A stretch of DNA of 64,000 bases from Syntrophus gentianae (GTDB lineage: Bacteria > Desulfobacterota > Syntrophia > Syntrophales > Syntrophaceae): positions 1 to 64,000 of the forward strand of contig NZ_FOBS01000002.1 in assembly GCF_900109885.1 (NCBI RefSeq). The letters run 5' to 3'. The notes under the pieces were generated by a model. It saw only the letters and a list, made by a program, of their open reading frames with translations, made no database searches and was not told the DNA's origin. Shown here one piece after another: positions 1 through 64,000 of the stretch. Within the stretch, counting starts at the first letter, position 1, and every line of letters starts with the position of its first letter. The position numbers and the translations under genes are program-made.

Positions 1-22
1 CACTGCTGTCCCAATGTTAGTT
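1..22. repeat. Left terminal inverted repeat of the IS
   Basis: Its reverse complement matches 1304-1325 at about 18 of 22 positions. The first five bases (cactg) and the block tgtcccaa are identical at both ends. Confidence 0.75.
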
Positions 23-1183
23 GAATAAATTCAATTGGTTGCTTACCTGTATGTCATGATTTGTGTAGGTTGCATTTGAAAGTGCCTGTAAAATGGGCTT
101 TTTCTCGAAAAGGGTTACGCTCAGAACCTGTAAAATTGTGTAGAGACTTTGGTCGAGATTCAGGGATTTCTTGACGATAGCAACAAGGACGTAAACGGAG
201 ATGGCGATCCAGACTTGAGTCTTCACGGCGTTTTCGGTGGTGCCATAGAAAGCCTTGATCATGAGATGTTGCTTGATCCACTTGAAAAACAGCTCCACCT
301 GCCATCGGCAACGATAGAGATCGGCAATCGTTTTGGCCGGCAGGACAAAATTGTTGGTTAAAAACACGAGACTTTGATTGTTCTTTGAATCGAGGTATCC
401 AATACGACGGAGTTTTTCCGGGTAATCTTTCTTTGCGTAGTAGCCCTTTAGGGTAACGATCTGGTCGAACTGGACGCCTTGGGATTTGTCGACGGGATTG
501 GAATAAAGGCGTTTGCGGCTGAAGTTCCTCTTTGTCCGGGTAACGAAGAAAGCCAAATTTTGATGGATTTTGTACAGACGCGCAAAATCGAGGTAACCTC
601 GATCCATGACGTAGATGGCCCCGGCTTCGATGATCAAGTTGTCCAGGATATTGACATCGTGGACTTTCCCTGTGGTAATGATCACCACTGAAGGGATGTT
701 GCCGCGCAGATCCAGCAGAGTATGGAGTTTTATCGCACCCTTCCGTTTCCGGAACTCCGCCCAAGGGAAAAGGGCCAGACAAAGGTCGATAGTAGTCGAG
801 TCCAAGGCGTAAACTGCTTGATCTAATTCGATACCGAAGGACTCTTCGGTATATAGTTTTCTGGCTCTTGTAATGAGGATTTGGGCAAAATCGGCATAAA
901 TCCGCCAATCCCTGGTTTGATTGGCATGGGCCAAGGTGTTCCGGGAAACCTTTCCCCGGATGCCCAGATGATAAAGTTTTGATTGGGTTGCTCTCAGGCA
1001 TGCCTCGATATCTCTCAGGCTCTCCCGGTAGGTAAGCTGGGCAAAGGCCATGCACAGGTACTGATCCCAACAGGAAAAACTTTTCATTTTGAAATTGCCA
1101 TTGTACCGATCGACACATTTTCGAAACTCGTATGCGGGGACAAATTCCATCAGTTGCGCAAAGATTGTTTTCCCGGAATTCAT
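17..1183 (-). CDS. IS4-family transposase
   Basis: This 388-aa DDE transposase catalyses cut-and-paste movement of the surrounding IS. The N-terminal ~75 residues resemble the DUF4372 domain that precedes DDE_Tnp_1 in one IS4 subgroup. The catalytic triad is visible: D128 in YALDST, D194 in YVMDRGY, and E297 in the YREK signature (Y290, R293, E297, K304), whose spacing is exactly the IS4 consensus. The frame is intact and the length is normal, so the element may still be active. The stop lies 16 bp from the left IS end and the start ~140 bp from the right end. A long open frame on the same strand in another register is a shadow of this gene. Confidence 0.93.
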   Translation of the reverse strand: MNSGKTIFAQLMEFVPAYEFRKCVDRYNGNFKMKSFSCWDQYLCMAFAQLTYRESLRDIEACLRATQSKLYHLGIRGKVSRNTLAHANQTRDWRIYADFAQILITRARKLYTEESFGIELDQAVYALDSTTIDLCLALFPWAEFRKRKGAIKLHTLLDLRGNIPSVVIITTGKVHDVNILDNLIIEAGAIYVMDRGYLDFARLYKIHQNLAFFVTRTKRNFSRKRLYSNPVDKSQGVQFDQIVTLKGYYAKKDYPEKLRRIGYLDSKNNQSLVFLTNNFVLPAKTIADLYRCRWQVELFFKWIKQHLMIKAFYGTTENAVKTQVWIAISVYVLVAIVKKSLNLDQSLYTILQVLSVTLFEKKPILQALSNATYTNHDIQVSNQLNLFN

Positions 1184-1303
1184 GTACTATCTCCTCTTTC
1201 ATTGATGCAGGAGACTGACACATCCGAGAAAAAATTTTCAAATCGATAAATGTCATTTTATTCTTTAAACTGTTGCATTTTCAAAAGTTACGGCATTTTC
1301 AAA

Positions 1304-1325
1304 AATCAACGTTGGGACACCAGTG
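1304..1325. repeat. Right terminal inverted repeat of the IS
   Basis: This is the partner of the left repeat at 1-22. It marks the junction with the flippase gene: bases left of 1326 are IS-derived and encode the final residues and stop codon of that gene. Confidence 0.75.
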
Positions 1326-2832
1326 CTCTTCTAACAATATTGATAAATGCCAACCTATCCTTGGCATTCATGATCACAAATGAATTGATTAAGAGTGCCA
1401 ATATGCCTCCAATCAAAGAAAACAGAATAAGTCTTGTCCAACAATCTATGTCAACAAGTAACCTAATAGTATATAGCATTGCAGTAATAATTGTAATTGC
1501 TAGTATTCCTTTAATAATATCATTATAGAATATGTTCCAACGTAAACCCAAGCACCGGGCAGCATATACGGGAGTAAATACGAGACTACGGACAGTACTT
1601 AGAATTGCGTAAACTGCAGGAATTATTATAATCCCCAAAGATGTTATTTTTAAAAGGACCGCTACCCCTAAAACGTTTGTGATTCCAGTCAATAATAGTA
1701 CAACCGATGGTATTTTCAGTTTGTTAGTCACCGTGAAGATATTATAGAGTGAATTAATACTACCGCTCACAAAAAGAACGCTTATAGTAATTACTGATAA
1801 CAGTTGCAAAAGATTTGCATCTTGCCCTGGTACCCATAGAGAATAAAAGATATCCCCGAATGCTATAAGACCTGCAATAGGAATGCTCACAAATACTCCC
1901 AATACTTTGATAGAAAATAAAATTTCATTAAGTAAACCACTATTATCTCGCTTCGCATATAAAATTGTAAATTGTGGGACAAATACAGAAACTAACATAG
2001 CAATTAATGACAGGATAAAATGAGGTATCGTTTGTACAATAGCTAAATATCCAGTCTCAGACGGACCAAGAAACACGTTTGCTATCAAAAGGCTAAGGCC
2101 ATTAAGCAATACGGTACTTAGTTGGTTTACCGAATTCCATATACCTGATCCGACCAATAACTTAACAACTTTTATATCAAAATTTTTCCACTTAATTTTT
2201 ATCTGAGCTAATAGTTTTTTTGTAAAATGGAAGTTAAAACTTGCCTCAATGATTACAACTACAACAGTGACGAAACCGACAATCGCAATATCTGGTTTAA
2301 AAATCGTAAAGAACAACAAGAGTAATACCGCCCGAAATATTGTCTGAGCTATTGTTATCCCAGAGCGTATATCCAGCCTATTTGTACAAAATGTCGCAAC
2401 CCCAAATACAGAGAATATAAGACTGATTATCGAAGACAATAAAATGAAAGCAAACAACAGTTTAACACTTGGCATAACCTCATCTGGGATAACTAAAAAA
2501 CTACCTAAGAAAACAACGATTAAAGTAGAAATCAAACCCAAAATTAAGCCCATAAAAAGATTAGAGAAAAAAATCGTACTGAAATATTTGTTTGCAGTAT
2601 CGCCGTCATTTTGGTGTATCTTAATGGTAATAAAACGAGCTGCCATCGAGTTCAGGGATGTTGTTAAAATAGCGAAATAACTTGTAAAATTGATGGCTAG
2701 CGGCATAAATCCATAAGCTTCGCGCCCCACCATGCGAATTAGATAAGGGGTGAGAAAAAAGGTAATACCAAAATTTATGCTGAAGCTGGCTATATTGGCA
2801 GCCATGTTAATAAATAGTTGTTTTCTACCCAC
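1306..2832 (-). CDS. Wzx-type polysaccharide flippase, 3' end replaced by IS
   Basis: This 508-aa multi-pass membrane protein is of the polysaccharide-export (MATE/MVF-like) class that flips lipid-linked O-antigen or exopolysaccharide repeat units across the inner membrane. About 12-14 hydrophobic helices are visible, beginning with a typical amphipathic start and the phrase LTPYLIRMVGREAYG. The family is usually 480-510 residues, so the protein is nearly full length. Its last five residues and the stop codon come from the IS right end (junction at 1325/1326), so the native C-terminus has been lost. The gene is very AT-rich compared with the epimerase genes upstream, a sign of horizontal origin. 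The start overlaps the stop of the glycosyltransferase by 8 bp, indicating translational coupling. Function as Wzx is inferred from topology and context. Confidence 0.85.
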   Translation of the reverse strand: MGRKQLFINMAANIASFSINFGITFFLTPYLIRMVGREAYGFMPLAINFTSYFAILTTSLNSMAARFITIKIHQNDGDTANKYFSTIFFSNLFMGLILGLISTLIVVFLGSFLVIPDEVMPSVKLLFAFILLSSIISLIFSVFGVATFCTNRLDIRSGITIAQTIFRAVLLLLFFTIFKPDIAIVGFVTVVVVIIEASFNFHFTKKLLAQIKIKWKNFDIKVVKLLVGSGIWNSVNQLSTVLLNGLSLLIANVFLGPSETGYLAIVQTIPHFILSLIAMLVSVFVPQFTILYAKRDNSGLLNEILFSIKVLGVFVSIPIAGLIAFGDIFYSLWVPGQDANLLQLLSVITISVLFVSGSINSLYNIFTVTNKLKIPSVVLLLTGITNVLGVAVLLKITSLGIIIIPAVYAILSTVRSLVFTPVYAARCLGLRWNIFYNDIIKGILAITIITAMLYTIRLLVDIDCWTRLILFSLIGGILALLINSFVIMNAKDRLAFINIVRRALVSQR

Positions 2833-3799
2833 GTAATTTTATCCTAATCTTCGTAACGCCTAGATAAAACGTGGGACTAAGATAAAAAAATAAATATTGC
2901 TTTAATATTTTGTACGATAAACCATTTTCTTTTATCATTTCAATGAACAAACTATTAAAATACCTTTTTATAGAATGAAGAATGTGATTATTATTAGAAA
3001 TTTCATTTCTCACTTTGAAGTAATAGGAGATCAACCGTAACCTATAGCTGTTGCATGCTTTATGATATAGTTCGGGCAAATTATTGTTTTTAAAAAAAAT
3101 CCTCCTTTGTTGGAAAGCTTCTAAAGCATCAAGTCTTTTTAGATTGAACTCCTTTCGCATAATACTATTATTTGATTGATAATAATAATATAATTTTATA
3201 TCAGTTTTAACTATTTTATTTGCCTTGTATAGTAATTTATATGTTGTAAATTCGTCTTCGTGAATTTTTCTCTCGGGGAACCTGATATCTTCAAACAATA
3301 CTTTTCTATATATTTTATTTACAGTGATAACTGTAGGCACGTATAATTCATTGTATAAATTATTAAGTGCATCTATATTAGTTAACACGCTTACTTGATT
3401 TGATGTTTTAGCTATCTCCATCTGCTGATCATCAATGATTATATATCCGCATTGTGATATATCCGCATCGTGTTTTTTTGCATTACTTAGTAATATTGAA
3501 TACATATCTTCGTTAATATAATCATCGCTATCTATAAATCCTATATATTGTCCTTTCGCTATATCGAGCCCTTGATTTCTTGCTGAACTAAGACCACCGT
3601 TTTCCTTATGTATAACTTTGATTCTTCTATCTTTTCCCGCATACTCATCACATATAACTCCACATCGATCTGGTGAACCATCATCCACCAAAATCAATTC
3701 GAAATCTCCATATGTCTGATTCAAAATTGATTCTATGCATTTACCTAAATAGGGTTCAACTTTATATACAGGAACAATAATGCTCAAACCAACTGACAT
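2825..3799 (-). CDS. Family 2 glycosyltransferase
   Basis: This 324-aa GT-A fold glycosyltransferase probably adds a sugar to a lipid-linked O-antigen or EPS repeat unit at the inner face of the membrane. It opens with the family hallmark LSIIVPVYKVEPYL, followed by LVDDGSPDRCG and the DxD-type IDSDDY nucleotide-sugar/metal motif. The C-terminal third is hydrophobic and basic, as in membrane-associated members. The chosen start (ATG at 3799) has a gaagg ribosome-binding site 7 nt upstream; an in-frame ATG 14 codons earlier adds an unconserved leader. It is very AT-rich, like the flippase it overlaps, and both probably arrived together. The donor and acceptor sugars cannot be read from the sequence. 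Confidence 0.88.
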   Translation of the reverse strand: MSVGLSIIVPVYKVEPYLGKCIESILNQTYGDFELILVDDGSPDRCGVICDEYAGKDRRIKVIHKENGGLSSARNQGLDIAKGQYIGFIDSDDYINEDMYSILLSNAKKHDADISQCGYIIIDDQQMEIAKTSNQVSVLTNIDALNNLYNELYVPTVITVNKIYRKVLFEDIRFPERKIHEDEFTTYKLLYKANKIVKTDIKLYYYYQSNNSIMRKEFNLKRLDALEAFQQRRIFFKNNNLPELYHKACNSYRLRLISYYFKVRNEISNNNHILHSIKRYFNSLFIEMIKENGLSYKILKQYLFFYLSPTFYLGVTKIRIKLRG

Positions 3800-3945
3800 A
3801 ACATAGCCTTCATAGACTGAAATTTCTGCATCACTACGCACGCGTAGTTTAAAAATTGTTTGATTCCCTACTCAGCACCCTATCCAATTTCAACCATCCA
3901 GATTTAATGTATGGTAGCATCAAAGATACGTGTTTTTCTCACTTT

Positions 3946-5115
3946 CTAACACAAAACGGCCACGATCCGCTCGGCGGTATGGCCATCCCAGATTGCGGGA
4001 CATTTACCCTGACGGATTCGACCCTCCAGAATCTTGCTGACTTCTGCTACGATTTTCTGTGGATCATCGTGGACCAGGACATTGGTTCCCTCAGTTACAG
4101 TAATGGGGCGTTCGGTCGAATCCCGGAGGGTGATGCAGGGGATATTGAGGACGGTGGTTTCTTCCTGGATGCCTCCCGAATCGGTCAGAACAACCTTGGC
4201 GTGAGACATGAGTTGAAGAAAGTCCAGATAACCCAGGGGTTCAAAACAGTGGATTTTTGGAATCCGGCCTTCATTATTTCCGTATTCGGCCGAGTCAATT
4301 GGTAAGGCGGAATGAAATAGAAAGGCTTCGTCCAGCCCGAAGGTGTTTACCTGCTTTCGGGTCCGGGGGTGCATGGGGAAAATAACCGGAATCTTTTTGG
4401 CCACATCAGACAGGCCCTCCAGGATTCTGCCAAATATTTCCCGGTCATCCACATTGGCCGGCCGATGCAGCGTCACCAAGGCATAGGGCATATCAACAAG
4501 ACCGAGAGAAGCGAGGATCTGTGTTTTTTTAGCCTGTTCCAGATTGAAAAGGAGACTGTCGATCATGATATCGCCAACGAGAAAGATCTTCTCCTTCGGG
4601 ATTCCTTCACCGAGAAGATGTTCATCTCCATCGGGCGATGGGGTAAAGAGATAGTCGGAGATGGCATCGGTGACGATCCGGTTGATCTCCTCCGGCATGG
4701 CCCGGTCGAAACTGCGCAGGCCTGCTTCCACATGGGCCACGGGAATGTGCAGTTTAGCAGCCGCAAGGGAGCAGGCCAGGGTGGAATTGACATCCCCTAC
4801 CACGATGACCAGATCGGGTTGTTCTTGGAGCAGGATCTTCTCAAACTCGATTAAAACCTTGCCCGTCTGCTCGCCATGGTTTCCGGACCCGACCCCCAGG
4901 TGGACGTCCGGCTCCGGCAGTTGGAGATCACGAAAGAAGGCATCGGACATGCGCACATCATAGTGCTGACCTGTATGGACGAGAAAGGGTTGAATCCGGT
5001 TGCCATTCTTTTCATTGTGTGCGGAAATGGCCCGGATCAACGGGGCGATCTTCATGAAATTCGGCCTGGCTCCAACCACCAGGATCCATTTGAGCGTATC
5101 AGTGCTTCTGTTCAA
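3946..5115 (-). CDS. wecB: UDP-N-acetylglucosamine 2-epimerase (non-hydrolysing)
   Basis: This 389-aa enzyme converts UDP-GlcNAc to UDP-ManNAc in the cytoplasm, feeding surface polysaccharide synthesis. Recognisable signatures in order are the N-terminal VVGARPNFMK, HTGQHYD, HVEAGLRSFDRAMPEE followed by NR, VTLHRPANVDD, and the UDP-binding DSGGIQEE near the C-terminus. The length is normal for WecB/MnaA. It sits between two nucleotide-sugar epimerase genes and the glycosyltransferase in one same-strand run and has the ordinary base composition of the chromosome, unlike the two genes after it. Confidence 0.93.
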   Translation of the reverse strand: MNRSTDTLKWILVVGARPNFMKIAPLIRAISAHNEKNGNRIQPFLVHTGQHYDVRMSDAFFRDLQLPEPDVHLGVGSGNHGEQTGKVLIEFEKILLQEQPDLVIVVGDVNSTLACSLAAAKLHIPVAHVEAGLRSFDRAMPEEINRIVTDAISDYLFTPSPDGDEHLLGEGIPKEKIFLVGDIMIDSLLFNLEQAKKTQILASLGLVDMPYALVTLHRPANVDDREIFGRILEGLSDVAKKIPVIFPMHPRTRKQVNTFGLDEAFLFHSALPIDSAEYGNNEGRIPKIHCFEPLGYLDFLQLMSHAKVVLTDSGGIQEETTVLNIPCITLRDSTERPITVTEGTNVLVHDDPQKIVAEVSKILEGRIRQGKCPAIWDGHTAERIVAVLC

Positions 5116-5137
5116 TGTATTTTCTCCCTCAAGTTAT

Positions 5138-6157
5138 TCACTCTTGTATGTAATACTCCCGATACCACTCCACAAATCGCCGGATTCCTTCCTCAACGGA
5201 GGTTGCCGGCTGAAAACCCACATCCCTCATCAGGTCATCCACATCGGCGTACGTGGCAGGGACATCGCCGGCCTGAAGGGGCAGGAGGTTCTTTTCTGCT
5301 TTTTTCCCCAGACAATTCTCCAATGCCTGAATAAACGTCATCAATTCCACTGGATTGTTGTTGCCGATATTGTAAATCTTATGCGGGGCATAACTGGTTC
5401 CGGGATCGGGATGAGCACCGCTCCAATCCGCATTGCCCTCAGGAAATCGATCCATCACCCGCACCACACCTTCGACGATGTCATCGATATAAGTAAAATC
5501 ACGCTGCATCTTTCCATAGTTAAAGACATCGATAGGTCGGCTTTCGAGAATCGCTTGAGTAAACAGGAAGAGGGCCATATCCGGTCGCCCCCAGGGACCG
5601 TAAACGGTAAAAAAGCGAAGGCCCGTGGCGGGAAGCCCATAGAGGCTTGAATAGGTGTGCGCCATCAGCTCATTGGCCTTCTTGGTGGCCGCATAGAGAG
5701 AAACGGGATGATCTACATTATGATGCACGGAGAAAGGCATCGCTGTGTTTGCACCATAAACGGAACTGGAGGAGGCGTAGACCAGGTGTCTAACCCCTGA
5801 GTGGCGGCACCCCTCTAGGATATTGATGAACCCGACGATATTGCTGTCTATGTAGGCATAGGGGTTAGTCAGGGAATAGCGCACCCCCGCTTGAGCGGCC
5901 AGGTTGACAACGATCTCGAAGTTTTCGTCAGCAAAGAGCTGGTGCAATTTATCCCTCTCTTCCAAGCCCTGGCGGATAAAACGGAAGTTAGAGAAGGGTG
6001 TCAGTCGGGATAGACGGGCCTCCTTCAAGCGTACATCGTAATAGTCGTTAAGGTTATCCAGGCCGATAACCTGGTTTCCTCCCATCAGCAGTCGCTGTGA
6101 CAGGTGAAAGCCGATAAAGCCTGCTGCACCAGTAACCAGTATTTTTTTCATTTGCAT
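5138..6157 (-). CDS. NAD-dependent epimerase, UDP-glucuronate 4-epimerase-like
   Basis: This 339-aa extended short-chain dehydrogenase most closely resembles bacterial UDP-glucuronate 4-epimerases, which make UDP-galacturonate. The Rossmann motif [10 protein letters not shown] is at the start. The active site shows YASSSSVYG and the Tyr-x3-Lys pair in [11 protein letters not shown], and [16 protein letters not shown] is typical of the UDP-GlcA epimerase branch. The [15 protein letters not shown] substrate-binding stretch is also typical. Start is either of two ATGs 6 nt apart (6157 or 6151) behind gaagag. It lies 22 bp before wecB and 42 bp after galE, in one probable operon. The exact substrate is inferred from family resemblance. 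Confidence 0.88.
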
Positions 6158-6199
6158 TATCTCTTCAATTTCATTTTAGATTGAGCATTTCAACAGAGA

Positions 6200-8211
<2,012 letters not shown>

Positions 8212-8626
8212 GTCCGGATTTAAATTTTTCAGGGGAACTAAATAGTGTCTCGCACGGAGGCTGTTTTCGGTGATCCTTTAATTGTAGTCGCCTGGATTCC
8301 AAGAGGCTTGCGGATGCAGCTCCGCCCCTTAGATTCCATCAGTTCCATTCCGGAAGTTAGTTGCCGGCACGGACATTCGGCGATGCATGATTCAAGCCTT
8401 GCGTGCGGATTGCGCCCTTAAAAAAATTACATCCCCTGACCGGAGAAAAAGCGTTTTACCCTTAAGTAACTTTTTCGACAGAATTTTTACATGATCTTTA
8501 AAGAAGATGCAATCAGGTAATCAGGTATTATTACCCCTTTTATCCCTTAATCCAATATCCTCCACAGGATTAGAAGCTCTTAAGGATTATGGATAGAAAT
8601 AAAAAAGTGCAGGTGGAAGGAGGAAA
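8212..8626. other. Intergenic region, no gene seen
   Basis: This is 415 bp between the Fic gene and a small Cys-rich gene, both on the minus strand. The right half is AT-rich. It contains a direct tandem repeat of aatcaggt (8511-8518 and 8519-8526). No convincing ORF, tRNA or terminator with a T-run was found. The promoter of the fic-galE operon is presumably in the left half. Confidence 0.4.
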
Positions 8627-8830
8627 TTAAATCTTGCCCTCCTGGACGAGACGAGCAAAATGCTCAAAAGAACGGTCATAGGTCGATTCTGCATCTATGG
8701 AAAAGCAGCAACCGGGAAGCTGGCGGCTTTTGAGGTGATAACGGATGCAATCGCAACATACCCCTTTGCGGGAGCAGGAATAATAACTACACAAACAGGC
8801 CTCTAGATTCTTTTCTTTTTTGCACTCCAT
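8627..8830 (-). CDS. Small cysteine-rich protein (DUF6485-like)
   Basis: This 67-aa protein has nine cysteines, eight of them in the first 42 residues (including CLCSYYSC, GVCCDCIRYH and LPGCCF). The pattern suits a metal- or cluster-binding domain. It resembles the family I recall as DUF6485, found in anaerobic bacteria, whose function is unknown. A gagga-type ribosome-binding site lies just before the ATG. It stands alone, flanked by about 400 bp and 285 bp without other genes, so it probably has its own promoter. A role in metal or redox handling would be guesswork. Confidence 0.7.
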   Translation of the reverse strand: MECKKEKNLEACLCSYYSCSRKGVCCDCIRYHLKSRQLPGCCFSIDAESTYDRSFEHFARLVQEGKI

Positions 8831-9115
8831 GCGATCCTCCTTTTCCTACAATTCCTTGATTCCCACAGACCGGGAGATGAAAGGTGTCATGGGTAGTTCA
8901 CGTGAAATTCCCCTTTTTAGAACTTTAGGGAAAGGCCTTCCTTTTGTCAAGTTAAAGGGAAAAAACAGGAAAAGAAAATCCGATGCTCGGATTGTTTTTA
9001 AGATTGACATTTGGTAACATCTATTAACCTTCTTTTGTAAGAACCAAATTGAAAGAGCGGAATCTTAACTAGCGGATCTCGTGCATAAAAAGAACAGAAA
9101 GGATGTTGAGAAGCC

Positions 9116-11590
9116 ATGTCAGATCTTAAGTCTCTTTTAGCCATACCTCCGGAAAAACTTCGCTGGAAGCTGGATCCCCAGACACTTCCCTTTGAAACGA
9201 CAAGTGAACTCGACCCACTGCAGGAGATAATCGGCCAGGACAGGGCCCTGGAGGCGTTCCGTTTCGGTCTCGGTGTCCGGAAGGAAGGCTATAATGTGTT
9301 TGTCACGGGTTCAACCGGTACGGGCCGAATGACCACGGTCCTCAAAATTCTTCAGGAAATGGCCGGTAAAGAGATCATTCCCGACGACCTCTGCTACGTG
9401 TATAACTTCAAGAATTCGGAATCGCCGCGACTGCTGCGTTTTCCGGCAAAAATGGGACGGAAGTTCCGGGACGATGTCCACTCCTTTGTCGAAAACCTCA
9501 AAAAAGACGTCCCCATGCTCTTCGAGAGCGAAGACTACCTCACGATGAAGAAAGAAATCCTCGAAAAGTATGAGGAAAAGGGGAAACAGTTTTTCAAGGA
9601 TCTGGACGCCCGCGTCAAGGAGGAAGGCTTTGCCATCGTCCAGGTTCAGATAGGGCAGATGACGCGCCCGGTAGTCATGCCCATCGTCAACGATCAGCCG
9701 ACTCCCATGGAAAAGCTGGAAAGCATTGTCGAACGGGGGGAATATCCCCAGGAAAAGTACGATGCCATAAAAAACAAGCACCATCAGCTCACGGAACAGG
9801 TGGACCGCATCTTCATGGAGATCCGGGACATGCAGCGGGAAGTGCAGAAACAGCTGGAAGAGATGGATCGGTATGTCTTCCAGAAGAGCGTCACAAATCC
9901 GACGGACGAACTGAAGAAAAAGTATGACGATGAAAAGGTGCATGCCTATCTTGATGAAATGACTCAGGATATGGCAGACAATCTGAACGCCTTCCGCATG
10001 GGGCCCCAACAGCCGATGATGGCGGGGATGGCCCTTCCCATCGGCCAGGGGAATCCCTTTCTGCCTTACTCGGTGAATCTCCTCGTGGACAACGGCGACA
10101 CGGAAACCCAGCCCATTATCGTGGAAAATTATCCCAATTTTAAGAACCTCTTCGGCACCATCGAACGGGTGGTCGACCGCACGGGCATCTGGACGACGGA
10201 TTTCAGCCGCATTCACGCCGGTTCCCTGTTGAAGGCCAACGGGGGCTTTCTCGTCATTAACCTTCTCGACGCCATTATGGAACCGGGGGTATGGCAGGGG
10301 TTGAAACGCGCCCTCAAGGCGAACTGCTTTGAACCGCAGACCTTCGACCCCTTCTACATCTTCACGACGGGCGGCATGACGCCCGAACCGATTCCGCTGG
10401 ATCTGAAGGTTGTGGTGATCAGCAATGCCTACCTTTACTATCTGTTGAATGCCTATGATGAGGACACCCGCAAGATCTTCAAGGTCCGGGCGGATTTCGC
10501 CAACACCATGGAATCCACGGAAGAGACGATCCGGCAGGTGGGTCGTTACATCCGGCTGAAAACCGATGAAGACGGCCTGAAACCTTTCGACCGGACGGCA
10601 GTCGCCGCAATCATCGAAGAGGCGGTGCGCATGACCGGGCGGAAGGAAAAAATCTCCACCCATCTCCTTTACATCGGGGAACTGCTCGTGGAGGCGGATT
10701 TCCGGGCGCAGCAGGAGGGCATAGATATCGTTTCGGCCCGCCACGTCGAACAGGCCATTCGGTCCCGGATCTACCGTTCCAATCTTATCGAGGAACAGAT
10801 TCAGGAAATGATCGACCGGGGAACCCTGCTCATCGACACGGAAGGGGCCGTCGTCGGCCAGATCAACGGCCTGTCCGTTTATATGCTGGGCGACTACGCC
10901 TTCGGGAAACCCACGCGTATCACCTCCGTCACCTCCATGGGCCGGGGCGGGGTGATCAATATCGAACGGGAAGCGGATCTTTCGGGAAACACGCACAACA
11001 AGGGGGTACTCATCCTGAGCGGTTATCTGCGGCGGAAATACGCCCAGAAAAAGCCCCTGAGCATGACGGCAAGCCTCGCCTTCGAGCAATCCTACTCCGG
11101 CGTCGACGGGGACAGCGCTTCATCCACCGAGATCTACGCCATCCTGTCGAGCCTCTCCGGCTGCCCCCTCCGCCAGGATCTGGCCGTGACCGGCTCCGTC
11201 AATCAGAAGGGTGAGATTCAGGCCATCGGGGGCGTCAATGAGAAGATCGAAGGCTTTTTCGACTGCTGCCGGGCAAAAAAACTGACCAGTACGCAGGGCG
11301 TTCTGATTCCGGCCAGCAATGAACAGGACCTCATGCTGCGCGCAGATGTCATCGAGGCCGTCGCCCGCGGGGAATTTTCCATCTACCGCGTCCATACCGT
11401 CGACCAGGGGATCGAGCTCCTCACCGGAATCCCGGCCGGCGAACCCGATGCTGAGGGCGTCTATCCGGAAGGAACGATCCACGCCCGCGTTCACGCAAAA
11501 CTGGACGAACTGGCGAAGGGCTTGAAGGAATTCGGAGAGGAAGAGGAAGAAAAGAAAAACAACACCAAGGACAAGTGCCAACGTTGTTGA
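9116..11590 (+). CDS. Lon-like ATP-dependent protease (LonB/YcbZ-type, COG1067)
   Basis: This 824-aa protein combines an N-terminal AAA-like module with a C-terminal Lon-type protease domain. The P-loop region reads VTGSTGTGRM, with Arg71 where Lys is usual; from memory this change recurs in this branch of Lon-like proteins. The middle (about 160-320) is a helical, charged insertion. The protease domain has the Ser-Lys dyad: Ser667 in GDSASS and Lys710 in NEKIEGFF, 43 residues apart exactly as in Lon. It probably degrades damaged proteins in the cytoplasm. It begins a four-gene run with Hsp20 13 bp downstream, which suits a stress role. The ATG at 9116 follows an agaagcc sequence, with aaagga farther upstream. 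Confidence 0.9.
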   Translation: MSDLKSLLAIPPEKLRWKLDPQTLPFETTSELDPLQEIIGQDRALEAFRFGLGVRKEGYNVFVTGSTGTGRMTTVLKILQEMAGKEIIPDDLCYVYNFKNSESPRLLRFPAKMGRKFRDDVHSFVENLKKDVPMLFESEDYLTMKKEILEKYEEKGKQFFKDLDARVKEEGFAIVQVQIGQMTRPVVMPIVNDQPTPMEKLESIVERGEYPQEKYDAIKNKHHQLTEQVDRIFMEIRDMQREVQKQLEEMDRYVFQKSVTNPTDELKKKYDDEKVHAYLDEMTQDMADNLNAFRMGPQQPMMAGMALPIGQGNPFLPYSVNLLVDNGDTETQPIIVENYPNFKNLFGTIERVVDRTGIWTTDFSRIHAGSLLKANGGFLVINLLDAIMEPGVWQGLKRALKANCFEPQTFDPFYIFTTGGMTPEPIPLDLKVVVISNAYLYYLLNAYDEDTRKIFKVRADFANTMESTEETIRQVGRYIRLKTDEDGLKPFDRTAVAAIIEEAVRMTGRKEKISTHLLYIGELLVEADFRAQQEGIDIVSARHVEQAIRSRIYRSNLIEEQIQEMIDRGTLLIDTEGAVVGQINGLSVYMLGDYAFGKPTRITSVTSMGRGGVINIEREADLSGNTHNKGVLILSGYLRRKYAQKKPLSMTASLAFEQSYSGVDGDSASSTEIYAILSSLSGCPLRQDLAVTGSVNQKGEIQAIGGVNEKIEGFFDCCRAKKLTSTQGVLIPASNEQDLMLRADVIEAVARGEFSIYRVHTVDQGIELLTGIPAGEPDAEGVYPEGTIHARVHAKLDELAKGLKEFGEEEEEKKNNTKDKCQRC

Positions 11591-11603
11591 GGAGTTTTCA
11601 ACT

Positions 11604-12044
11604 ATGCTTAGTCGGATTGAATGGGAACGCAGTGAATTTTCAACCTTGAGAACGCAGATGGAAGAGCTGTTTGATTCTTTCTTCGGCGACCTGACCAGCC
11701 GCTATTTCATCCCGGCCGTGGGGACCTTCGCCGATGGGCAGGTCTTTGAAAATGACCGGGAATTCGTCCTGGTCATCGCCCTCCCGGATATTGACAAGGA
11801 CGACATCGAAGTGACCGTTCAGGGCAATAATCTGACCGTAAAGACGCAATTGGCCGAAGATTACGAGAAGGACTCGGAAGGGACTGCGCACCAGAAAAGA
11901 AGAAAGCGGACCAGCATCCGGAACGTCCGGCTTCCCAATGATCTGCAGACCGACCGGATCGAGGCCTCCTTTGCGGAGGGAATGCTGAAGATCACCCTCC
12001 CCAAGCAGGAAAGAACGCTTCAACGGGTCAAGGTCAAAACCTGA
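11604..12044 (+). CDS. Hsp20 small heat-shock protein
   Basis: This 146-aa protein has a central alpha-crystallin domain (about residues 40-135) and should hold unfolding proteins in a refoldable state. The domain shows the FVLVIALPDIDKDDIEVTV strand pattern. The C-terminal GMLKITLPK matches the family A-x-x-x-n-GVL-x-i-x-x-PK signature with Met for Val. The N-terminal 35 residues are short and aromatic. Spacing of 13 bp after the Lon-like protease and 11 bp before the metallo-hydrolase indicates one operon pairing a chaperone with a protease. It may be stress-induced; no clear sigma-32 promoter could be identified upstream of the operon. Confidence 0.93.
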   Translation: MLSRIEWERSEFSTLRTQMEELFDSFFGDLTSRYFIPAVGTFADGQVFENDREFVLVIALPDIDKDDIEVTVQGNNLTVKTQLAEDYEKDSEGTAHQKRRKRTSIRNVRLPNDLQTDRIEASFAEGMLKITLPKQERTLQRVKVKT

Positions 12045-12055
12045 AGGCACCGGCC

Positions 12056-12763
12056 ATGACTGCCCTTGCTGTCGAACAGTTCCGCTATGGGGCGGATAAT
12101 CTGGGCTATCTCATCTTCGGCAATCGGACCGCCATGGCCGTGGATGGGGGCGCCGCGGATGAAATCCTGGCTTTTCTGAAAAAGCATCGGCTCGAGCTTT
12201 TGTTCGTGACCAACACCCATGGCCATTATGACCATACGCCGGGCAACGAAGCCCTGCTGAGGCATTCGCGGGCAACGTTTCTGGACTGCTCAACCCTGGC
12301 CGCCCAAGGCCGGCTGGAACTGGAGGGGGAAACCATCGCCGTTTACGCCACACCCGGCCACACCCGTGATTCGATCTGCTTCCATGTAGATTCGATGCTG
12401 CTCACCGGAGACACCCTCTTCAATGGAACGGTCGGTAACTGTTTTTCCGGCAACACCCACGGCTTTTATCTATCCATAAAAAAAATCCTGACGCTGCCAC
12501 CGTCAACGATCATCTACGCCGGGCATGATTACGTCCGGGATTCACTGACCATGGCCCGCCACCTCGAACCAGACAATCCCGCCCTCGACAAATTTCTCTC
12601 CTTTTATGACCCGGACCACGTCTATTCCACCCTGTCGGAGGAACTGCAAATCAATCCCTATCTGCGCTTCAACGAAGAGCCCATCGTCCGTCTCCTCCGC
12701 GAAATGGGACTCCCCAGCGATTCGGAGGAAGAGCGCTGGCAATCGCTCATGAGCCTGGAGTGA
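12056..12763 (+). CDS. Metallo-beta-lactamase fold hydrolase, glyoxalase II-like
   Basis: This 235-aa protein has all the di-metal ligands of the MBL fold: H55-x-H57-x-D59-H60 (THGHYDH), H102 in ATPGHT, D119 in LTGDTLF and H157 in YAGHDYV. The last 60 residues, including DNPALDKFLSFYDPDH, recall the C-terminal extension of hydroxyacylglutathione hydrolases. A role in hydrolysing thioesters made from methylglyoxal-type aldehydes would fit the adjacent alcohol dehydrogenase. The thiol partner is unknown, and substrate assignment is inference. Confidence 0.85.
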   Translation: MTALAVEQFRYGADNLGYLIFGNRTAMAVDGGAADEILAFLKKHRLELLFVTNTHGHYDHTPGNEALLRHSRATFLDCSTLAAQGRLELEGETIAVYATPGHTRDSICFHVDSMLLTGDTLFNGTVGNCFSGNTHGFYLSIKKILTLPPSTIIYAGHDYVRDSLTMARHLEPDNPALDKFLSFYDPDHVYSTLSEELQINPYLRFNEEPIVRLLREMGLPSDSEEERWQSLMSLE

Positions 12764-12800
12764 ATCTTACATAAGCCTTACATTAAGGAGGACAATGTTC

Positions 12801-13829
12801 ATGGAAGCCATGATCCTGAAAGGTCTTTCCCAATACAGGGAATCCTGGACACCCCTGGAGTCCGTGGAACTCCCGATCCCGGAACCCGGCCGGGGTGAAA
12901 TCCTTTTGAAGGTCTCCGCCTGCGGAGTCTGCCATACGGAGCTGGATGAAATTGAAGGCCGGACTCCCCCGCCCCGTTTTCCCGTCATTCCGGGGCATCA
13001 GGTGGTTGGCAGGGTCGAGAAAAACGGCCCCGGAGCTTCCGCATACCGGATCGGCGACCGGGTCGGAGTCGGCTGGATCTATTCTTCCTGCGGGCAATGC
13101 CGGGAATGCCGGGAGGGGCGCGAAAATCTCTGCTCGGAATACATGGCGACGGGCCGGGACGTCCACGGAGGTTACGCCCAGTATATGGTGGTCCCGGAGT
13201 CCTTCGCTATTCCTATTCCTGAACTTTTCTCAGATATCGAGGCTGCGCCGCTTCTGTGCGCCGGGGCCATCGGGTACCGGTCGCTGCGGCTGACGGGACT
13301 GGAAGACGGCCAGAACCTGGGATTGACGGGTTTCGGGGCTTCGGCCCATCTCGTCCTCAAGATGGTGCGACAACGCTATCCTTCGACAGACGTTTATGTC
13401 TTTGCCCGAAGCGCCAGGGAACAGGACTTCGCCCGTCAACTCGGCGCCGTCTGGGCGGGGGACACAACGGAATCTTCGCCACGGAAGCTCGCTGCCATCA
13501 TAGACACGACACCGGCCTGGAAACCCATTGTCGAAGCCCTGCGAAATCTGGAAAAGGGGGGACGGCTCGTCATCAATGCCATCCGCAAGGAAGAAAGCGA
13601 CAAAAGCGAATTGCTGAATCTGGATTATCCCGATCATCTCTGGCTGGAAAAGGAAATCAAGAGCGTGGCCAATGTCACCCGCCAGGATATCCGGGAATTT
13701 CTCGCCCTGGCCGCCGAAATTCCCCTTCATCCCGAAACGCAGGAATATGAATTGCATGATGCCAACCGGGCTCTGGCTGAGCTCAAAGAGGGAAAAGTCC
13801 GGGGCGGCAAAGTGCTGGTCATGCGTTGA
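12801..13829 (+). CDS. Zinc-dependent alcohol dehydrogenase
   Basis: This 342-aa medium-chain dehydrogenase is expected to oxidise or reduce an alcohol/aldehyde pair with NAD(P). The N-terminal catalytic domain has CGVCHTEL (catalytic zinc Cys), PGHQVVG in place of the usual GHE, and the four-Cys structural zinc loop CGQCRECREGRENLC. The third catalytic zinc Cys is in PLLCAGAIGY, and the Rossmann motif is GLTGFGASAHL. GHQ instead of GHE is, as I recall, found in one subgroup of these enzymes. The second ATG (12801) lies 9 nt after aaggagg, a better spacing than the first ATG (12795), only 3 nt away. It ends the protease-chaperone run. Confidence 0.88.
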   Translation: MEAMILKGLSQYRESWTPLESVELPIPEPGRGEILLKVSACGVCHTELDEIEGRTPPPRFPVIPGHQVVGRVEKNGPGASAYRIGDRVGVGWIYSSCGQCRECREGRENLCSEYMATGRDVHGGYAQYMVVPESFAIPIPELFSDIEAAPLLCAGAIGYRSLRLTGLEDGQNLGLTGFGASAHLVLKMVRQRYPSTDVYVFARSAREQDFARQLGAVWAGDTTESSPRKLAAIIDTTPAWKPIVEALRNLEKGGRLVINAIRKEESDKSELLNLDYPDHLWLEKEIKSVANVTRQDIREFLALAAEIPLHPETQEYELHDANRALAELKEGKVRGGKVLVMR

Positions 13830-13967
13830 GAGAACACCTGAAAACTTCGAACCCCGGGTCAAAGAGGAACAGCAAGGCGGCAACGCAGGCGCATCCAGCC
13901 ATACGTCAAAGAGCCGCCAACCTGACAAAATCTGAACACCATACACACATGATTTGATGAATTGACG

Positions 13968-14867
13968 ATGATGGCTCCCATATCCAACCCAGAAATTCGC
14001 CTGGAACAGCTTTCACAATCCATTGCCCGGATGCCGAGTCTTTCCGTCACCATGATGAAAGTCCTGGAAATCTGCAATGCTCCCGAAACCTCACCGGATG
14101 ATTTGAACCGCGTTATCTCCCTGGACCCGATTCTTGCCGGCAAGGTGCTCAGGTTGATCAATTCCGCCTATTATTCCCTGCGCAGTCCCGTCACGTCATT
14201 GACACGAGCCGTGATTCTACTCGGGATCAATACCGTGAAAAATCTTGCCCTGAGTGCCGCCGTACTGAAATCCCTGGAAGGTAAAAATTCCTTCCGCGGG
14301 CTTTGTGCAAGCGACTTCTGGCTTCATTCACTCGGCGTCGGAGTGGCCGCCAAATTTCTTGCAGCGGAACTGGGCGTTCCCTTGGCGGAAAGAGAGGAAT
14401 ATTTTGTCGCGGGACTCCTCCACGATCTGGGGAAAATCCCCCTGAATCGGGAATATGCCCCGGAGTATTCGGAGGCCTTAAAAAAAGCGGAGCAGGAAAA
14501 CAGGTCCCTGCACCAGACAGAAGAGGAGATCTTCGGTTTCAATCACTGTCTCGTGGGAGAAATGATTATCGACAAGTGGCAGTTGGGAAGGATCTTTCTC
14601 AATACCCTGCGCCATCATCATCACCCGGTGGACGCCAAGGGTGACAATCGTTCTTTTATCTCAATTGTATCTCTGGCTGATTTTCTGATCAACACACTGG
14701 GAATCGGTTCAGCGGGTAACCCGGTAAAAAACCAGGATATCCTGCCGGCCCTGATCCGGATTCATGATGCAAACATGGACCAGTCCTCGCTCTATAACCT
14801 TCAGAGCACCGTACTGGAAGAAATCGAAAAGGCCAAAATTTTTCTTCAGATCAGCCGGGAAAACTAA
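13968..14867 (+). CDS. HDOD-domain signalling protein
   Basis: This protein of about 300 aa is made almost entirely of an HDOD domain, a relative of HD phosphohydrolases used in bacterial regulation and chemotaxis-like signalling. The N-terminal part shows LPSLSVTMMKVLEI-like text (here MPSLSVTMMK), followed by SLDPILAGKVLRLINSAYYS, the classic HDOD opening. It keeps an HD pair in GLLHDLGKIPL and a later HHHHP run. The biochemical activity of HDOD proteins is usually unknown. An ATG at 13968 was chosen; an in-frame TTG at 13962 and an ATG at 13971 are alternatives, and the ribosome-binding site is weak. Its stop codon interlocks with that of the convergent hemerythrin gene (ctaa shared). Confidence 0.88.
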   Translation: MMAPISNPEIRLEQLSQSIARMPSLSVTMMKVLEICNAPETSPDDLNRVISLDPILAGKVLRLINSAYYSLRSPVTSLTRAVILLGINTVKNLALSAAVLKSLEGKNSFRGLCASDFWLHSLGVGVAAKFLAAELGVPLAEREEYFVAGLLHDLGKIPLNREYAPEYSEALKKAEQENRSLHQTEEEIFGFNHCLVGEMIIDKWQLGRIFLNTLRHHHHPVDAKGDNRSFISIVSLADFLINTLGIGSAGNPVKNQDILPALIRIHDANMDQSSLYNLQSTVLEEIEKAKIFLQISREN

Positions 14868-15331
14868 CCTTCTCTTTCTTTGCACTGCATCAGCAGGAGA
14901 AAGTATTCGGCAGCCACTTTAGCCGCCGGGTAAAGGATTTCTTCTTCCATCTGGGCATGAAGGATGAAGCGGTCGACGAATTTGACCTCTCCCTTACGGC
15001 CCAGGACAAGGGCGGCTTTAGAGATCTCACGAAGAGCCGTCACAAGGGTCCTGTGGTCTTCAAAGAGTTCTTCATAGAGCCCACCTTTCAAATCAGCGGC
15101 AATATCCTCCAAAGACTTCATTGAATCGGCAATCTGTCCTTCGGCTAGCTGGGGCAGAACTTGCAGGGCGGGCAAAACCCTTTCTTCTTCCTTGATGGCG
15201 TGCATGTAAAAAAGCTCCATCACGGCGCGCGCCGCCGCGCCAAGATCATTGTCCTCCTTCGTGAGGGCGTAAAGCTGTTCACGCAACTCCAGATGTTCAA
15301 ACCTAAGTGTTTGAGGAACCTTCAGCTCCAT
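14864..15331 (-). CDS. Hemerythrin-like HHE-domain protein
   Basis: This 155-aa four-helix protein resembles hemerythrin-type cation-binding proteins that hold a di-iron site for O2, NO or redox sensing. Candidate ligands are in RFEHLELR, FYMHAIKEEE, LFEDHRTL and FILHAQMEEEILYP, one per helix with neighbouring acidic residues. The start at 15331 follows gaggg at 7 nt; an in-frame ATG five codons upstream lacks a good site. The gene is convergent with the HDOD gene and overlaps it by 4 bp. In an anaerobe, oxygen or NO protection is plausible but inferred. Confidence 0.82.
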   Translation of the reverse strand: MELKVPQTLRFEHLELREQLYALTKEDNDLGAAARAVMELFYMHAIKEEERVLPALQVLPQLAEGQIADSMKSLEDIAADLKGGLYEELFEDHRTLVTALREISKAALVLGRKGEVKFVDRFILHAQMEEEILYPAAKVAAEYFLLLMQCKEREG

Positions 15332-15390
15332 AATGTACCCTCGCAACTTTCAATCCGGTCGGCATTCCGCAAAAAAGTTCTAAACAGCCC

Positions 15391-15414
15391 CAGGGGGCTT
15401 TTTCTCGCCCCCTG
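15391..15414 (-). terminator. Probable terminator hairpin
   Basis: Perfect inverted repeat cagggggc / gccccctg with an 8-nt loop, 34 bp beyond the stop of the 59-aa minus-strand gene. The T-run that follows on that strand is weak and delayed, so termination is likely but not certain. Confidence 0.5.
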
Positions 15415-15448
15415 AGCATCTCCGTCTTGTTGAGGCAAACCGGATTTA

Positions 15449-15628
15449 TTACCCCCCACAACGCTTGATCAGCTCGTTTACAAGAGTCATCCGTTTTTTA
15501 ATAAAATCGCGATAATCTCTGTGTCCAATATCCGTTGCAGCGAGTGCCCGTTCCAGCGGCGTAATAGCTGCCTTCAGCAATTCAATGGCTTCCTTCGCTT
15601 CCTCGTCGGTCAATTCAACAGTTACCAT
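15449..15628 (-). CDS. Small conserved-looking hypothetical protein, 59 aa
   Basis: This is a short acidic/helical protein beginning MVTVELTDEEAKEAIELLK and ending LIKRCGG. It has an excellent ribosome-binding site (aaaggag, 9 nt before the ATG), tandem stop codons, and a terminator-like hairpin downstream, all of which support a real gene. The sequence predicts two or three amphipathic helices with no membrane segment. It lies between the hemerythrin-like gene (same strand, downstream) and htrA (opposite strand). I do not recognise the family and assign no function. Confidence 0.65.
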   Translation of the reverse strand: MVTVELTDEEAKEAIELLKAAITPLERALAATDIGHRDYRDFIKKRMTLVNELIKRCGG

Positions 15629-16076
15629 CTCATGTCTCCTTTCTTCTGAATTGAATGTTGCTGTTTCTTAACTTCATCCTAAAAAACGTCCCGATGGTTT
15701 AAGGGATATTCATACCACCAGAAGACAACCGGCCCTCAATCACAGATACTCCAGGTACATGGATACGGTAGTTTTATAACACATTTTTTCAAGAATGTGT
15801 AGGAGATAATCAACGAATGTGCGTAATGGTCCATGATGTTCAGAACTTGCGCTCAGAGCAAACCGGTCCAATGCTTCCACTGCCCGGTTCTCCCGGTTTC
15901 CCGCATGCCCCTCTCAAGCGGCGAGTGCATCCCCAAACCGTCAAAAAAACAAAATAGACAAAAGTTTGCATCTATGGTTAATTTCTGCCTGCGTTCGATA
16001 GAAAATGGCATTAGCAGGAAATCTCCCGCAGGGCATTTCTAAATTGGCATAACAAGATATCAGGGGGTTGTTTAAA
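15629..16076. other. Intergenic region upstream of htrA, with one inverted repeat
   Basis: This is 448 bp between divergent genes. It contains the perfect inverted repeat acacatt/aatgtgt at 15779-15785 and 15794-15800 (8-nt loop), a possible operator or small hairpin. Promoters for the 59-aa gene and for htrA must lie here, but no confident -35/-10 pair was found. No coding sequence is convincing. Confidence 0.4.
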
Positions 16077-17597
16077 ATGACACGAAACGGTCAAAGTAAA
16101 TTTGTCTTGGGGATTCTGATGTTTCTGATGATGAGCTGGGTTCTGATGCCCGCTTTCCCTTTTCCGGCGGCCACGCTGTTCTTTGAATCGGGAAAGGCTT
16201 ACGCCCGCGAAGGAGCTCCAGGCTCCGGGGCTCCCGCTTCTTTGGCTGATCTGACAGAGAAGCTCGGTCCCTCCGTCGTGAATATCAGCACCACCAAAGT
16301 CATAAAAAGCAGATCCGGCAGAGGCTCCGGCGGAGAGACGCCCTTTGACCGATTTTTCGGCAACGATGAATTTTTCCGTCGATTCTTTGGTGATCTTCCC
16401 GAAAGGGAGCTCAAGCAGCGAAGTCTTGGATCGGGATTCATCATCTCCAGTGACGGGTATATCTTCACCAACAATCACGTCGTGGAAAAAGCCGACAAAA
16501 TCCGGGTGAAATTATCGTCGGGAAAAGAATATGACGCCGAGATCAAGGGGAGAGATTCCAACACCGATATCGCGCTGATCAAAATCAAGGCGGATAAGCC
16601 TCTGCCCATTGTCGCACTGGGTAATTCCGACAAGTTGCGCGTCGGGGAATGGGTCTTTGCCATCGGCAATCCCTTCGGCCTGGATCATACCGTCACGACA
16701 GGAATCATCAGCGCCAAGGGAAGGATGATCGGTTCGGGCCCCTATGACAATTTTCTGCAAACCGATGCCTCCATCAATCCGGGAAACAGCGGCGGCCCTC
16801 TTTTCAACATGGCCGGCGAGGTGGTGGGAATCAACACGGCCATTGTGGCCCATGGCCAGGGAATCGGTTTTGCCATTCCCATCAACATGGCCAAAGATAT
16901 TCTCGATGACCTGAAATCCAAGGGGAAGGTGACCCGCGGCTGGCTCGGCATCACCGTACAGGACATCACGGAAGAGATTGCGGCGAACCTCAAAATCAAG
17001 AATCAACAGGGCGCATTGGTCGGCCAGGTCATGGAAGGAGAACCGGGCGACAAGGCAGGCCTGAAATCGGGCGATATCATCATTCAGATTGACGGAAAAA
17101 CCATCAACAACTCGAAGGATCTGCTCAACACCGTGGCCGGGCTGAAGGTGGGAAGAACCGTTCAGATCACGGCGTTGAGAGACGGGAAGGAGATAACGCG
17201 TTCGGCCATTGTCGGTGAACGAAGGGATACTTTGCAGGCAGCGAAGGACTCGATCCCGGACACACTGGGAATGACCGTCCAGGAAATCACCCCGGAAATG
17301 GCGAAGCATCTGCGACGCAAAACACAGGGCGGCGTCATGATTACAAAAATCCGTTCGGGATCGCCGGCGGATGAGGCCGGGCTTCAGGTCCAGGATATCA
17401 TCCTTTCGATCAACAGGAAGGCCATCCGCTCGCTGAAAGATTACTTGAACGCCATTGCCCGGAAACCGGAAAACGGCAATTGGCTGCTGCTCATTCAAAG
17501 AGGCGGATCATCCTTTTTTGTGACCCTGGAGAGCGCAAAGGAAAAGGTGGAGCCGGATCGGAATGCAGGGCCGGAGCAGGAGGAGGATCAGGAATAG
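16077..17597 (+). CDS. HtrA/DegP-family periplasmic serine endoprotease
   Basis: This 506-aa precursor degrades or refolds misfolded envelope proteins in the periplasm. Residues ~1-42 form a signal peptide (basic start, hydrophobic LGILMFLMMSWVLM, cleavage near AYA). The trypsin-like domain carries the triad His134 (FTNNHVV), Asp164 (SNTDIALI) and Ser238 (NPGNSGGPLFN), followed by two PDZ domains (about 300-390 and 400-490). The ATG at 16077 lies 9 nt after aggggg; a TTG three codons earlier has no such site. Two PDZ domains and a Do-type Q-linker region make it a DegP/DegQ/MucD relative. The phosphatase gene follows after 23 bp and is probably co-transcribed. Confidence 0.95.
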   Translation: MTRNGQSKFVLGILMFLMMSWVLMPAFPFPAATLFFESGKAYAREGAPGSGAPASLADLTEKLGPSVVNISTTKVIKSRSGRGSGGETPFDRFFGNDEFFRRFFGDLPERELKQRSLGSGFIISSDGYIFTNNHVVEKADKIRVKLSSGKEYDAEIKGRDSNTDIALIKIKADKPLPIVALGNSDKLRVGEWVFAIGNPFGLDHTVTTGIISAKGRMIGSGPYDNFLQTDASINPGNSGGPLFNMAGEVVGINTAIVAHGQGIGFAIPINMAKDILDDLKSKGKVTRGWLGITVQDITEEIAANLKIKNQQGALVGQVMEGEPGDKAGLKSGDIIIQIDGKTINNSKDLLNTVAGLKVGRTVQITALRDGKEITRSAIVGERRDTLQAAKDSIPDTLGMTVQEITPEMAKHLRRKTQGGVMITKIRSGSPADEAGLQVQDIILSINRKAIRSLKDYLNAIARKPENGNWLLLIQRGGSSFFVTLESAKEKVEPDRNAGPEQEEDQE

Positions 17598-17620
17598 TCT
17601 CTTTGTTTCGGAGATTCTCG

Positions 17621-18262
17621 ATGGAAAGGACCTTTGCCATTGGGGATATCCATGGCTGCCTGGACCAGCTGAAAGGGATGATTTCCCTGCTGGACATCGA
17701 CAGGGAGCGGGATAACCTCGTTTTTGTCGGTGACTACATTGATCGGGGACCCGACTCGAGGGGCGTTGTCGATTTCATCCTCGATCTGAAAAGGGATCTG
17801 AAACATGTGGTCTGCCTCCGGGGCAATCACGAGGAAATGTTTCTCGACTTCTACCTGGAAAGGAAAAATGGCCCGCTCTTTCTGAGAAACGGCGGCAGGG
17901 AAACCCTCTCTTCCTACGGATTGAAGAAAACAGCGGAAGGAAAGACCGTCGATCTGCCGGATGAGCACCTTCAGTTCCTGACAGCCCTTCCCTTTTACTT
18001 TGAAATGGAGGATTTCATCTTCGTTCATGCGGGGCTGAGGCCAGGCCTGTCCCTGGAAGAGCAGGACCCTTACGACCTGCTCTGGATCCGTCATGAATTT
18101 TTCTTTTCCGAGGAAGAGTTCCCCAAAGTTGTGGTTTTCGGTCACACACCCTTTTCCCGGCCCCTGCTTGAAGAAAATAAAATCGGCATTGATACGGGGG
18201 CGGTCTACGGGGGAAAACTGACCTGCATCGAACTTCCGGACAGAAAGATTTATCAGGTATAA
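17621..18262 (+). CDS. Metallophosphoesterase, PrpA/PrpB-type protein phosphatase
   Basis: This 213-aa calcineurin-like phosphoesterase resembles bacterial serine/threonine phosphatases of the PP1-like PrpA group. Metal and active-site motifs are complete: GDIHGC (D9, H11), VGDYIDRGPDS (D38), RGNHEEM (N69, H70), FVHAGLRPG and VFGHTPF. The start at 17621 has ggag 8 nt upstream; the same frame is open farther upstream inside htrA but that part is not homologous. Its position 23 bp after htrA suggests a shared envelope-stress message, in line with the known link of PrpA to misfolded-protein responses in enterobacteria. The link is inference here. Confidence 0.88.
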   Translation: MERTFAIGDIHGCLDQLKGMISLLDIDRERDNLVFVGDYIDRGPDSRGVVDFILDLKRDLKHVVCLRGNHEEMFLDFYLERKNGPLFLRNGGRETLSSYGLKKTAEGKTVDLPDEHLQFLTALPFYFEMEDFIFVHAGLRPGLSLEEQDPYDLLWIRHEFFFSEEEFPKVVVFGHTPFSRPLLEENKIGIDTGAVYGGKLTCIELPDRKIYQV

Positions 18263-18366
18263 AGGGCAAGCCAGGGGGAATAGCAAGGGCAGCGGCTTTC
18301 ACGCTACTTCGAGAAGCCGCAGATTGGAAGTCTCCGCGGCAGAAAGATTTTGGTCCAGATCCGGGA

Positions 18367-19191
18367 TTACAGTTCCCGGCGGAGAAAGGTTACGGCGTTG
18401 CGGAAGATCTGCAGTCCCTGGCCCTCTTCCGGCAATTTTTCCCGGGTCCAGCGGGGATGGTTGGTGGCGTGCAGATAGGCCTCCGGATGGGGCATGAGAC
18501 CGAAGAGGCGCCCCGTTTCGTTGCAGATGCCGGCGATGGCGTCCACGGAGCCGTTGGGATTCCGGGGATAGGTCATTTCGGCCTCCCCGAAGGCTTCGTC
18601 GCAGTATTGGAGAACCACCTGCTTCTGAGCGTGCAGCCGCTTCAGGATTCCTTCGTCCCTCGGCACCAGCTTCCCTTCCCCGTGACGGACGGGGAGATAG
18701 ACCCCCTCCAGCCCCTGGGTGAAGACACAGGGGGAAGAGGCCTCCGGTTTCAGATAGACCCACCGGTCCTCGAATTTTCCGGAATCGTTATAGGTCAGGG
18801 TAACGGTCTGGGTCGCGTAATCGCCGTCAAAACCGGGAAGAAGCCCCAGTTTCACCATCAGCTGAAAGCCGTTGCAGACGCCCAGAATCAGTTTCCCCTC
18901 GGCAATGAAGCGGAGCAGCGAATCGTAAAGCCTTTCTTCCGTTCCCCGGATACGGACGTGCAGCAGGCGGTTGGCATTGGCCTTGGCGGAACCGAGGTCG
19001 TCGCCGTCGACAAATCCTCCGGGCAGGTTGAGAAAATGATAGTCATCGAGGCGCTTTTCCCCGCTGAGCAGATCACTGATGTGGACAATGTCCACCTCCT
19101 CCGAACCGGCAAGACGGCAGGCATGGGCCATCTCTCTTTCACAGTTCGTCCCGTTTCCCGTGATCACCATGGATCTTACCCGCTGCAACAT
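18367..19191 (-). CDS. purQ: Phosphoribosylformylglycinamidine synthase, glutaminase subunit
   Basis: This 274-aa class I glutamine amidotransferase supplies ammonia to PurL in step 4 of purine synthesis. It shows the nucleophile Cys106 in LGVCNGFQ, the oxyanion-region LNLPGGFVDGDD, and the His-Glu pair in MPHPEAY. At 274 aa it is longer than Bacillus-type PurQ (~227), closer to the glutaminase domain of large PurL. It lies 111 bp downstream of purL on the same strand, so the two subunits are probably co-expressed. Confidence 0.92.
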   Translation of the reverse strand: MLQRVRSMVITGNGTNCEREMAHACRLAGSEEVDIVHISDLLSGEKRLDDYHFLNLPGGFVDGDDLGSAKANANRLLHVRIRGTEERLYDSLLRFIAEGKLILGVCNGFQLMVKLGLLPGFDGDYATQTVTLTYNDSGKFEDRWVYLKPEASSPCVFTQGLEGVYLPVRHGEGKLVPRDEGILKRLHAQKQVVLQYCDEAFGEAEMTYPRNPNGSVDAIAGICNETGRLFGLMPHPEAYLHATNHPRWTREKLPEEGQGLQIFRNAVTFLRREL

Positions 19192-19302
19192 TGTCTATCC
19201 CGTCCCCTGCTTATCTTAAATTTTTCAAAAATTGTTTATGAATTGGGAAAATCCGGCTGACGGATTTTCTTCTTACCGTCCTGACCATCCCTTGCCTGTT
19301 TC

Positions 19303-22284
19303 CTACAGATCACGAAGGGTCCGCTGCCAGGCCTCCTTCAGGGAGGCCATGTCTTCCTCAATAATCGTCCCGCCCTGCAGTCCGGTCACCACAAAGGCCC
19401 GTTCCCCGGTGATGCGGCCAATGCAGGCCATCTCCGAATCCGCCATCATCGCCTCGAAGGCTTCCCGCACAGCGGGAGATACCGTGACCACAAAGCGGCT
19501 CTGGGATTCGGAAAAGAGCAGTTCGTCATTGCGCGAAATCCCCGCAGAGGGAACCATCGCAAGATCCACAGCCACCCCGAACCCGCCGGAAAAGGCCGTT
19601 TCCGCAATGGCGACCCCGAGACCGCCGTCGGCACAGTCATGACAGGAAGCGACCAGTCCGGCCTCCATCGCCCGGTTCAGGGCCTCGTAACGGCTTTTCG
19701 CCCTGCGGGCATCGACCTGGGGCACGCCGTTGCCCACGAAACCGTTCAGGGCATACCACTCCGACCCTCCCAGTTCCCTTCGCGTCTCCCCAAGAATGTA
19801 GACCAGATCGTCCGGCCTTTTGGCATCCATCGTCACGGCCTTCCGCACGTCGTCCATCCGGGCGACGACGGAAAAGAGGAGTGTCGGCGGAATGGAGATT
19901 TTCGTCCCCCCGATCATGTAATCATTTTTCATGCTGTCCTTCCCGGAGATGCAAGGCACGCCGTAAATCCGGGTATAATCGGAAAGCGCTTCGTTGGCCC
20001 GGACCAGTTGGGCCAGTTTGTACCGTCCATCGGGGGTCTTTTCCGATTCCACGGGATCACACCAGCAGAAATTGTCCAGTCCCGCCATCCGGACCAGCGA
20101 TGCCCCGACGGCCACGGCATTCCGGACCGCTTCATCTATGGCGCAGGCGGCCATGGCGTAGGTATCGATGTCGCTGTAGCGCGGACAGATTCCGTTGGAC
20201 ACGACGATCCCTTCAAATGACTCCAGCAGCGGCCGCAAGACCGCGGCATCTCCGGGTCCGTCCTCGGCAATCCCCACAAGGGGCTTGACGACGCTTCCTC
20301 CCTGGACTTCATGGTCGTACTGCCGGACAACCGTTTCCTTGCTGCAGATGTTGAGCCGGCCCAAGAGGTCTTTCAGAGCCTGGCCCAGGTCGGCCGGTTC
20401 GGGGAAATCGGGCTCCGGGTTGACCGGCGGCGTCCAGCGGGCCTGCAATCTCATCTGGGGCAGTCCTTCATGGAGGAATTCCATATCCAGAAAGGCCACC
20501 GTCTGCTCAGCGTAGCGCACATGAAATTTCCCGGAATCGGTGAAACGCCCCAGAACCGTCGCCTCCACCCCCATTTTGACCGCCAGGTCCTGAAAGTCAT
20601 CGATCTTATCGGGATAGACCGCCAGGGTCATCCGCTCCTGGGCCTCGGAAATGAGGATTTCCCAGGGATGAAGGCCTGCGTATTTCAGGGGCGCCTTTTT
20701 CAGGTCGATCTCACACCCGCCGGACAGACTGGCCATCTCACCCACGGAAGAAGAGAGACCGCCGGCGCCGTTGTCGGTAATGGCCCGGTACAGCCCCCGG
20801 TCGCGGGCCACCAGGAGAAAATCGGTCATCCGCTTCTGGGTGATGGGGTCCCCGATCTGGACGGCCGTGACAGGGGAGTTTTCATTCAACTCTTCCGAAG
20901 AAAAGGTTGCTCCGTGGATTCCATCCTTGCCGATGCGTCCGCCGGTCATGACCACGATGTCACCCGGCCGGACTTCCTTGATGTGGGAAGGTTCGCCTGA
21001 AATCCGGGCCGGCATGATCCCTCCCGTCCCGCAGTAAACGAGAGGTTTACCGAGAAAGCGTTCATCAAAGACGAGACAGCCGTTGACGGTGGGAATGCCG
21101 CTCTTGTTGCCCCCGTGCTCCACGCCTTCCCGCACGCCTTCATAGATGCGCCGGGGATGGAGGATGCGGGGCGGCAGCGGCCCTTCATGAAAGGGAGAGG
21201 CAAAGCAGAAAACATCTGTATTGAAGAGGAGTTTCGCCCCCTTGCCGGCGCCGAAGGGATCCCGGTTCACCCCCACGATGCCCGTCAGGGCGCCGCCGTA
21301 GGGATCAAGGGCGGAAGGCGAGTTGTGGGTCTCAACCTTGAAGACGAGATTGTATTCGTCGTTGAATTTTATGATCCCGGCATTGTCCACGAAAACGGAA
21401 AGACACCAGTCCTCCGGGCCCAGTTCTCCCCGGATGGCGGCCGTAGAGCCCTTGATGCAGCTTTTAAAGAGGGAATCAATGATCCGGGAGTTTCCCCGCT
21501 CATCCTCGTAGGTAATGAGGCTGTTGAAGATCTTGTGTTTGCAGTGCTCCGACCAGGTCTGGGCCAGACATTCCAGTTCCACATCGGTGATCCCTTTCCC
21601 CAGGCCCACCTCCCGGCGCTGGTTCTGCACCGCTTCATCCTGAAGATAATTCCTGATAATCCGCATCTCCTCCACGGTCAGCGCCAGGACACGGCTGCTG
21701 CTGATCTCCTGAAGCCGGACATCATCGTCGGGCAGATCCACATAATCGGTACGGGGTGTCTCCGCCACGACCACCTTCGGTACATAGGGTTTGACCCCTT
21801 GGCCCGGTTGCCAGGTCCGGCCGTCTATTATCTCGAATCTCTGAATCAGGTCATTGGCGAGCAGACCGGAGGCGATCTCTTCCACTTCTTGACGGTCCAG
21901 ATTCCCGGTCAGAAGGTACTGCCGTGAGGTATAGACTTTCAGGGCGTCCATTTTCGCCCCTTCCAGCAGCAGCTGCACGGCCTCCGTTGCGGTGCGGCCG
22001 ACATTATCCGTTACGCCGGGCCGGAAGCCCACTTCGATCAGCCAGTCGAAACGGTCGGCCAGGCTGCTGTTAATGGCATAACGCTGAATGACCGGGTCCG
22101 AAAACGGTCCCATCGCAATTCGTTCCAGTAAATCGTCCTTCAGATCCCCCTCCAGGGTGTAGACCTCGATCGTCTCCACCTTCTCCACGGAAAGATGGAG
22201 GTCATGGATAATCCTGCGCCGGACTTTCTCCCCCAGGGCATCCCGAACTCCCGGAAGGAAACCGACTTCAATTCTGCTGACCAT
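19303..22284 (-). CDS. purL: Phosphoribosylformylglycinamidine synthase, synthetase subunit with N-terminal PurS-like repeats
   Basis: This 993-aa protein converts FGAR, ATP and ammonia from PurQ to FGAM. The core (about residues 190-990) has the AIR-synthase-type repeats, with SEHCKHKIFNS, VFKVETHNSPSALDPYGGA, GANDR-type metal sites and a second half starting near CPRYSDIDTY. The first ~150 residues are two PurS-like units in tandem, IEVGFLPGVRDALG and IEVGFRPGVTDNVG, each followed by a VYTLEGDL/VYTSRQYLLTG strand. No separate purS is visible, so the fused units probably replace it. The overall size is that of large PurL without its glutaminase, which is encoded separately just downstream. 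Confidence 0.93.
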   Translation of the reverse strand: MVSRIEVGFLPGVRDALGEKVRRRIIHDLHLSVEKVETIEVYTLEGDLKDDLLERIAMGPFSDPVIQRYAINSSLADRFDWLIEVGFRPGVTDNVGRTATEAVQLLLEGAKMDALKVYTSRQYLLTGNLDRQEVEEIASGLLANDLIQRFEIIDGRTWQPGQGVKPYVPKVVVAETPRTDYVDLPDDDVRLQEISSSRVLALTVEEMRIIRNYLQDEAVQNQRREVGLGKGITDVELECLAQTWSEHCKHKIFNSLITYEDERGNSRIIDSLFKSCIKGSTAAIRGELGPEDWCLSVFVDNAGIIKFNDEYNLVFKVETHNSPSALDPYGGALTGIVGVNRDPFGAGKGAKLLFNTDVFCFASPFHEGPLPPRILHPRRIYEGVREGVEHGGNKSGIPTVNGCLVFDERFLGKPLVYCGTGGIMPARISGEPSHIKEVRPGDIVVMTGGRIGKDGIHGATFSSEELNENSPVTAVQIGDPITQKRMTDFLLVARDRGLYRAITDNGAGGLSSSVGEMASLSGGCEIDLKKAPLKYAGLHPWEILISEAQERMTLAVYPDKIDDFQDLAVKMGVEATVLGRFTDSGKFHVRYAEQTVAFLDMEFLHEGLPQMRLQARWTPPVNPEPDFPEPADLGQALKDLLGRLNICSKETVVRQYDHEVQGGSVVKPLVGIAEDGPGDAAVLRPLLESFEGIVVSNGICPRYSDIDTYAMAACAIDEAVRNAVAVGASLVRMAGLDNFCWCDPVESEKTPDGRYKLAQLVRANEALSDYTRIYGVPCISGKDSMKNDYMIGGTKISIPPTLLFSVVARMDDVRKAVTMDAKRPDDLVYILGETRRELGGSEWYALNGFVGNGVPQVDARRAKSRYEALNRAMEAGLVASCHDCADGGLGVAIAETAFSGGFGVAVDLAMVPSAGISRNDELLFSESQSRFVVTVSPAVREAFEAMMADSEMACIGRITGERAFVVTGLQGGTIIEEDMASLKEAWQRTLRDL

Positions 22285-22879
22285 GTCTGTTCTCGCTTTT
22301 CTTAATACTTACCGTTTTTTATCATTTTGTTCCATCCCGGCCTATTTTGCTTATGACCTGATGAATTCGAATCTTGAAAAAAAAGTTACGTACAATACCT
22401 GACTCCATAATGCAACAGAGAAAAAACGGCCTTTGCTCTGAAAACGAGGCAGATGAAAGAGAAGCAAAGGTTTCCGTCTCAAGAGAGAATCGAGAAAACG
22501 GCAAAATTAAGAAGAAAAAATCTCAAGGAGAATTATGATGACAACGGTGATGAGGACCCTTATTTTTAGGGGGAATGGTTAGAACTTTTTATTGACATCA
22601 CCAAAGGAATATGGAATTAGTCACAATGTGACTGCTTTTTAACCAAATCATTCACCTATTCTAAAGAGAAGGGAGGGATAAGGAGGGAAATCTGTATCAT
22701 CAATACTTTAAGAAAGGAGGGACAAGAAGAAGCGCTCAGGGGTAATTTTATTGATATTATTAAAAATGAGACGAGAATCAAAATCACATTTATCGAGTTC
22801 ATTGTCGTATTTGTTCTAATTTTTGTTTGATTCCAGTGGTAAGACCACGATTTGCAGCAAAAAAAAGGGGAGGACAGAT
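22285..22879. other. Long AT-rich regulatory region between divergent genes
   Basis: These 595 bp separate purL (minus) from the polytopic membrane gene (plus). The sequence is AT-rich with several agaaaagaag-like purine runs. Besides the palindrome at 22619-22633 no element is certain; a TTGACA hexamer at 22592 has no good -10 at the right distance. Possible short frames here have no support. Confidence 0.4.
22619..22633. promoter_or_regulatory. Candidate operator palindrome
   Basis: agtcacaatgtgact is a 15-bp near-perfect palindrome (seven-base arms around a central base) about 250 bp upstream of the ten-helix membrane protein gene. Its half-sites tcaca/tgtga are those bound by CRP/FNR-family regulators but in everted arrangement, so the cognate protein is unknown. 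Confidence 0.45.
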
Positions 22880-24175
22880 ATGCAGGAAGAATTAGCTGAG
22901 AAACGCGGTATCGCGACCGTTCTTGCAAAAAAGAAAGAGGAAGAAGTGGAGTTAGTTGTCAAACGCTCTTTTAACAGTCTTATTACTACGGGAATTGTTG
23001 CATCAATTCTCACTTTGATTGTAGGCCTTCTTTACTGGCCCGTCTGGGGTTGGATATCCAAAGCAATCATTTTGTCTTTTGGCGCTCCGGGGCTTCAGAT
23101 GGCCGATCCGAAAACGGCAGGAACTTATGTCAAGGTTTTTGCAGAGGCCACCTTTTTCTGGATGTGCATCAACTCCTGGATCTGGCAGGCCCTGGTCTTC
23201 GGCGGTTACGGCAAGTATTCCGTAGCAAAGCGTCAGCCGTGGGCCGGTCTCTGGTATTTGTTTGTCGGCTTGATTGTCGGCTTGGTCGCCTTCTTCATCA
23301 TTGTGGGATTTTCCGGTATCTGGTGGCATCCCTTCAGCTTGGCCATTCTGTTCACTCCGCAGACTCCCGATGAGGTCAAACTGGCCATCGAAGGCTGGGA
23401 AGCAGGCAACTTCTATGCGCTCCCCGCCATCTTGATTAATATCGGCTATGCGGCCCTGTTTCATAAATGGCCCTTTGCCGGAAATATCAAGGCCCCCTGG
23501 GACAGTGTCGGCGCCTGGACGATGAGTTCCTACTTCTGTCTGCTGGTTTGGTTCGCGCTCATCATTCCCAGTTTCTGGTTCCATTTGGACCTCAATGGAC
23601 ATCATGTCGTGTCCAAACCCATGGGTGGCTGGCCGACCTTTGTAGCCTACTGCCAGTGTTTCATCTGGTTTTTCCTTATTCCGGCCGAGGGAGGCGAGCA
23701 TTATCCCATGAAACTGTTCGCCAAGAAACAGCCCTGGATGGGCATTATCGGTCTCATCATTACCTGGCTCGGGGCCTTTGCAATGCTGTACGCCCTGCGA
23801 GCCATCATTTATCCTATGAACCTGATGCCTGGCGCGCCGCCTGATGCTCCGGTCGCATCCATTGCCTTGTCTATCGTTGTCGCAACCCTGCTTTGGCACC
23901 ATGTCTTTGACGATTGGCCCACGGCAGCCATGGTTCCGAATCTGACCGCCCGCATTTTGATTCGGATCGCCATCTGGTGGGCGTTAGGTCTCGCCTATGG
24001 TATCCTCTGGGTCAAAATCTTCAAATCGGTCCCCTATGCAGGAACCGACATGGGTCTGGGCTATCCGGTCATGGGTCCCATTGCAGGCCAGTTCGTCTGG
24101 TTGATGGCTTTCCTGTACTACAACACCTTCTTCGACAAGTGGCCTCTGGTCAGGAAAGTGCCTGCCAACAAGTAA
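22880..24175 (+). CDS. Unrecognised ten-helix inner-membrane protein with repeated WP motifs
   Basis: This 431-aa protein begins MQEELAEKRG with a short charged helix (~30 residues) and then shows about ten membrane helices. I do not recognise the family. It looks internally repeated: three modules each end with an F-x-x-W-P turn (LFHKWPFAG, VFDDWPTAA and FFDKWPLVR), and two of them contain a QPW-x-G loop before a helix (KRQPWAG and KKQPWMG). It is rich in Trp. The start has an excellent ggggagg site 6 nt upstream; a longer in-frame start at 22823 is not supported. It has its own long upstream region and a strong terminator, so it is a single-gene transcript. Transport is a guess from topology only. 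Confidence 0.8.
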   Translation: MQEELAEKRGIATVLAKKKEEEVELVVKRSFNSLITTGIVASILTLIVGLLYWPVWGWISKAIILSFGAPGLQMADPKTAGTYVKVFAEATFFWMCINSWIWQALVFGGYGKYSVAKRQPWAGLWYLFVGLIVGLVAFFIIVGFSGIWWHPFSLAILFTPQTPDEVKLAIEGWEAGNFYALPAILINIGYAALFHKWPFAGNIKAPWDSVGAWTMSSYFCLLVWFALIIPSFWFHLDLNGHHVVSKPMGGWPTFVAYCQCFIWFFLIPAEGGEHYPMKLFAKKQPWMGIIGLIITWLGAFAMLYALRAIIYPMNLMPGAPPDAPVASIALSIVVATLLWHHVFDDWPTAAMVPNLTARILIRIAIWWALGLAYGILWVKIFKSVPYAGTDMGLGYPVMGPIAGQFVWLMAFLYYNTFFDKWPLVRKVPANK

Positions 24176-24230
24176 TCAGGATTTCTTGCTGACTGAGCAA
24201 GAGCGGTAGATTTTTTCCATTAATTTTTAA

Positions 24231-24279
24231 GGCGTCTGCTTTCAAGGGTTGAGAAACCCCAAGGGCAGGCGCCTTTTTT
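24231..24279 (+). terminator. Rho-independent terminator
   Basis: Arms ggcgtctgc and gcaggcgcc pair (one G-U), with an inner aggggtt-type hairpin, followed directly by tttttt. It lies 55 bp after the membrane protein stop. Confidence 0.85.
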
Positions 24280-24421
24280 CATGGAAGTTCATAAATAAAA
24301 AATCGGCATTGATCCTTTCGGGGGATAGTGATAAAATGCAAACAATTTCAAGAAAATAGATTGCAATTCGTCTTTTTTGGAAGGCGCTGTGGAACAAGTT
24401 GGCTTTCAAAAGTGAGGAGCC

Positions 24422-25861
24422 ATGACGAAAAAACCAAGTCCCAGCTACAGTTTCCGCATTTCTCTGGAGATGCCGGAGGGAACGGCTTCCCTGTCTCGCC
24501 TTATGGCCGCATTGGGCAAAGCGGGCAGTGAGATCTGGGAAATGAAGGTCATTTCCCAGGATGAGGGCCGAATCACCCGGGAAATACTCATCCAGGCACC
24601 GGACTCAGACACTGAACGGAAGACCATCGATGGGGTTAAAAATCTGGAAGGATTTCGACTTCTCGAGGTTATCGACTGCACCTTTCATCTTCACAGGGGA
24701 GGAAAGATTGAGTTAGCCAACAAGATTCCCCTTCAAAACCGCCAGGATCTGGCCATGGCCTATACCCCCGGAGTCGCCCGCATCTGCCTCGTTATCAAGG
24801 AAGACATCGACCGGGCTCTGGATCTCACGATCAAGAAGAACGCCGTGGCGATTGTCACCGACGGCACGGCGGTCCTGGGACTGGGTGATATCGGTCCGAC
24901 AGCGGCTCTGCCGGTCATGGAAGGAAAGGCCATGCTGTTTAAAAGCTTCGGCGGCATTGATGCCTTCCCGATCTGTCTGAACACGAAGGACCCGGAAGAA
25001 ATCATCTCGGCGGTAAAATGGCTTGCCCCCGTTTTCGGCGGAATCAATCTGGAAGATATTTCAGCGCCCCGCTGCTTCGAAATCGAACAGCGTTTGAAAA
25101 AGGAGCTCGATATTCCCGTATTCCACGATGATCAGCACGGAACTGCCGTCGTCATCCTGGCGGCCCTGATCAACGCCCTGAAACTCGTCAACAAGCATCT
25201 TGAAGAAATTTCAGTCGTCGTCTGTGGTCTGGGAGCAGCCGGAATGGCCTCCATTTCTCTGCTCTTCGCGGCCGGCGTCCGCCGGATTATCGGCTGCGAC
25301 CGCAACGGCATCCTCTATCGAGGACGGCAGGAGGACATGAATCCCTTCAAGGCTGCCCTTGCCCTGAAAACAAATCCCGAAGGAAGAAAGGGCGGTCTGT
25401 ATAATGCCCTGCAAGGCGCCGATGTCTTTATCGGTCTGTCTAAACCCGCCTTGCTTCAGGGGAAGGATATTGCAGGAATGGCCCGGGACCCCATCGTTTT
25501 CGCCATGGCCAATCCCATTCCGGAAATCATGCCCGAAGAAGCGCAACCCTACGCTGCCGTCGTAGCCACGGGCCGTTCCGATTACGCCAACCAGGTGAAC
25601 AATGTCCTCTGTTTTCCCGGCCTCTTCCGGGGAGTTCTGGACTGTCACGCCCGGGACATCAATGAGGCAATGCTGCTGGCCGCCGTCCACGCCATTGCTT
25701 CCAGCGTTAAAGCGGGAGAACTCAAGCGGGATCAGATCATCCCCAGTATCTTTGACGCCACGGTCCATTCCCGCGTTGCCGCGGCAGTCAGGGAAGCAGC
25801 GCATAACTCAGGGGTTGCCCGCTCCCGTAAAGCGTATGTCTCACCGATGAAATCCGGATAA
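24422..25861 (+). CDS. NAD(P)-dependent malic enzyme with N-terminal ACT-like domain
   Basis: This 479-aa enzyme oxidatively decarboxylates malate to pyruvate and CO2. The first ~85 residues look like an ACT regulatory domain (SYSFRISLEMPEGTASLSRLMAAL), suggesting allosteric control by a small ligand such as an amino acid. The catalytic part has AYTPGVARIC, the metal-binding FHDDQHGTAVV, and the Rossmann motif CGLGAAGMAS. The last ~40 residues complete the usual NAD-binding fold. The ATG follows gaggag at 3 nt spacing. It is a single gene between two terminated units, with no operon partner. The cofactor (NAD versus NADP) cannot be decided. Confidence 0.92.
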   Translation: MTKKPSPSYSFRISLEMPEGTASLSRLMAALGKAGSEIWEMKVISQDEGRITREILIQAPDSDTERKTIDGVKNLEGFRLLEVIDCTFHLHRGGKIELANKIPLQNRQDLAMAYTPGVARICLVIKEDIDRALDLTIKKNAVAIVTDGTAVLGLGDIGPTAALPVMEGKAMLFKSFGGIDAFPICLNTKDPEEIISAVKWLAPVFGGINLEDISAPRCFEIEQRLKKELDIPVFHDDQHGTAVVILAALINALKLVNKHLEEISVVVCGLGAAGMASISLLFAAGVRRIIGCDRNGILYRGRQEDMNPFKAALALKTNPEGRKGGLYNALQGADVFIGLSKPALLQGKDIAGMARDPIVFAMANPIPEIMPEEAQPYAAVVATGRSDYANQVNNVLCFPGLFRGVLDCHARDINEAMLLAAVHAIASSVKAGELKRDQIIPSIFDATVHSRVAAAVREAAHNSGVARSRKAYVSPMKSG

Positions 25862-25880
25862 AAAATAGAAAAAAGGCAGG

Positions 25881-26753
25881 TTACGCTGTTTCCGACGGGA
25901 CAGCCGGCCGGGGGACCAGCCGATGGGTGCCGAAACGGGTGGCAAAGACCCCTCCGACGCCGATGACCAGGGCAGCAATCTTGATCATCCATCCCAGAAC
26001 GGGAATCCACCCCAAAATCCAAAGCAGGAGTAATCCCCAGAAGATTTCCTTCAGGGCACGGGAATTGTTTTTCTTGAACAGCGCCAGCAGCTTGCTGCCG
26101 ATCAGCTGGGCGACAGAAACCAGTCCCAGAAGCGCAGCACAGGCAACAAGCGTCATCTCCAGGGGAACCAGAACGATCCCCACGACGGAAATCATCAATA
26201 AGACCGCCAGGGGAACAATCAGGATGAGCACCAGGACTCCCCAGAGAATCGCCTGAAACAGATGTCCCTCGATGGCTTCGACAACCAGATTGACCGGTTT
26301 TGGAATCAGGGTGGCGATCAGCAGGGCAAGAATCAGAAGACCTGTAAAAAACAGGATGGAAATAATCGTAAAGACCCAGGACCATCCTTCCCAGTTGTCA
26401 TTCAGGACATCGGAAATCGCCTCGGAAAGATTGGCGGAATTGATTTCAGTCATGGTACCGCCGATCTGCGCTCCTTTACCTAGCACAACGACGCCGCCCA
26501 GGCAGATGACATCCCCGCCGACTTTGGCGGTCCGGGTCAGAACGACCGATCCACCCAAAGCGACGACGTAAGATTGCACCGTCCCGGAGACGGTGATCTG
26601 ACCGCCAAGGGAGATGGCATTGCGAACCCACTGCCCCTCCCCGATATGAATGTCTTCACCGATCTTCACGATCGTCTTCTTCTCGGCAAAAGCCTCCGTT
26701 GCAGAACAAAGCAGCAGGAGCAATCCCATAAGACAGATTCCGATTCGTTTCAT
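25881..26753 (-). CDS. Bactofilin-like polymer-forming membrane protein with signal peptide
   Basis: This 290-aa protein starts with a signal peptide (MKRIGICLMGLLLLLCSATE, cleaved near AFA). A short right-handed beta-repeat stretch follows, where LGG/VGG-type turns recur every ~18 residues (AISLGGQITVSG, VVALGGSVVLTR, DVICLGGVVVLG), as in bactofilin or polymer-forming cytoskeletal proteins. The rest is four or five membrane helices and a short tail. The repeat should face the periplasm. The start at 26753 gives a clean signal peptide; an in-frame ATG 18 codons earlier lacks one. It converges on the malic enzyme gene, 20 bp away. Function is unknown. Confidence 0.72.
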   Translation of the reverse strand: MKRIGICLMGLLLLLCSATEAFAEKKTIVKIGEDIHIGEGQWVRNAISLGGQITVSGTVQSYVVALGGSVVLTRTAKVGGDVICLGGVVVLGKGAQIGGTMTEINSANLSEAISDVLNDNWEGWSWVFTIISILFFTGLLILALLIATLIPKPVNLVVEAIEGHLFQAILWGVLVLILIVPLAVLLMISVVGIVLVPLEMTLVACAALLGLVSVAQLIGSKLLALFKKNNSRALKEIFWGLLLLWILGWIPVLGWMIKIAALVIGVGGVFATRFGTHRLVPRPAVPSETA

Positions 26754-26959
26754 ATTCCCTGGCTCCCCAAATTGGGAAATCCTCATAAAGAAACCCTTGC
26801 CGTCCATTTTCGGAAAGGGTCCACCGTTAAACCTCGATTCCCTGTTTCAAACGTTTTCGTTGCCGGCTTCGCAATCGATTGATTAAAGCCAGTCTTGCGT
26901 ATGGCCACACTGCCTCTGCCTTGCCGCCCTGCTGTTCTCTTTTTTTCTCTGGAACCGGG

Positions 26960-27616
26960 CTAAGAGCCGGACTCTAAAGCCATTTCCCGGCGCCGGCGGA
27001 CAAATTCAAAGAAGCCGGGCATCACGGAGAGAACAATGATTGCCAGAATAACCAGCGTAAAATTCTCTTTAACCAGAGGCAGATTTCCGAAATAATAGCC
27101 AGCCAGAAGAAACAGGGCGACCCAGAAAAGACCGCCGGCCACACTGTAAGAAAGAAAGCGGATGTAGGTCATTCTACCTATCCCTGCCACGAAAGGGGAA
27201 AAAGTCCGGACAATAGGCACAAACCGTGCGAGAACGATGGTCTTTCCGCCGTACCGCTCATAAAACTTATGGGTCCGATCGAGATGTTCCTTCTTGAAAA
27301 AACGGGATTTCTGCTGGTGAAAGACACGGGGCCCGATAAATTTCCCCAAAGTATAGTTCACATTATCCCCCGCCACGGCTGCAACGGGGAGGATCAAAAA
27401 CAGCAATTCCAGTTCCAGTGCCCCGGCGGCGGCAAATGCTCCCAGGCCAAAAAGGAGGGAATCCCCGGGCAGAAAGGGCGTCACGACCAGCCCCGTTTCG
27501 CAGAAAATAATCAGAAAAAGAAGGACATAGGTCCATACACCGAAGTTTGATATCAGAAGATTCAGATAACGGTCCAGATGAATAAAAAAATCAATAAAAT
27601 TGACCAAAATTTCCAT
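26960..27616 (-). CDS. DedA-family membrane protein
   Basis: This 218-aa inner-membrane protein belongs to the DedA/SNARE-associated (VTT) family, implicated in lipid scrambling and membrane homeostasis. It shows FCETGLVVTPFLPGDSLLF near residue 40-60 and FARFVPIVRTFSPFVAGIGRM near the middle, with the conserved arginines of the family, and five or six hydrophobic segments. The length is typical. It stands alone, ~130 bp from the next gene on either side. The substrate is unknown. Confidence 0.93.
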   Translation of the reverse strand: MEILVNFIDFFIHLDRYLNLLISNFGVWTYVLLFLIIFCETGLVVTPFLPGDSLLFGLGAFAAAGALELELLFLILPVAAVAGDNVNYTLGKFIGPRVFHQQKSRFFKKEHLDRTHKFYERYGGKTIVLARFVPIVRTFSPFVAGIGRMTYIRFLSYSVAGGLFWVALFLLAGYYFGNLPLVKENFTLVILAIIVLSVMPGFFEFVRRRREMALESGS

Positions 27617-27750
27617 GCACCATTTCCACTTATATCTTTTTTAGACCGCGAAGTATAGGGAACGACCTCCGGAAAGTCAAGAACTCCCTAGTCATTTTAT
27701 GCCCTTTCGGTCGACACGATTTTGCCATTTCTTTCTATCCTTGCTCATCC

Positions 27751-28362
27751 TCAACGGAAGAGCCTGGCCGCAATTTCTGCCACGTGCCGCCCCTGAAAAC
27801 GCGCTCCAGCCAACTCATTTTCACTGGGCCATCGGTCATTCCCCGCCCCGGCAATCGTTGAAGCGCCATAGGGAGAGCCTCCCGTGATCTCGTCATTGCG
27901 CGTCTGCCCCTGGAATGAATAAGGAAGTCCAACAATAATCATGCCATGATGAAGCAGCGTCGTGTGGAAGCTGAGGATCGTGGATTCCTGACCTCCGTGC
28001 TGTGTTCCCGTGCTGGTGAAAACGCTGCCGACCTTTCCGACCAGCGCTCCCTTGGCCCATAAACCGCCGGTTCCATCCAGAAAGGAGCGCATCTGCCCAC
28101 ACATATTTCCGAAACGGGTCGGCGTGCCAAAGATAATCGCATCGGCCGCGGCCAGTTCCTCCACAGCGCAGATCGGGATATGAGCAAAGGCCTGTTGTGC
28201 ATCGAAAACACCGATTTTTTTGAGCACTTCTTCCGGAAGCGTTTCCGGAACACGCCGCATCAAGACTTCAGCACCGGCAATTTCCCTTGCCCCTTCAGCC
28301 ACGGCCTCGGCCATACGATGAACATGACCATAGGCAGAATAATAGACGACCATAATCTTCAT
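27751..28362 (-). CDS. wrbA: WrbA-like NAD(P)H:quinone oxidoreductase
   Basis: This 203-aa flavodoxin-fold protein is expected to bind FMN and reduce quinones by two electrons. It opens [21 protein letters not shown] (FMN phosphate loop). It contains [25 protein letters not shown] and the WrbA-typical [24 protein letters not shown] block, plus [12 protein letters not shown] near the end. Length and motif order are standard. It is 70 bp after the next membrane gene and may share its transcript. Confidence 0.93.
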
Positions 28363-28432
28363 GATTTTTCTCCTTTGAAGTCGTTTGAGAAGAAATAATT
28401 AAGAAAGGATCTTTTCCCCTGACGTTTCTCCC

Positions 28433-28831
28433 TTAAAAAATCCCGATAAGGAGCAATCCGGACAGGATGGTGATCACCGTCAGAATTGCGGTCAACCGTC
28501 CCGACACCCGGTGAATCCGTCTTATCGCTGCGGCACGGATCGGAAAGCGAAAGACAGAAAACCCCAGGACCGGCGTTAAAACCGCCCCCGACAGGGTCAA
28601 ACCGCCCAATCGGGGATGCAGGGAACCAAAATGCGGCTGCCCGGACGATGAGATCAGCACGATGGCAGCCAGAAACCCGGCGGCAAGGATTGCAACCCCG
28701 CAAAGGGCGAGGCGACGATGTCCTTTCAACCACCAAACCTTATGCCGAAAGATTCTGGCCACCGTTACGGCGGTCAGCAGCAGAGCCGATGCAGTCAGCA
28801 TGAACCCGGTATGAAGATAGAACCAATTCAT
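28433..28831 (-). CDS. Small four-helix membrane protein, cytochrome b561-like
   Basis: This 132-aa protein has four hydrophobic helices with histidines placed where heme ligands could be: HTGFM (helix 1), GHRRLAL (helix 2), HPRLGG (helix 3) and HRVSGR (helix 4). This layout recalls b561/DUF4079-type heme proteins that move electrons across the membrane, but the family match is from pattern only. It is followed 70 bp later by wrbA and preceded by a secreted-domain gene with a 6-bp gap, suggesting a small redox operon. Confidence 0.6.
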   Translation of the reverse strand: MNWFYLHTGFMLTASALLLTAVTVARIFRHKVWWLKGHRRLALCGVAILAAGFLAAIVLISSSGQPHFGSLHPRLGGLTLSGAVLTPVLGFSVFRFPIRAAAIRRIHRVSGRLTAILTVITILSGLLLIGIF

Positions 28832-28837
28832 TGGGCA

Positions 28838-29317
28838 TCACTTTGCAGCCGGCCCCGGGAGCACCAGACTAACGGTCCGAGACCCATAGACGCTACAGAC
28901 AACCCTGACTTCCACGCGATCGCCCTCTTTCAGCGGCATTTTGTAGACATAAGAAAACTTTGTTTTATCCGGTTGACTTTTATATTCATAAATCGTTGGT
29001 TTTTCCCCGTTTTTCTGAATTTCCACCTGCTTGACGTAGTGGGAACTCGGGAAAATCGAGTTGTGCGAAATGGTGATCTGAAGCGTCTGCTCTTTCTCCA
29101 GATAAGATAACTGCACGTCACTCGGTGGATGCGCAGAGGCAGACAAGGGGAAAACCAGCAGCAACGCAAACAAACCTGTCAGTCCTATTCCGGCCAAAAA
29201 ACCTCGAAATCCGTCCCGCGAAGGAGACGTTTCGCCGGTTCGTCGAGCTCCACCGGTTTTACCTTTCCTCCAGAGTTCACCGATTTTCCGGAAAGGATTT
29301 TCAAAAGCGTTTTTCAT
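28838..29317 (-). CDS. Membrane-anchored protein with a superoxide-reductase-like beta domain
   Basis: This 159-aa protein has an N-terminal basic cytoplasmic stretch (~35 residues) rather than a short signal, then one membrane helix (FLAGIGLTGLFALLLVFPLS) and an exported domain starting at AHPPSDVQLSY. The domain is beta-rich; ITISHNSIFPSSHYVKQVEI resembles the strand-loop-strand around the metal site of the superoxide reductase/desulfoferrodoxin fold, though most iron ligands cannot be matched. The start at 29317 has ggagg 8 nt upstream; an upstream frame extension to 29548 has no support. It probably works with the four-helix protein 6 bp downstream, perhaps in redox chemistry at the periplasmic face. 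Confidence 0.6.
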   Translation of the reverse strand: MKNAFENPFRKIGELWRKGKTGGARRTGETSPSRDGFRGFLAGIGLTGLFALLLVFPLSASAHPPSDVQLSYLEKEQTLQITISHNSIFPSSHYVKQVEIQKNGEKPTIYEYKSQPDKTKFSYVYKMPLKEGDRVEVRVVCSVYGSRTVSLVLPGPAAK

Positions 29318-29763
29318 GACAGCTCCCTCCTTATTTTGTCGTTCGTAACGATTGTATTTTATAACATAATCTGGAAATTGCCACCTTTTCCTTTGGCAAG
29401 CCGCTGCCTGGTGAAATCTCATCTGTGAAAGATGGATCCCAGCCATATCGGAAACTGAGGACTCGCCGTCAGGCAATCTCAGGACGATGACGATACAGGA
29501 AATGAAGTAGGCATACATACCTATCAGCCAGACTTTATACTTAGACAAAAATACGGTTTTCTACGGATTGACAGTGTTGTGGATATTTCTAAATATGGAA
29601 ATAAATCACCGGTTCGGAACCGTTGGAAGCAGATCGATTCAATTTTACCATCCGAACATTCGGCATTTCTCGCCCTGGGGCAGGTGCTGCCGTATGATTT
29701 TAAATGAGTCGGGTCTGTGGACAATTGGAATGAATCCATCGAGCAAGAAGGAGGACAAAAGCG
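29318..29763. other. Intergenic region with one promoter candidate
   Basis: 446 bp between divergent genes. The right half holds a good sigma-70-type promoter for the 60-aa gene. The left half presumably carries the promoter of the membrane pair on the other strand. No other gene is supported. Confidence 0.4.
29568..29595 (+). promoter_or_regulatory. Candidate sigma-70 promoter for the 60-aa gene
   Basis: ttgaca at 29568-29573, a 16-bp spacer, then taaata at 29590-29595. The transcript would have a leader of about 160 nt before the 29764 start. Confidence 0.5.
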
Positions 29764-29946
29764 ATGGAATCGACATTGGCAGTGGCAAACGCAAAATCCG
29801 TTTACGATTTCCTGATATTCGAAGAAGTCATCGGTGCCAGCCAGGTAACAAATACGGGAGAGAAGTTCCTTCTCATCCGAAGAAAAGGGGTTGTCGCAAT
29901 TGATAAGAATTTCGAGTTTACCGGAAAGCTCAGAAACGAAATCTGA
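29764..29946 (+). CDS. Small hypothetical protein, 60 aa
   Basis: This 60-aa soluble protein begins MESTLAVANAKSVYDFL. It has a near-ideal ribosome-binding site (aaggagg, 9 nt before ATG), a plausible promoter about 170 bp upstream and a large hairpin after the stop, so it is probably real. The C-terminal half (KFLLIRRKGVVAID followed by FTGKL) looks like a small beta sheet. I do not recognise the family and can give no function. Confidence 0.65.
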   Translation: MESTLAVANAKSVYDFLIFEEVIGASQVTNTGEKFLLIRRKGVVAIDKNFEFTGKLRNEI

Positions 29947-30018
29947 AGCAAGGGCAATCTCTTTTCTTTTTTGAAGCTGCCAAGTCCGGCTTTTTCGCAG
30001 TCATGCAGGGTTTCAAAT

Positions 30019-30058
30019 AAGTAAGCCACTGTCGGCTGACACCGGCAGTGGCTTACTT
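30019..30058. terminator. Large hairpin between convergent genes
   Basis: Arms aagtaagccactg and cagtggcttactt (13 perfect pairs) continue inward through four more pairs (one G-U) to a 17-bp stem with a 6-nt loop. It lies between the 60-aa gene (plus) and the PEP-CTERM gene (minus) and can serve both, although neither side has a full T-run. Confidence 0.65.
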
Positions 30059-30094
30059 GAAAGGAACGTTTATTAAAATGCTAACGGGTTATGC

Positions 30095-30712
30095 TCACCG
30101 CGACCGAGCTCCGGCCAACTTTTTCCTGAAGCCCGCAAGCGCCGCAAGACCAGGGGCAAAAAGCCAAAGAGCCCCGGGAAGGGGAACCGCGCTGCCATAG
30201 GCCTGAATCTCGGAAACCGAATAAGAATTATCGCCGCCCGTTGCATAAAAACGAAGGGCATCCGTTGTAATGGATGAACTCAACATATATCTTTCAGTAT
30301 CGTCGGCGGGATTCGGCCGAGTCTGCATGCCTGACCCATAGCCATCATAGTTGGGAACATTCCATGCGGTCTCCCAGGTATTTGTCTGGATGTTGTGGTA
30401 CTGGACTAAATACGCATCATTGTCATCGGCCTGGGCTATCATGCTGTTGATGACATAAATTCCCTCAAGATCGATCTCCGCATAGGAACTCGTTCCGTTC
30501 CACCAGACGGTTCCTGACTGCCAGTGAGTGCCCCTGGGACGGAAAACTCCATCCGTCAAGGTCCCCGCTGCTGCGCCAGACATCGTTCCATTGAGTGTGA
30601 CCGTCTTGTTCAAAGCCACATTCACCTCCGCACTGCTCCCCATGGCCGGCAGACACAAGACCGCCAGGACAACGAGGGCGCCAAGCCATCGATAGACCTT
30701 TCTCTTTTTCAT
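30095..30712 (-). CDS. Secreted PEP-CTERM-type surface protein with discoidin-like domain
   Basis: This 205-aa precursor has an N-terminal signal peptide (MKKRKVYRWLG, hydrophobic ALVVLAVLCLPAM, cleavage near SSA). The central domain resembles an F5/8 type C carbohydrate-binding fold (NVALNKTVTLNG, EIDLEGIYVINSMIAQADDN). The C-terminal sorting signal is VPLPGALWLFAPGLAALAGF followed by RKK: a Pro-Gly variant motif, hydrophobic helix and basic tail. Such signals are processed by an exosortase, which is not in this window, and link the protein to exopolysaccharide. Start is ATG 30712 or GTG 30718 (ggagg 5 nt upstream of the GTG). Confidence 0.82.
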   Translation of the reverse strand: MKKRKVYRWLGALVVLAVLCLPAMGSSAEVNVALNKTVTLNGTMSGAAAGTLTDGVFRPRGTHWQSGTVWWNGTSSYAEIDLEGIYVINSMIAQADDNDAYLVQYHNIQTNTWETAWNVPNYDGYGSGMQTRPNPADDTERYMLSSSITTDALRFYATGGDNSYSVSEIQAYGSAVPLPGALWLFAPGLAALAGFRKKLAGARSR

Positions 30713-30929
30713 ATCCACGACTTCCTCCTTTCTATCTTCCACTTGCTTAAAATACGTTTTATAGAATTCCCTAGACAACCATGTATTTCATTTTCTTATA
30801 TATACCGGCCTCATATAAGTCAATACCGTCATATCCTCATTTTATCTTAAGCGATAAGTAGAGAACCACTCCCTGAACCTAGGCCAAACCGGCACTTAAT
30901 TCGCGTTCAACATGGATTTATCCTTCTAA

Positions 30930-31300
30930 CTTTTAAAGACTGAGAGGCGACAGATAGGATGGATCGGAAAGGTCAACGTATTTTTTGCAAAGGTCGGCCT
31001 TTTCTTTTCTGCATGCCTGTCCTCGGCAGTCCTGGCCGGATTGCTCATTGTCATCCGGATGGGACTGCTGCCGTCGGGAAACCCCATGGGACACTCTGAT
31101 GAATACCAGCAGGACTGGGCTGGGCATTGTTTTTTCTTCTTTTCCCCGGAATTCCCTGCCTTCTGGCCTTTTTCGGCGGACTGATCCCCCTGGTTTCATG
31201 GTTTATGCGTTGCAGAACGAAGCAGGGAGAGGTTGAGCGCACCGCCTGGCGGGAACTCACACCAACCAAAATGATTGACAGGCCGGTGGAAAAAGGATAG
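30930..31300 (+). pseudogene. Probable remnant of a small two-helix membrane protein (frameshifted)
   Basis: Two overlapping plus-strand frames look like halves of one protein. Frame 1 (open 30930-31184) reads a hydrophobic stretch including LFFSACLSSAVLAGLLIVI followed by RMGLLPSGNPMGHSDEYQQDW. Frame 2 (31103-31300) continues with GLGWALFFLLFPGIPCLLAF, a second helix, and a charged tail RCRTKQGEVERTAWREL. A frameshift near 31115-31120 would join them. Neither half has a standard start with a ribosome-binding site. The product family is not recognised. Chance overlap of hydrophobic frames is possible. Confidence 0.35.
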
Positions 31301-31392
31301 CTTAGCGACTCGTGCAGAGTTCACCAGCCCGATATTGTTGAGAAAGAGGTGTTTCCCCGACGGAAAGATGGATTAAAATTGCCGCCACCGGA

Positions 31393-31812
31393 TTGGGGAC
31401 CGGTTACGCCCCCGTCGCGCCGGGCACCGTAGGAACGATCCTGGGCATTCCCCTTTATCTGGCCCTTTCACTCTTATCCCAGCCGTTTCATATCCTGGCC
31501 ATCCTGGCCTTGACGGGCCTGGCCGTTGGGATATCCCAGAAGGCGGAAGCCCTTTTCAGGAAGAAGGACTCTCCGCACATTGTCATTGACGAGATCATCG
31601 GCCTTCAGTACACGCTGCTTCCGGCTGCGCAGGACATCTCTTTGATATTCTGCGGGTTTTTGCTTTTTCGATTCTTCGATATCGTCAAGGTTTTTCCGGC
31701 GGGATGGGTCCAGGACAAACTGCCGGGCGGCTACGGTATTGTGGCGGATGATGTCGTGGCGGGAATTTATGGCGCTGCGTTGCTCTGGCTTTTGATCGGG
31801 TTCTGGAGTTAA
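31393..31812 (+). CDS. pgpA: Phosphatidylglycerophosphatase A, start codon uncertain
   Basis: This 139-aa (or ~150-aa) integral membrane enzyme dephosphorylates phosphatidylglycerophosphate to phosphatidylglycerol. Family motifs are GTGYAPVAPGTVGT at the start, PHIVIDEIIGLQ (metal-binding acidic region), FRFFDIVKVFPAGWVQ, and GGYGIVADDVVAG at the end. The first standard start is TTG at 31393, but the same frame reads ERWIKIAATGLGTG from 31360 upward with no stop, matching the usual PgpA N-terminus; no ATG, GTG or TTG precedes it. An ACG codon at 31360 sits about 10 nt after agagg where a start would be expected. A mutated start, rare start codon or sequencing error are all possible. Confidence 0.82.
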   Translation: MGTGYAPVAPGTVGTILGIPLYLALSLLSQPFHILAILALTGLAVGISQKAEALFRKKDSPHIVIDEIIGLQYTLLPAAQDISLIFCGFLLFRFFDIVKVFPAGWVQDKLPGGYGIVADDVVAGIYGAALLWLLIGFWS

Positions 31813-31876
31813 CTAACCGCGAAGAGGTTTTTTAAGAATTTCCTATGGGAAGAGGAAAAAGACAAGGAGGCAGGAC

Positions 31877-33127
31877 ATGCGGGTCGGCATTCTGACCATC
31901 GGCAATGAACTGATCAGCGGCAGGACTCAGGATACGAATACCTCTCATGTCGCCAGGGAGTTGAACATTCAGGGCTGGCAGGTCCCGATTCTGATGTCGG
32001 TGGATGACGACGAAGCCGCCATCAAGACGGCGCTGGACCATATCCTCACCCAGGCGGATGCCGTGATTGTGACGGGCGGCCTGGGGCCGACAACGGATGA
32101 CAAGACAACGGAGGCCATCGCCCGTGCTTATGGTTTGAAACTGTACCGGGATGAAGCAATCCTTGCAAAAATAAAGGCTATTTTTGATCGCTACGGCCTC
32201 TACTGGGCCCCCAACAACGCCAAACAGGCGGATTTCCCCGAAGGGGCGGAACCCATCGTCAACCCGGTGGGAACGGCGTGGGGTTTCTCTCTGAACGTGC
32301 AGGGCAAGCTGATTGCCGTCCTTCCCGGCGTTCCGGCAGAGATGAAACGGATGCTGTCCCAAGGTGTACTGCCGGTTCTCCGCCGGACCTTTCCGGAGGC
32401 CGCTCAGGCGGTGGCCACCCGAACGCTCAAACTCTCCGGAATCTCGGAAGCCGAAGTGGATCAGCGCCTCGCCGACGCGGATCTGGAAGGCCAGGGGGTT
32501 GCCGTGGGCTTTTATCCTCACTTCCCGGAGATCCGGGTGGTTTTGACTGTCAGGAAAGCGACGGACGCAGAGGCCCAGGCACTCCTGAAAAGCGCCGTAG
32601 CTCAGGTGATTTCGCGGCTGGAACACCACATCTTCGCTTATGACCAGGAAACCCTGGAAGGCACGGTTGCGGCCTTATTGACGGAAAGAAAACTGACCTT
32701 ATCTATTGCGGAATCCTGCACGGGTGGCCTGGTCACGGACCGCCTGACGGACATCTCCGGAAGCTCGGTCTTTCTGGAGCGGAGTGCCGTCACTTACAGC
32801 AATCTCGCCAAGACGGAGCTGCTCGGTGTCCCGGAAGAGACGCTCAGGGAATACGGTGCCGTCAGTGAGCCTACCGCCCGATTAATGGCGGAGGGTGTCC
32901 GGAAACTGGGACATACCGATCTCGGTCTGTCTACCACGGGCGTCGCCGGACCGACCGGTGGGAGCGAACAGAAGCCGGTGGGCACGGTGTTCGTTGCCCT
33001 TGCGGACGGGAGGGAAACGATCTGCCGCAAATATCTCTTCCGCTGGGAACGACGGCGGGTCAAAGTCGCAGCTTCTCAAGCGGCACTGACGATGCTGAAG
33101 CGGTATCTTATTTCAATTCTTGAATAA
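31877..33127 (+). CDS. cinA: CinA-family protein (ADP-ribose pyrophosphatase / NMN amidohydrolase)
   Basis: This 416-aa protein has two domains: an N-terminal MoaB/MogA-like domain (1-170; GNELISGRTQDTN, GGLGPTTDD) and a C-terminal CinA domain (about 260-416; IAESCTGGLV, TYSNLAKTELLGV, STTGVAGPTGGSEQKPVG). Full-length CinA proteins hydrolyse ADP-ribose and deamidate NMN in NAD recycling. The ATG at 31877 has caagga- and ggagg-like sites upstream. It lies ahead of thpR, recA and recX, the common order in many bacteria. The older name as competence/damage-inducible protein stems from Gram-positive work. Confidence 0.93.
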   Translation: MRVGILTIGNELISGRTQDTNTSHVARELNIQGWQVPILMSVDDDEAAIKTALDHILTQADAVIVTGGLGPTTDDKTTEAIARAYGLKLYRDEAILAKIKAIFDRYGLYWAPNNAKQADFPEGAEPIVNPVGTAWGFSLNVQGKLIAVLPGVPAEMKRMLSQGVLPVLRRTFPEAAQAVATRTLKLSGISEAEVDQRLADADLEGQGVAVGFYPHFPEIRVVLTVRKATDAEAQALLKSAVAQVISRLEHHIFAYDQETLEGTVAALLTERKLTLSIAESCTGGLVTDRLTDISGSSVFLERSAVTYSNLAKTELLGVPEETLREYGAVSEPTARLMAEGVRKLGHTDLGLSTTGVAGPTGGSEQKPVGTVFVALADGRETICRKYLFRWERRRVKVAASQAALTMLKRYLISILE

Positions 33128-33287
33128 AAATGATATCAAGGCAGAGGAAATTCAGGCGTATTTCGAGGCGCCTGTAATGAACTTCATTTCAGAAAGCAAT
33201 TCGTCAGAGGATTGAAATAACACTTGGCGTTTTCCGGAAAATAACCGCGTTGGGCAAAAACCTGCCACGGGGAAGAAGGCGGGCAAA

Positions 33288-33899
33288 GTGACGGAGTTGA
33301 AATCCATACGTGCCTTTCTGGCCATCGAACCGCCGGAATCCGTGCGGAAGGCCATGGAGACCTTACAAAACCGGATGAAATACAGCCTGAGCGGCGCCAT
33401 CAGTTGGGTCCGTCCAACGGGCATTCATCTGACGCTGAAATTTTTCGGCAACATCGCTGAAACGGACGTTTCCCGGGTTTCCGCCGCCGTCGGGCCTGTT
33501 GCCTCCCGCTTTGGCCCTCTGAACCTGCAGGTGCGGCATCTCGGACTTTTTCCCGATTCGCGGCGTCCGCGCGTTCTCTGGCTGGGACTGGAGGGAGATC
33601 TCGGCGCCCTGAAAGCCCTGCAGCAAGAGGTCGACCAGGAACTGATGCGCTACGGATTCCCTCGTGAAGATCGCCCATTTCGCGCCCATCTGACACTGGC
33701 GCGAATAAAATCTCCTCGGGGATTATCCGGCCTTGATCGGGTTATGAACAAAGGCGAGGCTTACGAAGCGGGCCGTTTCCGGGCTGAAGGACTGACCCTT
33801 TTCCGGAGTTCCTTGACTCCCCAGGGGGCCATTTACAGCGAACTGGCCGCCTACCCCTTCTTGAGCGGCGGAGAATTTACACCAGGAAAGGGAATTTAA
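33288..33899 (+). CDS. thpR: RNA 2',3'-cyclic phosphodiesterase
   Basis: This 203-aa protein of the 2H phosphoesterase superfamily has both His-x-Thr/Ser motifs: HLTLKFFG (first, near residue 45) and HLTLARI (second, near residue 130). These enzymes hydrolyse 2',3'-cyclic phosphate ends of RNA. Start is the GTG at 33288, preceded by a weak gaagg at ~11 nt. It sits between cinA and recA on the same strand, with 160 bp and 73 bp gaps. Confidence 0.9.
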   Translation: MTELKSIRAFLAIEPPESVRKAMETLQNRMKYSLSGAISWVRPTGIHLTLKFFGNIAETDVSRVSAAVGPVASRFGPLNLQVRHLGLFPDSRRPRVLWLGLEGDLGALKALQQEVDQELMRYGFPREDRPFRAHLTLARIKSPRGLSGLDRVMNKGEAYEAGRFRAEGLTLFRSSLTPQGAIYSELAAYPFLSGGEFTPGKGI

Positions 33900-33904
33900 T
33901 TTGT

Positions 33905-33939
33905 CTGTTATAGAACAGAAAAATCGCGATCAAGCGATT
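33905..33939. promoter_or_regulatory. Two palindromes upstream of recA, candidate LexA/SOS operator
   Basis: ctgtt-atag-aacag at 33905-33918 and aatcgc-gatcaa-gcgatt at 33922-33939 lie 34-68 bp before the recA start, the usual place for an SOS operator. LexA boxes vary in deltaproteobacteria, so which of the two (if any) is the LexA site is not known. Confidence 0.5.
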
Positions 33940-33972
33940 CCCAATATTTTTTAGAACTAGCCGGAGGTCATT

Positions 33973-35004
33973 ATGGGTACAGATGGAGATAAGGCAAAGG
34001 CCGTGGATCTGGCGATCAGCCAGATTGAAAGACAGTTTGGAAAAGGGTCCATCATGCGGCTCGGAGCCAAAGAACAGATTGAAGACATCGCGGTCATTCC
34101 GACCGGGTCACTCAGTCTGGATATCGCCCTGGGCGTCGGTGGCGTCCCCCGCGGGCGGATCATCGAAATCTTCGGCCCCGAATCCGGGGGCAAGACGACC
34201 CTGGCCCTGCATATCATTGCGGAAGCTCAAAAGCGAAACGGCCTGGCCGCCTTCATCGATGCCGAGCACGCCCTGGATGTCTCCTATGCCAGAAAAATCG
34301 GGGTCAATACCGACGATCTGCTCATCTCTCAGCCGGATACGGGGGAACAGGCCCTGGAAATTTCGGAAACCCTGGTCCGAAGCGGCGCATTGGATATTCT
34401 GGTCGTGGATTCCGTGGCCGCCCTGGTTCCCAAGGCGGAAATCGAAGGAGAAATGGGCGACGCCCAGATGGGATTACAGGCCCGGCTCATGTCGCAGGCC
34501 CTGCGAAAACTCACGGGAAGTATCAGCAAATCCAACACAACGGTCATCTTTATCAATCAGCTGCGGATGAAGATCGGAGTGTTCTTCGGAAATCCGGAAA
34601 CAACGACGGGCGGAAACGCACTGAAGTTTTACTCCTCCATGCGGCTGGACATTCGCAAGTCCGGTTCCATCAAATCGGGACAGGATGTGGTCGGCATGCG
34701 CACCAAGGTCAAGGTCGTAAAGAACAAAGTGGCGCCGCCCTTCCGGGAGACGGAATTCGACATCCTCTTCGGCGAAGGGATTTCCCAGGCAGGCGATATC
34801 CTCGATCTTGCGGCGGAAAGCAACATCGTGGAAAAGAGCGGGGCCTGGTATTCCTATGAGGGAGACCGCCTTGGTCAGGGCCGGGACAATACGAGGACCT
34901 TTTTAAAGGAAAATCCTGCCCTGATGGCCCGGATCGAGGAACAGGTCAGAACAAAATACGGCCTGAAATCCCGGCAACCGGCACAGGGTGAATCCGCCGA
35001 ATGA
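33973..35004 (+). CDS. recA: Recombinase RecA
   Basis: This 343-aa ATP-dependent strand-exchange protein and LexA co-protease is full length. It has the Walker A loop as GPESGGKTT (Gly for the common Ser), [11 protein letters not shown], the Walker B-type [12 protein letters not shown], and the signature block of loops L1/L2 ([34 protein letters not shown]). The ATG follows ccggagg at 5-6 nt. recX overlaps its stop codon by 4 bp (atga), so expression is coupled. Confidence 0.98.
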
Positions 35005-35519
35005 TCAAGGAGGGCGGATCGGGGGAAGATTCCAGGGGAAAGGCCAGGCAGAAGGCCTGGCGTCTGCTGCAGATCCGGCCTCACAGCGAACGGGAACTCT
35101 GGAAAAAACTCCGAGACCGGGGCTTTCCGCCGGAAGTTCTTGCCGATGTTCTCCAGGAACTGAAAGAGTGCCGCTACCTTGATGATACCGTCTATGCCGG
35201 GCAAAAGGCACGCCATCTCGCCATGGACCGGTTGTACGGCAACCGCCGGATAGAGATTATCCTTCGAGAAAAGGGACTGGGCGCCGATTTGATTGCCGAG
35301 GCGATGAGAGAGGTCCGTCAGGACTTTTCTGAAGATGAGGCGTTGCGGCGTCTGATTTTTCGCAGACTGAAAGGCGGCGCACTCCCCGACCGGGAAGATC
35401 GGAATTTTCAGAAAATCGTACGAAGCCTGGAGGGAAAAGGATTTTCCACCGGACGGATTTTTAAGATTTTAAAGAGTTTAAAAGAGGAGGAAGAATTGAA
35501 TGATTCGAGCGGGGCGTGA
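35001..35519 (+). CDS. recX: Recombination regulatory protein RecX
   Basis: This 172-aa protein made of three-helix RecX repeats binds RecA filaments and limits their activity. Typical phrases are [30 protein letters not shown], and [12 protein letters not shown]. It starts inside the recA stop codon and overlaps the alaS start by 20 bp. recA-recX-alaS is a widespread order, and here the three are tightly fused into one unit. Confidence 0.92.
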
Positions 35520-38136
35520 TATTCGAGAAAGTTTTTTGAAGTTTTTTGAGGGAAAGGGTCATACAAGGGTCAGCAGTTCATCCCTGATCCCCAAGGATGA
35601 TCCGACGCTCCTGTTTACCAATTCCGGAATGGTTCAATTCAAGAATGCCTTTCTGGGCCTTGAAGACCGCGGTTACACCCGTGCCACATCCTGTCAGAAG
35701 AGCGTCCGGGCAGGAGGAAAGCACAACGATCTGGAGAATGTCGGCTTCACCGCACGCCATCACACCTTCTTTGAGATGCTGGGCAATTTTTCCTTCGGCG
35801 ATTACTTCAAAAGGGAAGCCATCGCCTGGGCCTGGGAATATTTGACGGACGTCATGAAGCTTCCCAAGGAGCGCCTCTGGGCAACCGTTTACCAGGATGA
35901 TGACGAGGCTTACCGGATCTGGCACGATGAGATGCAAGTCCCGGCGGAGCGGATCGTCCGGCTCGGGGAAAAGAGTAACTTCTGGATGATGGGGGAAACC
36001 GGCCCCTGCGGACCCTGCTCGGAAATCATCTATGACCAGGGCGAAGGGACCGGCTGCGGCAGCCCGGACTGCCACATCGAATGCGGCTGCGACCGCTACC
36101 TGGAAGTATGGAACCTGGTCTTTACCCAGTTTGACCGGGATGAAGCGGGCAAGCTGACTCCGCTGCCCAAACCGAACATCGACACCGGCATGGGCCTGGA
36201 GCGCCTTGCCGCCGTCGTCCAGGGTGTGAAGAGCAACTATGACACAGACCTGTTCACGCCCCTTATCGCGGCCATCACTCAAGCGGCCAACAAGCCCTAT
36301 GGGAAGAACGAGGAAGATGACGTATCGATCCGCGTGATCGCCGATCACAGCCGGTCGGTTACCTTTCTCATCGGCGACGGCATCCTTCCCTCCAATGAAG
36401 GTCGGGGGTATGTCCTGAGACGAATCCTGCGGCGGGCCGCACGGCACGGGAAACTGCTGGGCCTGAATCGACCCTTTCTTCACGAGATGACCGAAGTTGT
36501 CATCGAGGAGATGAAAGACGCCTACCCGGATCTTCTCGATAAGAAATCCTACATCACCAAGGTCATCCTCAACGAGGAACAGCGCTTCATGGAAACCCTC
36601 GACGCCGGCCTCAAAATCCTCCAGGAAGAGGTTGCCCGGCTCAAGGAAGCCGGGAAGACGGTCATCCCGGGGGATATTGTCTTCCGGCTCTATGACACCT
36701 TCGGTTTTCCGACGGACCTCACCGCCGATATCGTACGCAAGGATGGCTTGACCCTTGATGAAGAGGGCTTTCAGCGCGCCATGGAGATTCAGCGGGAAAA
36801 GGCGCGGGAATCCTGGAAGGGCAGCGGCGAGGAGGCCGTTTCCGCCCTGTACCAGAGACTTCCGGGGCAAGGAGTCACAACACTCTTTGTGGGTTATGAA
36901 GGCGTTTGTGAAGCAAAATCTCAGGTAACGGCCCTGCTGCATAAAGACGTGCTCGTCGAGGAGCTTGGCGAAGGCGAGGACGGTGAACTGATCGTCGCCG
37001 AAACGCCTTTCTACGGAGAGATCGGCGGACAGGTCGGAGATACGGGAACGATCGAGGGAAAGGATTTTGTTTTCGAAGTCCAGGATACGCGGCGTCCCCT
37101 GGACAATCTTATCTCCCATATCGGGACGGTCCGGAAGGGACGGGTTCGGAAAGGAGATTCCGTCAGCCTGATCGTCACCGAGGATAAGCGCCGGGCCACG
37201 GAAGCCAATCATTCAGGCACCCATGTGCTGCAAGCCGCCCTGAAACGAGTCCTGGGAGATCACATCAAACAGTCCGGCTCACTGGTCAACGCAGAACGGC
37301 TGCGCTTCGACTTCTCCCATTTTTCCAAGATCGAGGATCACGAACTGGAACAGATCGAAAACCTGGCCAATGCCGTGATCCGGCGGAATGTGCCCGTTGT
37401 GACCCGGGTTCTCCCCATCGAGGAAGCGATGAAAACCGGGGCTACCGCTGTTTTTGACGAAAAATACGGCGACCGGGTACGGGTCGTTCAGATGGGGGAT
37501 TACAGTATGGAGCTCTGCGGCGGGACGCATATCCAGCGGACAGGAGATATCGGATTTCTGAAGATTCTTCATGAATCCGCCATTGCCGCCGGGGTGCGGC
37601 GTATTGAAGCCGTTACGGGCCGGGAAGCCGTCAATCATGCCCGCCAGGTGGAACATGAATTGAGAAAGGCTGCAAATCTCATCAAGGCCAATCCCTCCGA
37701 ACTGTCTGAACGGGTGGAAAAGCTGATCAAGAACCAGAGAGAACTGGAAAAAGAACTTGATACGTTGAAGAGTCGGCTCGCCGCAAAGGATTCGGCCGAT
37801 CTGCTCAGTCAGGCGAAGGAAATCAAAGGCATCAAGGTTCTCACCGCCGCCGTGAACGTGCCTGACGCCAAAACGCTTCGGGATTTCGGGGATAAGCTGA
37901 GGGATCGCCTTATGTCGGGCATCATCCTGATCGGCAGCAAGGCGGAGGGCAAAGCCATGCTGCTCTGTCTGGTGACGAAGGATCTCACCGACCGATATTC
38001 CGCCGGAAACATCATCCGGGAGATCGCCCCCGTCGTCGGCGGCAAGGGGGGCGGCCGTCCAGACATGGCCCAGGCCGGTGGTCCGAATCCGGATAATCTG
38101 GAACAGGCTTTGAAGCGTCTGGAGGAAATGATTTAG
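35500..38136 (+). CDS. alaS: Alanyl-tRNA synthetase
   Basis: This 878-aa class II synthetase charges tRNA-Ala. It has the catalytic core (TFFEMLGNFSFGDYFKREAI, WNLVFTQFDRD, RVIADHSRSVTFLIGDG), the editing domain zinc site (HSGTH and CGGTH motifs, near residues 570 and 670), and the C-Ala domain at the end (GGKGGGRPDMAQAGG). The length is standard. Start at 35500 begins inside recX with aaagagg upstream. The gene ends 62 bp before a hairpin that is the terminator of the convergent lipoprotein gene and may stop this transcript also. Confidence 0.97.
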   Translation: MIRAGRDIRESFLKFFEGKGHTRVSSSSLIPKDDPTLLFTNSGMVQFKNAFLGLEDRGYTRATSCQKSVRAGGKHNDLENVGFTARHHTFFEMLGNFSFGDYFKREAIAWAWEYLTDVMKLPKERLWATVYQDDDEAYRIWHDEMQVPAERIVRLGEKSNFWMMGETGPCGPCSEIIYDQGEGTGCGSPDCHIECGCDRYLEVWNLVFTQFDRDEAGKLTPLPKPNIDTGMGLERLAAVVQGVKSNYDTDLFTPLIAAITQAANKPYGKNEEDDVSIRVIADHSRSVTFLIGDGILPSNEGRGYVLRRILRRAARHGKLLGLNRPFLHEMTEVVIEEMKDAYPDLLDKKSYITKVILNEEQRFMETLDAGLKILQEEVARLKEAGKTVIPGDIVFRLYDTFGFPTDLTADIVRKDGLTLDEEGFQRAMEIQREKARESWKGSGEEAVSALYQRLPGQGVTTLFVGYEGVCEAKSQVTALLHKDVLVEELGEGEDGELIVAETPFYGEIGGQVGDTGTIEGKDFVFEVQDTRRPLDNLISHIGTVRKGRVRKGDSVSLIVTEDKRRATEANHSGTHVLQAALKRVLGDHIKQSGSLVNAERLRFDFSHFSKIEDHELEQIENLANAVIRRNVPVVTRVLPIEEAMKTGATAVFDEKYGDRVRVVQMGDYSMELCGGTHIQRTGDIGFLKILHESAIAAGVRRIEAVTGREAVNHARQVEHELRKAANLIKANPSELSERVEKLIKNQRELEKELDTLKSRLAAKDSADLLSQAKEIKGIKVLTAAVNVPDAKTLRDFGDKLRDRLMSGIILIGSKAEGKAMLLCLVTKDLTDRYSAGNIIREIAPVVGGKGGGRPDMAQAGGPNPDNLEQALKRLEEMI

Positions 38137-38198
38137 AGAGGGAAGCGGCGGGTTTCGCACTTTTCGAATCGATCCCAATTCCCTTTAAAGATAAAAAA

Positions 38199-38242
38199 AC
38201 GCCCCGAATGAGTCCGGTTAAGACCTGATCCATTCGGGGCGT
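38199..38242 (-). terminator. Rho-independent terminator (lipoprotein gene)
   Basis: Twelve perfect pairs acgccccgaatg/cattcggggcgt, followed on the minus strand by ttttttt. It lies 26 bp beyond the lipoprotein stop; the stem may also slow alaS transcription from the other side. Confidence 0.88.
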
Positions 38243-38267
38243 CGGCTTATTCAATAGTCATTCTATT

Positions 38268-38609
38268 TTATTTTTTGGCCTTTTCCTCCACTTTCGCTGC
38301 GGGGTCCTTCACGGCTGCCGTCGTGCTTTCAACACCCTTCTTTACGGCCTCCTTTGCCTTTTCAGCGCCTTCGCCGACTTTCTGTCCGGCCTTTTCCACG
38401 GCTTCTTTTGTTGCTTCAGCCCCTTCACCAACTTTCTTTCCGGCTTCCCCTACGGCACCCTTTGCTGCTTCAACGGCTTTGTCAGCCTCCTTGCCCGCCT
38501 TTTCCATGGCGCCTTCCTGCTTCTGACAGCCGGAGATGCCGACAACAAATACAAGAACAACCATTACAGAAAAAATACCCTTTAGCAATGCTACCATCGT
38601 TTTCTTCAT
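38268..38609 (-). CDS. Repeat-rich lipoprotein with LEA/apolipoprotein-like helices
   Basis: This 113-aa precursor has a lipoprotein signal (VVGISGC lipobox; mature Cys near residue 28). The mature part is built almost only of Lys, Glu, Ala, Gly and Val in an amphipathic repeat of the type EKAGQKVGEGAEKAKEAVKK. Two such units of ~20 residues are nearly identical (GKKVGEGAEATKEAVEKA and GQKVGEGAEKAKEAVKKG). Such sequences resemble LEA-type or YtxH-type stress proteins that coat membranes. Strong aaggagg site, own terminator and flanks. Function is unknown; desiccation or envelope protection is a guess. Confidence 0.78.
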   Translation of the reverse strand: MKKTMVALLKGIFSVMVVLVFVVGISGCQKQEGAMEKAGKEADKAVEAAKGAVGEAGKKVGEGAEATKEAVEKAGQKVGEGAEKAKEAVKKGVESTTAAVKDPAAKVEEKAKK

Positions 38610-38797
38610 GCTGACCCTCCTTTTATTTGTTGAATAATTGGTGCGTCAGGGTACAACAGTTTGGCATAGAAAATCAAGCAATAAAGACCTGTATGTCATT
38701 CCGGTGCCTTATTAAGGGGCTAGTTTTCTTTCTTTTTTGTATGAACGGTCGGTCAGGATTTGCCCATTGCACCGATGTTTTCTTTATCGCCGCCCTT

Positions 38798-40048
38798 TCA
38801 TTTCCCGGATAATGCCCGTTTTATCGTTGTTTGCAGATACCTTATCTCTTCATCGGGCAAGCCTGCACCGAAGGTGAGTAGTCCTTCCCTGTGCTTGACG
38901 ATCACCCCCTGGGATTTGTTCAGCCGATTCAGTGCTTTCAGCCAGCGGGGAGGAACAGGTGGTTGCGTCCCGAACTGGGACCGGCGTATACGTTCGTTGC
39001 CAAAGATCATGGCGTTTTCAGCCCGGCTGGAGGCGGTGCTGTAATCCAGATCGACGATCTCCCCTGCCGGGAACGTTGCCGTGGATTTTTTCCACGCCCC
39101 CTGCTCCGTTAAACGCAGTTCCTGCGTCGTGGCCATTATTTCCGTATAGCCGCGGGCAGCATTCAGGATTTTCGAGATTAGACCGAAGAAGGGGATCAAT
39201 CCGAAGAGGATCACGGCAAACCCCAGGAAAAAAATCTGCACCGACACGGGCGTAAAGGTACGGTCGAAGAACTCCAGAAAGCCCGGGCCGAAATACAGCA
39301 GCCCTCCCACTGAAATCGCAATGGGTAGAAAGAGGGTCCATTTGAACCCTTCCCTGGGAATTCGAATGAGCACGCCGCCGGGAACCATCTCAACCCGGCT
39401 GAGCAGATGAACCGGACGTGTCGCATCCTCCGAACCGGACTTATGCTTCTGCAGCCTCTCCGTCAGGGACTGCTGAAGCTCCTCACTCTTCAGGATCGTC
39501 CTGTGGTCGCTCGTCGCCTCTTCCAGCGGCACCCGGAGCAACTCGGCCAGATGCACGGCCAGTTGACGGGACTCGCCATAGCTGGTGCTGTTCTTGAGCT
39601 GAAAATCGGGACAGGCATCCCCTCCCTTGAGGACGAGGGGATAGGTGTCGGGGGAATCGGAATCGCCGGATGAAAAACCCAGCTCGACGCTCCGGTAGGA
39701 TTTCAGGCGGAATTCTTCGTTCTTTATCGGCAGAAGCAGCCACCAACGGCGCGTCATGGTCCCTTTGGCGGCATCGAGCGTAATCCGGGTTCGCGCGAAG
39801 ACGAGACTGCCACCTACGGCGGCAAAGATCAGCCCCATGGCCATCAATAACGGCCGACTCCACCAGTTCATGGATTGGGCGTTTTCCAGGGGGACCAGGC
39901 CGAGACCCGTAAGCATCAAAAAGATCCCCGCCGCAAGAAAAGGCAAACCGAAAAAGGTCAGACATCCGCCTCCTTCGCGGATCTCCAAACAGTCGCCTGA
40001 AATCCGCTCGAAGGACATTCCGCTGGTTTTCCTTAATGATACACGCAT
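38798..40048 (-). CDS. Unrecognised membrane protein, 416 aa
   Basis: This is a protein of four hydrophobic helices in two pairs: LTFFGLPFLAAGIFLMLTG and PLLMAMGLIFAAVGGSL near the N-terminus, then TLFLPIAISVGGLLYFG and IFFLGFAVILFGLIPFFG around residues 240-300. The soluble segments have short beta strands (MTRRWWLLLPIKNEEFRL is typical of PH-like membrane-associated domains), and the C-terminal 110 residues look like another such domain. I do not recognise the family with certainty. The start codon at 40048 has only a weak purine run upstream. It is 36 bp downstream of the patatin gene on the same strand, so co-transcription is likely. Confidence 0.72.
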   Translation of the reverse strand: MRVSLRKTSGMSFERISGDCLEIREGGGCLTFFGLPFLAAGIFLMLTGLGLVPLENAQSMNWWSRPLLMAMGLIFAAVGGSLVFARTRITLDAAKGTMTRRWWLLLPIKNEEFRLKSYRSVELGFSSGDSDSPDTYPLVLKGGDACPDFQLKNSTSYGESRQLAVHLAELLRVPLEEATSDHRTILKSEELQQSLTERLQKHKSGSEDATRPVHLLSRVEMVPGGVLIRIPREGFKWTLFLPIAISVGGLLYFGPGFLEFFDRTFTPVSVQIFFLGFAVILFGLIPFFGLISKILNAARGYTEIMATTQELRLTEQGAWKKSTATFPAGEIVDLDYSTASSRAENAMIFGNERIRRSQFGTQPPVPPRWLKALNRLNKSQGVIVKHREGLLTFGAGLPDEEIRYLQTTIKRALSGK

Positions 40049-40084
40049 CTTTTTTCTCGCCTGCCCAGCAGCGGAAGACCTGCA

Positions 40085-40936
40085 TTATGACCGATCCGCT
40101 TGATGCTCCTGTCCGGCAATCACCGCTTTCAACCTTTTTCTCAACAAGTCGATGGCCGGCGCCGCCTGCAGGAAAACATCCTCGGCTTTGCCGAAATCAA
40201 GCATCCGTATATCCTGGATCTCCGGTTGGACATAAATATCGGGCTTCCGGCGTTTCATCTTTTCAGTGATGGCTGAAGCCTGCATGATACTGAAAGCCCG
40301 GAGAATCGACTCAAGGGCGCCGGGAATTTCATTTTTGCCGTGATTGCACACCTTGCCCACATCTACGGCGATGGTGAAATCGGCCCGCTCCAAAACGTGG
40401 TCGTAAGGCACCAGGTTCACAACGCCGCCATCGACGAGGACTCTACCCCCAATGGACGCCGGGGCAAACACCCCCGGCACAGCCATGCTGGCCTGTAGAG
40501 CAGGGAGGAGATCGTCTCTTTCAATCACGAGTTCCTCCGCAGTCCAGAAGTCCGCAGCAATGACTAAAAGAGGAATCTCCAATTCCTCGAAGGTTCTTTT
40601 CGTGATTTCGCTGAAGAGGTACTCCAGAAATCCCTGCGTTTTGATAAACCCACCGCGTGGAAAGTCCGCAGAAAACGCCGTAACCCATTTCAAGAGATGC
40701 TCTTTCTTCGCAAGGATGTCCCGCCAGGTATCATCTTTCAGGATGAGGTGCCTGCTGATGCGCTCTCTGATCTCCTTTCCGGACATCCCCGAGGCATAGA
40801 GCGCGCCGATGACCGCCCCCATACTGGTCCCTGCAATAATGCTCGGTTTAATGCCGAACTCGTCAAGCGTCTCCAGGATGGGAATATGCGCCAAAGCTCG
40901 AACGCCACCGCCTCCCAATGCCAAACCGATTTTCAT
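40085..40936 (-). CDS. Patatin-like phospholipase (RssA-type)
   Basis: This 283-aa predicted lipid acyl hydrolase has the Ser-Asp catalytic dyad: glycine-rich oxyanion loop LALGGGGVRALAHI, nucleophile Ser38 in GTSMG, and Asp169 in VLVDGGVVNLVP. No signal peptide is present, so it is probably cytoplasmic or peripheral on the inner membrane. gggaga lies just before the ATG. Its upstream region begins at the end of the last attC-like site of the integron (40959), so it is either the flanking chromosomal gene or the outermost cassette. Its base use looks like the chromosome and no attC follows it, so flank is preferred. Confidence 0.88.
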   Translation of the reverse strand: MKIGLALGGGGVRALAHIPILETLDEFGIKPSIIAGTSMGAVIGALYASGMSGKEIRERISRHLILKDDTWRDILAKKEHLLKWVTAFSADFPRGGFIKTQGFLEYLFSEITKRTFEELEIPLLVIAADFWTAEELVIERDDLLPALQASMAVPGVFAPASIGGRVLVDGGVVNLVPYDHVLERADFTIAVDVGKVCNHGKNEIPGALESILRAFSIMQASAITEKMKRRKPDIYVQPEIQDIRMLDFGKAEDVFLQAAPAIDLLRKRLKAVIAGQEHQADRS

Positions 40937-40958
40937 GGTCTCCCTTTTTCAGTATATA

Positions 40959-41020
40959 GTCGAACAACGAGTTTCACCGAGACGGATGTAGCCCTGATTC
41001 GGTAAAGCAGCTGGTTATGC
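40959..41020 (-). repeat. attC site 5 (after methyltransferase / 51-aa ORF)
   Basis: On the minus strand it opens GCATAAC and closes GTTCGAC. The inner arms TTTACCGA and TCGGTGAAA pair with one unpaired G, the expected extrahelical base. The stop codon of the 51-aa ORF lies inside the GCATAAC box. Confidence 0.8.
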
Positions 41021-41170
41021 TACTTTCTGCAATTTATTTACAAGTTCTTTGCCCGATATCGGTGCTGGAAGTTGTTTGTTGTCCTCTTTATAGAGCAGTA
41101 TCGTTTCCTCTATAATTTCGAATAGTTCATTAAATACTTCGCGCGCAGCGGAATTTCCGTCCGAGTGCAT
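41015..41170 (-). CDS. Small cassette-borne hypothetical protein, 51 aa
   Basis: This 51-aa ORF starts MHSDGNSAAREVFNELF and predicts one or two helices. Its stop codon (TAA) lies inside the attC box GCATAAC, a typical arrangement for cassette genes, and it begins 20 bp after the methyltransferase stop. The ribosome-binding site is poor (agga 13 nt upstream). It could be a truncated gene. No family is recognised. Confidence 0.45.
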   Translation of the reverse strand: MHSDGNSAAREVFNELFEIIEETILLYKEDNKQLPAPISGKELVNKLQKVA

Positions 41171-41189
41171 GGCATTGTGCTGTTCCTGC

Positions 41190-42029
41190 CTATGCTTTAT
41201 TGACAATGACTGCAAATTCCCCTGATTTTGGATTATATGGGGTTCCCGCAACGTCGGAATAGATTCCCTTAACGTAGAGACCGGCATCAACAAACTCCCT
41301 CTCAAGATCCCCAGGCGCAAAATACTGCAGCCAGTTGTACACCTGTCTGGTGCGCTCAGACTCAACAATTGTGTACTTGTCCAGCATTACCTTCTCTTTA
41401 TCGTATTTGAAGGTATTCAAAAAGCCATAATACTTGTTTGGCGACCAGAATCCGTTGAGTTGGTTCACCTCATATGTCGCAGCCTCTTCCCTCTGTTCAA
41501 ATGCGGATATAGAATACACATCAAGAAGGACCGAACCGCTAGGTTTTAGTATCTTATGGTATTTGCTAAGAATCTCTTTCCTCTGTGTTGGGCTGAGGGC
41601 GCAGAAATCGCACATTATCATCAGCACAAGGTCGAACTCGTCTTCTGTATCGAATTCAAGGTAATTCTGATTCACATAGTTGATTTTCAACTGCTCGCGG
41701 GCTGCAAATTCCTTTGCATACTCGATGGACCTCTTCGAGAAATCGATGCCAGTCACATTCGCTCCGCGTTTCGCCAAGCGTGCTGCATACAATCCAGGAC
41801 CACAACCAAAATCAGCTATCGTGGTTTCCCTACCGATGTTGAACTCAGATGCGATCCATTCCACGGATCGATTGATAAATTCTGCGTTCCGCGAAGAAAC
41901 GTCGATGGCCTCGTTAAGGTGGAACGAGAGCATCTGCTTTGACGTATGTACATCAGTCCAGAGAGCGCTTGCCGTGTAAAATTGGAACGGTTCCGGCCGT
42001 TCGTTAATTTTTTCCAACGCTTCAAACAT
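41190..42029 (-). CDS. SAM-dependent class I methyltransferase (cassette gene)
   Basis: This 279-aa methyltransferase has motif I as IADFGCGPGLYAARLAKRG, the acidic residue in VTGIDFSK, and LILLKPSGSVLLDVYS-type motif around residues 155-170 (KILKPSGSVLLDV). The substrate is unknown. The start at 42029 has aggagagagg just before the ATG. It is AT-richer than the flanking chromosome and sits in the cassette array between attC sites 4 and 5. Confidence 0.85.
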   Translation of the reverse strand: MFEALEKINERPEPFQFYTASALWTDVHTSKQMLSFHLNEAIDVSSRNAEFINRSVEWIASEFNIGRETTIADFGCGPGLYAARLAKRGANVTGIDFSKRSIEYAKEFAAREQLKINYVNQNYLEFDTEDEFDLVLMIMCDFCALSPTQRKEILSKYHKILKPSGSVLLDVYSISAFEQREEAATYEVNQLNGFWSPNKYYGFLNTFKYDKEKVMLDKYTIVESERTRQVYNWLQYFAPGDLEREFVDAGLYVKGIYSDVAGTPYNPKSGEFAVIVNKA

Positions 42030-42055
42030 CCTCTCTCCTGTACGCAGAACGTCCG

Positions 42056-42109
42056 ATATAACCCGGAGTGGCCCGATAGGGACACGATCGGGTTATGGCG
42101 TGGTTATAA
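42056..42109 (-). repeat. attC-like site 4 (no gene between it and site 3)
   Basis: Minus-strand box TTATAAC at one end and GTTATAT at the other; arms ATAACCCG/CGGGTTAT pair. The core shares gatcgtgtccct and cgggccactcc with attC site 1. It abuts site 3, so a geneless cassette or a duplicated site is possible. Confidence 0.6.
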
Positions 42110-42156
42110 CGCGCCCTTACAGTTCGTCCCTGCAGCCTCAAGGCATGCTGCTTAGA
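42104..42156 (-). repeat. attC-like site 3 (after GNAT 1 of the array), degenerate
   Basis: It lies directly behind the stop of the 42162 gene. It ends in GTTATAA and starts near atctaagc, close to but not matching the expected box. Short gcctt/aagggc arms can pair with one extra G. Confidence 0.45.
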
Positions 42157-42161
42157 TTCCC

Positions 42162-42755
42162 TCACCTTTTCGCCAATCTTTCTTCCCACTCCTGACGGAG
42201 CATTCCAAAATGGATACCGTCCAGCCATTGGCCCTGCCATTGAATAAGATGACGTTCCATCCCTTCCCGCACAAAACCCGTTTTCTCGGCAACCCGTATC
42301 ATTCTATGGTTGAGCGACCACGTATCGAGAGCAATCTTGTGAGCCGTTGAATTTGCAAACAGGTAGTCGACCCAAAGCCGCAGGGCCTCCGTTCCAAGGC
42401 CCATACCTAAATAACCGTCTTCACAAATATCAATCCCAGCCCACAAAACATCAGGGTACCGCTCACGGCCGTAGCGGGTGACGTATCCGACAGGGTAATC
42501 CTGGTGTATGATAGTTGCTCCTTTGTGGGGAACCCAGGGCTCTTCACTGAAACGTTTCATGAATTTAACCACAATCTGATCTTCATGTTCTTTGGTGAGG
42601 GGAGTCCAAATCTGTTCCCAGGGAGCATCATATTCTCTCCATTCGCCATGGGTCGCCCAATAAAGATGCTTGGCTGCATCAGAGGCGATGCTGTCGCACA
42701 GTAGAATTCTCTGACCTGCAGCAATTGGATGTCGGTTCATGTGATGGTAGTTCAT
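42162..42755 (-). CDS. GNAT acetyltransferase, RimJ/RimL-like (cassette gene)
   Basis: This 197-aa protein has the acetyl-CoA binding pyrophosphate loop in YLGMGLGTEALRLWVDYLF and the second half of the GNAT fold in SLNHRMIRVAEKTGFVREGMERH. The family acetylates amines on proteins, antibiotics or small molecules; the target is unknown. It begins a few bases after attC-like site 2. The start ATG at 42755 has a weak gggaac site. It is AT-richer than flanking chromosome genes. Confidence 0.87.
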   Translation of the reverse strand: MNYHHMNRHPIAAGQRILLCDSIASDAAKHLYWATHGEWREYDAPWEQIWTPLTKEHEDQIVVKFMKRFSEEPWVPHKGATIIHQDYPVGYVTRYGRERYPDVLWAGIDICEDGYLGMGLGTEALRLWVDYLFANSTAHKIALDTWSLNHRMIRVAEKTGFVREGMERHLIQWQGQWLDGIHFGMLRQEWEERLAKR

Positions 42756-42768
42756 CTTTGTTCCCGTG

Positions 42769-42808
42769 TCCTAACTCAGGGCCACTCCGGGTTAGCGCCT
42801 TGTTATCA
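42769..42808 (-). repeat. attC-like site 2, short
   Basis: Opens TGATAAC on the minus strand (its first three bases are the stop codon of the GNAT at 42806), the exact complement of the box that starts that cassette. The other end is gttagga. At 40 bp it is below the usual attC size, and its core motif is reversed relative to sites 1 and 4, so it may be truncated or inverted. Confidence 0.55.
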
Positions 42809-43348
42809 GCTCCTGAGTATTTCAAAAACATAGCTACCAGACCGATCTTGACAAACATATCGGAAGCCCGATTTCATAAGCACCTTGACTGATGCCAGGT
42901 TGTCAGAAGTTGTACGGGCAACAACCTTGTGTACTCGGAGATCGCTAAAGGCATTCGAGACAAGCGCTTTGGTCATTTCAGTTGCATACCCATGATCTCG
43001 CACTGAAGGCATTATAGAAAAGCCAATCTCTACCTCGCCTCCTTCGTTCGGGGGGCCGAAATACCCGCCGGCTCCCACCAATATTGAGGGCTGATTCTCT
43101 TCTTCTCGCCGTACCGCATACCAAACATACCACCCAACAACCGACATACCACCTTCTTTGAGGCAACAGCCGAAAAACTCCTGTGCATCCCGGTCATATT
43201 CCCCTGGTGGCCATCCGGGTTCAACCTGTGTTTCCAGTAACCGTACCAGATGTTCAGAGGATTCCATTTCGGCAAAAATATGGTCGAGTGTCGCCGCTGT
43301 CAACTCAAGTCGATTTGTCCGTAACCTGCCATTTTTCGCTTCTCCCAC
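42806..43348 (-). CDS. GNAT acetyltransferase (cassette gene)
   Basis: This 180-aa acetyltransferase resembles the RimJ-like GNAT group: EVEIGFSIMPSVRDHGYATEM carries the acetyl-CoA loop, and HKVVARTTSDNLASVKVLMKSGF completes the fold. The chosen start is the GTG at 43348, 9 nt behind aagga and just inside the cassette; an ATG at 43387 lies within attC site 1 and would add 13 residues. The stop codon lies in the first box of attC-like site 2. The target substrate is not known. Confidence 0.85.
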   Translation of the reverse strand: MGEAKNGRLRTNRLELTAATLDHIFAEMESSEHLVRLLETQVEPGWPPGEYDRDAQEFFGCCLKEGGMSVVGWYVWYAVRREEENQPSILVGAGGYFGPPNEGGEVEIGFSIMPSVRDHGYATEMTKALVSNAFSDLRVHKVVARTTSDNLASVKVLMKSGFRYVCQDRSGSYVFEILRS

Positions 43349-43371
43349 TTTGCATTGTCCTTTTGTCTGGC

Positions 43372-43438
43372 TGATAACGCTCGGCATAAGCGGGAGTGGC
43401 CCGCCAGGGACACGATCTGCTTCATACCGTTGTTCGGC
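43372..43438 (-). repeat. attC site 1 (after the first cassette gene)
   Basis: A 67-bp imperfect palindrome, opening GCCGAAC and closing GTTATCA on the minus strand. The stem arms CGGTATGAAGC and GCTTATGCCG pair with one unpaired G, the attC hallmark. The stop of the 43440 gene is one base before it. Confidence 0.85.
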
Positions 43439-43439
43439 T

Positions 43440-44051
43440 TCAGTAGCCGCTGTATTCCCTCATAAATTCATTCTTTTGATCCAAGTATACTGAAATGCCA
43501 GTGCTAGCAGCATCCATTGCACTTGCAAAAGCTCCTACATACTGCGCAACTCGTCTCAAATTGACGTGTGATAAACCTTCTAGTGGATTTGCTCCATGCT
43601 TGTCGTTTGGATACCTGAAAGCAAAAGAATCGGGGTCGATTTTTGCAAACTCTTTTACGACGTGGGAAGGTAATGTTAAAAAGTCTGGTGGTTCAATGTT
43701 GCCATCAGATACTTTCTTCAATATCATTTCTGCCGTTTCCCAAAGAGTGAGAATCTTATGGTGTTGTGGAAACTCAGCTGGTTCATCTAGTAACCGCCTT
43801 CCAGACTTTATTAACTCTTTGAGGCGCAATTCTATGTACTGACGATAAAGAAAACAGATAGGAAAGACGAGTGCATCTTGATGCCGTGGTGTTTCCATTA
43901 TGTTCTCAACTAATTTATCCGCTGCTTCTTTATATCCAATAACGTACAACTCAAGTGCGTCATTTGTCCAGTTTAGGCAAGCGTTACAGTGCCAATCGAC
44001 GTCCGGAGTAAAAATTGGTTCCAAACCTAATTTTTCATTTTCATCAGACAT
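43440..44051 (-). CDS. Unknown cassette protein, HEPN-like helical domain
   Basis: This 203-aa helical protein begins DENEKLGLEPIFTPDVDWHCN. Residues ~35-105 (GYKEAADKLVENIM, VFPICFLYRQYIELRLKELI, HHKILTLWETAEMIL) resemble HEPN-type or related nucleic-acid-associated bundles, but without a clear RxxxxH nuclease motif. The ATG has aaagg 8 nt upstream and lies 24 bp after the attI-cassette junction, so this is the first, most strongly promoted cassette. The stop codon is next to attC site 1. Function is unknown; toxin, defence or signalling roles are possibilities only. Confidence 0.75.
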   Translation of the reverse strand: MSDENEKLGLEPIFTPDVDWHCNACLNWTNDALELYVIGYKEAADKLVENIMETPRHQDALVFPICFLYRQYIELRLKELIKSGRRLLDEPAEFPQHHKILTLWETAEMILKKVSDGNIEPPDFLTLPSHVVKEFAKIDPDSFAFRYPNDKHGANPLEGLSHVNLRRVAQYVGAFASAMDAASTGISVYLDQKNEFMREYSGY

Positions 44052-44069
44052 TCAATTTACCTTTCCACT

Positions 44070-44235
44070 GCCGAACAATTAATATCCGAACTTCGTTATT
44101 TCCGATTTTTCGTTATCACAATACCACATGATTATTTTCAGAAAAAGTGAAATATATCATAATTACATGGTACTAGCCATTTACAAGGTTTCGGATAACA
44201 TGGTAATAAGGACTAAAAAACGAACTTCGTAATTT
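44070..44235. other. Candidate attI region and integrase/cassette promoters
   Basis: 166 bp between the first cassette and the integrase start. The cassette junction box reads GTTCGGC on the minus strand at 44070-44076. A 10-bp direct repeat cgaacttcgt, itself a near palindrome, occurs at 44087-44096 and 44221-44230, as in the direct repeats of known attI. A minus-strand ttgtaa with tatgat 19 bp downstream is the best, weak, candidate for the cassette promoter. No convincing LexA box is present. Confidence 0.55.
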
Positions 44236-45556
44236 ATGGGAAATTTGTCACATTATAACCTTGGCGACGTTCTTCCGGAGTTTCAGAAATTTCTTTTAGA
44301 AAAGAAACTTGCTCCAGAGAAAAATGTGTTCTTTTACGCTTTGTGGGCAAGCAAGTATTTCAATTATGCCCGTCAGAAGCAAATACCCTCCGACGAGTAT
44401 CGGGAACATGCCATTATCGAATTTCTCGAAGCTTTAAAGACACTTCCCAATGTATCGGACTGGCAGGTCAGAAAGGCAGGTGATGCAATCCGCCTATACT
44501 ACTTTCACTATCTCGGCCTAAAGCCCGTTTATTTATTTATCTGTCATAAAATCGAATAACCGCTCGCCGGAAATCATCAAGGAAACGCAGCGGCTGATAA
44601 GAATCAAGCACGATTCCATCAACACAGAAAGAACTTATCTGCAATGGATCAAGAGGTTTCTGGATTATTATGCGAAAACCACCAATGAAGAATCTTTTAA
44701 CGCCCTTGATGCCTCCGATTTTAAAAATTTTATCAGTCATTTAGCTTTGAAGGAAAGAGTCTCCGCTTCTACTCAAAATCAGGCATTCAATGCCATTTTG
44801 TTTCTTTTTCGCAATGTCCTGTGTAAAGAAATCGGTGATCTTGCCAATACAGTCCGCGCAAAGCGCGGACAACGTTTGCCTGTTGTCTTATCGGTTGAGG
44901 AAGTAAAAAAAAATACTTACAAAAATGACTGGAAAAAATCGCCTGATGGCTGAATTGCTTTATGGTTCAGGGCTAAGACTGATGGAACTTGCCGGCATGA
45001 GAATCAAGGATATAGATTTCGATGCCAATACCATCACTGTGCGCAGTGGAAAGGGAGACAAAGACCGCACAACCATTTTACCGCGGACGGTAAAAGAAAG
45101 GCTTGCGGAACATCTCAAAACGGTCAAAGCGCTTCATGAGCAAGATCTTGCAGCAGGACGGGGTGAGGCACATCTCCCTGATGCTCTGAGCCGCAAATAC
45201 CCGAATGCCGGAAGACAATGGGCATGGCAGTATGTCTTTCCTTCAGCCACGCTTTCTGTTGTCCCGCGCAGTGGAAGAATCGGACGGCACCACATCAGTG
45301 ACAAGGCCATCCAGACCGCCTTTAAGTCAGCATTAAATGACTCCGGCGTTCCCAAGCACGCCACGGTACATACGTTGCTCACAGCTTCGCAACGCATTTG
45401 CTGATGAACGGCATCAACATTCGGGAGGTTCAGGAACTCCTTGGACATAAAAATGTTGAAACGACAATGATTTATACCCATGTACTGAGAGATATGACCG
45501 GAGCACCTAAAAGTCCGTTGGACGACTTGTTCAGGAAAGACAAAAGCCAAACTTGA
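44236..45556 (+). pseudogene. intI: Integron integrase IntI, inactivated by three frameshifts
   Basis: A tyrosine recombinase read in three frames. Frame 1 (44236 to about 44540) gives an N-terminal extension. Frame 2 (about 44540-44910) holds the SAM-like core-binding domain, with SINTERTYLQWIKRFL. Frame 3 (44910-45378) includes the first catalytic Arg (GSGLRLME), the Lys region GKGDKDR and the integron-specific insert ALSRKYPNAGRQWAWQYVFP, which is the hallmark of IntI rather than XerC/D. The rest, again frame 2 (45380-45556), has [28 protein letters not shown] (nucleophile Tyr) and the stop. Lesions are near 44540, in an A9 run at 44907-44915, and a one-base loss at 45378 that destroys the second catalytic Arg codon of HTLRH. 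Confidence 0.88.
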
Positions 45557-45643
45557 AAATATTGTAAAGTTCTTCCGCATGGCAGTCGAAAATTGACGTA
45601 TTTAAACATTAACTCCCGGCCAGACGGTCATGCGTTTAAGGCG

Positions 45644-47128
45644 CTACGCCACTTTCCAGGTCGTTCCGGTGGGTGCGTCTTTCAGGGCGATTCCTTTTTC
45701 TGAGAGGAGTTGGCGGAGTTCGTCCGCCCGCTGCCAGTTCTTGGCTGTTCTGGCTGCCCAGCGCTCGGCGATTAGCTGCTCAATCTCGGCGGGATCGATG
45801 CCCCGCTTGCGGGTTTCCCGTTCGCGATCTTTCAGGAAATAGGTATCGGGGTTCTCCTGGAAAAGACCCAGGACGTAGCCGACCTCCTTGATATTCTTTC
45901 CCGCCAGCGCCAGGACTTTCCGGCCGGCGTCGGACTTGGCCGCTTTTGAATCGCTCAGGAATGCGTTGATCTGCCGTGCGGCGTCGAAGAGGTATCCAAT
46001 GGCCCGGGCCGTGTTCAAATCATCGTCCATGGCCTCGATAAAACGGTCCGGAAGTCCCTGAATAAGGGCATAAAGCTCGGCCGTTTTTCCCGTCAGGGAC
46101 TCGGGAGCAAGCGGAGTCGCATCTCCCCCTGAGGGAGTCAGAAGATCCGAAATGGCCTTCAACATCGCGTAGAACCGGTCCATCCCCTGCCGCGCTTCCG
46201 ACAGGGATTCCTCGGAGAAGTCTACGGCGCTGCGGTAGTGGCTCTGGAGCATGAAGAGGCGGATGGCCTCGGCGCAATAGCGGGCCAGCATCTCCTGGAT
46301 GGAAAAGACATTGCCCAGCGATTTGGACATCTTCTCGCTGTTGATCTTCACGAAACCGTTATGGATCCACAGATTGGCCAGCGGCTTGCCCGTTGCCCCC
46401 TCGGATTGGGCAATTTCATTCTCGTGATGGGGGAAGACCAGATCCTCGCCGCCGCCGTGGATATCAAAGGTGTCGCCGAGATATTTCTGGCTCATCACGG
46501 AACACTCAATGTGCCAGCCGGGCCGTCCCGGTCCCCAGGGGCTTTCCCAGGACGGTTCATTGGGTTTGCTGGCCTTCCAGAGGGCAAAATCCATGGGATT
46601 GTTCTTGTGCTCATTGACATCGATGCGGGCGCCGGCCATCATGTCTTCCAGTTGACGCCCCGAGAGTTTTCCGTAGCCGGAAAACCGCTCTACGGCGTAA
46701 TAGACGTTGCCGTCCACGGCATAGGCCAGGCCACGCGCCATAAGCTGCTCGATGAGTTTGATCATCCCCTCGATATGCTCCGTCGCCCGGGGAGTGACGG
46801 TCGGCTGAAGGACCCCCAAACCCGCCATATCTTCATCGTGAGCCGCGATGTAGCGATTGGAGATGTCATAGATGCTCACCCCTTCCGCATTCGCGCGGGC
46901 GATGATCTTGTCATCGACATCGGTGAAGTTCTTGACATAGGTGACTTCATACCCCCGGTATTCCAGGTATCTTCGCAGGACGTCAAAGACAACGGCTGAC
47001 CGGGCATGGCCGACATGGCAGATGTCGTATACGGTGATGCCGCAGACATAGAGCCCGACACGCCCTTCCTGCAGAGGCGTAAAGACTTCCTTTCTATTTC
47101 GAAGGGTGTTGTAAAGTTTCAGAGACAT
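45644..47128 (-). CDS. cysS: Cysteinyl-tRNA synthetase
   Basis: This 494-aa class I synthetase charges tRNA-Cys. It has the HIGH motif as CHVGHARS, the KMSKS motif KMSKSLGN, the zinc-binding residues including WHIECSVMS and the ED-H pair in GGEDLVFPHHENE, and the C-terminal DALR-type helical domain ending with FxRADELRQLL. The start at 47128 has ggagg 5 nt upstream; a GTG four codons earlier would overlap that site. It is 55 bp downstream of argC, likely one transcript. Confidence 0.97.
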   Translation of the reverse strand: MSLKLYNTLRNRKEVFTPLQEGRVGLYVCGITVYDICHVGHARSAVVFDVLRRYLEYRGYEVTYVKNFTDVDDKIIARANAEGVSIYDISNRYIAAHDEDMAGLGVLQPTVTPRATEHIEGMIKLIEQLMARGLAYAVDGNVYYAVERFSGYGKLSGRQLEDMMAGARIDVNEHKNNPMDFALWKASKPNEPSWESPWGPGRPGWHIECSVMSQKYLGDTFDIHGGGEDLVFPHHENEIAQSEGATGKPLANLWIHNGFVKINSEKMSKSLGNVFSIQEMLARYCAEAIRLFMLQSHYRSAVDFSEESLSEARQGMDRFYAMLKAISDLLTPSGGDATPLAPESLTGKTAELYALIQGLPDRFIEAMDDDLNTARAIGYLFDAARQINAFLSDSKAAKSDAGRKVLALAGKNIKEVGYVLGLFQENPDTYFLKDRERETRKRGIDPAEIEQLIAERWAARTAKNWQRADELRQLLSEKGIALKDAPTGTTWKVA

Positions 47129-47183
47129 GGAATCCTCCACGTAAAAAATTCGATTTTGAACCTTGAGCAGGGAACATCGGGCC

Positions 47184-48221
47184 TCAGGGGAACAGGGCGA
47201 TCATCTCGAGTCCCGTGTGTTCCGGAAAGCCGCAGAGAACATTCATATTCTGGATGGCCTGACCGGCAGCGCCCTTCACCAGATTGTCAATCGTCGAAAC
47301 GATGATCAGGCGATTCGTCCGGGCATCCACAGCCACACCGATATCACAGAAGTTGGATCCGCGAACGAAGGCCACATTCGGGAAGGTTCCCGCCTTACAA
47401 ATCCGGACAAATCGTTCTCCCTTATAGAAATCCTGGTAGAGCTCGGATAATTCCTTTCCAGAAATGCTCTGAGTCAAAGTCGCGTAAATGGTACTGAAAA
47501 TACCCCGATCAATGGGAAGAAGGTGGGGGGTAAAGGAGATTTTCATCTCCCGGCCGGCCAGTCGGCTCAACTCCTGCTCAATCTCCGGCGTGTGACGGTG
47601 GTTTCCGACTTTGTAAGCCTTGAAGGCTTCGTTAACCTCACAGAAAAGCGATCCCACCTGCGGTTCTCGGCCGGCACCGCTGGTGCCGGACTTGGAATCT
47701 GCAATCACCGATGCCGGATCGATCAGTTTGTTTTTCAGAGCAGGCGCTGTTCCAAGAATGATGCTCGTCGGATAGCAGCCGGGATTCGCCACAAACCGGG
47801 CCTTTGCCACGTCCTCCCGATAAAGCTCCGGGATACCATAGACGGTTTGGGGAACGAGTTGGGGACAGGCATGCTGACCGTACCAGGATTCGTAAACCGC
47901 AACATCCCGCAGGCGGAAGTCCGCACTGAGATCGACCACCTTTTTCCCACTTTCCCAGAAAATCGGGGCGACTTTCATGGATTCACTGTGGGGAAGCGCC
48001 AGAAAAATCACATCGGCGAGGTCAGCAACCTCCTGAGGTGACGCATCCATAAAGACCAACGGGGTTAACCCCGCAAAGACCGGATAGACATCGGCAATCG
48101 GAAGCCCCGCATATCGCCGTGATGTAATCGCCACCACCTCAACCCCGGAATGACGCAAAAGCAGTCGGAGGCATTCCTGTCCGGTATAGCCGCTGGCCCC
48201 GTAAATCCCTACTTTAATCAT
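47184..48221 (-). CDS. argC: N-acetyl-gamma-glutamyl-phosphate reductase
   Basis: This 345-aa arginine-biosynthesis enzyme reduces N-acetylglutamyl phosphate to the semialdehyde with NADPH. Motifs are [14 protein letters not shown] (NADP binding), FLALPHSES, the active-site Cys in [10 protein letters not shown], and [12 protein letters not shown] near residue 220. The length is standard. It precedes cysS on the same strand and is separated from rpsI by a strong terminator. No arginine operator was recognised. Confidence 0.96.
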
Positions 48222-48310
48222 AACTCCCTCGCAAAAACTTTTGTTAATGGTCCTGATGCCGGAGATGGGAACATCCCCACGGAAGGAAGACTTTCGAAGT
48301 ACTGGATAGC

Positions 48311-48335
48311 AAAAAAAAGGGGGCCATGGCCCCCT
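48311..48335 (-). terminator. Rho-independent terminator of the rplM-rpsI operon
   Basis: Perfect palindrome agggggccatggccccct followed on the minus strand by tttttttt, 10 bp after the rpsI stop. Confidence 0.93.
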
Positions 48336-48344
48336 GTAAGGTTC

Positions 48345-48737
48345 TTATCGTTTTGAAAACTGGAAGCGTTTTCGTGCACCGGGCTGACCATACTTTTTCC
48401 GTTCCTTCGCCCGGGAGTCCCGGGTCAGGAAACCCGCCTTTTTAAGTGCGGACCGCAGGTCGGCGTCATACTCCTGAAGGGCCCTCGAAATGGCATGCTT
48501 CACGGCTCCGGCCTGACCGGAAATTCCTCCCCCGCAAACATTCACATAACAGTCAAAGGCATCCTGCTTTCCTACGACCTCGAAGGGCTGCCGAATGAGC
48601 ATTTTCAGGCTTTCCCGCGGGAAATAATCATCGAATCCCCTCTTATTGACCGTCAGCACTCCACTGCCTTCCTTCAGATAGACCCTGGCGATGGCACTCT
48701 TCCTTCGCCCCGTCGCATAATAGCGTTTTTCTAACAT
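48345..48737 (-). CDS. rpsI: 30S ribosomal protein S9
   Basis: This 130-aa S9 has the N-terminal [16 protein letters not shown], the central [19 protein letters not shown] and the conserved basic tail ending [11 protein letters not shown], which reaches into the P site. ATG 48737 follows ggaga at 6 nt; an in-frame ATG four codons earlier overlaps that site. It is the second gene of rplM-rpsI. Confidence 0.98.
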
Positions 48738-48802
48738 ACTATTCTCCAAATCGGCTAATTTACAGTATTAAACATCAGACGGAGAAGCCCCATCCCCAAT
48801 TC

Positions 48803-49231
48803 TTACAGTGAGAGCAGTTTGGGACACTGCGCCTCGTGGCGATGATCGTTTCCGGCATAAATCTTCAACTTCTTCAACATCCGCCTTCCCAGAGAATTCT
48901 TGGGAAGCATTCCTCTAACGGCAATGCTTAAAACATCAACCGGTTTTTCCTGCATCATCTTGCCGGCGGTTGTCGCTTTCAATCCGCCAGGATAGCCGGA
49001 ATGATGATAATAGATCTTGTCGCGAAGTTTTTTCCCGGTAAAAACCATCTTCTCCGCATTGACGACAACAATAAAGTCACCGGTATCCGTATGAGGCGTA
49101 TAAACAGGCTTATGTTTTCCCCGTAACCGCCTGGCGATTTCGCTGGCCATTCTTCCCAGCACCTGCCCCTCGGCGTCAATCAAATACCAGTCCCGCGTAA
49201 CTTCCGATTCCTTCGCTTGATATGTCTTCAT
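48803..49231 (-). CDS. rplM: 50S ribosomal protein L13
   Basis: This 142-aa L13 has the family opening [25 protein letters not shown] and the [18 protein letters not shown] and [20 protein letters not shown] blocks. It is the first gene of the two-gene rplM-rpsI operon, which is the common arrangement. rpsI follows after 65 bp. The region upstream towards lptD is about 140 bp. Confidence 0.98.
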
Positions 49232-49367
49232 AAAAACACCGATCCTTAAAAATTCAAAAGCACTACCTATGCAATTTCAGGATGTTTGTCAAGAGAAAAA
49301 CCAAGTTGACTTCGATTATTTACTGCCAATCGAACTTACATCCTCTTACCCCGATACTTTCTTGGAA

Positions 49368-51587
49368 TCAGTTTCCCATTCCATAAAGAGAAAAGGACAG
49401 GAGGAAACGCTGATCATCGTCCTCATCGGCAAAACCGAAATTAACGCTCCAGCACTGTCTGTGATATTTGAGCAGCACGGATTTTTCTACATCTTTATCG
49501 TCCTGTTCGTTTCTCTTTATGGTGAACTGCGCATCCAGCTCATTCGTCAATCTTGCATTCAAATGTAAATTGATTTCTTTAACCAGATCCTCGGTATAAC
49601 GATACTGAAGATGAGCGGAATCTCCCCGCTCGTCTCTGAGAATAAGATCGTAATCGGTTTTCCGCCATTCTCCACGATTCACGTCCAGTTTATTGCGAGC
49701 GGCGAAGGAAAGAAAGGAACAGGGATCTATGTTGAGCTCCATATTGAGATCCTGGAAGTGTTTTCCCTCAGAATGTGCGTCCTGATTGTAGTAATGCTCC
49801 ACTTCATTGATTTCATAAGTCTGAAATACTTTGAATCGCAGTATCTCCCTGTACGTGGTTGCGCCATTCTTGTCCGTCATCCTTGCCGTCAGGGTGTTGG
49901 TCAGGGCATAGGTCAGACCATTCGTTTCATCGATCCGATTCACATAGTCCGGCGCATCTTCCTGGTGGGAATCGGGAATGTAAGTATAGGTCAACTCCGG
50001 CTTGATCACGTGCCTGATCTTATCGAACAGTTTTCCCCCGATGGCATAAATCCGGGAGAATTCCGTATTCAGGTTGGCCCCCATGGTATAGACCTGACGA
50101 TCTCCCTGGTGGGTTGCCTGGGATGAATTATCATCATCATGGTCGCTACGATCCCAGACCGTCTCCCGCACACTGAATTCCGGGATAAACTGAGCATAGC
50201 GTCCCAGACGGACAGGGAGAGAAACAGCAGGCTGGACGTCATACAAATGGCCTTTCTGTCCCTCGGTCCGATAGTAATAATCATAGGCTGCATTCATAGC
50301 CCCATAAAGCGGCGATCCCAGAAGAGGGCGTTTTACCGTGAAAAGAGATATTTCCGGATATTTCTGCAAGGTTTCGTCATTGGACGGACTCGTAAAATCA
50401 TCGGTATAGCGCGCCAAAGCCGTAACATTATAAAGTTCTGCATCTTTGACCAGTCTCACGGTGGAATCCAGAGAGTTCAAGCCCTTATCGGCGTCGAAGG
50501 AGACATTTTTGAACCGTTGCATCGGATCCGTCAAATAATTGCTCTTATAATAATTCTGCGAGGAAAAATCCTTGAAATACCAGTTATCGGAAACTTTGAC
50601 GATGTCACTTCGCAGGTAAAAACCGGGGCTGAACGTGGTCAGAGAATTCAGATAGAAAGATCCGCGCTGCTGATCGGATTGCCAGTTTCGGCTGATAGAG
50701 CCTGAAGTCTCCTTGATATCCTTCCTGTCATTCAGGTAGTCCGCATAAAACGTCCCGTAGGTTTCCGGACTGATAATATACCGGAATTCAGCCCCTTCCT
50801 TAAAGCCTCGTTTTGACATGTATCGCTGGTAGAAGGTTGCATCAAGATTCTCAGAAATTTCCCAAAAGAAAGGAACCTCGACATCCACGCCATGCTTATC
50901 CCGCGAGTAGGAGATCGTTGGCATCAGCAAACCAGATTGACGGGTTGTTTTGACGGGAAATATCAGATAGGGGGTATAAAAGATCGGCTGATCGAGGACA
51001 TTGAATGTTCCGTGCTTCACGGTCCCGTAACCATCAACGGTAACAGCCATTTCTTTCCCTGAAATGCTCCATTCCGGGCATGTGCCATCGCAGGTCGTGG
51101 CTTTGCCGTCAAATATCCGGTAGTGCGCTTCCCCCTCCTTTTCGATGCGGGTCCCCTTCACATAGACATGATTCCGCACCATGAAAATCCGTCCGTTTTG
51201 AGCAGCCCCACTCTTTGTATCAATATCAAAACTGATGGTATCCCCTTCCAGTACATCCCCACCGCTTTTCAAGAATACATGGCCTTCGGCCAACGCTTCA
51301 TTGGTCGACTTATTCAAGGAGACACTGTCCGCTTGAAGAACCCCATCGGTAAAACGGATGATCACGTTTCCCCGGGCATGATAGGTATCGGTATCTTTGA
51401 CGTAATCCAAGGTATCCGATTCGATCTCAACCGGACCCTGAATCTTCCGAGTCTCTGCAGCAAGTTCCCCCGTCGGGAATAAAAAGGCCAGGACAAGCAG
51501 GAATAAGAAAGTAATGCCGCCTTTACCTCGGGGAAAAGGGATGAATCTTATTCTCTTTATTCCAACAGACGTACCGATCCGGATCAT
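49368..51587 (-). CDS. lptD: LPS-assembly protein LptD
   Basis: This 739-aa outer-membrane protein inserts LPS into the outer leaflet. An N-terminal signal/anchor (IPFPRGKGG then FLFLLVLAFLFP, cleavage near LAA) is followed by an OstA/LptA-like beta-jellyroll (about 45-170, VEIESDTLDYVKDTDTYHARGNVI). A large beta-barrel of alternating aromatic strands follows. Cysteines in the CDGTCPEW loop and near the C-terminus (CSF, QCWSVNFG) are in positions suited to disulfides. The ATG at 51587 has gaagg 5 nt upstream; the frame is open upstream to a TTG at 51608. folC lies immediately upstream (26 bp). Confidence 0.92.
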   Translation of the reverse strand: MIRIGTSVGIKRIRFIPFPRGKGGITFLFLLVLAFLFPTGELAAETRKIQGPVEIESDTLDYVKDTDTYHARGNVIIRFTDGVLQADSVSLNKSTNEALAEGHVFLKSGGDVLEGDTISFDIDTKSGAAQNGRIFMVRNHVYVKGTRIEKEGEAHYRIFDGKATTCDGTCPEWSISGKEMAVTVDGYGTVKHGTFNVLDQPIFYTPYLIFPVKTTRQSGLLMPTISYSRDKHGVDVEVPFFWEISENLDATFYQRYMSKRGFKEGAEFRYIISPETYGTFYADYLNDRKDIKETSGSISRNWQSDQQRGSFYLNSLTTFSPGFYLRSDIVKVSDNWYFKDFSSQNYYKSNYLTDPMQRFKNVSFDADKGLNSLDSTVRLVKDAELYNVTALARYTDDFTSPSNDETLQKYPEISLFTVKRPLLGSPLYGAMNAAYDYYYRTEGQKGHLYDVQPAVSLPVRLGRYAQFIPEFSVRETVWDRSDHDDDNSSQATHQGDRQVYTMGANLNTEFSRIYAIGGKLFDKIRHVIKPELTYTYIPDSHQEDAPDYVNRIDETNGLTYALTNTLTARMTDKNGATTYREILRFKVFQTYEINEVEHYYNQDAHSEGKHFQDLNMELNIDPCSFLSFAARNKLDVNRGEWRKTDYDLILRDERGDSAHLQYRYTEDLVKEINLHLNARLTNELDAQFTIKRNEQDDKDVEKSVLLKYHRQCWSVNFGFADEDDDQRFLLSFSLYGMGN

Positions 51588-51612
51588 TCTCACCTTCAAT
51601 ACCAACAAAAAT

Positions 51613-52914
51613 TCAGCATGCGACAGCCGTTAAGGGATCACTCTGCTTCACCTGGCTTGTTTCCCTATATATTTTCTTGATTTCACCGACAAGATAAAGT
51701 GAACCGGCAACACAGATCAGATCATTTTTTTCTGCAAGGAGCAACGCCCGTTGCAAAGCTTCCCGACTATCCTCTATGGCTTCGGCCAGATGCCCATGAT
51801 TCCGGGCAATTGGGATCAATTTATCCAAATCAACGGCACGCTCCACTTTCGGCCTTGTAAAAATGACCCAACGGAATAAGGGAAGCAATTTTTTCAGCAT
51901 GCGAGAATAGTCCTTGTCGCCGAGAACGCCAAAGACAAGCAGCCGCCCCTCCTTCTCACTCCGGTTTCGAAGCGTGTCGCAGAGCGAACGGATGCCCGCT
52001 GGATTATGGGCGCCATCTACAAGCACGGTGGGACTCTTTTGGAGGATTTCCAGCCGTCCCTCCCACTTTGCGCCTGCCAGCCCCAGGCACATGGCCTGCT
52101 CATCAATCCTTCGCCCTTTTATCCTGATGAGTTCCGCTGCAGCCAGGGCAAGAGCGGCATTTTTGATCTGATGCTCTCCCGATAGAGGACAGGTCAGATG
52201 CGATATTTTTCGATCTATTCCAGTATACGAAAAGTTTCCGGCCCCTTTTGATCTAACCCGGATCTCTTTCCCCAGTCGGAAAAGCGGAACGCCCTTTTTT
52301 CGACATGTGTCCGCCAAAATGTCAAGAACCGATTTCTGATTGGCAGCGGTTACGCAGATGCTTTTTTCTTTGATGATCCCCGCTTTTTCCCCAGCTATAT
52401 TTTTCAAAAAACGGCCGAGGTATTCCTGATGATCGTGATGAACATTCGTGATGACCGATACCTGCGGAATGACGACGTTGGTTGCATCTAAGCGACCTCC
52501 CATGCCTACTTCCAGAACGGCAATGTCCACCTTTTCCTCATGAAAATAGCGGTATGCCACCGCTGTGAGAATTTCAAAATACGTCAAGTCTTCTTCAAGA
52601 CGGTTGCAGACGGTCTCGATACATTCCTGCATCCTATCTTCCGGAATCAGGAAATCATTGATCCTGATCCGTTCGCGGATGTCCATGAGATGAGGAGACG
52701 TATACACCCCGACCTTCAAGCCGCTATGCTTGAGGATGGAAGATAAAATGGCCGCAACAGATCCTTTCCCGTTCGTTCCTCCAATTAAAACCGCCGGATA
52801 TGCCAGATGGGGATTGCCAATTCTTTCCAGAAGTCTCTTGATGGGTCCCAAACCAAGATGAACGACATTACAATTCAAATCTGAAATTATCGAGAGACCA
52901 TTTTTATTTCCCAT
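51613..52914 (-). CDS. folC: Dihydrofolate synthase / folylpolyglutamate synthase
   Basis: This 433-aa Mur-ligase-family enzyme adds glutamate to dihydropteroate and folates. It has the P-loop IGGTNGKGSVAAIL, the EVGMGGRLDATN metal/folate block, NVHHDHQEYLG, LSGEHQIKNAALALAA and VDGAHNPAGIRSL. The length is usual. It ends 26 bp before lptD and starts 48 bp after a strong terminator that closes the alpha operon, so it starts a new transcript. Confidence 0.96.
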   Translation of the reverse strand: MGNKNGLSIISDLNCNVVHLGLGPIKRLLERIGNPHLAYPAVLIGGTNGKGSVAAILSSILKHSGLKVGVYTSPHLMDIRERIRINDFLIPEDRMQECIETVCNRLEEDLTYFEILTAVAYRYFHEEKVDIAVLEVGMGGRLDATNVVIPQVSVITNVHHDHQEYLGRFLKNIAGEKAGIIKEKSICVTAANQKSVLDILADTCRKKGVPLFRLGKEIRVRSKGAGNFSYTGIDRKISHLTCPLSGEHQIKNAALALAAAELIRIKGRRIDEQAMCLGLAGAKWEGRLEILQKSPTVLVDGAHNPAGIRSLCDTLRNRSEKEGRLLVFGVLGDKDYSRMLKKLLPLFRWVIFTRPKVERAVDLDKLIPIARNHGHLAEAIEDSREALQRALLLAEKNDLICVAGSLYLVGEIKKIYRETSQVKQSDPLTAVAC

Positions 52915-52961
52915 TCGCCGCGTTCATTCTTCCTGCGTAACGTTCATGCCAATTCAAAATA

Positions 52962-53010
52962 AAAAAGCCATGGACTTTTCTTATTGTAATCAAATCATCC
53001 ATGGCTTTTT
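52962..53010 (-). terminator. Rho-independent terminator after the alpha operon
   Basis: Arms aaaaagccatgga/tccatggcttttt (13 pairs) with T-runs on both sides. It is 22 bp beyond the stop of the EF-Tu-like ORF, with ttttttatttt on the minus strand. Confidence 0.93.
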
Positions 53011-53031
53011 TACTTTTCAGCTTTACGTTAT

Positions 53032-53292
53032 TTATTCGGATATAACCTTAAACACCTCGTCGCCGGGACGCACCCGACCGGATACCTTAATCCCGATAAA
53101 ATCTCCTGGAACCGCTTTGTCAACCTTCTTATTATCTACCTCAATAGACTCAACGGTATCGCAAATATCCGTCGTGTGTCCGACATACTTGATTGTGTCA
53201 CCAACAATGAGTTGACCTTGCGTGATTTTTACCGCTGCAACACTCGGCTTTGCAAAAAATTTGACCACTTCACCAACTTTTTCTTCTGCCAT
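53032..53292 (-). CDS. Orphan translation-factor beta-barrel (EF-Tu domain II-like) protein
   Basis: This 86-aa protein is a stand-alone copy of the OB-like second domain of translational GTPases, as in EF-Tu, IF-2 and SelB (VGEVVKFFAKPSVAAVKITQG, LIVGDTIKYVGHTTD, VGDFIGIKVSGRVRPGDEVFKV-type strands). No GTPase domain is present. The start at 53292 follows ggagg at 11 nt. It lies 98 bp after rplQ at the end of the ribosomal super-operon, before the terminator. Such orphan domains occur in some anaerobes; their role is unknown. Confidence 0.75.
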   Translation of the reverse strand: MAEEKVGEVVKFFAKPSVAAVKITQGQLIVGDTIKYVGHTTDICDTVESIEVDNKKVDKAVPGDFIGIKVSGRVRPGDEVFKVISE

Positions 53293-53390
53293 AACGAAAT
53301 CTCCTCCGTCAGTACATCTCAAAAAGTAAGCATTTTAGTCCCAACTAATACGCGCAGTCTGTTTTTTCAACAATAAATTTACAGAGTGCT

Positions 53391-53744
53391 TTAGCGAACG
53401 CACTCAATAATGGAAATCGGTGCATTATCCCCTTCACGGTAACCCGCTTTCATGATTCGGGTATACCCACCGGAGCGATCCCGATACCGAGGAGATATTT
53501 CACTGAATAATTTCGCCACAACGTCACGATCCCTTATTACGGCAAGGGCTTGACGTCTTGCATGCATGTCGCCTCGCTTCCCCAAGGTAATCATTTTCTC
53601 CGCAATTTTTCTCAATTCCTTTGCTCTTGCATCCGTTGTTTTAACAGATTCATACTTTAGAAAGGAAGTGACCATATTTCTTAACATCGCATCCCTATGG
53701 CTCGATGTTCTTCCTAATTTTCTTCCTGACTTCCCGTGACGCAT
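53391..53744 (-). CDS. rplQ: 50S ribosomal protein L17
   Basis: This 117-aa L17 opens [20 protein letters not shown], the family signature, and ends PISIIECVR. It is 27 bp after rpoA, the normal last ribosomal gene of the alpha operon. Confidence 0.98.
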
Positions 53745-53771
53745 ACGATTTCAACCCCTTATCCGTATTGT

Positions 53772-54803
53772 TTACCCTTCTTCTGGGATTTCGGCTGTTT
53801 CTTCTCTTATTTCCTTGTTCCAGGGCGCAAAGTCAAGCTTCATCCCAAAGGTCAAACCATACTCTGCAAGTATTTCCTTGATTTCACTCAGTGACTTTCT
53901 GCCGAAATTTTTCGTCTTCAACATTTCAGCTTCACTTTTCTGAACGAGTTCCCCAATCTGATTTATTCCAGCATTTTTAAGACAATTCGCAGATCTTACG
54001 GAAAGCTCAAGATCCTCAACATGTCTCAGAAGGATATCGTTCAGATTTTCCTTTTCGCTGATCGTCTCCTCTTCTTCTTCAATCTCTTCTCCACCGATTA
54101 CGGTGTGCAGCCCCACAAAGACCTGCAGTTGCTGTTTTAATATCTTCGCCGCAAGCGCAACGGCATCCTCAGGCAAAACATTGCCATCCGTCCATACCTC
54201 AAGAGACAGCTTATCATAATCAGCGACCTGTCCGACACGAGCATGCGTTACGGTATAATTCACTTTCTTTATGGGAGAATGCAGGGCATCGATATTGATC
54301 GTCCCTTCCGGCTGGTCAATATCTTTTTCCTTTTTTGCGGGGACATAACCTCTGCCGCTGTTAACAATCATTTCCATCCGAAAAGGGATGTCACCCGATC
54401 TTGACGCAATATAATGGTCGGCATTCAATACTTCCACAGTTCCGTCTGTAAGAATATCCGCCGCCGTGATGATGCCTTCCTTCTTGGTATCGATCCGGAT
54501 GACTCTCGGACCGTCACTGAAAAGTTTCAACCGCACCCCTTTGAGATTAAGGATAATGTCTGTTACATCTTCCTTTACTCCCGGCACTGTTGAGAATTCA
54601 TGAAGAACATTATCTATTTTGACCGAAACAATCGCTGCTCCCTGGATTGAAGACAGCAACACTCTTCTTAATGCATTACCGAGGGTGATGCCGAAGCCTC
54701 TTTCTAGTGGTTGACAAACAAATTCCCCATAAAACCTCGTGTGGGTATTTTCGTCAATTTCTATTCTTCGGGGCCTAATCAAGCTACACCAGTTTTTAAC
54801 CAT
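53772..54803 (-). CDS. rpoA: RNA polymerase alpha subunit
   Basis: This 343-aa alpha subunit has the dimerisation NTD ([26 protein letters not shown]) and the CTD that binds UP elements and activators ([44 protein letters not shown]). A flexible acidic linker (about 235-250) separates them. It lies in the alpha operon between rpsD and rplQ. Confidence 0.98.
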
Positions 54804-54864
54804 TGTTCAATTCCCTACCCTTCGGTTCTGGACAACTGACATCGTATTCAGAATATACAACGCT

Positions 54865-55494
54865 TTACTTTGAGTAAAGCTCTACGACTAATTGTTCTTG
54901 AATTGGCATCGTCAATTCTTCACGGGTTGGGAACATCTTAACCTTGCCCTTGAAATTTTCCTGCTCCAGCTCAAGCCATTGCGGAACCCCTCGTCTCGCA
55001 ACAGTTTCCATCGCTTCTATGATTTTATTGTTCTTTTTGCTTTCTTCCGTAATTTCTATCGTGTCTCCCACATCAATAAGGTAGGAAGGAATATTTACTT
55101 TTTTCCCATTTACGGTAAAGTGATTGTGTCTCACCAACTGTCTCGCTTCATTTCTTGAATTGGCAAAGCCCAGCCGATACACCATATTGTCCAGCCTTCT
55201 CTCGAGATAAAGCAACAGGTTTGTCCCTGTTATACCCTTCTTTCGATCGGCCTTTTCAAAGTATCCATGGAACTGCTTTTCCAACAGACCATACATCCTT
55301 TTCAGTTTTTGCTTCTCTCTTAACTGCACGCCGTAGTCCGACTGCTGTTTCCGTCTTAGCTGACCATGTTCTCCAGGAGCATATCCTCTCCGTTCAAATG
55401 CACACTTTTCACCATAGCAGCGGTCCCCTTTGAGAAACAGCTTCAAGCCTTCCCTACGGCACAGCCTGCATGCGGATTCCTTATATCTTGCCAA
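54865..55494 (-). CDS. rpsD: 30S ribosomal protein S4
   Basis: This 209-aa S4 is the zinc-type (C+) form: [20 protein letters not shown] followed by EKCAFERR gives the four Cys. The S4 RNA-binding domain ([20 protein letters not shown], then [20 protein letters not shown]) follows. S4 usually represses the alpha operon by binding its leader; the site is not identified here. Confidence 0.98.
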
Positions 55495-55582
55495 GAATGC
55501 CTCCCTTTTTCATCATTTCTGTCTTATTTGTAATTATTGATTTTAAACGGCTAATAAACTGCAATAGGATTCGATATCGGGT

Positions 55583-55975
55583 TTAGACTCTTCGTCTTTT
55601 TGGGGGACGACAACCATTGTGAGGAATCGGGGTTACATCTCTAATGAGTGATATGGTCAACCCGGCAGCCTGCAATGAACGCAACGCAGATTCACGACCC
55701 GATCCAGGACCTTTCACATAGACCTGCACCTTCCTCAAACCGTGCTCTTTCGCCTTTTTTACACAGTCTTCCGCAGCCATCTGAGCCGCAAAAGGGGTGC
55801 TCTTTCTCGATCCTTTAAATCCCTGCATTCCAGAAGATGACCACGCGATGACATTACCCACCGGATCTGTTATGGTAATGATCGTATTATTAAAAGTTGA
55901 TTGTATATGCGCAATTCCTTCCGGAATATTTTTTTTCTCTTTCTTCTTTCCTGTCTTTCTGACTTGCTTTGCCAT
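55583..55975 (-). CDS. rpsK: 30S ribosomal protein S11
   Basis: This 130-aa S11 has [18 protein letters not shown] and [20 protein letters not shown], with the conserved end [13 protein letters not shown]-like ([14 protein letters not shown]). It is between rpsM and rpsD, 46 bp after the former. Confidence 0.98.
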
Positions 55976-56021
55976 TTTCTTCCCCTGTCGAATTCAGTTC
56001 TTTGACAATCTATTTATTATA

Positions 56022-56390
56022 TTATTTTTTCTTTCCGGCAATAGCTCGCCTGGGACCTTTGCGTGTCCGCGCATTCGTATGTGTTCTCTGTCCCCTGACT
56101 GGAAGCCCCTTGCGATGTCGAAGGCCTCTATATGCTCCAACATCCATAAGGCGCTTAATCGACATAGAAATCTCTCTTCGCAGATCACCTTCAACCTTGT
56201 GGTCTCTGTCGATTATATTTCTAATGGCATTGATTTCGGAATCGGCGAGTTCATCACTCTTCGTATCATAACTAATCTCCGCCTTTTCGAGAATTTCCCT
56301 AGCCTTTGTCCTACCGATTCCATAGATGTAAGTTAATGCTATTTCAATTCTTTTATTCTTTGGTAAATCTACACCTGCAATTCTTGCCAC
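56022..56390 (-). CDS. rpsM: 30S ribosomal protein S13
   Basis: This 122-aa S13 has [32 protein letters not shown] and the basic tail [20 protein letters not shown]. First gene of the alpha cluster after rpmJ. Confidence 0.98.
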
Positions 56391-56421
56391 CGGGCTTCCT
56401 CCTGATCACAAATTCTATATG

Positions 56422-56535
56422 CTATCCCTGCCGCTGCTTGTGCTTTGGATTTTCACAGATAACTCTAAGCGTTCCGCGTCTTTTTATAATTTTACACTTT
56501 TCGCAGATTTTCTTTACGGATGATCTTACTTTCAC
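56422..56535 (-). CDS. rpmJ: 50S ribosomal protein L36 (short gene, GTG start)
   Basis: This 37-aa protein starts at a GTG and reads [20 protein letters not shown], ending KHKQRQG. The zinc ligands C11, C14, C27 and H32 (CEKC, ICENPKH) are present, so it is the zinc-binding form. It lies between infA and rpsM, its standard place. It is easily missed for its length and non-ATG start. Confidence 0.97.
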
Positions 56536-56629
56536 GATCCTAATTCCACTCCTCTATTATCTGATATTATTATTTCTCTTTATTCATGATACTTAAAAAA
56601 GCTGCGAACATCTGCACGGCTTTTTCTTT

Positions 56630-56848
56630 TTATTTCGTCCTATAGACGATCCTTCCCCTTGTCAAATCGTAAGGTGACAATTCTACGGTCACTTTGTCCC
56701 CAGGCAATATCTTGATAAAATGCATCCTCATTTTGCCGGAAATATGGGCCAGCACGCGATGACCATTTTCTAATTCCACCCGGAACATAGCATTCGGAAG
56801 GGGTTCTATCACACGACCCTCGACTTCTATGGGTTCTTCCTTCGCCAT
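56630..56848 (-). CDS. infA: Translation initiation factor IF-1
   Basis: This 72-aa OB-fold IF-1 reads [40 protein letters not shown] and ends RGRIVYRTK. It follows map by 108 bp and precedes rpmJ by 94 bp in the spc/alpha junction. Confidence 0.98.
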
Positions 56849-56956
56849 AAGTTTATCCTATGATATCTTCAACCTTTTTTTGAATTTTTAAAGCGGCTAT
56901 TGTAATCTTTACCTTTGGAGTGCTCTTCAGGTCTTTCCTAGCTTGAATGCCGCAAC

Positions 56957-57706
56957 TCAATTGACGTAACTCAATATTTCCGGGCCATCATCAGTTATTG
57001 CAACGGTGTGCTCAAAGTGGGCCGAATTTTTAGCATCTTCCGTAACAACTGTCCAATTGTCTTTTAAGACTCTAATATTATACTTACCGGCATTCACCAT
57101 CGGTTCTATGGCCAGCACCATACCCTTTTTCAATTGAATGCCTCTGCCCTTGATCCCGTAATTAGGCACCTGAGGATCCTCATGGAGGTTTTTGCCGATT
57201 CCGTGTCCCACATAATCCCGCACAACTGAGAAACCGGCGCTTTCAACATAATTCTGAATCGCAGCCGAAATATCTCCTAACCGATTACCTTCCCTCGTCT
57301 CCTGAATTCCCCGATACAAACCCTCTTTCGTTACACTCAGGAGTTTTAACGACTCTTCAGATACCTTCCCAACAGGAACCGTTATCGCTGTATCACCATA
57401 GTATCCGTCATAAAAGACTCCGTAATCAAGGCTGACAATATCGCCTTCTTTCAACATTCGCTTCGAAGGCATTCCATGGACAACCTCTTCATTAACGGAA
57501 ACACATAATCCGAAGGGAAAACCGTTATATCCTTTAAATGCGGGACGCACCCTTTTTCGAGCGGCGAGGTCTTCTGCGCATGCTTCAAGTTCAATAGTCC
57601 TGACGCCTGGCCTCACCAGATTTTCTATCTCTTTCAATATCTCTGCGGCAATCTTGCTGCTTGTTCTTATCTTTTCTATCTCTTCAGGCGCCTTAATAAT
57701 AACCAT
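56957..57706 (-). CDS. map: Methionine aminopeptidase, type I
   Basis: This 249-aa enzyme removes N-terminal methionine. Metal ligands in order: the Asp pair (DYGVFYDGYYGDTA), His in GHGIGKNLHEDP, Glu in AIEPMVN and Glu in HFEHTVAI. No N-terminal zinc-finger extension is present. It is 29 bp after secY; adk, which often lies between secY and map, is absent. Confidence 0.97.
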   Translation of the reverse strand: MVIIKAPEEIEKIRTSSKIAAEILKEIENLVRPGVRTIELEACAEDLAARKRVRPAFKGYNGFPFGLCVSVNEEVVHGMPSKRMLKEGDIVSLDYGVFYDGYYGDTAITVPVGKVSEESLKLLSVTKEGLYRGIQETREGNRLGDISAAIQNYVESAGFSVVRDYVGHGIGKNLHEDPQVPNYGIKGRGIQLKKGMVLAIEPMVNAGKYNIRVLKDNWTVVTEDAKNSAHFEHTVAITDDGPEILSYVN

Positions 57707-57735
57707 ACAGTTTCTTTATACAACGACGATTGCCG

Positions 57736-59043
57736 TTACCTTCTTCTTGCAATTTTCCCTTTTTTCAAAAAGCCCTCATATTGCCTGGTAAGAAGATGCG
57801 TTTCCAACTGCCCGGCGGTATCCAAGGCAACACCCACGACGATCAATAATGCCGTTCCCCCGAAATAGAAAGGTACATTGAAATAGGCAATCAGGATGCT
57901 CGGCAGGACACACACTGCCGACACATAGACCGCACCGCTGAACGTTAATCGAGTCAAGACGTCATCGATATATTCTGCCGTTTTCTTCCCAGGCCGGATT
58001 CCCGGGACATAGCCACCGTACTTCCTCATATTTTCGGCGACGTCCGTCGGATTGAATGTCACAGCCGTATAAAAATAACAAAAGAAAACGATAAAGCCCA
58101 CATATAAAATTTCGTATCCTATTCTTCCCGGGATTAACGCATCCGCCACAGCCTTCATCCAGGGATGAGGTACGAAATTCGCGATTGTAGCCGGAAACAT
58201 GATAATTGAAGAAGCGAATATCGGCGGAATAACTCCCGCTGTGTTGACTTTAAGGGGAAGGTGCGTCGACTGTCCTCCATATACTTTCCTTCCCACGACC
58301 CTCTTTGCATATTGAACGGGAATTCGCCTCTGCCCGCTCTCGACAAACACAATGACCCCGATAACACTGAGCATCATCACGATAAGGATAATGATCAGAA
58401 AAAATCCCATCTCACCCGTCGATAGCAACCGGAAAGTATTTATGATAGCCTCCGGCCCTCGACATACGATACCTGCGAAGATAATCAAGGATATTCCGTT
58501 GCCGATACCCTTTTCCGTTATCTGCTCTCCGAGCCACATCAAAAATGCCGTACCGGCCGTTAAGGTCAATACGGTCATCAACCGAAATCCCCATCCTGGC
58601 TGAAGAACGATCGATACGCCCGTTGGACCTGCCATGTTCTCCAATCCAACGGATATTCCAAATCCCTGTATGATGCTGAGCCCGACCGTTCCGTACCGGG
58701 TATATTGGGTTATCTTTCTTCTTCCCGCTTCCCCTTCCTTGGAAAGCCTTTCCAGATGAGGTATGGCTACGGTAAGCAGCTGAATGATAATGGAGGCGCT
58801 GATATACGGCATAATTCCAAGTGCAAAGACAGATAAATTACTCAGCGCTCCACCGGCAAACATGTCAAAGAGCCCCAACAACGATCCCTTGGCCTGTTCA
58901 AAATACGCCATTAACGCAGCTGTATCAATACCAGGAGTCGGTATATGAGCCCCGACACGATATACACCCAGCATTAAAAGCGAATAAAGAATCCTCTTTT
59001 GTAATTCCGGTATTTTATTAATATTCTTTAAGCCGTCTATCAA
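57736..59043 (-). CDS. secY: Preprotein translocase SecY
   Basis: This 435-aa ten-helix channel protein exports proteins across the inner membrane. Opening [20 protein letters not shown], plug-region [19 protein letters not shown], and C-terminal loops [21 protein letters not shown] and [16 protein letters not shown] are typical. It overlaps nothing: rplO stops 1 bp before its start. Confidence 0.98.
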
Positions 59044-59044
59044 A

Positions 59045-59488
59045 TCAGACTACCTCGATAATCGATCCGCCTGCTGCCTCAATCTTCGCTCTCGCACCTG
59101 AACTGATCATCGCAATTTTTACGGTCAAAGGATGATCGATTTCCCCTGCTCCAAGAATTTTCACTCTTTCCACGGAATTTTTAATCAGCCGGCTATGCTT
59201 TAGTTGTTCCACATCTATGGTAACACCGGTTTCAAACCCATTAAGCGTCTCAACATTGAGCGTAACGATGTCTTTGCAGAGTTTACTCTTGAACCCCCGT
59301 TTTGGCAAACGCCGGGACAACGGCATCTGGCCGCCTTCAAATCCATCTCTTACTCCACCTCCGGATCTTGCATTTTGGCCTTTATGCCCCTTACAGGCTG
59401 TCCCGCCATGTCCGGAACCCGTTCCTCTTCCGACTCTTTTCTTTTTCTTCCGCGATCCTGCCGGCGGCACCAATTGACTCAGATCCAT
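59045..59488 (-). CDS. rplO: 50S ribosomal protein L15
   Basis: This 147-aa L15 has the glycine-rich N-terminus ([20 protein letters not shown], then [23 protein letters not shown]) and the usual KIEAAGG end. It starts exactly on the last base of rpmD's stop region (1-bp contact), an example of coupled translation. Confidence 0.98.
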
Positions 59489-59682
59489 TATTCCCCTCCC
59501 TCAAGTTCCTCGCACATCACAAGATGACTCACCTTGTTTACCATACCTCTTATTTCAGGACTGTCCTTGAGGATAACGACTTTATTGATCTTCAACAGGC
59601 CCATGCCTTTGAGAATCTCCCGCTGTTTCGGAGGTCTTCCAATCATACTTTTTTCAAGTGTTATCTTTAGTTTCTTAGTCAC
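59488..59682 (-). CDS. rpmD: 50S ribosomal protein L30
   Basis: This 64-aa L30 carries [20 protein letters not shown] and [20 protein letters not shown]. It lies between rpsE and rplO, its usual position. Confidence 0.96.
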
Positions 59683-59700
59683 TGTGCTGTCCCCTCAATT

Positions 59701-60195
59701 CTAAAGTTCCGCTACGGTTCTGCCTCTAAGCGCGGCAATCCTGCCCGGGCTTTCCAATCGGCGTAATCCTTCGAGAGTCGCCTTCACAAGGTTATGTGGA
59801 TTGTGAGAACCTAAACACTTTGTCAGTATGTTATGGATTCCGGCTACTTCCAGCACCGCTCTTACAGCTCCGCCAGCAATCAACCCGGTGCCTTCGGATG
59901 CGGGCTTAAGCAGTACACGCCCCGCTCCAAACTTACCAATCACTTCATAGGGTATCGTCCCTTTTTCGATTTCAATTTTCGTCATGCTCTTTTTGGCCTG
60001 TTCCATACCTTTTCTGATGGCTTCAGGCACCTCATGCGCTTTACCCAAACCAGCGCCAACAGTCCCATTGCCATCTCCCACCACAACAATAGCACTGAAT
60101 CGAAATCGTCTTCCACCTTTAACGACTTTGGCAGTTCTGTTTATCGCTATGACCCTGTCCAGAAATTCAACTTCGCCGAAATCTTTCTTATCCAA
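59701..60195 (-). CDS. rpsE: 30S ribosomal protein S5
   Basis: This 164-aa S5 has [20 protein letters not shown] and [20 protein letters not shown] in the dsRBD-like half, then [16 protein letters not shown] and the [17 protein letters not shown] end. Standard spc order after rplR. Confidence 0.98.
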
Positions 60196-60235
60196 TGATC
60201 AATCCCTTTAAAATGAATTAAATTGATTTATTATA

Positions 60236-60601
60236 TTAAACTCTCAACCCTTCTTCCCTAGCGCCGTCAGCTAACGCTTTCACCCTGCCGTGGTACAAAT
60301 AGCACGACCTGTCGAAGACTGCCTCTTCTATCCCCATGGCTTTAAGCTTTCGGGAAATTTCTCTCCCCACTTCCTTGGCAGCATCAACCTTTTTTACTTC
60401 GTGTACCTTACTTTTTATATCTTCATTGACCGTTGAGGCCTGGGCAATGGTTTTCCCCACATTATCGTCCACCGCCTGAACATAAATATGCTTCGAGCTC
60501 CTGAATACTGCCAGTCTCGGCCTCTCTGTCGTGCCGTGAATCTTTGCACGCACTCGAGCCTTTCTCTTCTCTCTGATTTCCTGAACTTTTTTCGACGCCA
60601 A
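60236..60601 (-). CDS. rplR: 50S ribosomal protein L18
   Basis: This 121-aa L18, a 5S rRNA-binding protein, shows RARVRAKIHGTTERPRLAVF, SSKHIYVQAVDD and the end FDRSCYLYHGRVKALADGAR. It lies between rplF and rpsE. Confidence 0.97.
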   Translation of the reverse strand: MASKKVQEIREKRKARVRAKIHGTTERPRLAVFRSSKHIYVQAVDDNVGKTIAQASTVNEDIKSKVHEVKKVDAAKEVGREISRKLKAMGIEEAVFDRSCYLYHGRVKALADGAREEGLRV

Positions 60602-60653
60602 CTTTCTACCTCGCCGGATGACTAATATAGTATGGTTTATTTTATTCTAGACG

Positions 60654-61193
60654 TCATGCCCCTACAGATTTTCCAACTTTTCTTTTAACTTCTTCACCCG
60701 CATATTTGATTCCCTTGCCCTTATACGGCTCAGGCTTTTTAATTCGGCGAATATCAGCAGCGACCTTTCCCACCTTTTCCTTATCAATTCCAGAGAGGAC
60801 AATCGTTGTCTGCTTCTCAATCTTGCAATCAATTCCTTCGGGCAGGGTATATGTTACAGGGCTTGAAAAACCAATGGTCAATTTCAGATTTTTACCTTCA
60901 GCTTCCACCTTGTATCCAACACCCACAATTTCGAGATTCTTCTCATAACCAGTGCTCACACCGGTTACCATATTTTGTATCAGTGTTCTCACCAATCCAT
61001 GATAAGCACGATCCTGCCGGCTATCTGAGGGTCGTTTCACGACGACTCTTCCATCTTCAAAAAATACATCAATTTTTTCTGGTATGATAGCCGCCAGTTC
61101 ACCGCGTGGTCCTGCTACCTTTATCGTATTTGCCGTCCGCTCACAGGTTACTTTTGCCGGCAGTTCTATCGGTTTTTTACCAATCCTTGACAT
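60654..61193 (-). CDS. rplF: 50S ribosomal protein L6
   Basis: This 179-aa L6 starts MSRIGKKPIELPAKV and ends with the signature KKPEPYKGKGIKYAGEEVKR. Two alpha/beta repeats are present. Standard length and position between rpsH and rplR. Confidence 0.98.
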   Translation of the reverse strand: MSRIGKKPIELPAKVTCERTANTIKVAGPRGELAAIIPEKIDVFFEDGRVVVKRPSDSRQDRAYHGLVRTLIQNMVTGVSTGYEKNLEIVGVGYKVEAEGKNLKLTIGFSSPVTYTLPEGIDCKIEKQTTIVLSGIDKEKVGKVAADIRRIKKPEPYKGKGIKYAGEEVKRKVGKSVGA

Positions 61194-61242
61194 GATAACT
61201 CTCCTGTCGTTATCCTTTTGCTACACTATATCTTAAATATGA

Positions 61243-61644
61243 TTACCATACCTTGCAAAGTACTTCGCCGCCAATGTTCTTTTCTCTGGCCTCTTTATCC
61301 GTAATCACGCCCTTTGATGTGGATATGATGGCGACCCCATATCCATTGAGTACCTTTGGAATCTGATCATACTTAACGTAAATCCTTCTACCTGGTTTAC
61401 TTACCCTCTGAATATCATTGATGATGGTATTCTTCGTGTCAGGATATTTCAGATAGACGTTAAGAACGTCATAACCCTTCTCATTCTTCTTTATATCATA
61501 GCCACCAATATATCCGGCCTTCTTTAAGACTTTCACAATGTTAACGTTTATTTTCGAGTGTAACACCTCTACACTCTTGAAACGAGCTCGGTTTGCATTT
61601 CTAATCCTTGTGAGCATATCTGCGATCGGATCGGTCATCCCCAT
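61243..61644 (-). CDS. rpsH: 30S ribosomal protein S8
   Basis: This 133-aa S8 has TDPIADMLTRIRNANRARF and the C-terminal signature GVAIISTSKGVITDKEAREK. In E. coli S8 represses the spc operon via an rplE leader site. ATG 61644 has ggag 7 nt upstream; a second ATG two codons later is less likely. Confidence 0.98.
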   Translation of the reverse strand: MGMTDPIADMLTRIRNANRARFKSVEVLHSKINVNIVKVLKKAGYIGGYDIKKNEKGYDVLNVYLKYPDTKNTIINDIQRVSKPGRRIYVKYDQIPKVLNGYGVAIISTSKGVITDKEAREKNIGGEVLCKVW

Positions 61645-61668
61645 ATACCTACTCCTTAAATATATTGA

Positions 61669-61854
61669 CTACCAGCTTGATTTAATCACGCCGGGAATTT
61701 CGCCTTTTGACGACAGTTTCCTTAAACATATTCTACACATACCAAATTTCCTGTAATATGCCCTTGGTCTACCGCATATGGAGCATCTATTGTATGTTCT
61801 CACAGAATATTTCGGCTCTCTTTTTGCCTTTGCTATCAAGGATTTTTTTGCCAC
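61669..61854 (-). CDS. rpsN: 30S ribosomal protein S14, type Z
   Basis: This 61-aa short S14 keeps the zinc site: [20 protein letters not shown] (C-x2-C-x12-C-x2-C). The short zinc form is found in many Gram-positives and anaerobic Gram-negatives; E. coli uses the longer zinc-free form. Confidence 0.98.
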
Positions 61855-61892
61855 TCCAACTCCTCCGGTTATTTCTCTTCCTCGCTGTTTTC

Positions 61893-62432
61893 TTAACTTC
61901 TGAATGGTACTCCCATATACTTCAGAAGTGCTCTTGCTTCCTCATCCGTGTTTGCACTCGTCACGATGGCGATATTCATTCCCCGAACTTTTTCTATTTT
62001 ATCGTATTCAATTTCGGGGAAGATAATCTGCTCCTTGACACCGATCGAAAAGTTGCCCCGACCATCAAACGTGTTCGGTGATACACCTCTGAAATCGCGA
62101 ATTCTCGGAAGCGCCACGTTTATGAATCGGTCAAAAAATTCATACATTCTCTCTCTTCTCAAGGTTACTCTGCATCCAATGGACATTCCTTTTCTCAACT
62201 TGAACGTAGCAATGGATTTTTTCGCCTTCGTAATGACGACCTTCTGCCCCGTTATCAGTTCCAGCTCACTCGCCGCCGTCTCAAGAATTTTTACATTCTG
62301 GATGGCTTCGCCCAACCCCATATTGACAACAATCTTCTTCATTACCGGAACTTGCATGGGATTGCTGTACCCGAACTGAGAAACCAAAGCAGGAACGACT
62401 TCCTTTTTGTAATAATCCTTTAATCTCGCCAT
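61893..62432 (-). CDS. rplE: 50S ribosomal protein L5
   Basis: This 179-aa L5, a 5S rRNA binder, has [40 protein letters not shown] and the C-terminal [20 protein letters not shown] followed by [10 protein letters not shown]. It lies between rplX and rpsN. Confidence 0.98.
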
Positions 62433-62443
62433 TTCACCAATAC

Positions 62444-62764
62444 CTACACATCCAAGATGTCACTGCATTTTTTGCAGATGCGAACTTTCTTCCCATCTTC
62501 AATCATCTTTATGCCAATTCTCGTTTCCTTGTTGCATTTTCCACACATAATGCTTACGTTCGAGGCATGAATCGAACCTTCTTTATCGACGATTCCACCT
62601 TTTCCCATGGCATTAGCTTTCTGGTGCCGTTTGATCATGTTCAGTTTTTCTATGACGACTCTGTTCTTTTCCTTGATCACGCTCAGGACTTTTCCCGTTT
62701 TTCCCTTTTCCTTGCCTGCAGTGACCTTTACCAAGTCGCCTTTTTTCAAATGCTTCAATTGCAT
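62444..62764 (-). CDS. rplX: 50S ribosomal protein L24 with zinc-ribbon-like Cys pairs
   Basis: This 106-aa L24 has the KOW motif [20 protein letters not shown] and the conserved KHQKA-type loop ([12 protein letters not shown]). The C-terminus has two CxxC pairs ([10 protein letters not shown] and ICKKCSD), a zinc ribbon pattern seen in a subset of L24 proteins. Confidence 0.97.
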
Positions 62765-62815
62765 TGCCTATTCTCCATCATCTCTTTCACTGTTCAAGCT
62801 AATATACCGCAATAA

Positions 62816-63184
62816 TCACAGTACTTCAGGGGCCAGCGATATGATCTTCATGAACTGCTTTGCTCGCAACTCCCGGGCTACTGGACCAAAGATTCTTGTT
62901 CCAATCGGCTCCATCTGATTGCTGATCAATACAGCGGAATTATCATCAAATTTTAAATACGACCCATCCGGGCGCCTGACCTCTTTGGCAGTCCGAACGA
63001 TGACGGCCTTCATGACATCGCCTTTCTTTACCTTAGAGTTCGGCATCGCTTCCTTTACTGCCACAACAATAACGTCGCCAACGCCGGCGTATCTTCTCTT
63101 TGAACCCCCTAGCACCTTAATACAGGCGACTTTTTTTGCGCCGGAATTATCTGCCACATTAAGTACCGTTTGCATCTGAATCAT
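62816..63184 (-). CDS. rplN: 50S ribosomal protein L14
   Basis: This 122-aa L14 starts [20 protein letters not shown] and includes [20 protein letters not shown] and [13 protein letters not shown], all conserved. Normal spc-operon position after rpsQ. Confidence 0.98.
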
Positions 63185-63220
63185 AATGCGACTCCATCAA
63201 CCTTCCCGAGTATTTTCTGA

Positions 63221-63478
63221 CTATTTTGCTTTTTCAACGATATTAAGCATTCTCCATCTCTTCAATCTGCTGAGTGGACGCGATTCCATGATGATCACGG
63301 TGTCTCCTACCTGACATTCATTTTTTTCATCATGCACCAGATATTTCACGTGCTTTTTCGTATATTTATGAAAGACCGTATGCTTGACCAGACGTTCTGC
63401 TCGAATGACGATTGTTTTGTCCATCTTGTTACTGACGACAACGCCTTTAATGGTCCTTTTCTTGCCTCGTTCGTTCAA
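63221..63478 (-). CDS. rpsQ: 30S ribosomal protein S17
   Basis: This 85-aa S17 has KRTIKGVVVSNKMDKTIVIR and GDTVIIMESRPLSRLKRWRM. The start is 2 bp after the rpmC stop. Confidence 0.98.
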   Translation of the reverse strand: MNERGKKRTIKGVVVSNKMDKTIVIRAERLVKHTVFHKYTKKHVKYLVHDEKNECQVGDTVIIMESRPLSRLKRWRMLNIVEKAK

Positions 63479-63480
63479 TG

Positions 63481-63672
63481 CTATTTAACCCCCTTTTCCC
63501 GCAATACCGTTTTCGTCCGGGCGATATCTTTTTTAATCTTTCCAAATGCCGCCGTTGATTCCAGTTGCCCTGATGCACTGCGCATTCTAAGGTTAAAAAG
63601 CTCTTCTACCAATTCGTTTTCCTTCTGCCTTATCTCATCAAGGCTCTTATCCCGCCATTCTTTAGCCTTCAT
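63481..63672 (-). CDS. rpmC: 50S ribosomal protein L29
   Basis: This 63-aa L29, which sits at the ribosome exit tunnel, has the [20 protein letters not shown] motif and a typical [10 protein letters not shown] end. Its start overlaps the rplP stop by 11 bp, so the two are translationally coupled. Confidence 0.97.
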
Positions 63673-64000
63673 CGGTCAACTCCCTAGAAAGAAACCTTGT
63701 TCCTATTGGAAGCTTATGTGATGCCAGCCGGAACGCTTCCTTCGCTACATCCTTTGAAACTCCCTCCATCTCATAGAGCACCGTACCCGGTTTTACAACC
63801 GCTACCCATTCTTCCGGCGCCCCCTTTCCTTTTCCCATACGCGTTTCGGCTGGTTTCTTTGTTATTGATTTGTGAGGGAATATTCGTATCCATATCTTCC
63901 CGCCTCTGCGAACATGACGCGTTATTGCAATTCTGGCTGCTTCAATCTGTCTTGCTGTTATCCAGCCACATTCTTCGGCTTGAAGGCCGAACTCTCCAAA
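63662..64000 (-). CDS. rplP: 50S ribosomal protein L16, 5' end outside window
   Basis: The C-terminal 112 residues of L16 are visible, about 25 residues short of the full ~138. Text such as [40 protein letters not shown], and [19 protein letters not shown] is diagnostic. The protein ends at TDEG with the stop at 63662-63664. The gene continues to the right of the window. Confidence 0.96.

Follow-up and report, generated by a model that had tools for sequence, protein, structure and literature searches.

Syntrophy poses the question of how benzoate and short fatty acids enter obligate anaerobes whose life is close to the thermodynamic limit, and at what cost. Aromatic-acid:H+ symporters of the AAHS family are twelve-helix MFS proteins built in two halves, and in the mitochondrial carriers (SLC25) a two-helix unit is repeated three times in tandem, every copy having a signature with a proline at one helix end. 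The pore of TehA is lined by the odd-numbered helices, which are the inner helices in the TDT family. The SLAC1/TehA plan, as given in the cited part of its description, comprises ten helices in tandem hairpins with quasi-five-fold symmetry (PMC3172217). In some pseudomonads a gene for a CBS-domain protein adjoins actP, which encodes the acetate permease, according to an excerpt of a further report (PMC9927547). In the excerpted text of a proteogenomic study of Desulfococcus multivorans a TRAP importer is assigned to phenylacetate and phenylpyruvate, and within that text none is named for benzoate (PMC5109826).

The window, that is the whole stretch of 64,000 nucleotides of Syntrophus gentianae DNA that was analysed, contains the gene for a membrane protein that can be set beside these systems (Table 1). 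With SLC25 it shares tandem two-helix repeats carrying a proline signature, but there are five repeats rather than three, the motif is a different one and SLC25 is not matched by the window protein. An AAHS protein of the BenK/PcaK type would fill the role proposed below, import of an aromatic acid ahead of a CoA ligase, yet the AAHS profile TIGR00895 matches neither the window protein (up to E = 10) nor any of 15 aligned members of its superfamily (alignment A6, up to 0.1). With SLAC1/TehA it has in common the ten helices in five tandem hairpins and, as predicted cargo, acids or anions; it differs in that no sequence relation was found and in its FxxWP and QPxxG junctions and conserved even helices.

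The sequence-only reading had named a result that would speak against it, a confident assignment to some known family of transporters. No such assignment is seen: the window protein matches no Pfam and no NCBIfam family up to E = 10, no PHROG family and no PDB sequence. For the 15 members of alignment A6, Pfam returns Abhydrolase_9_N in two (best E 3e-4), a baculovirus match in one and nothing else, and NCBIfam returns none up to 0.1. Pfam matches are seen for 0 of 15 in subfamily B, and PDB profile searches with the superfamily give one match at E = 1 and otherwise none. Matches of single relatives to DUF6234, DUF7156 and PHROG families, with E values from 0.2 to 7, were taken as chance. Among the papers listed by a literature search, none was recognised as dealing with this superfamily. 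The superfamily would supply annotation pipelines with a family that is missing from Pfam and NCBIfam.

Table 1. Features of the gene and its surroundings (window positions; residue numbers refer to the window protein).
Feature	Coordinates	Strand	Basis
Conserved upstream block, putative promoter and possible operator: TTGACA (22592-22597) and inverted repeat AGTCACAatGTGACT (22618-22634)	22592..22634	+	Alignment of three Syntrophus loci
Ribosome-binding site GGGGAGGA	22867..22874	+	5 bases 5' of the ATG; aligned region retained in two other Syntrophus loci
Gene, 431-residue five-hairpin membrane protein, subfamily A member	22880..24175	+	ORF and translation; nine homologues (alignment A3, 49-80% identity)
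Repeat unit 1, residues 30-114, helices 31-67 and 77-110	22967..23221	+	AF2 helices; register from the B/C repeat test; weak inside A
Repeat unit 2, residues 115-202, FHKWP turn at end (23459-23473)	23222..23485	+	Score of units 2 and 4, 28.4 versus a shuffle maximum of 15.7
K-x-QPW-x-G junction of units 1/2, KRQPWAG	23228..23248	+	Motif search
Repeat unit 3, residues 203-279, EHYP at end	23486..23716	+	AF2 helices 208-233 and 251-269; register from B/C; weak inside A
Repeat unit 4, residues 280-353, invariant WHHxFDD, FDDWP turn (23906-23920)	23717..23938	+	Alignment, motif search, score of units 2 and 4
K-x-QPW-x-G junction of units 3/4, KKQPWMG	23723..23743	+	Motif search
Repeat unit 5, residues 354-427, FDKWP turn at end (24131-24145)	23939..24160	+	AF2, motif search; score of units 2 and 5, 10.3, reached by 1 of 40 shuffles
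Intrinsic terminator	24229..24279	+	-29.2 kcal/mol, z = -6.33, followed by a T run

The open reading frame is a genuine gene. The strong ribosome-binding site, long leader and terminator that had been read from the sequence are all borne out (Table 1), although the terminator is missed by a consensus scan. The leader of about 595 nt separates the gene from the divergent purL and is partly kept in two other Syntrophus loci, TTGACA and the inverted repeat included. A mismatch-free 16-mer of the inverted repeat is found upstream of this gene only, both in the window genome and in a second Syntrophus genome (G003), and the repeat just 3' of TTGACA is a candidate gene-specific operator. A regulon search in these two genomes gave about as many two-mismatch matches as a control pattern, and no regulon. 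Rfam gives two sub-threshold matches and no riboswitch, and no relatives of the protein were found in viral contigs. About 21 residues directly after the start of the window protein (22880-22960) are lacking from its relatives, which open with MDEFVVKR or similar.

Relatives of the window protein are present in seven of 60 related genomes, and two of these matches are distant and led to subfamilies B and C, subfamily A being that of the window protein itself. In the phylum of the window four of 395 genomes are matched, one of them spuriously, and in Bacillota seven of 299, two with strong A members and several others with C. Subfamily B occurs in 19 of the 395 phylum genomes, the weakest match being a C member. 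The search with C finds 23 of 297 phylum genomes (cross-matching B members counted) and seven of 299 Bacillota genomes, among which G726 has a B member and the match in G664 is left unassigned. Two acyltransferase-like proteins (by eye; L017 and L024) and two weak matches (L109 and L121) were excluded from the member counts. The superfamily is rare and patchy in its distribution. The guess that homologues would be limited to syntrophs or sulfate reducers came close: besides Syntrophus, subfamily A has members in Desulfoprunum benzoelyticum and another deltaproteobacterial genome, and other members of the phylum have relatives, and Bacillota are included as well, two of their genomes within A.

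Comparison of the subfamily profiles scores 86.1 for A-B, 84.4 for A-C and 226.4 for B-C, against shuffle maxima of 25.1, 26.4 and 32.5 and reversed-profile scores of 15-21, and the hhalign probabilities among the three lie between 97 and 99.9%. By these measures A, B and C are homologous and constitute one superfamily, in which B is the closest sister of C.

The window protein has three copies of F-x-x-W-P (residues 194, 343 and 418), a count reached by 0.04% of 20,000 residue shuffles, and two of K-x-Q-P-W-x-G (residues 117 and 282), two copies of QPWxG being found in 0 of 20,000 shuffles. The looser pattern [FYW]..[WYF]P gives no more than a marginal count (p = 0.047, residue shuffles). Three modules ending in a Trp-Pro turn, two K-x-QPW-x-G loops and an internal repeat had been proposed from these motifs. 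The loops, the three turns and the repeat stand; the modules, on the other hand, number five. For the repeat test, B and C were cut at QPxxG into five units of 64-95 residues, and the unit profiles were compared with each other and with 40 block-shuffled controls. With B and C combined, all ten unit pairs score above all 40 shuffles and are aligned nearly end to end, and the pair-score sum is 191.6, compared with 31.1 (s.d. 4.9) for the shuffles and 62-67 for reversed profiles. In subfamily A alone a single one of the ten unit pairs, units 2 and 4, exceeds all shuffles. Here the pair-score sum is 67.9 versus 28.1 (s.d. 8.8), with 40-43 for reversed profiles, when the units do not overlap; it rises to 90.6 with four-residue overlaps between neighbouring units, which makes the evidence for the repeat from A by itself modest. 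Since the five-fold repeat is found in B and C and A is homologous to both, the repeat is carried over to A by homology.

When the motifs are mapped by eye onto alignment A6, QPxxG precedes helices 1, 3, 5 and 7 and FxxWP-like turns follow helices 2, 4, 6, 8 and 10 in A, B and C. Three units of the window protein (2, 4 and 5) retain FxxWP, and two (1 and 3) are followed by QPWxG. Judged from this alignment, the F-x-x-W-P turns and K-x-QPW-x-G loops are the halves of one junction motif, and the sister subfamilies have both halves at more of the junctions. The repeat, as read from the profiles, is one of five two-helix hairpins, with QPxxG entering the odd helix and FxxWP ending the even helix. 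It is clear in two of the three subfamilies and provides a case of a membrane protein arising by repeat amplification.

Two low-confidence AlphaFold2 models, from 6 and 7 sequences (mean pLDDT 60.7 and 62.6, pTM 0.65 and 0.67), each contain ten long helices, in agreement with the ten-helix membrane protein of the sequence-only reading. Foldseek gives no match with E <= 0.001 for either model. The best VIA-align match of the first model is a KtrB chain (Z 5.7), and that of the second is the designed barrel 8qkd with five inner helices (Z 6.7, rmsd 7.9 over 255 residues), which is within the noise. Of the proposed novel transporter or channel fold, the part that holds up is a membrane protein without annotation, plausibly a transporter or channel. 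The weak models do not establish a novel fold, and five-hairpin barrels are already known in SLAC1/TehA.

Each even helix is more conserved than any odd helix in A, in B and in C (1 of 252 permutations each, with the helix borders for B and C set by hand). The even helices of A have at least one invariant polar residue each (Asn98; Asn177; Gln259; Asp322, Ser327, His340 and His341; Gln404, Asn415 and Asp419). Among the odd helices, 3, 5 and 7 have none, helix 1 has Thr37, and helix 9 has Arg358, Arg362 and Lys379. Probably the even helices encircle a pathway and are themselves surrounded by the odd helices. The 8qkd match, noise-level as it is, would be in keeping with such an inner ring. Per A sequence, about 13.6 Lys and Arg residues lie on the side of the Trp-Pro turns, compared with 2.4 on the opposite side. 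Because positive charge is gathered there, the Trp-Pro turns are predicted to be cytoplasmic, and the topology predicted from the AlphaFold2 models and this charge distribution has both ends and all five turns in the cytoplasm.

The superfamily might also be a distant branch of an established family of multi-helix transporters that escapes the profile libraries. SLAC1/TehA/Mae1 (TDT) is an example, its gross plan of ten helices in quasi-five-fold tandem hairpins being the same in the cited excerpt (PMC3172217). We consider such a distant kinship very improbable. The window protein is not matched by the Pfam SLAC1 profile PF03595, and the superfamily was not filed there; the profile is found in 0 of 2 Syntrophus genomes (G000, the window genome, and G003), compared with 6 of 14 control genomes. 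At the low confidence of the two models (pLDDT 61-63), the absence of TehA among the structural matches listed carries little weight. Conservation moreover favours the even helices, whereas it is the odd ones that line the TehA pore. The protein is probably a five-hairpin barrel that resembles SLAC1/TehA in layout, and it is plausible that it works like SLAC1/TehA.

For subfamily A the gene neighbourhoods of 13 loci were compared (the window, L002-L007, L018-L021, L112 and L133). In five of these a same-strand gene for an AMP-forming acyl-CoA ligase lies within 400 bp, at distances of 28 bp (L003), 339 bp (L004), 44 bp (L006), 50 bp (L021) and 52 bp (L133, where the open frame covers the C-terminal part of the ligase only); in L112 a ligase is 843 bp away. 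The ligases of L003 and L004, one of them in Desulfoprunum benzoelyticum, are benzoate-CoA ligases above the NCBIfam cut-off. That of L006 is absent from the NCBIfam benzoate-CoA ligase table, and a methylmalonyl-CoA-epimerase-like gene, scoring below cut-off, is present at L003 and L006 in addition. No ligase is seen in the window, L005, L018 and L019, nor in L002, L007 and L020, whose upstream sequence is short or missing. The binomial probability of the ligase adjacency is 3e-8, or 6e-9 with Syntrophus loci of the same synteny collapsed, given a base rate of about 0.75% for a random neighbour that comes from the window genome alone and loci that are not fully independent.

Twelve subfamily C loci from the phylum of the window were classified (L058 and L083-L093), with Pfam for examples and BLAST clusters for the others. 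A ligase adjoins four (L084, L085, L089 and L093), a CoA-transferase three (L058, L083 and L088) and a methylmalonyl-CoA mutase four (L085, L086, L088 and L092), two of the last overlapping with the other classes; combined, nine of the 12 Desulfobacterota loci have at least one of the three. None of the seven Bacillota loci of C has a ligase; in these, L130 has a mutase 2 kb away and L125 lies beside succinate dehydrogenase/fumarate reductase. At L089 and L093 genes for a CBS/cNMP/DUF294 protein, an acyl-CoA ligase and the C protein stand in a row. This row looks like an acetate-use cluster with the permease replaced, ActP and MctP also being permeases near an acyl-CoA synthetase and a CBS-type regulator; they differ in having the SSS fold and sequence, to which the window protein has no match.

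As acid-activating genes stand beside two subfamilies, A occurs in two phyla and the repeat is channel-like, a monocarboxylate importer is the simplest account of the superfamily. Our best explanation, in which we have middling confidence, is a five-hairpin, ten-helix permease or channel of the inner membrane, most likely importing monocarboxylates, with the transport function suggested by gene context. Five tandem two-helix hairpins would form the permease or channel, the conserved polar even helices lining the pathway and the variable odd helices lying outside. A small monocarboxylate, which for A would be benzoate or another aromatic acid, would enter the cell, and the acyl-CoA ligase inside would trap it as the CoA thioester. 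The window copy would do the same job as the ligase-adjoining copies, to which it is linked by homology only; three genes of the benzoate-CoA ligase family above cut-off lie elsewhere in its genome. An unannotated membrane protein that adjoins acid-activating enzymes is a concrete candidate for uptake; the link of the superfamily to carboxylate uptake is suggestive and unproven.

Several observations speak against an importer of this kind. The window gene and three congeners lie between purL and a malic-enzyme gene (in L002 and L007 the malic-enzyme side only is seen) with no adjoining ligase, and seven of the 13 A loci are without one. Eight histidines are invariant in C, an uncommon feature for a plain carboxylate channel. 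The window genome has an aromatic-acid MFS transporter near the cut-off (377.2 of 418.55 bits), so it may need no further importer. In favour of the importer, the best aromatic-acid:H+ symporter match in the Syntrophus genome G003 reaches no more than 74 bits.

The same neighbourhoods could belong to a membrane partner or enzyme of acyl-CoA metabolism that docks the ligase (vectorial acylation) or carries out a redox or metal-dependent step, without moving a solute by itself. In favour of such a role are the close association with genes for ligase, CoA-transferase and mutase, the WHHxFDD motif conserved in A and C, and the conservation of the Trp-Pro turns, which are predicted to face the cytoplasm. 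We nevertheless find it unlikely, as these neighbours are absent from B, the set of histidines is not kept across the superfamily and no cofactor-binding family is matched in Pfam or NCBIfam. For A the idea of a metal enzyme is put low because most of the histidines of C are not conserved there.

The neighbourhood of B is of another kind. A metallo-beta-lactamase-fold protein adjoins all 16 loci and L132 in addition (17/17; L022, L023, L044-L057 and L132), a CobW-type GTPase region is present in 15 of the 16, and two loci have a gene that by eye resembles one for a Fur-type regulator. The metallo-beta-lactamase-fold protein of L056 has, in this one case, a TAT signal by Pfam. Within 6.5 kb none of the 16 loci has a ligase, and the difference from A and C combined (8 of 22 versus 0 of 16) has a Fisher p of 0.012. 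The B neighbourhood is possibly a metal-linked exported hydrolase system. This context fits a metal or other solute better than a carboxylate, and it could be reconciled with an importer only on the speculation that B takes in the product of the hydrolase.

Accordingly varied solutes, such as metal ions in B, could be carried by a transporter or channel that is not for carboxylates, and the ligases near A and C would reflect co-regulation with acid catabolism. The invariant His, Asp and Glu residues of B and of C agree with this reading as the B neighbours do. We hold it to be improbable all the same: most of these histidines are lost in A, and neighbours for acid activation are common to A and C, which are distinct subfamilies, A moreover having such neighbours in two phyla. 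Returning to the monocarboxylate importer, a wider proposal, which is doubtful and which we put forward tentatively, would see here a new five-fold hairpin-amplified permease superfamily with no sequence relation to described transporters. In it A and C would import benzoate, propionate and other monocarboxylates in syntrophs and sulfate reducers, and B would take in what an exported hydrolase of the metallo-beta-lactamase fold releases.

At L004 a gene for a protein of 157 residues (5298-5771), with no NCBIfam match, precedes the genes for the benzoate-CoA ligase and the A protein. L112 is the second A copy of a Bacillota genome (G443) and lies near genes for an indolepyruvate-oxidoreductase-like protein (TPP, POR_N and Fer4), an enoyl-CoA hydratase-like protein and the CoA ligase; these neighbours hint at aryl acetates as cargo.
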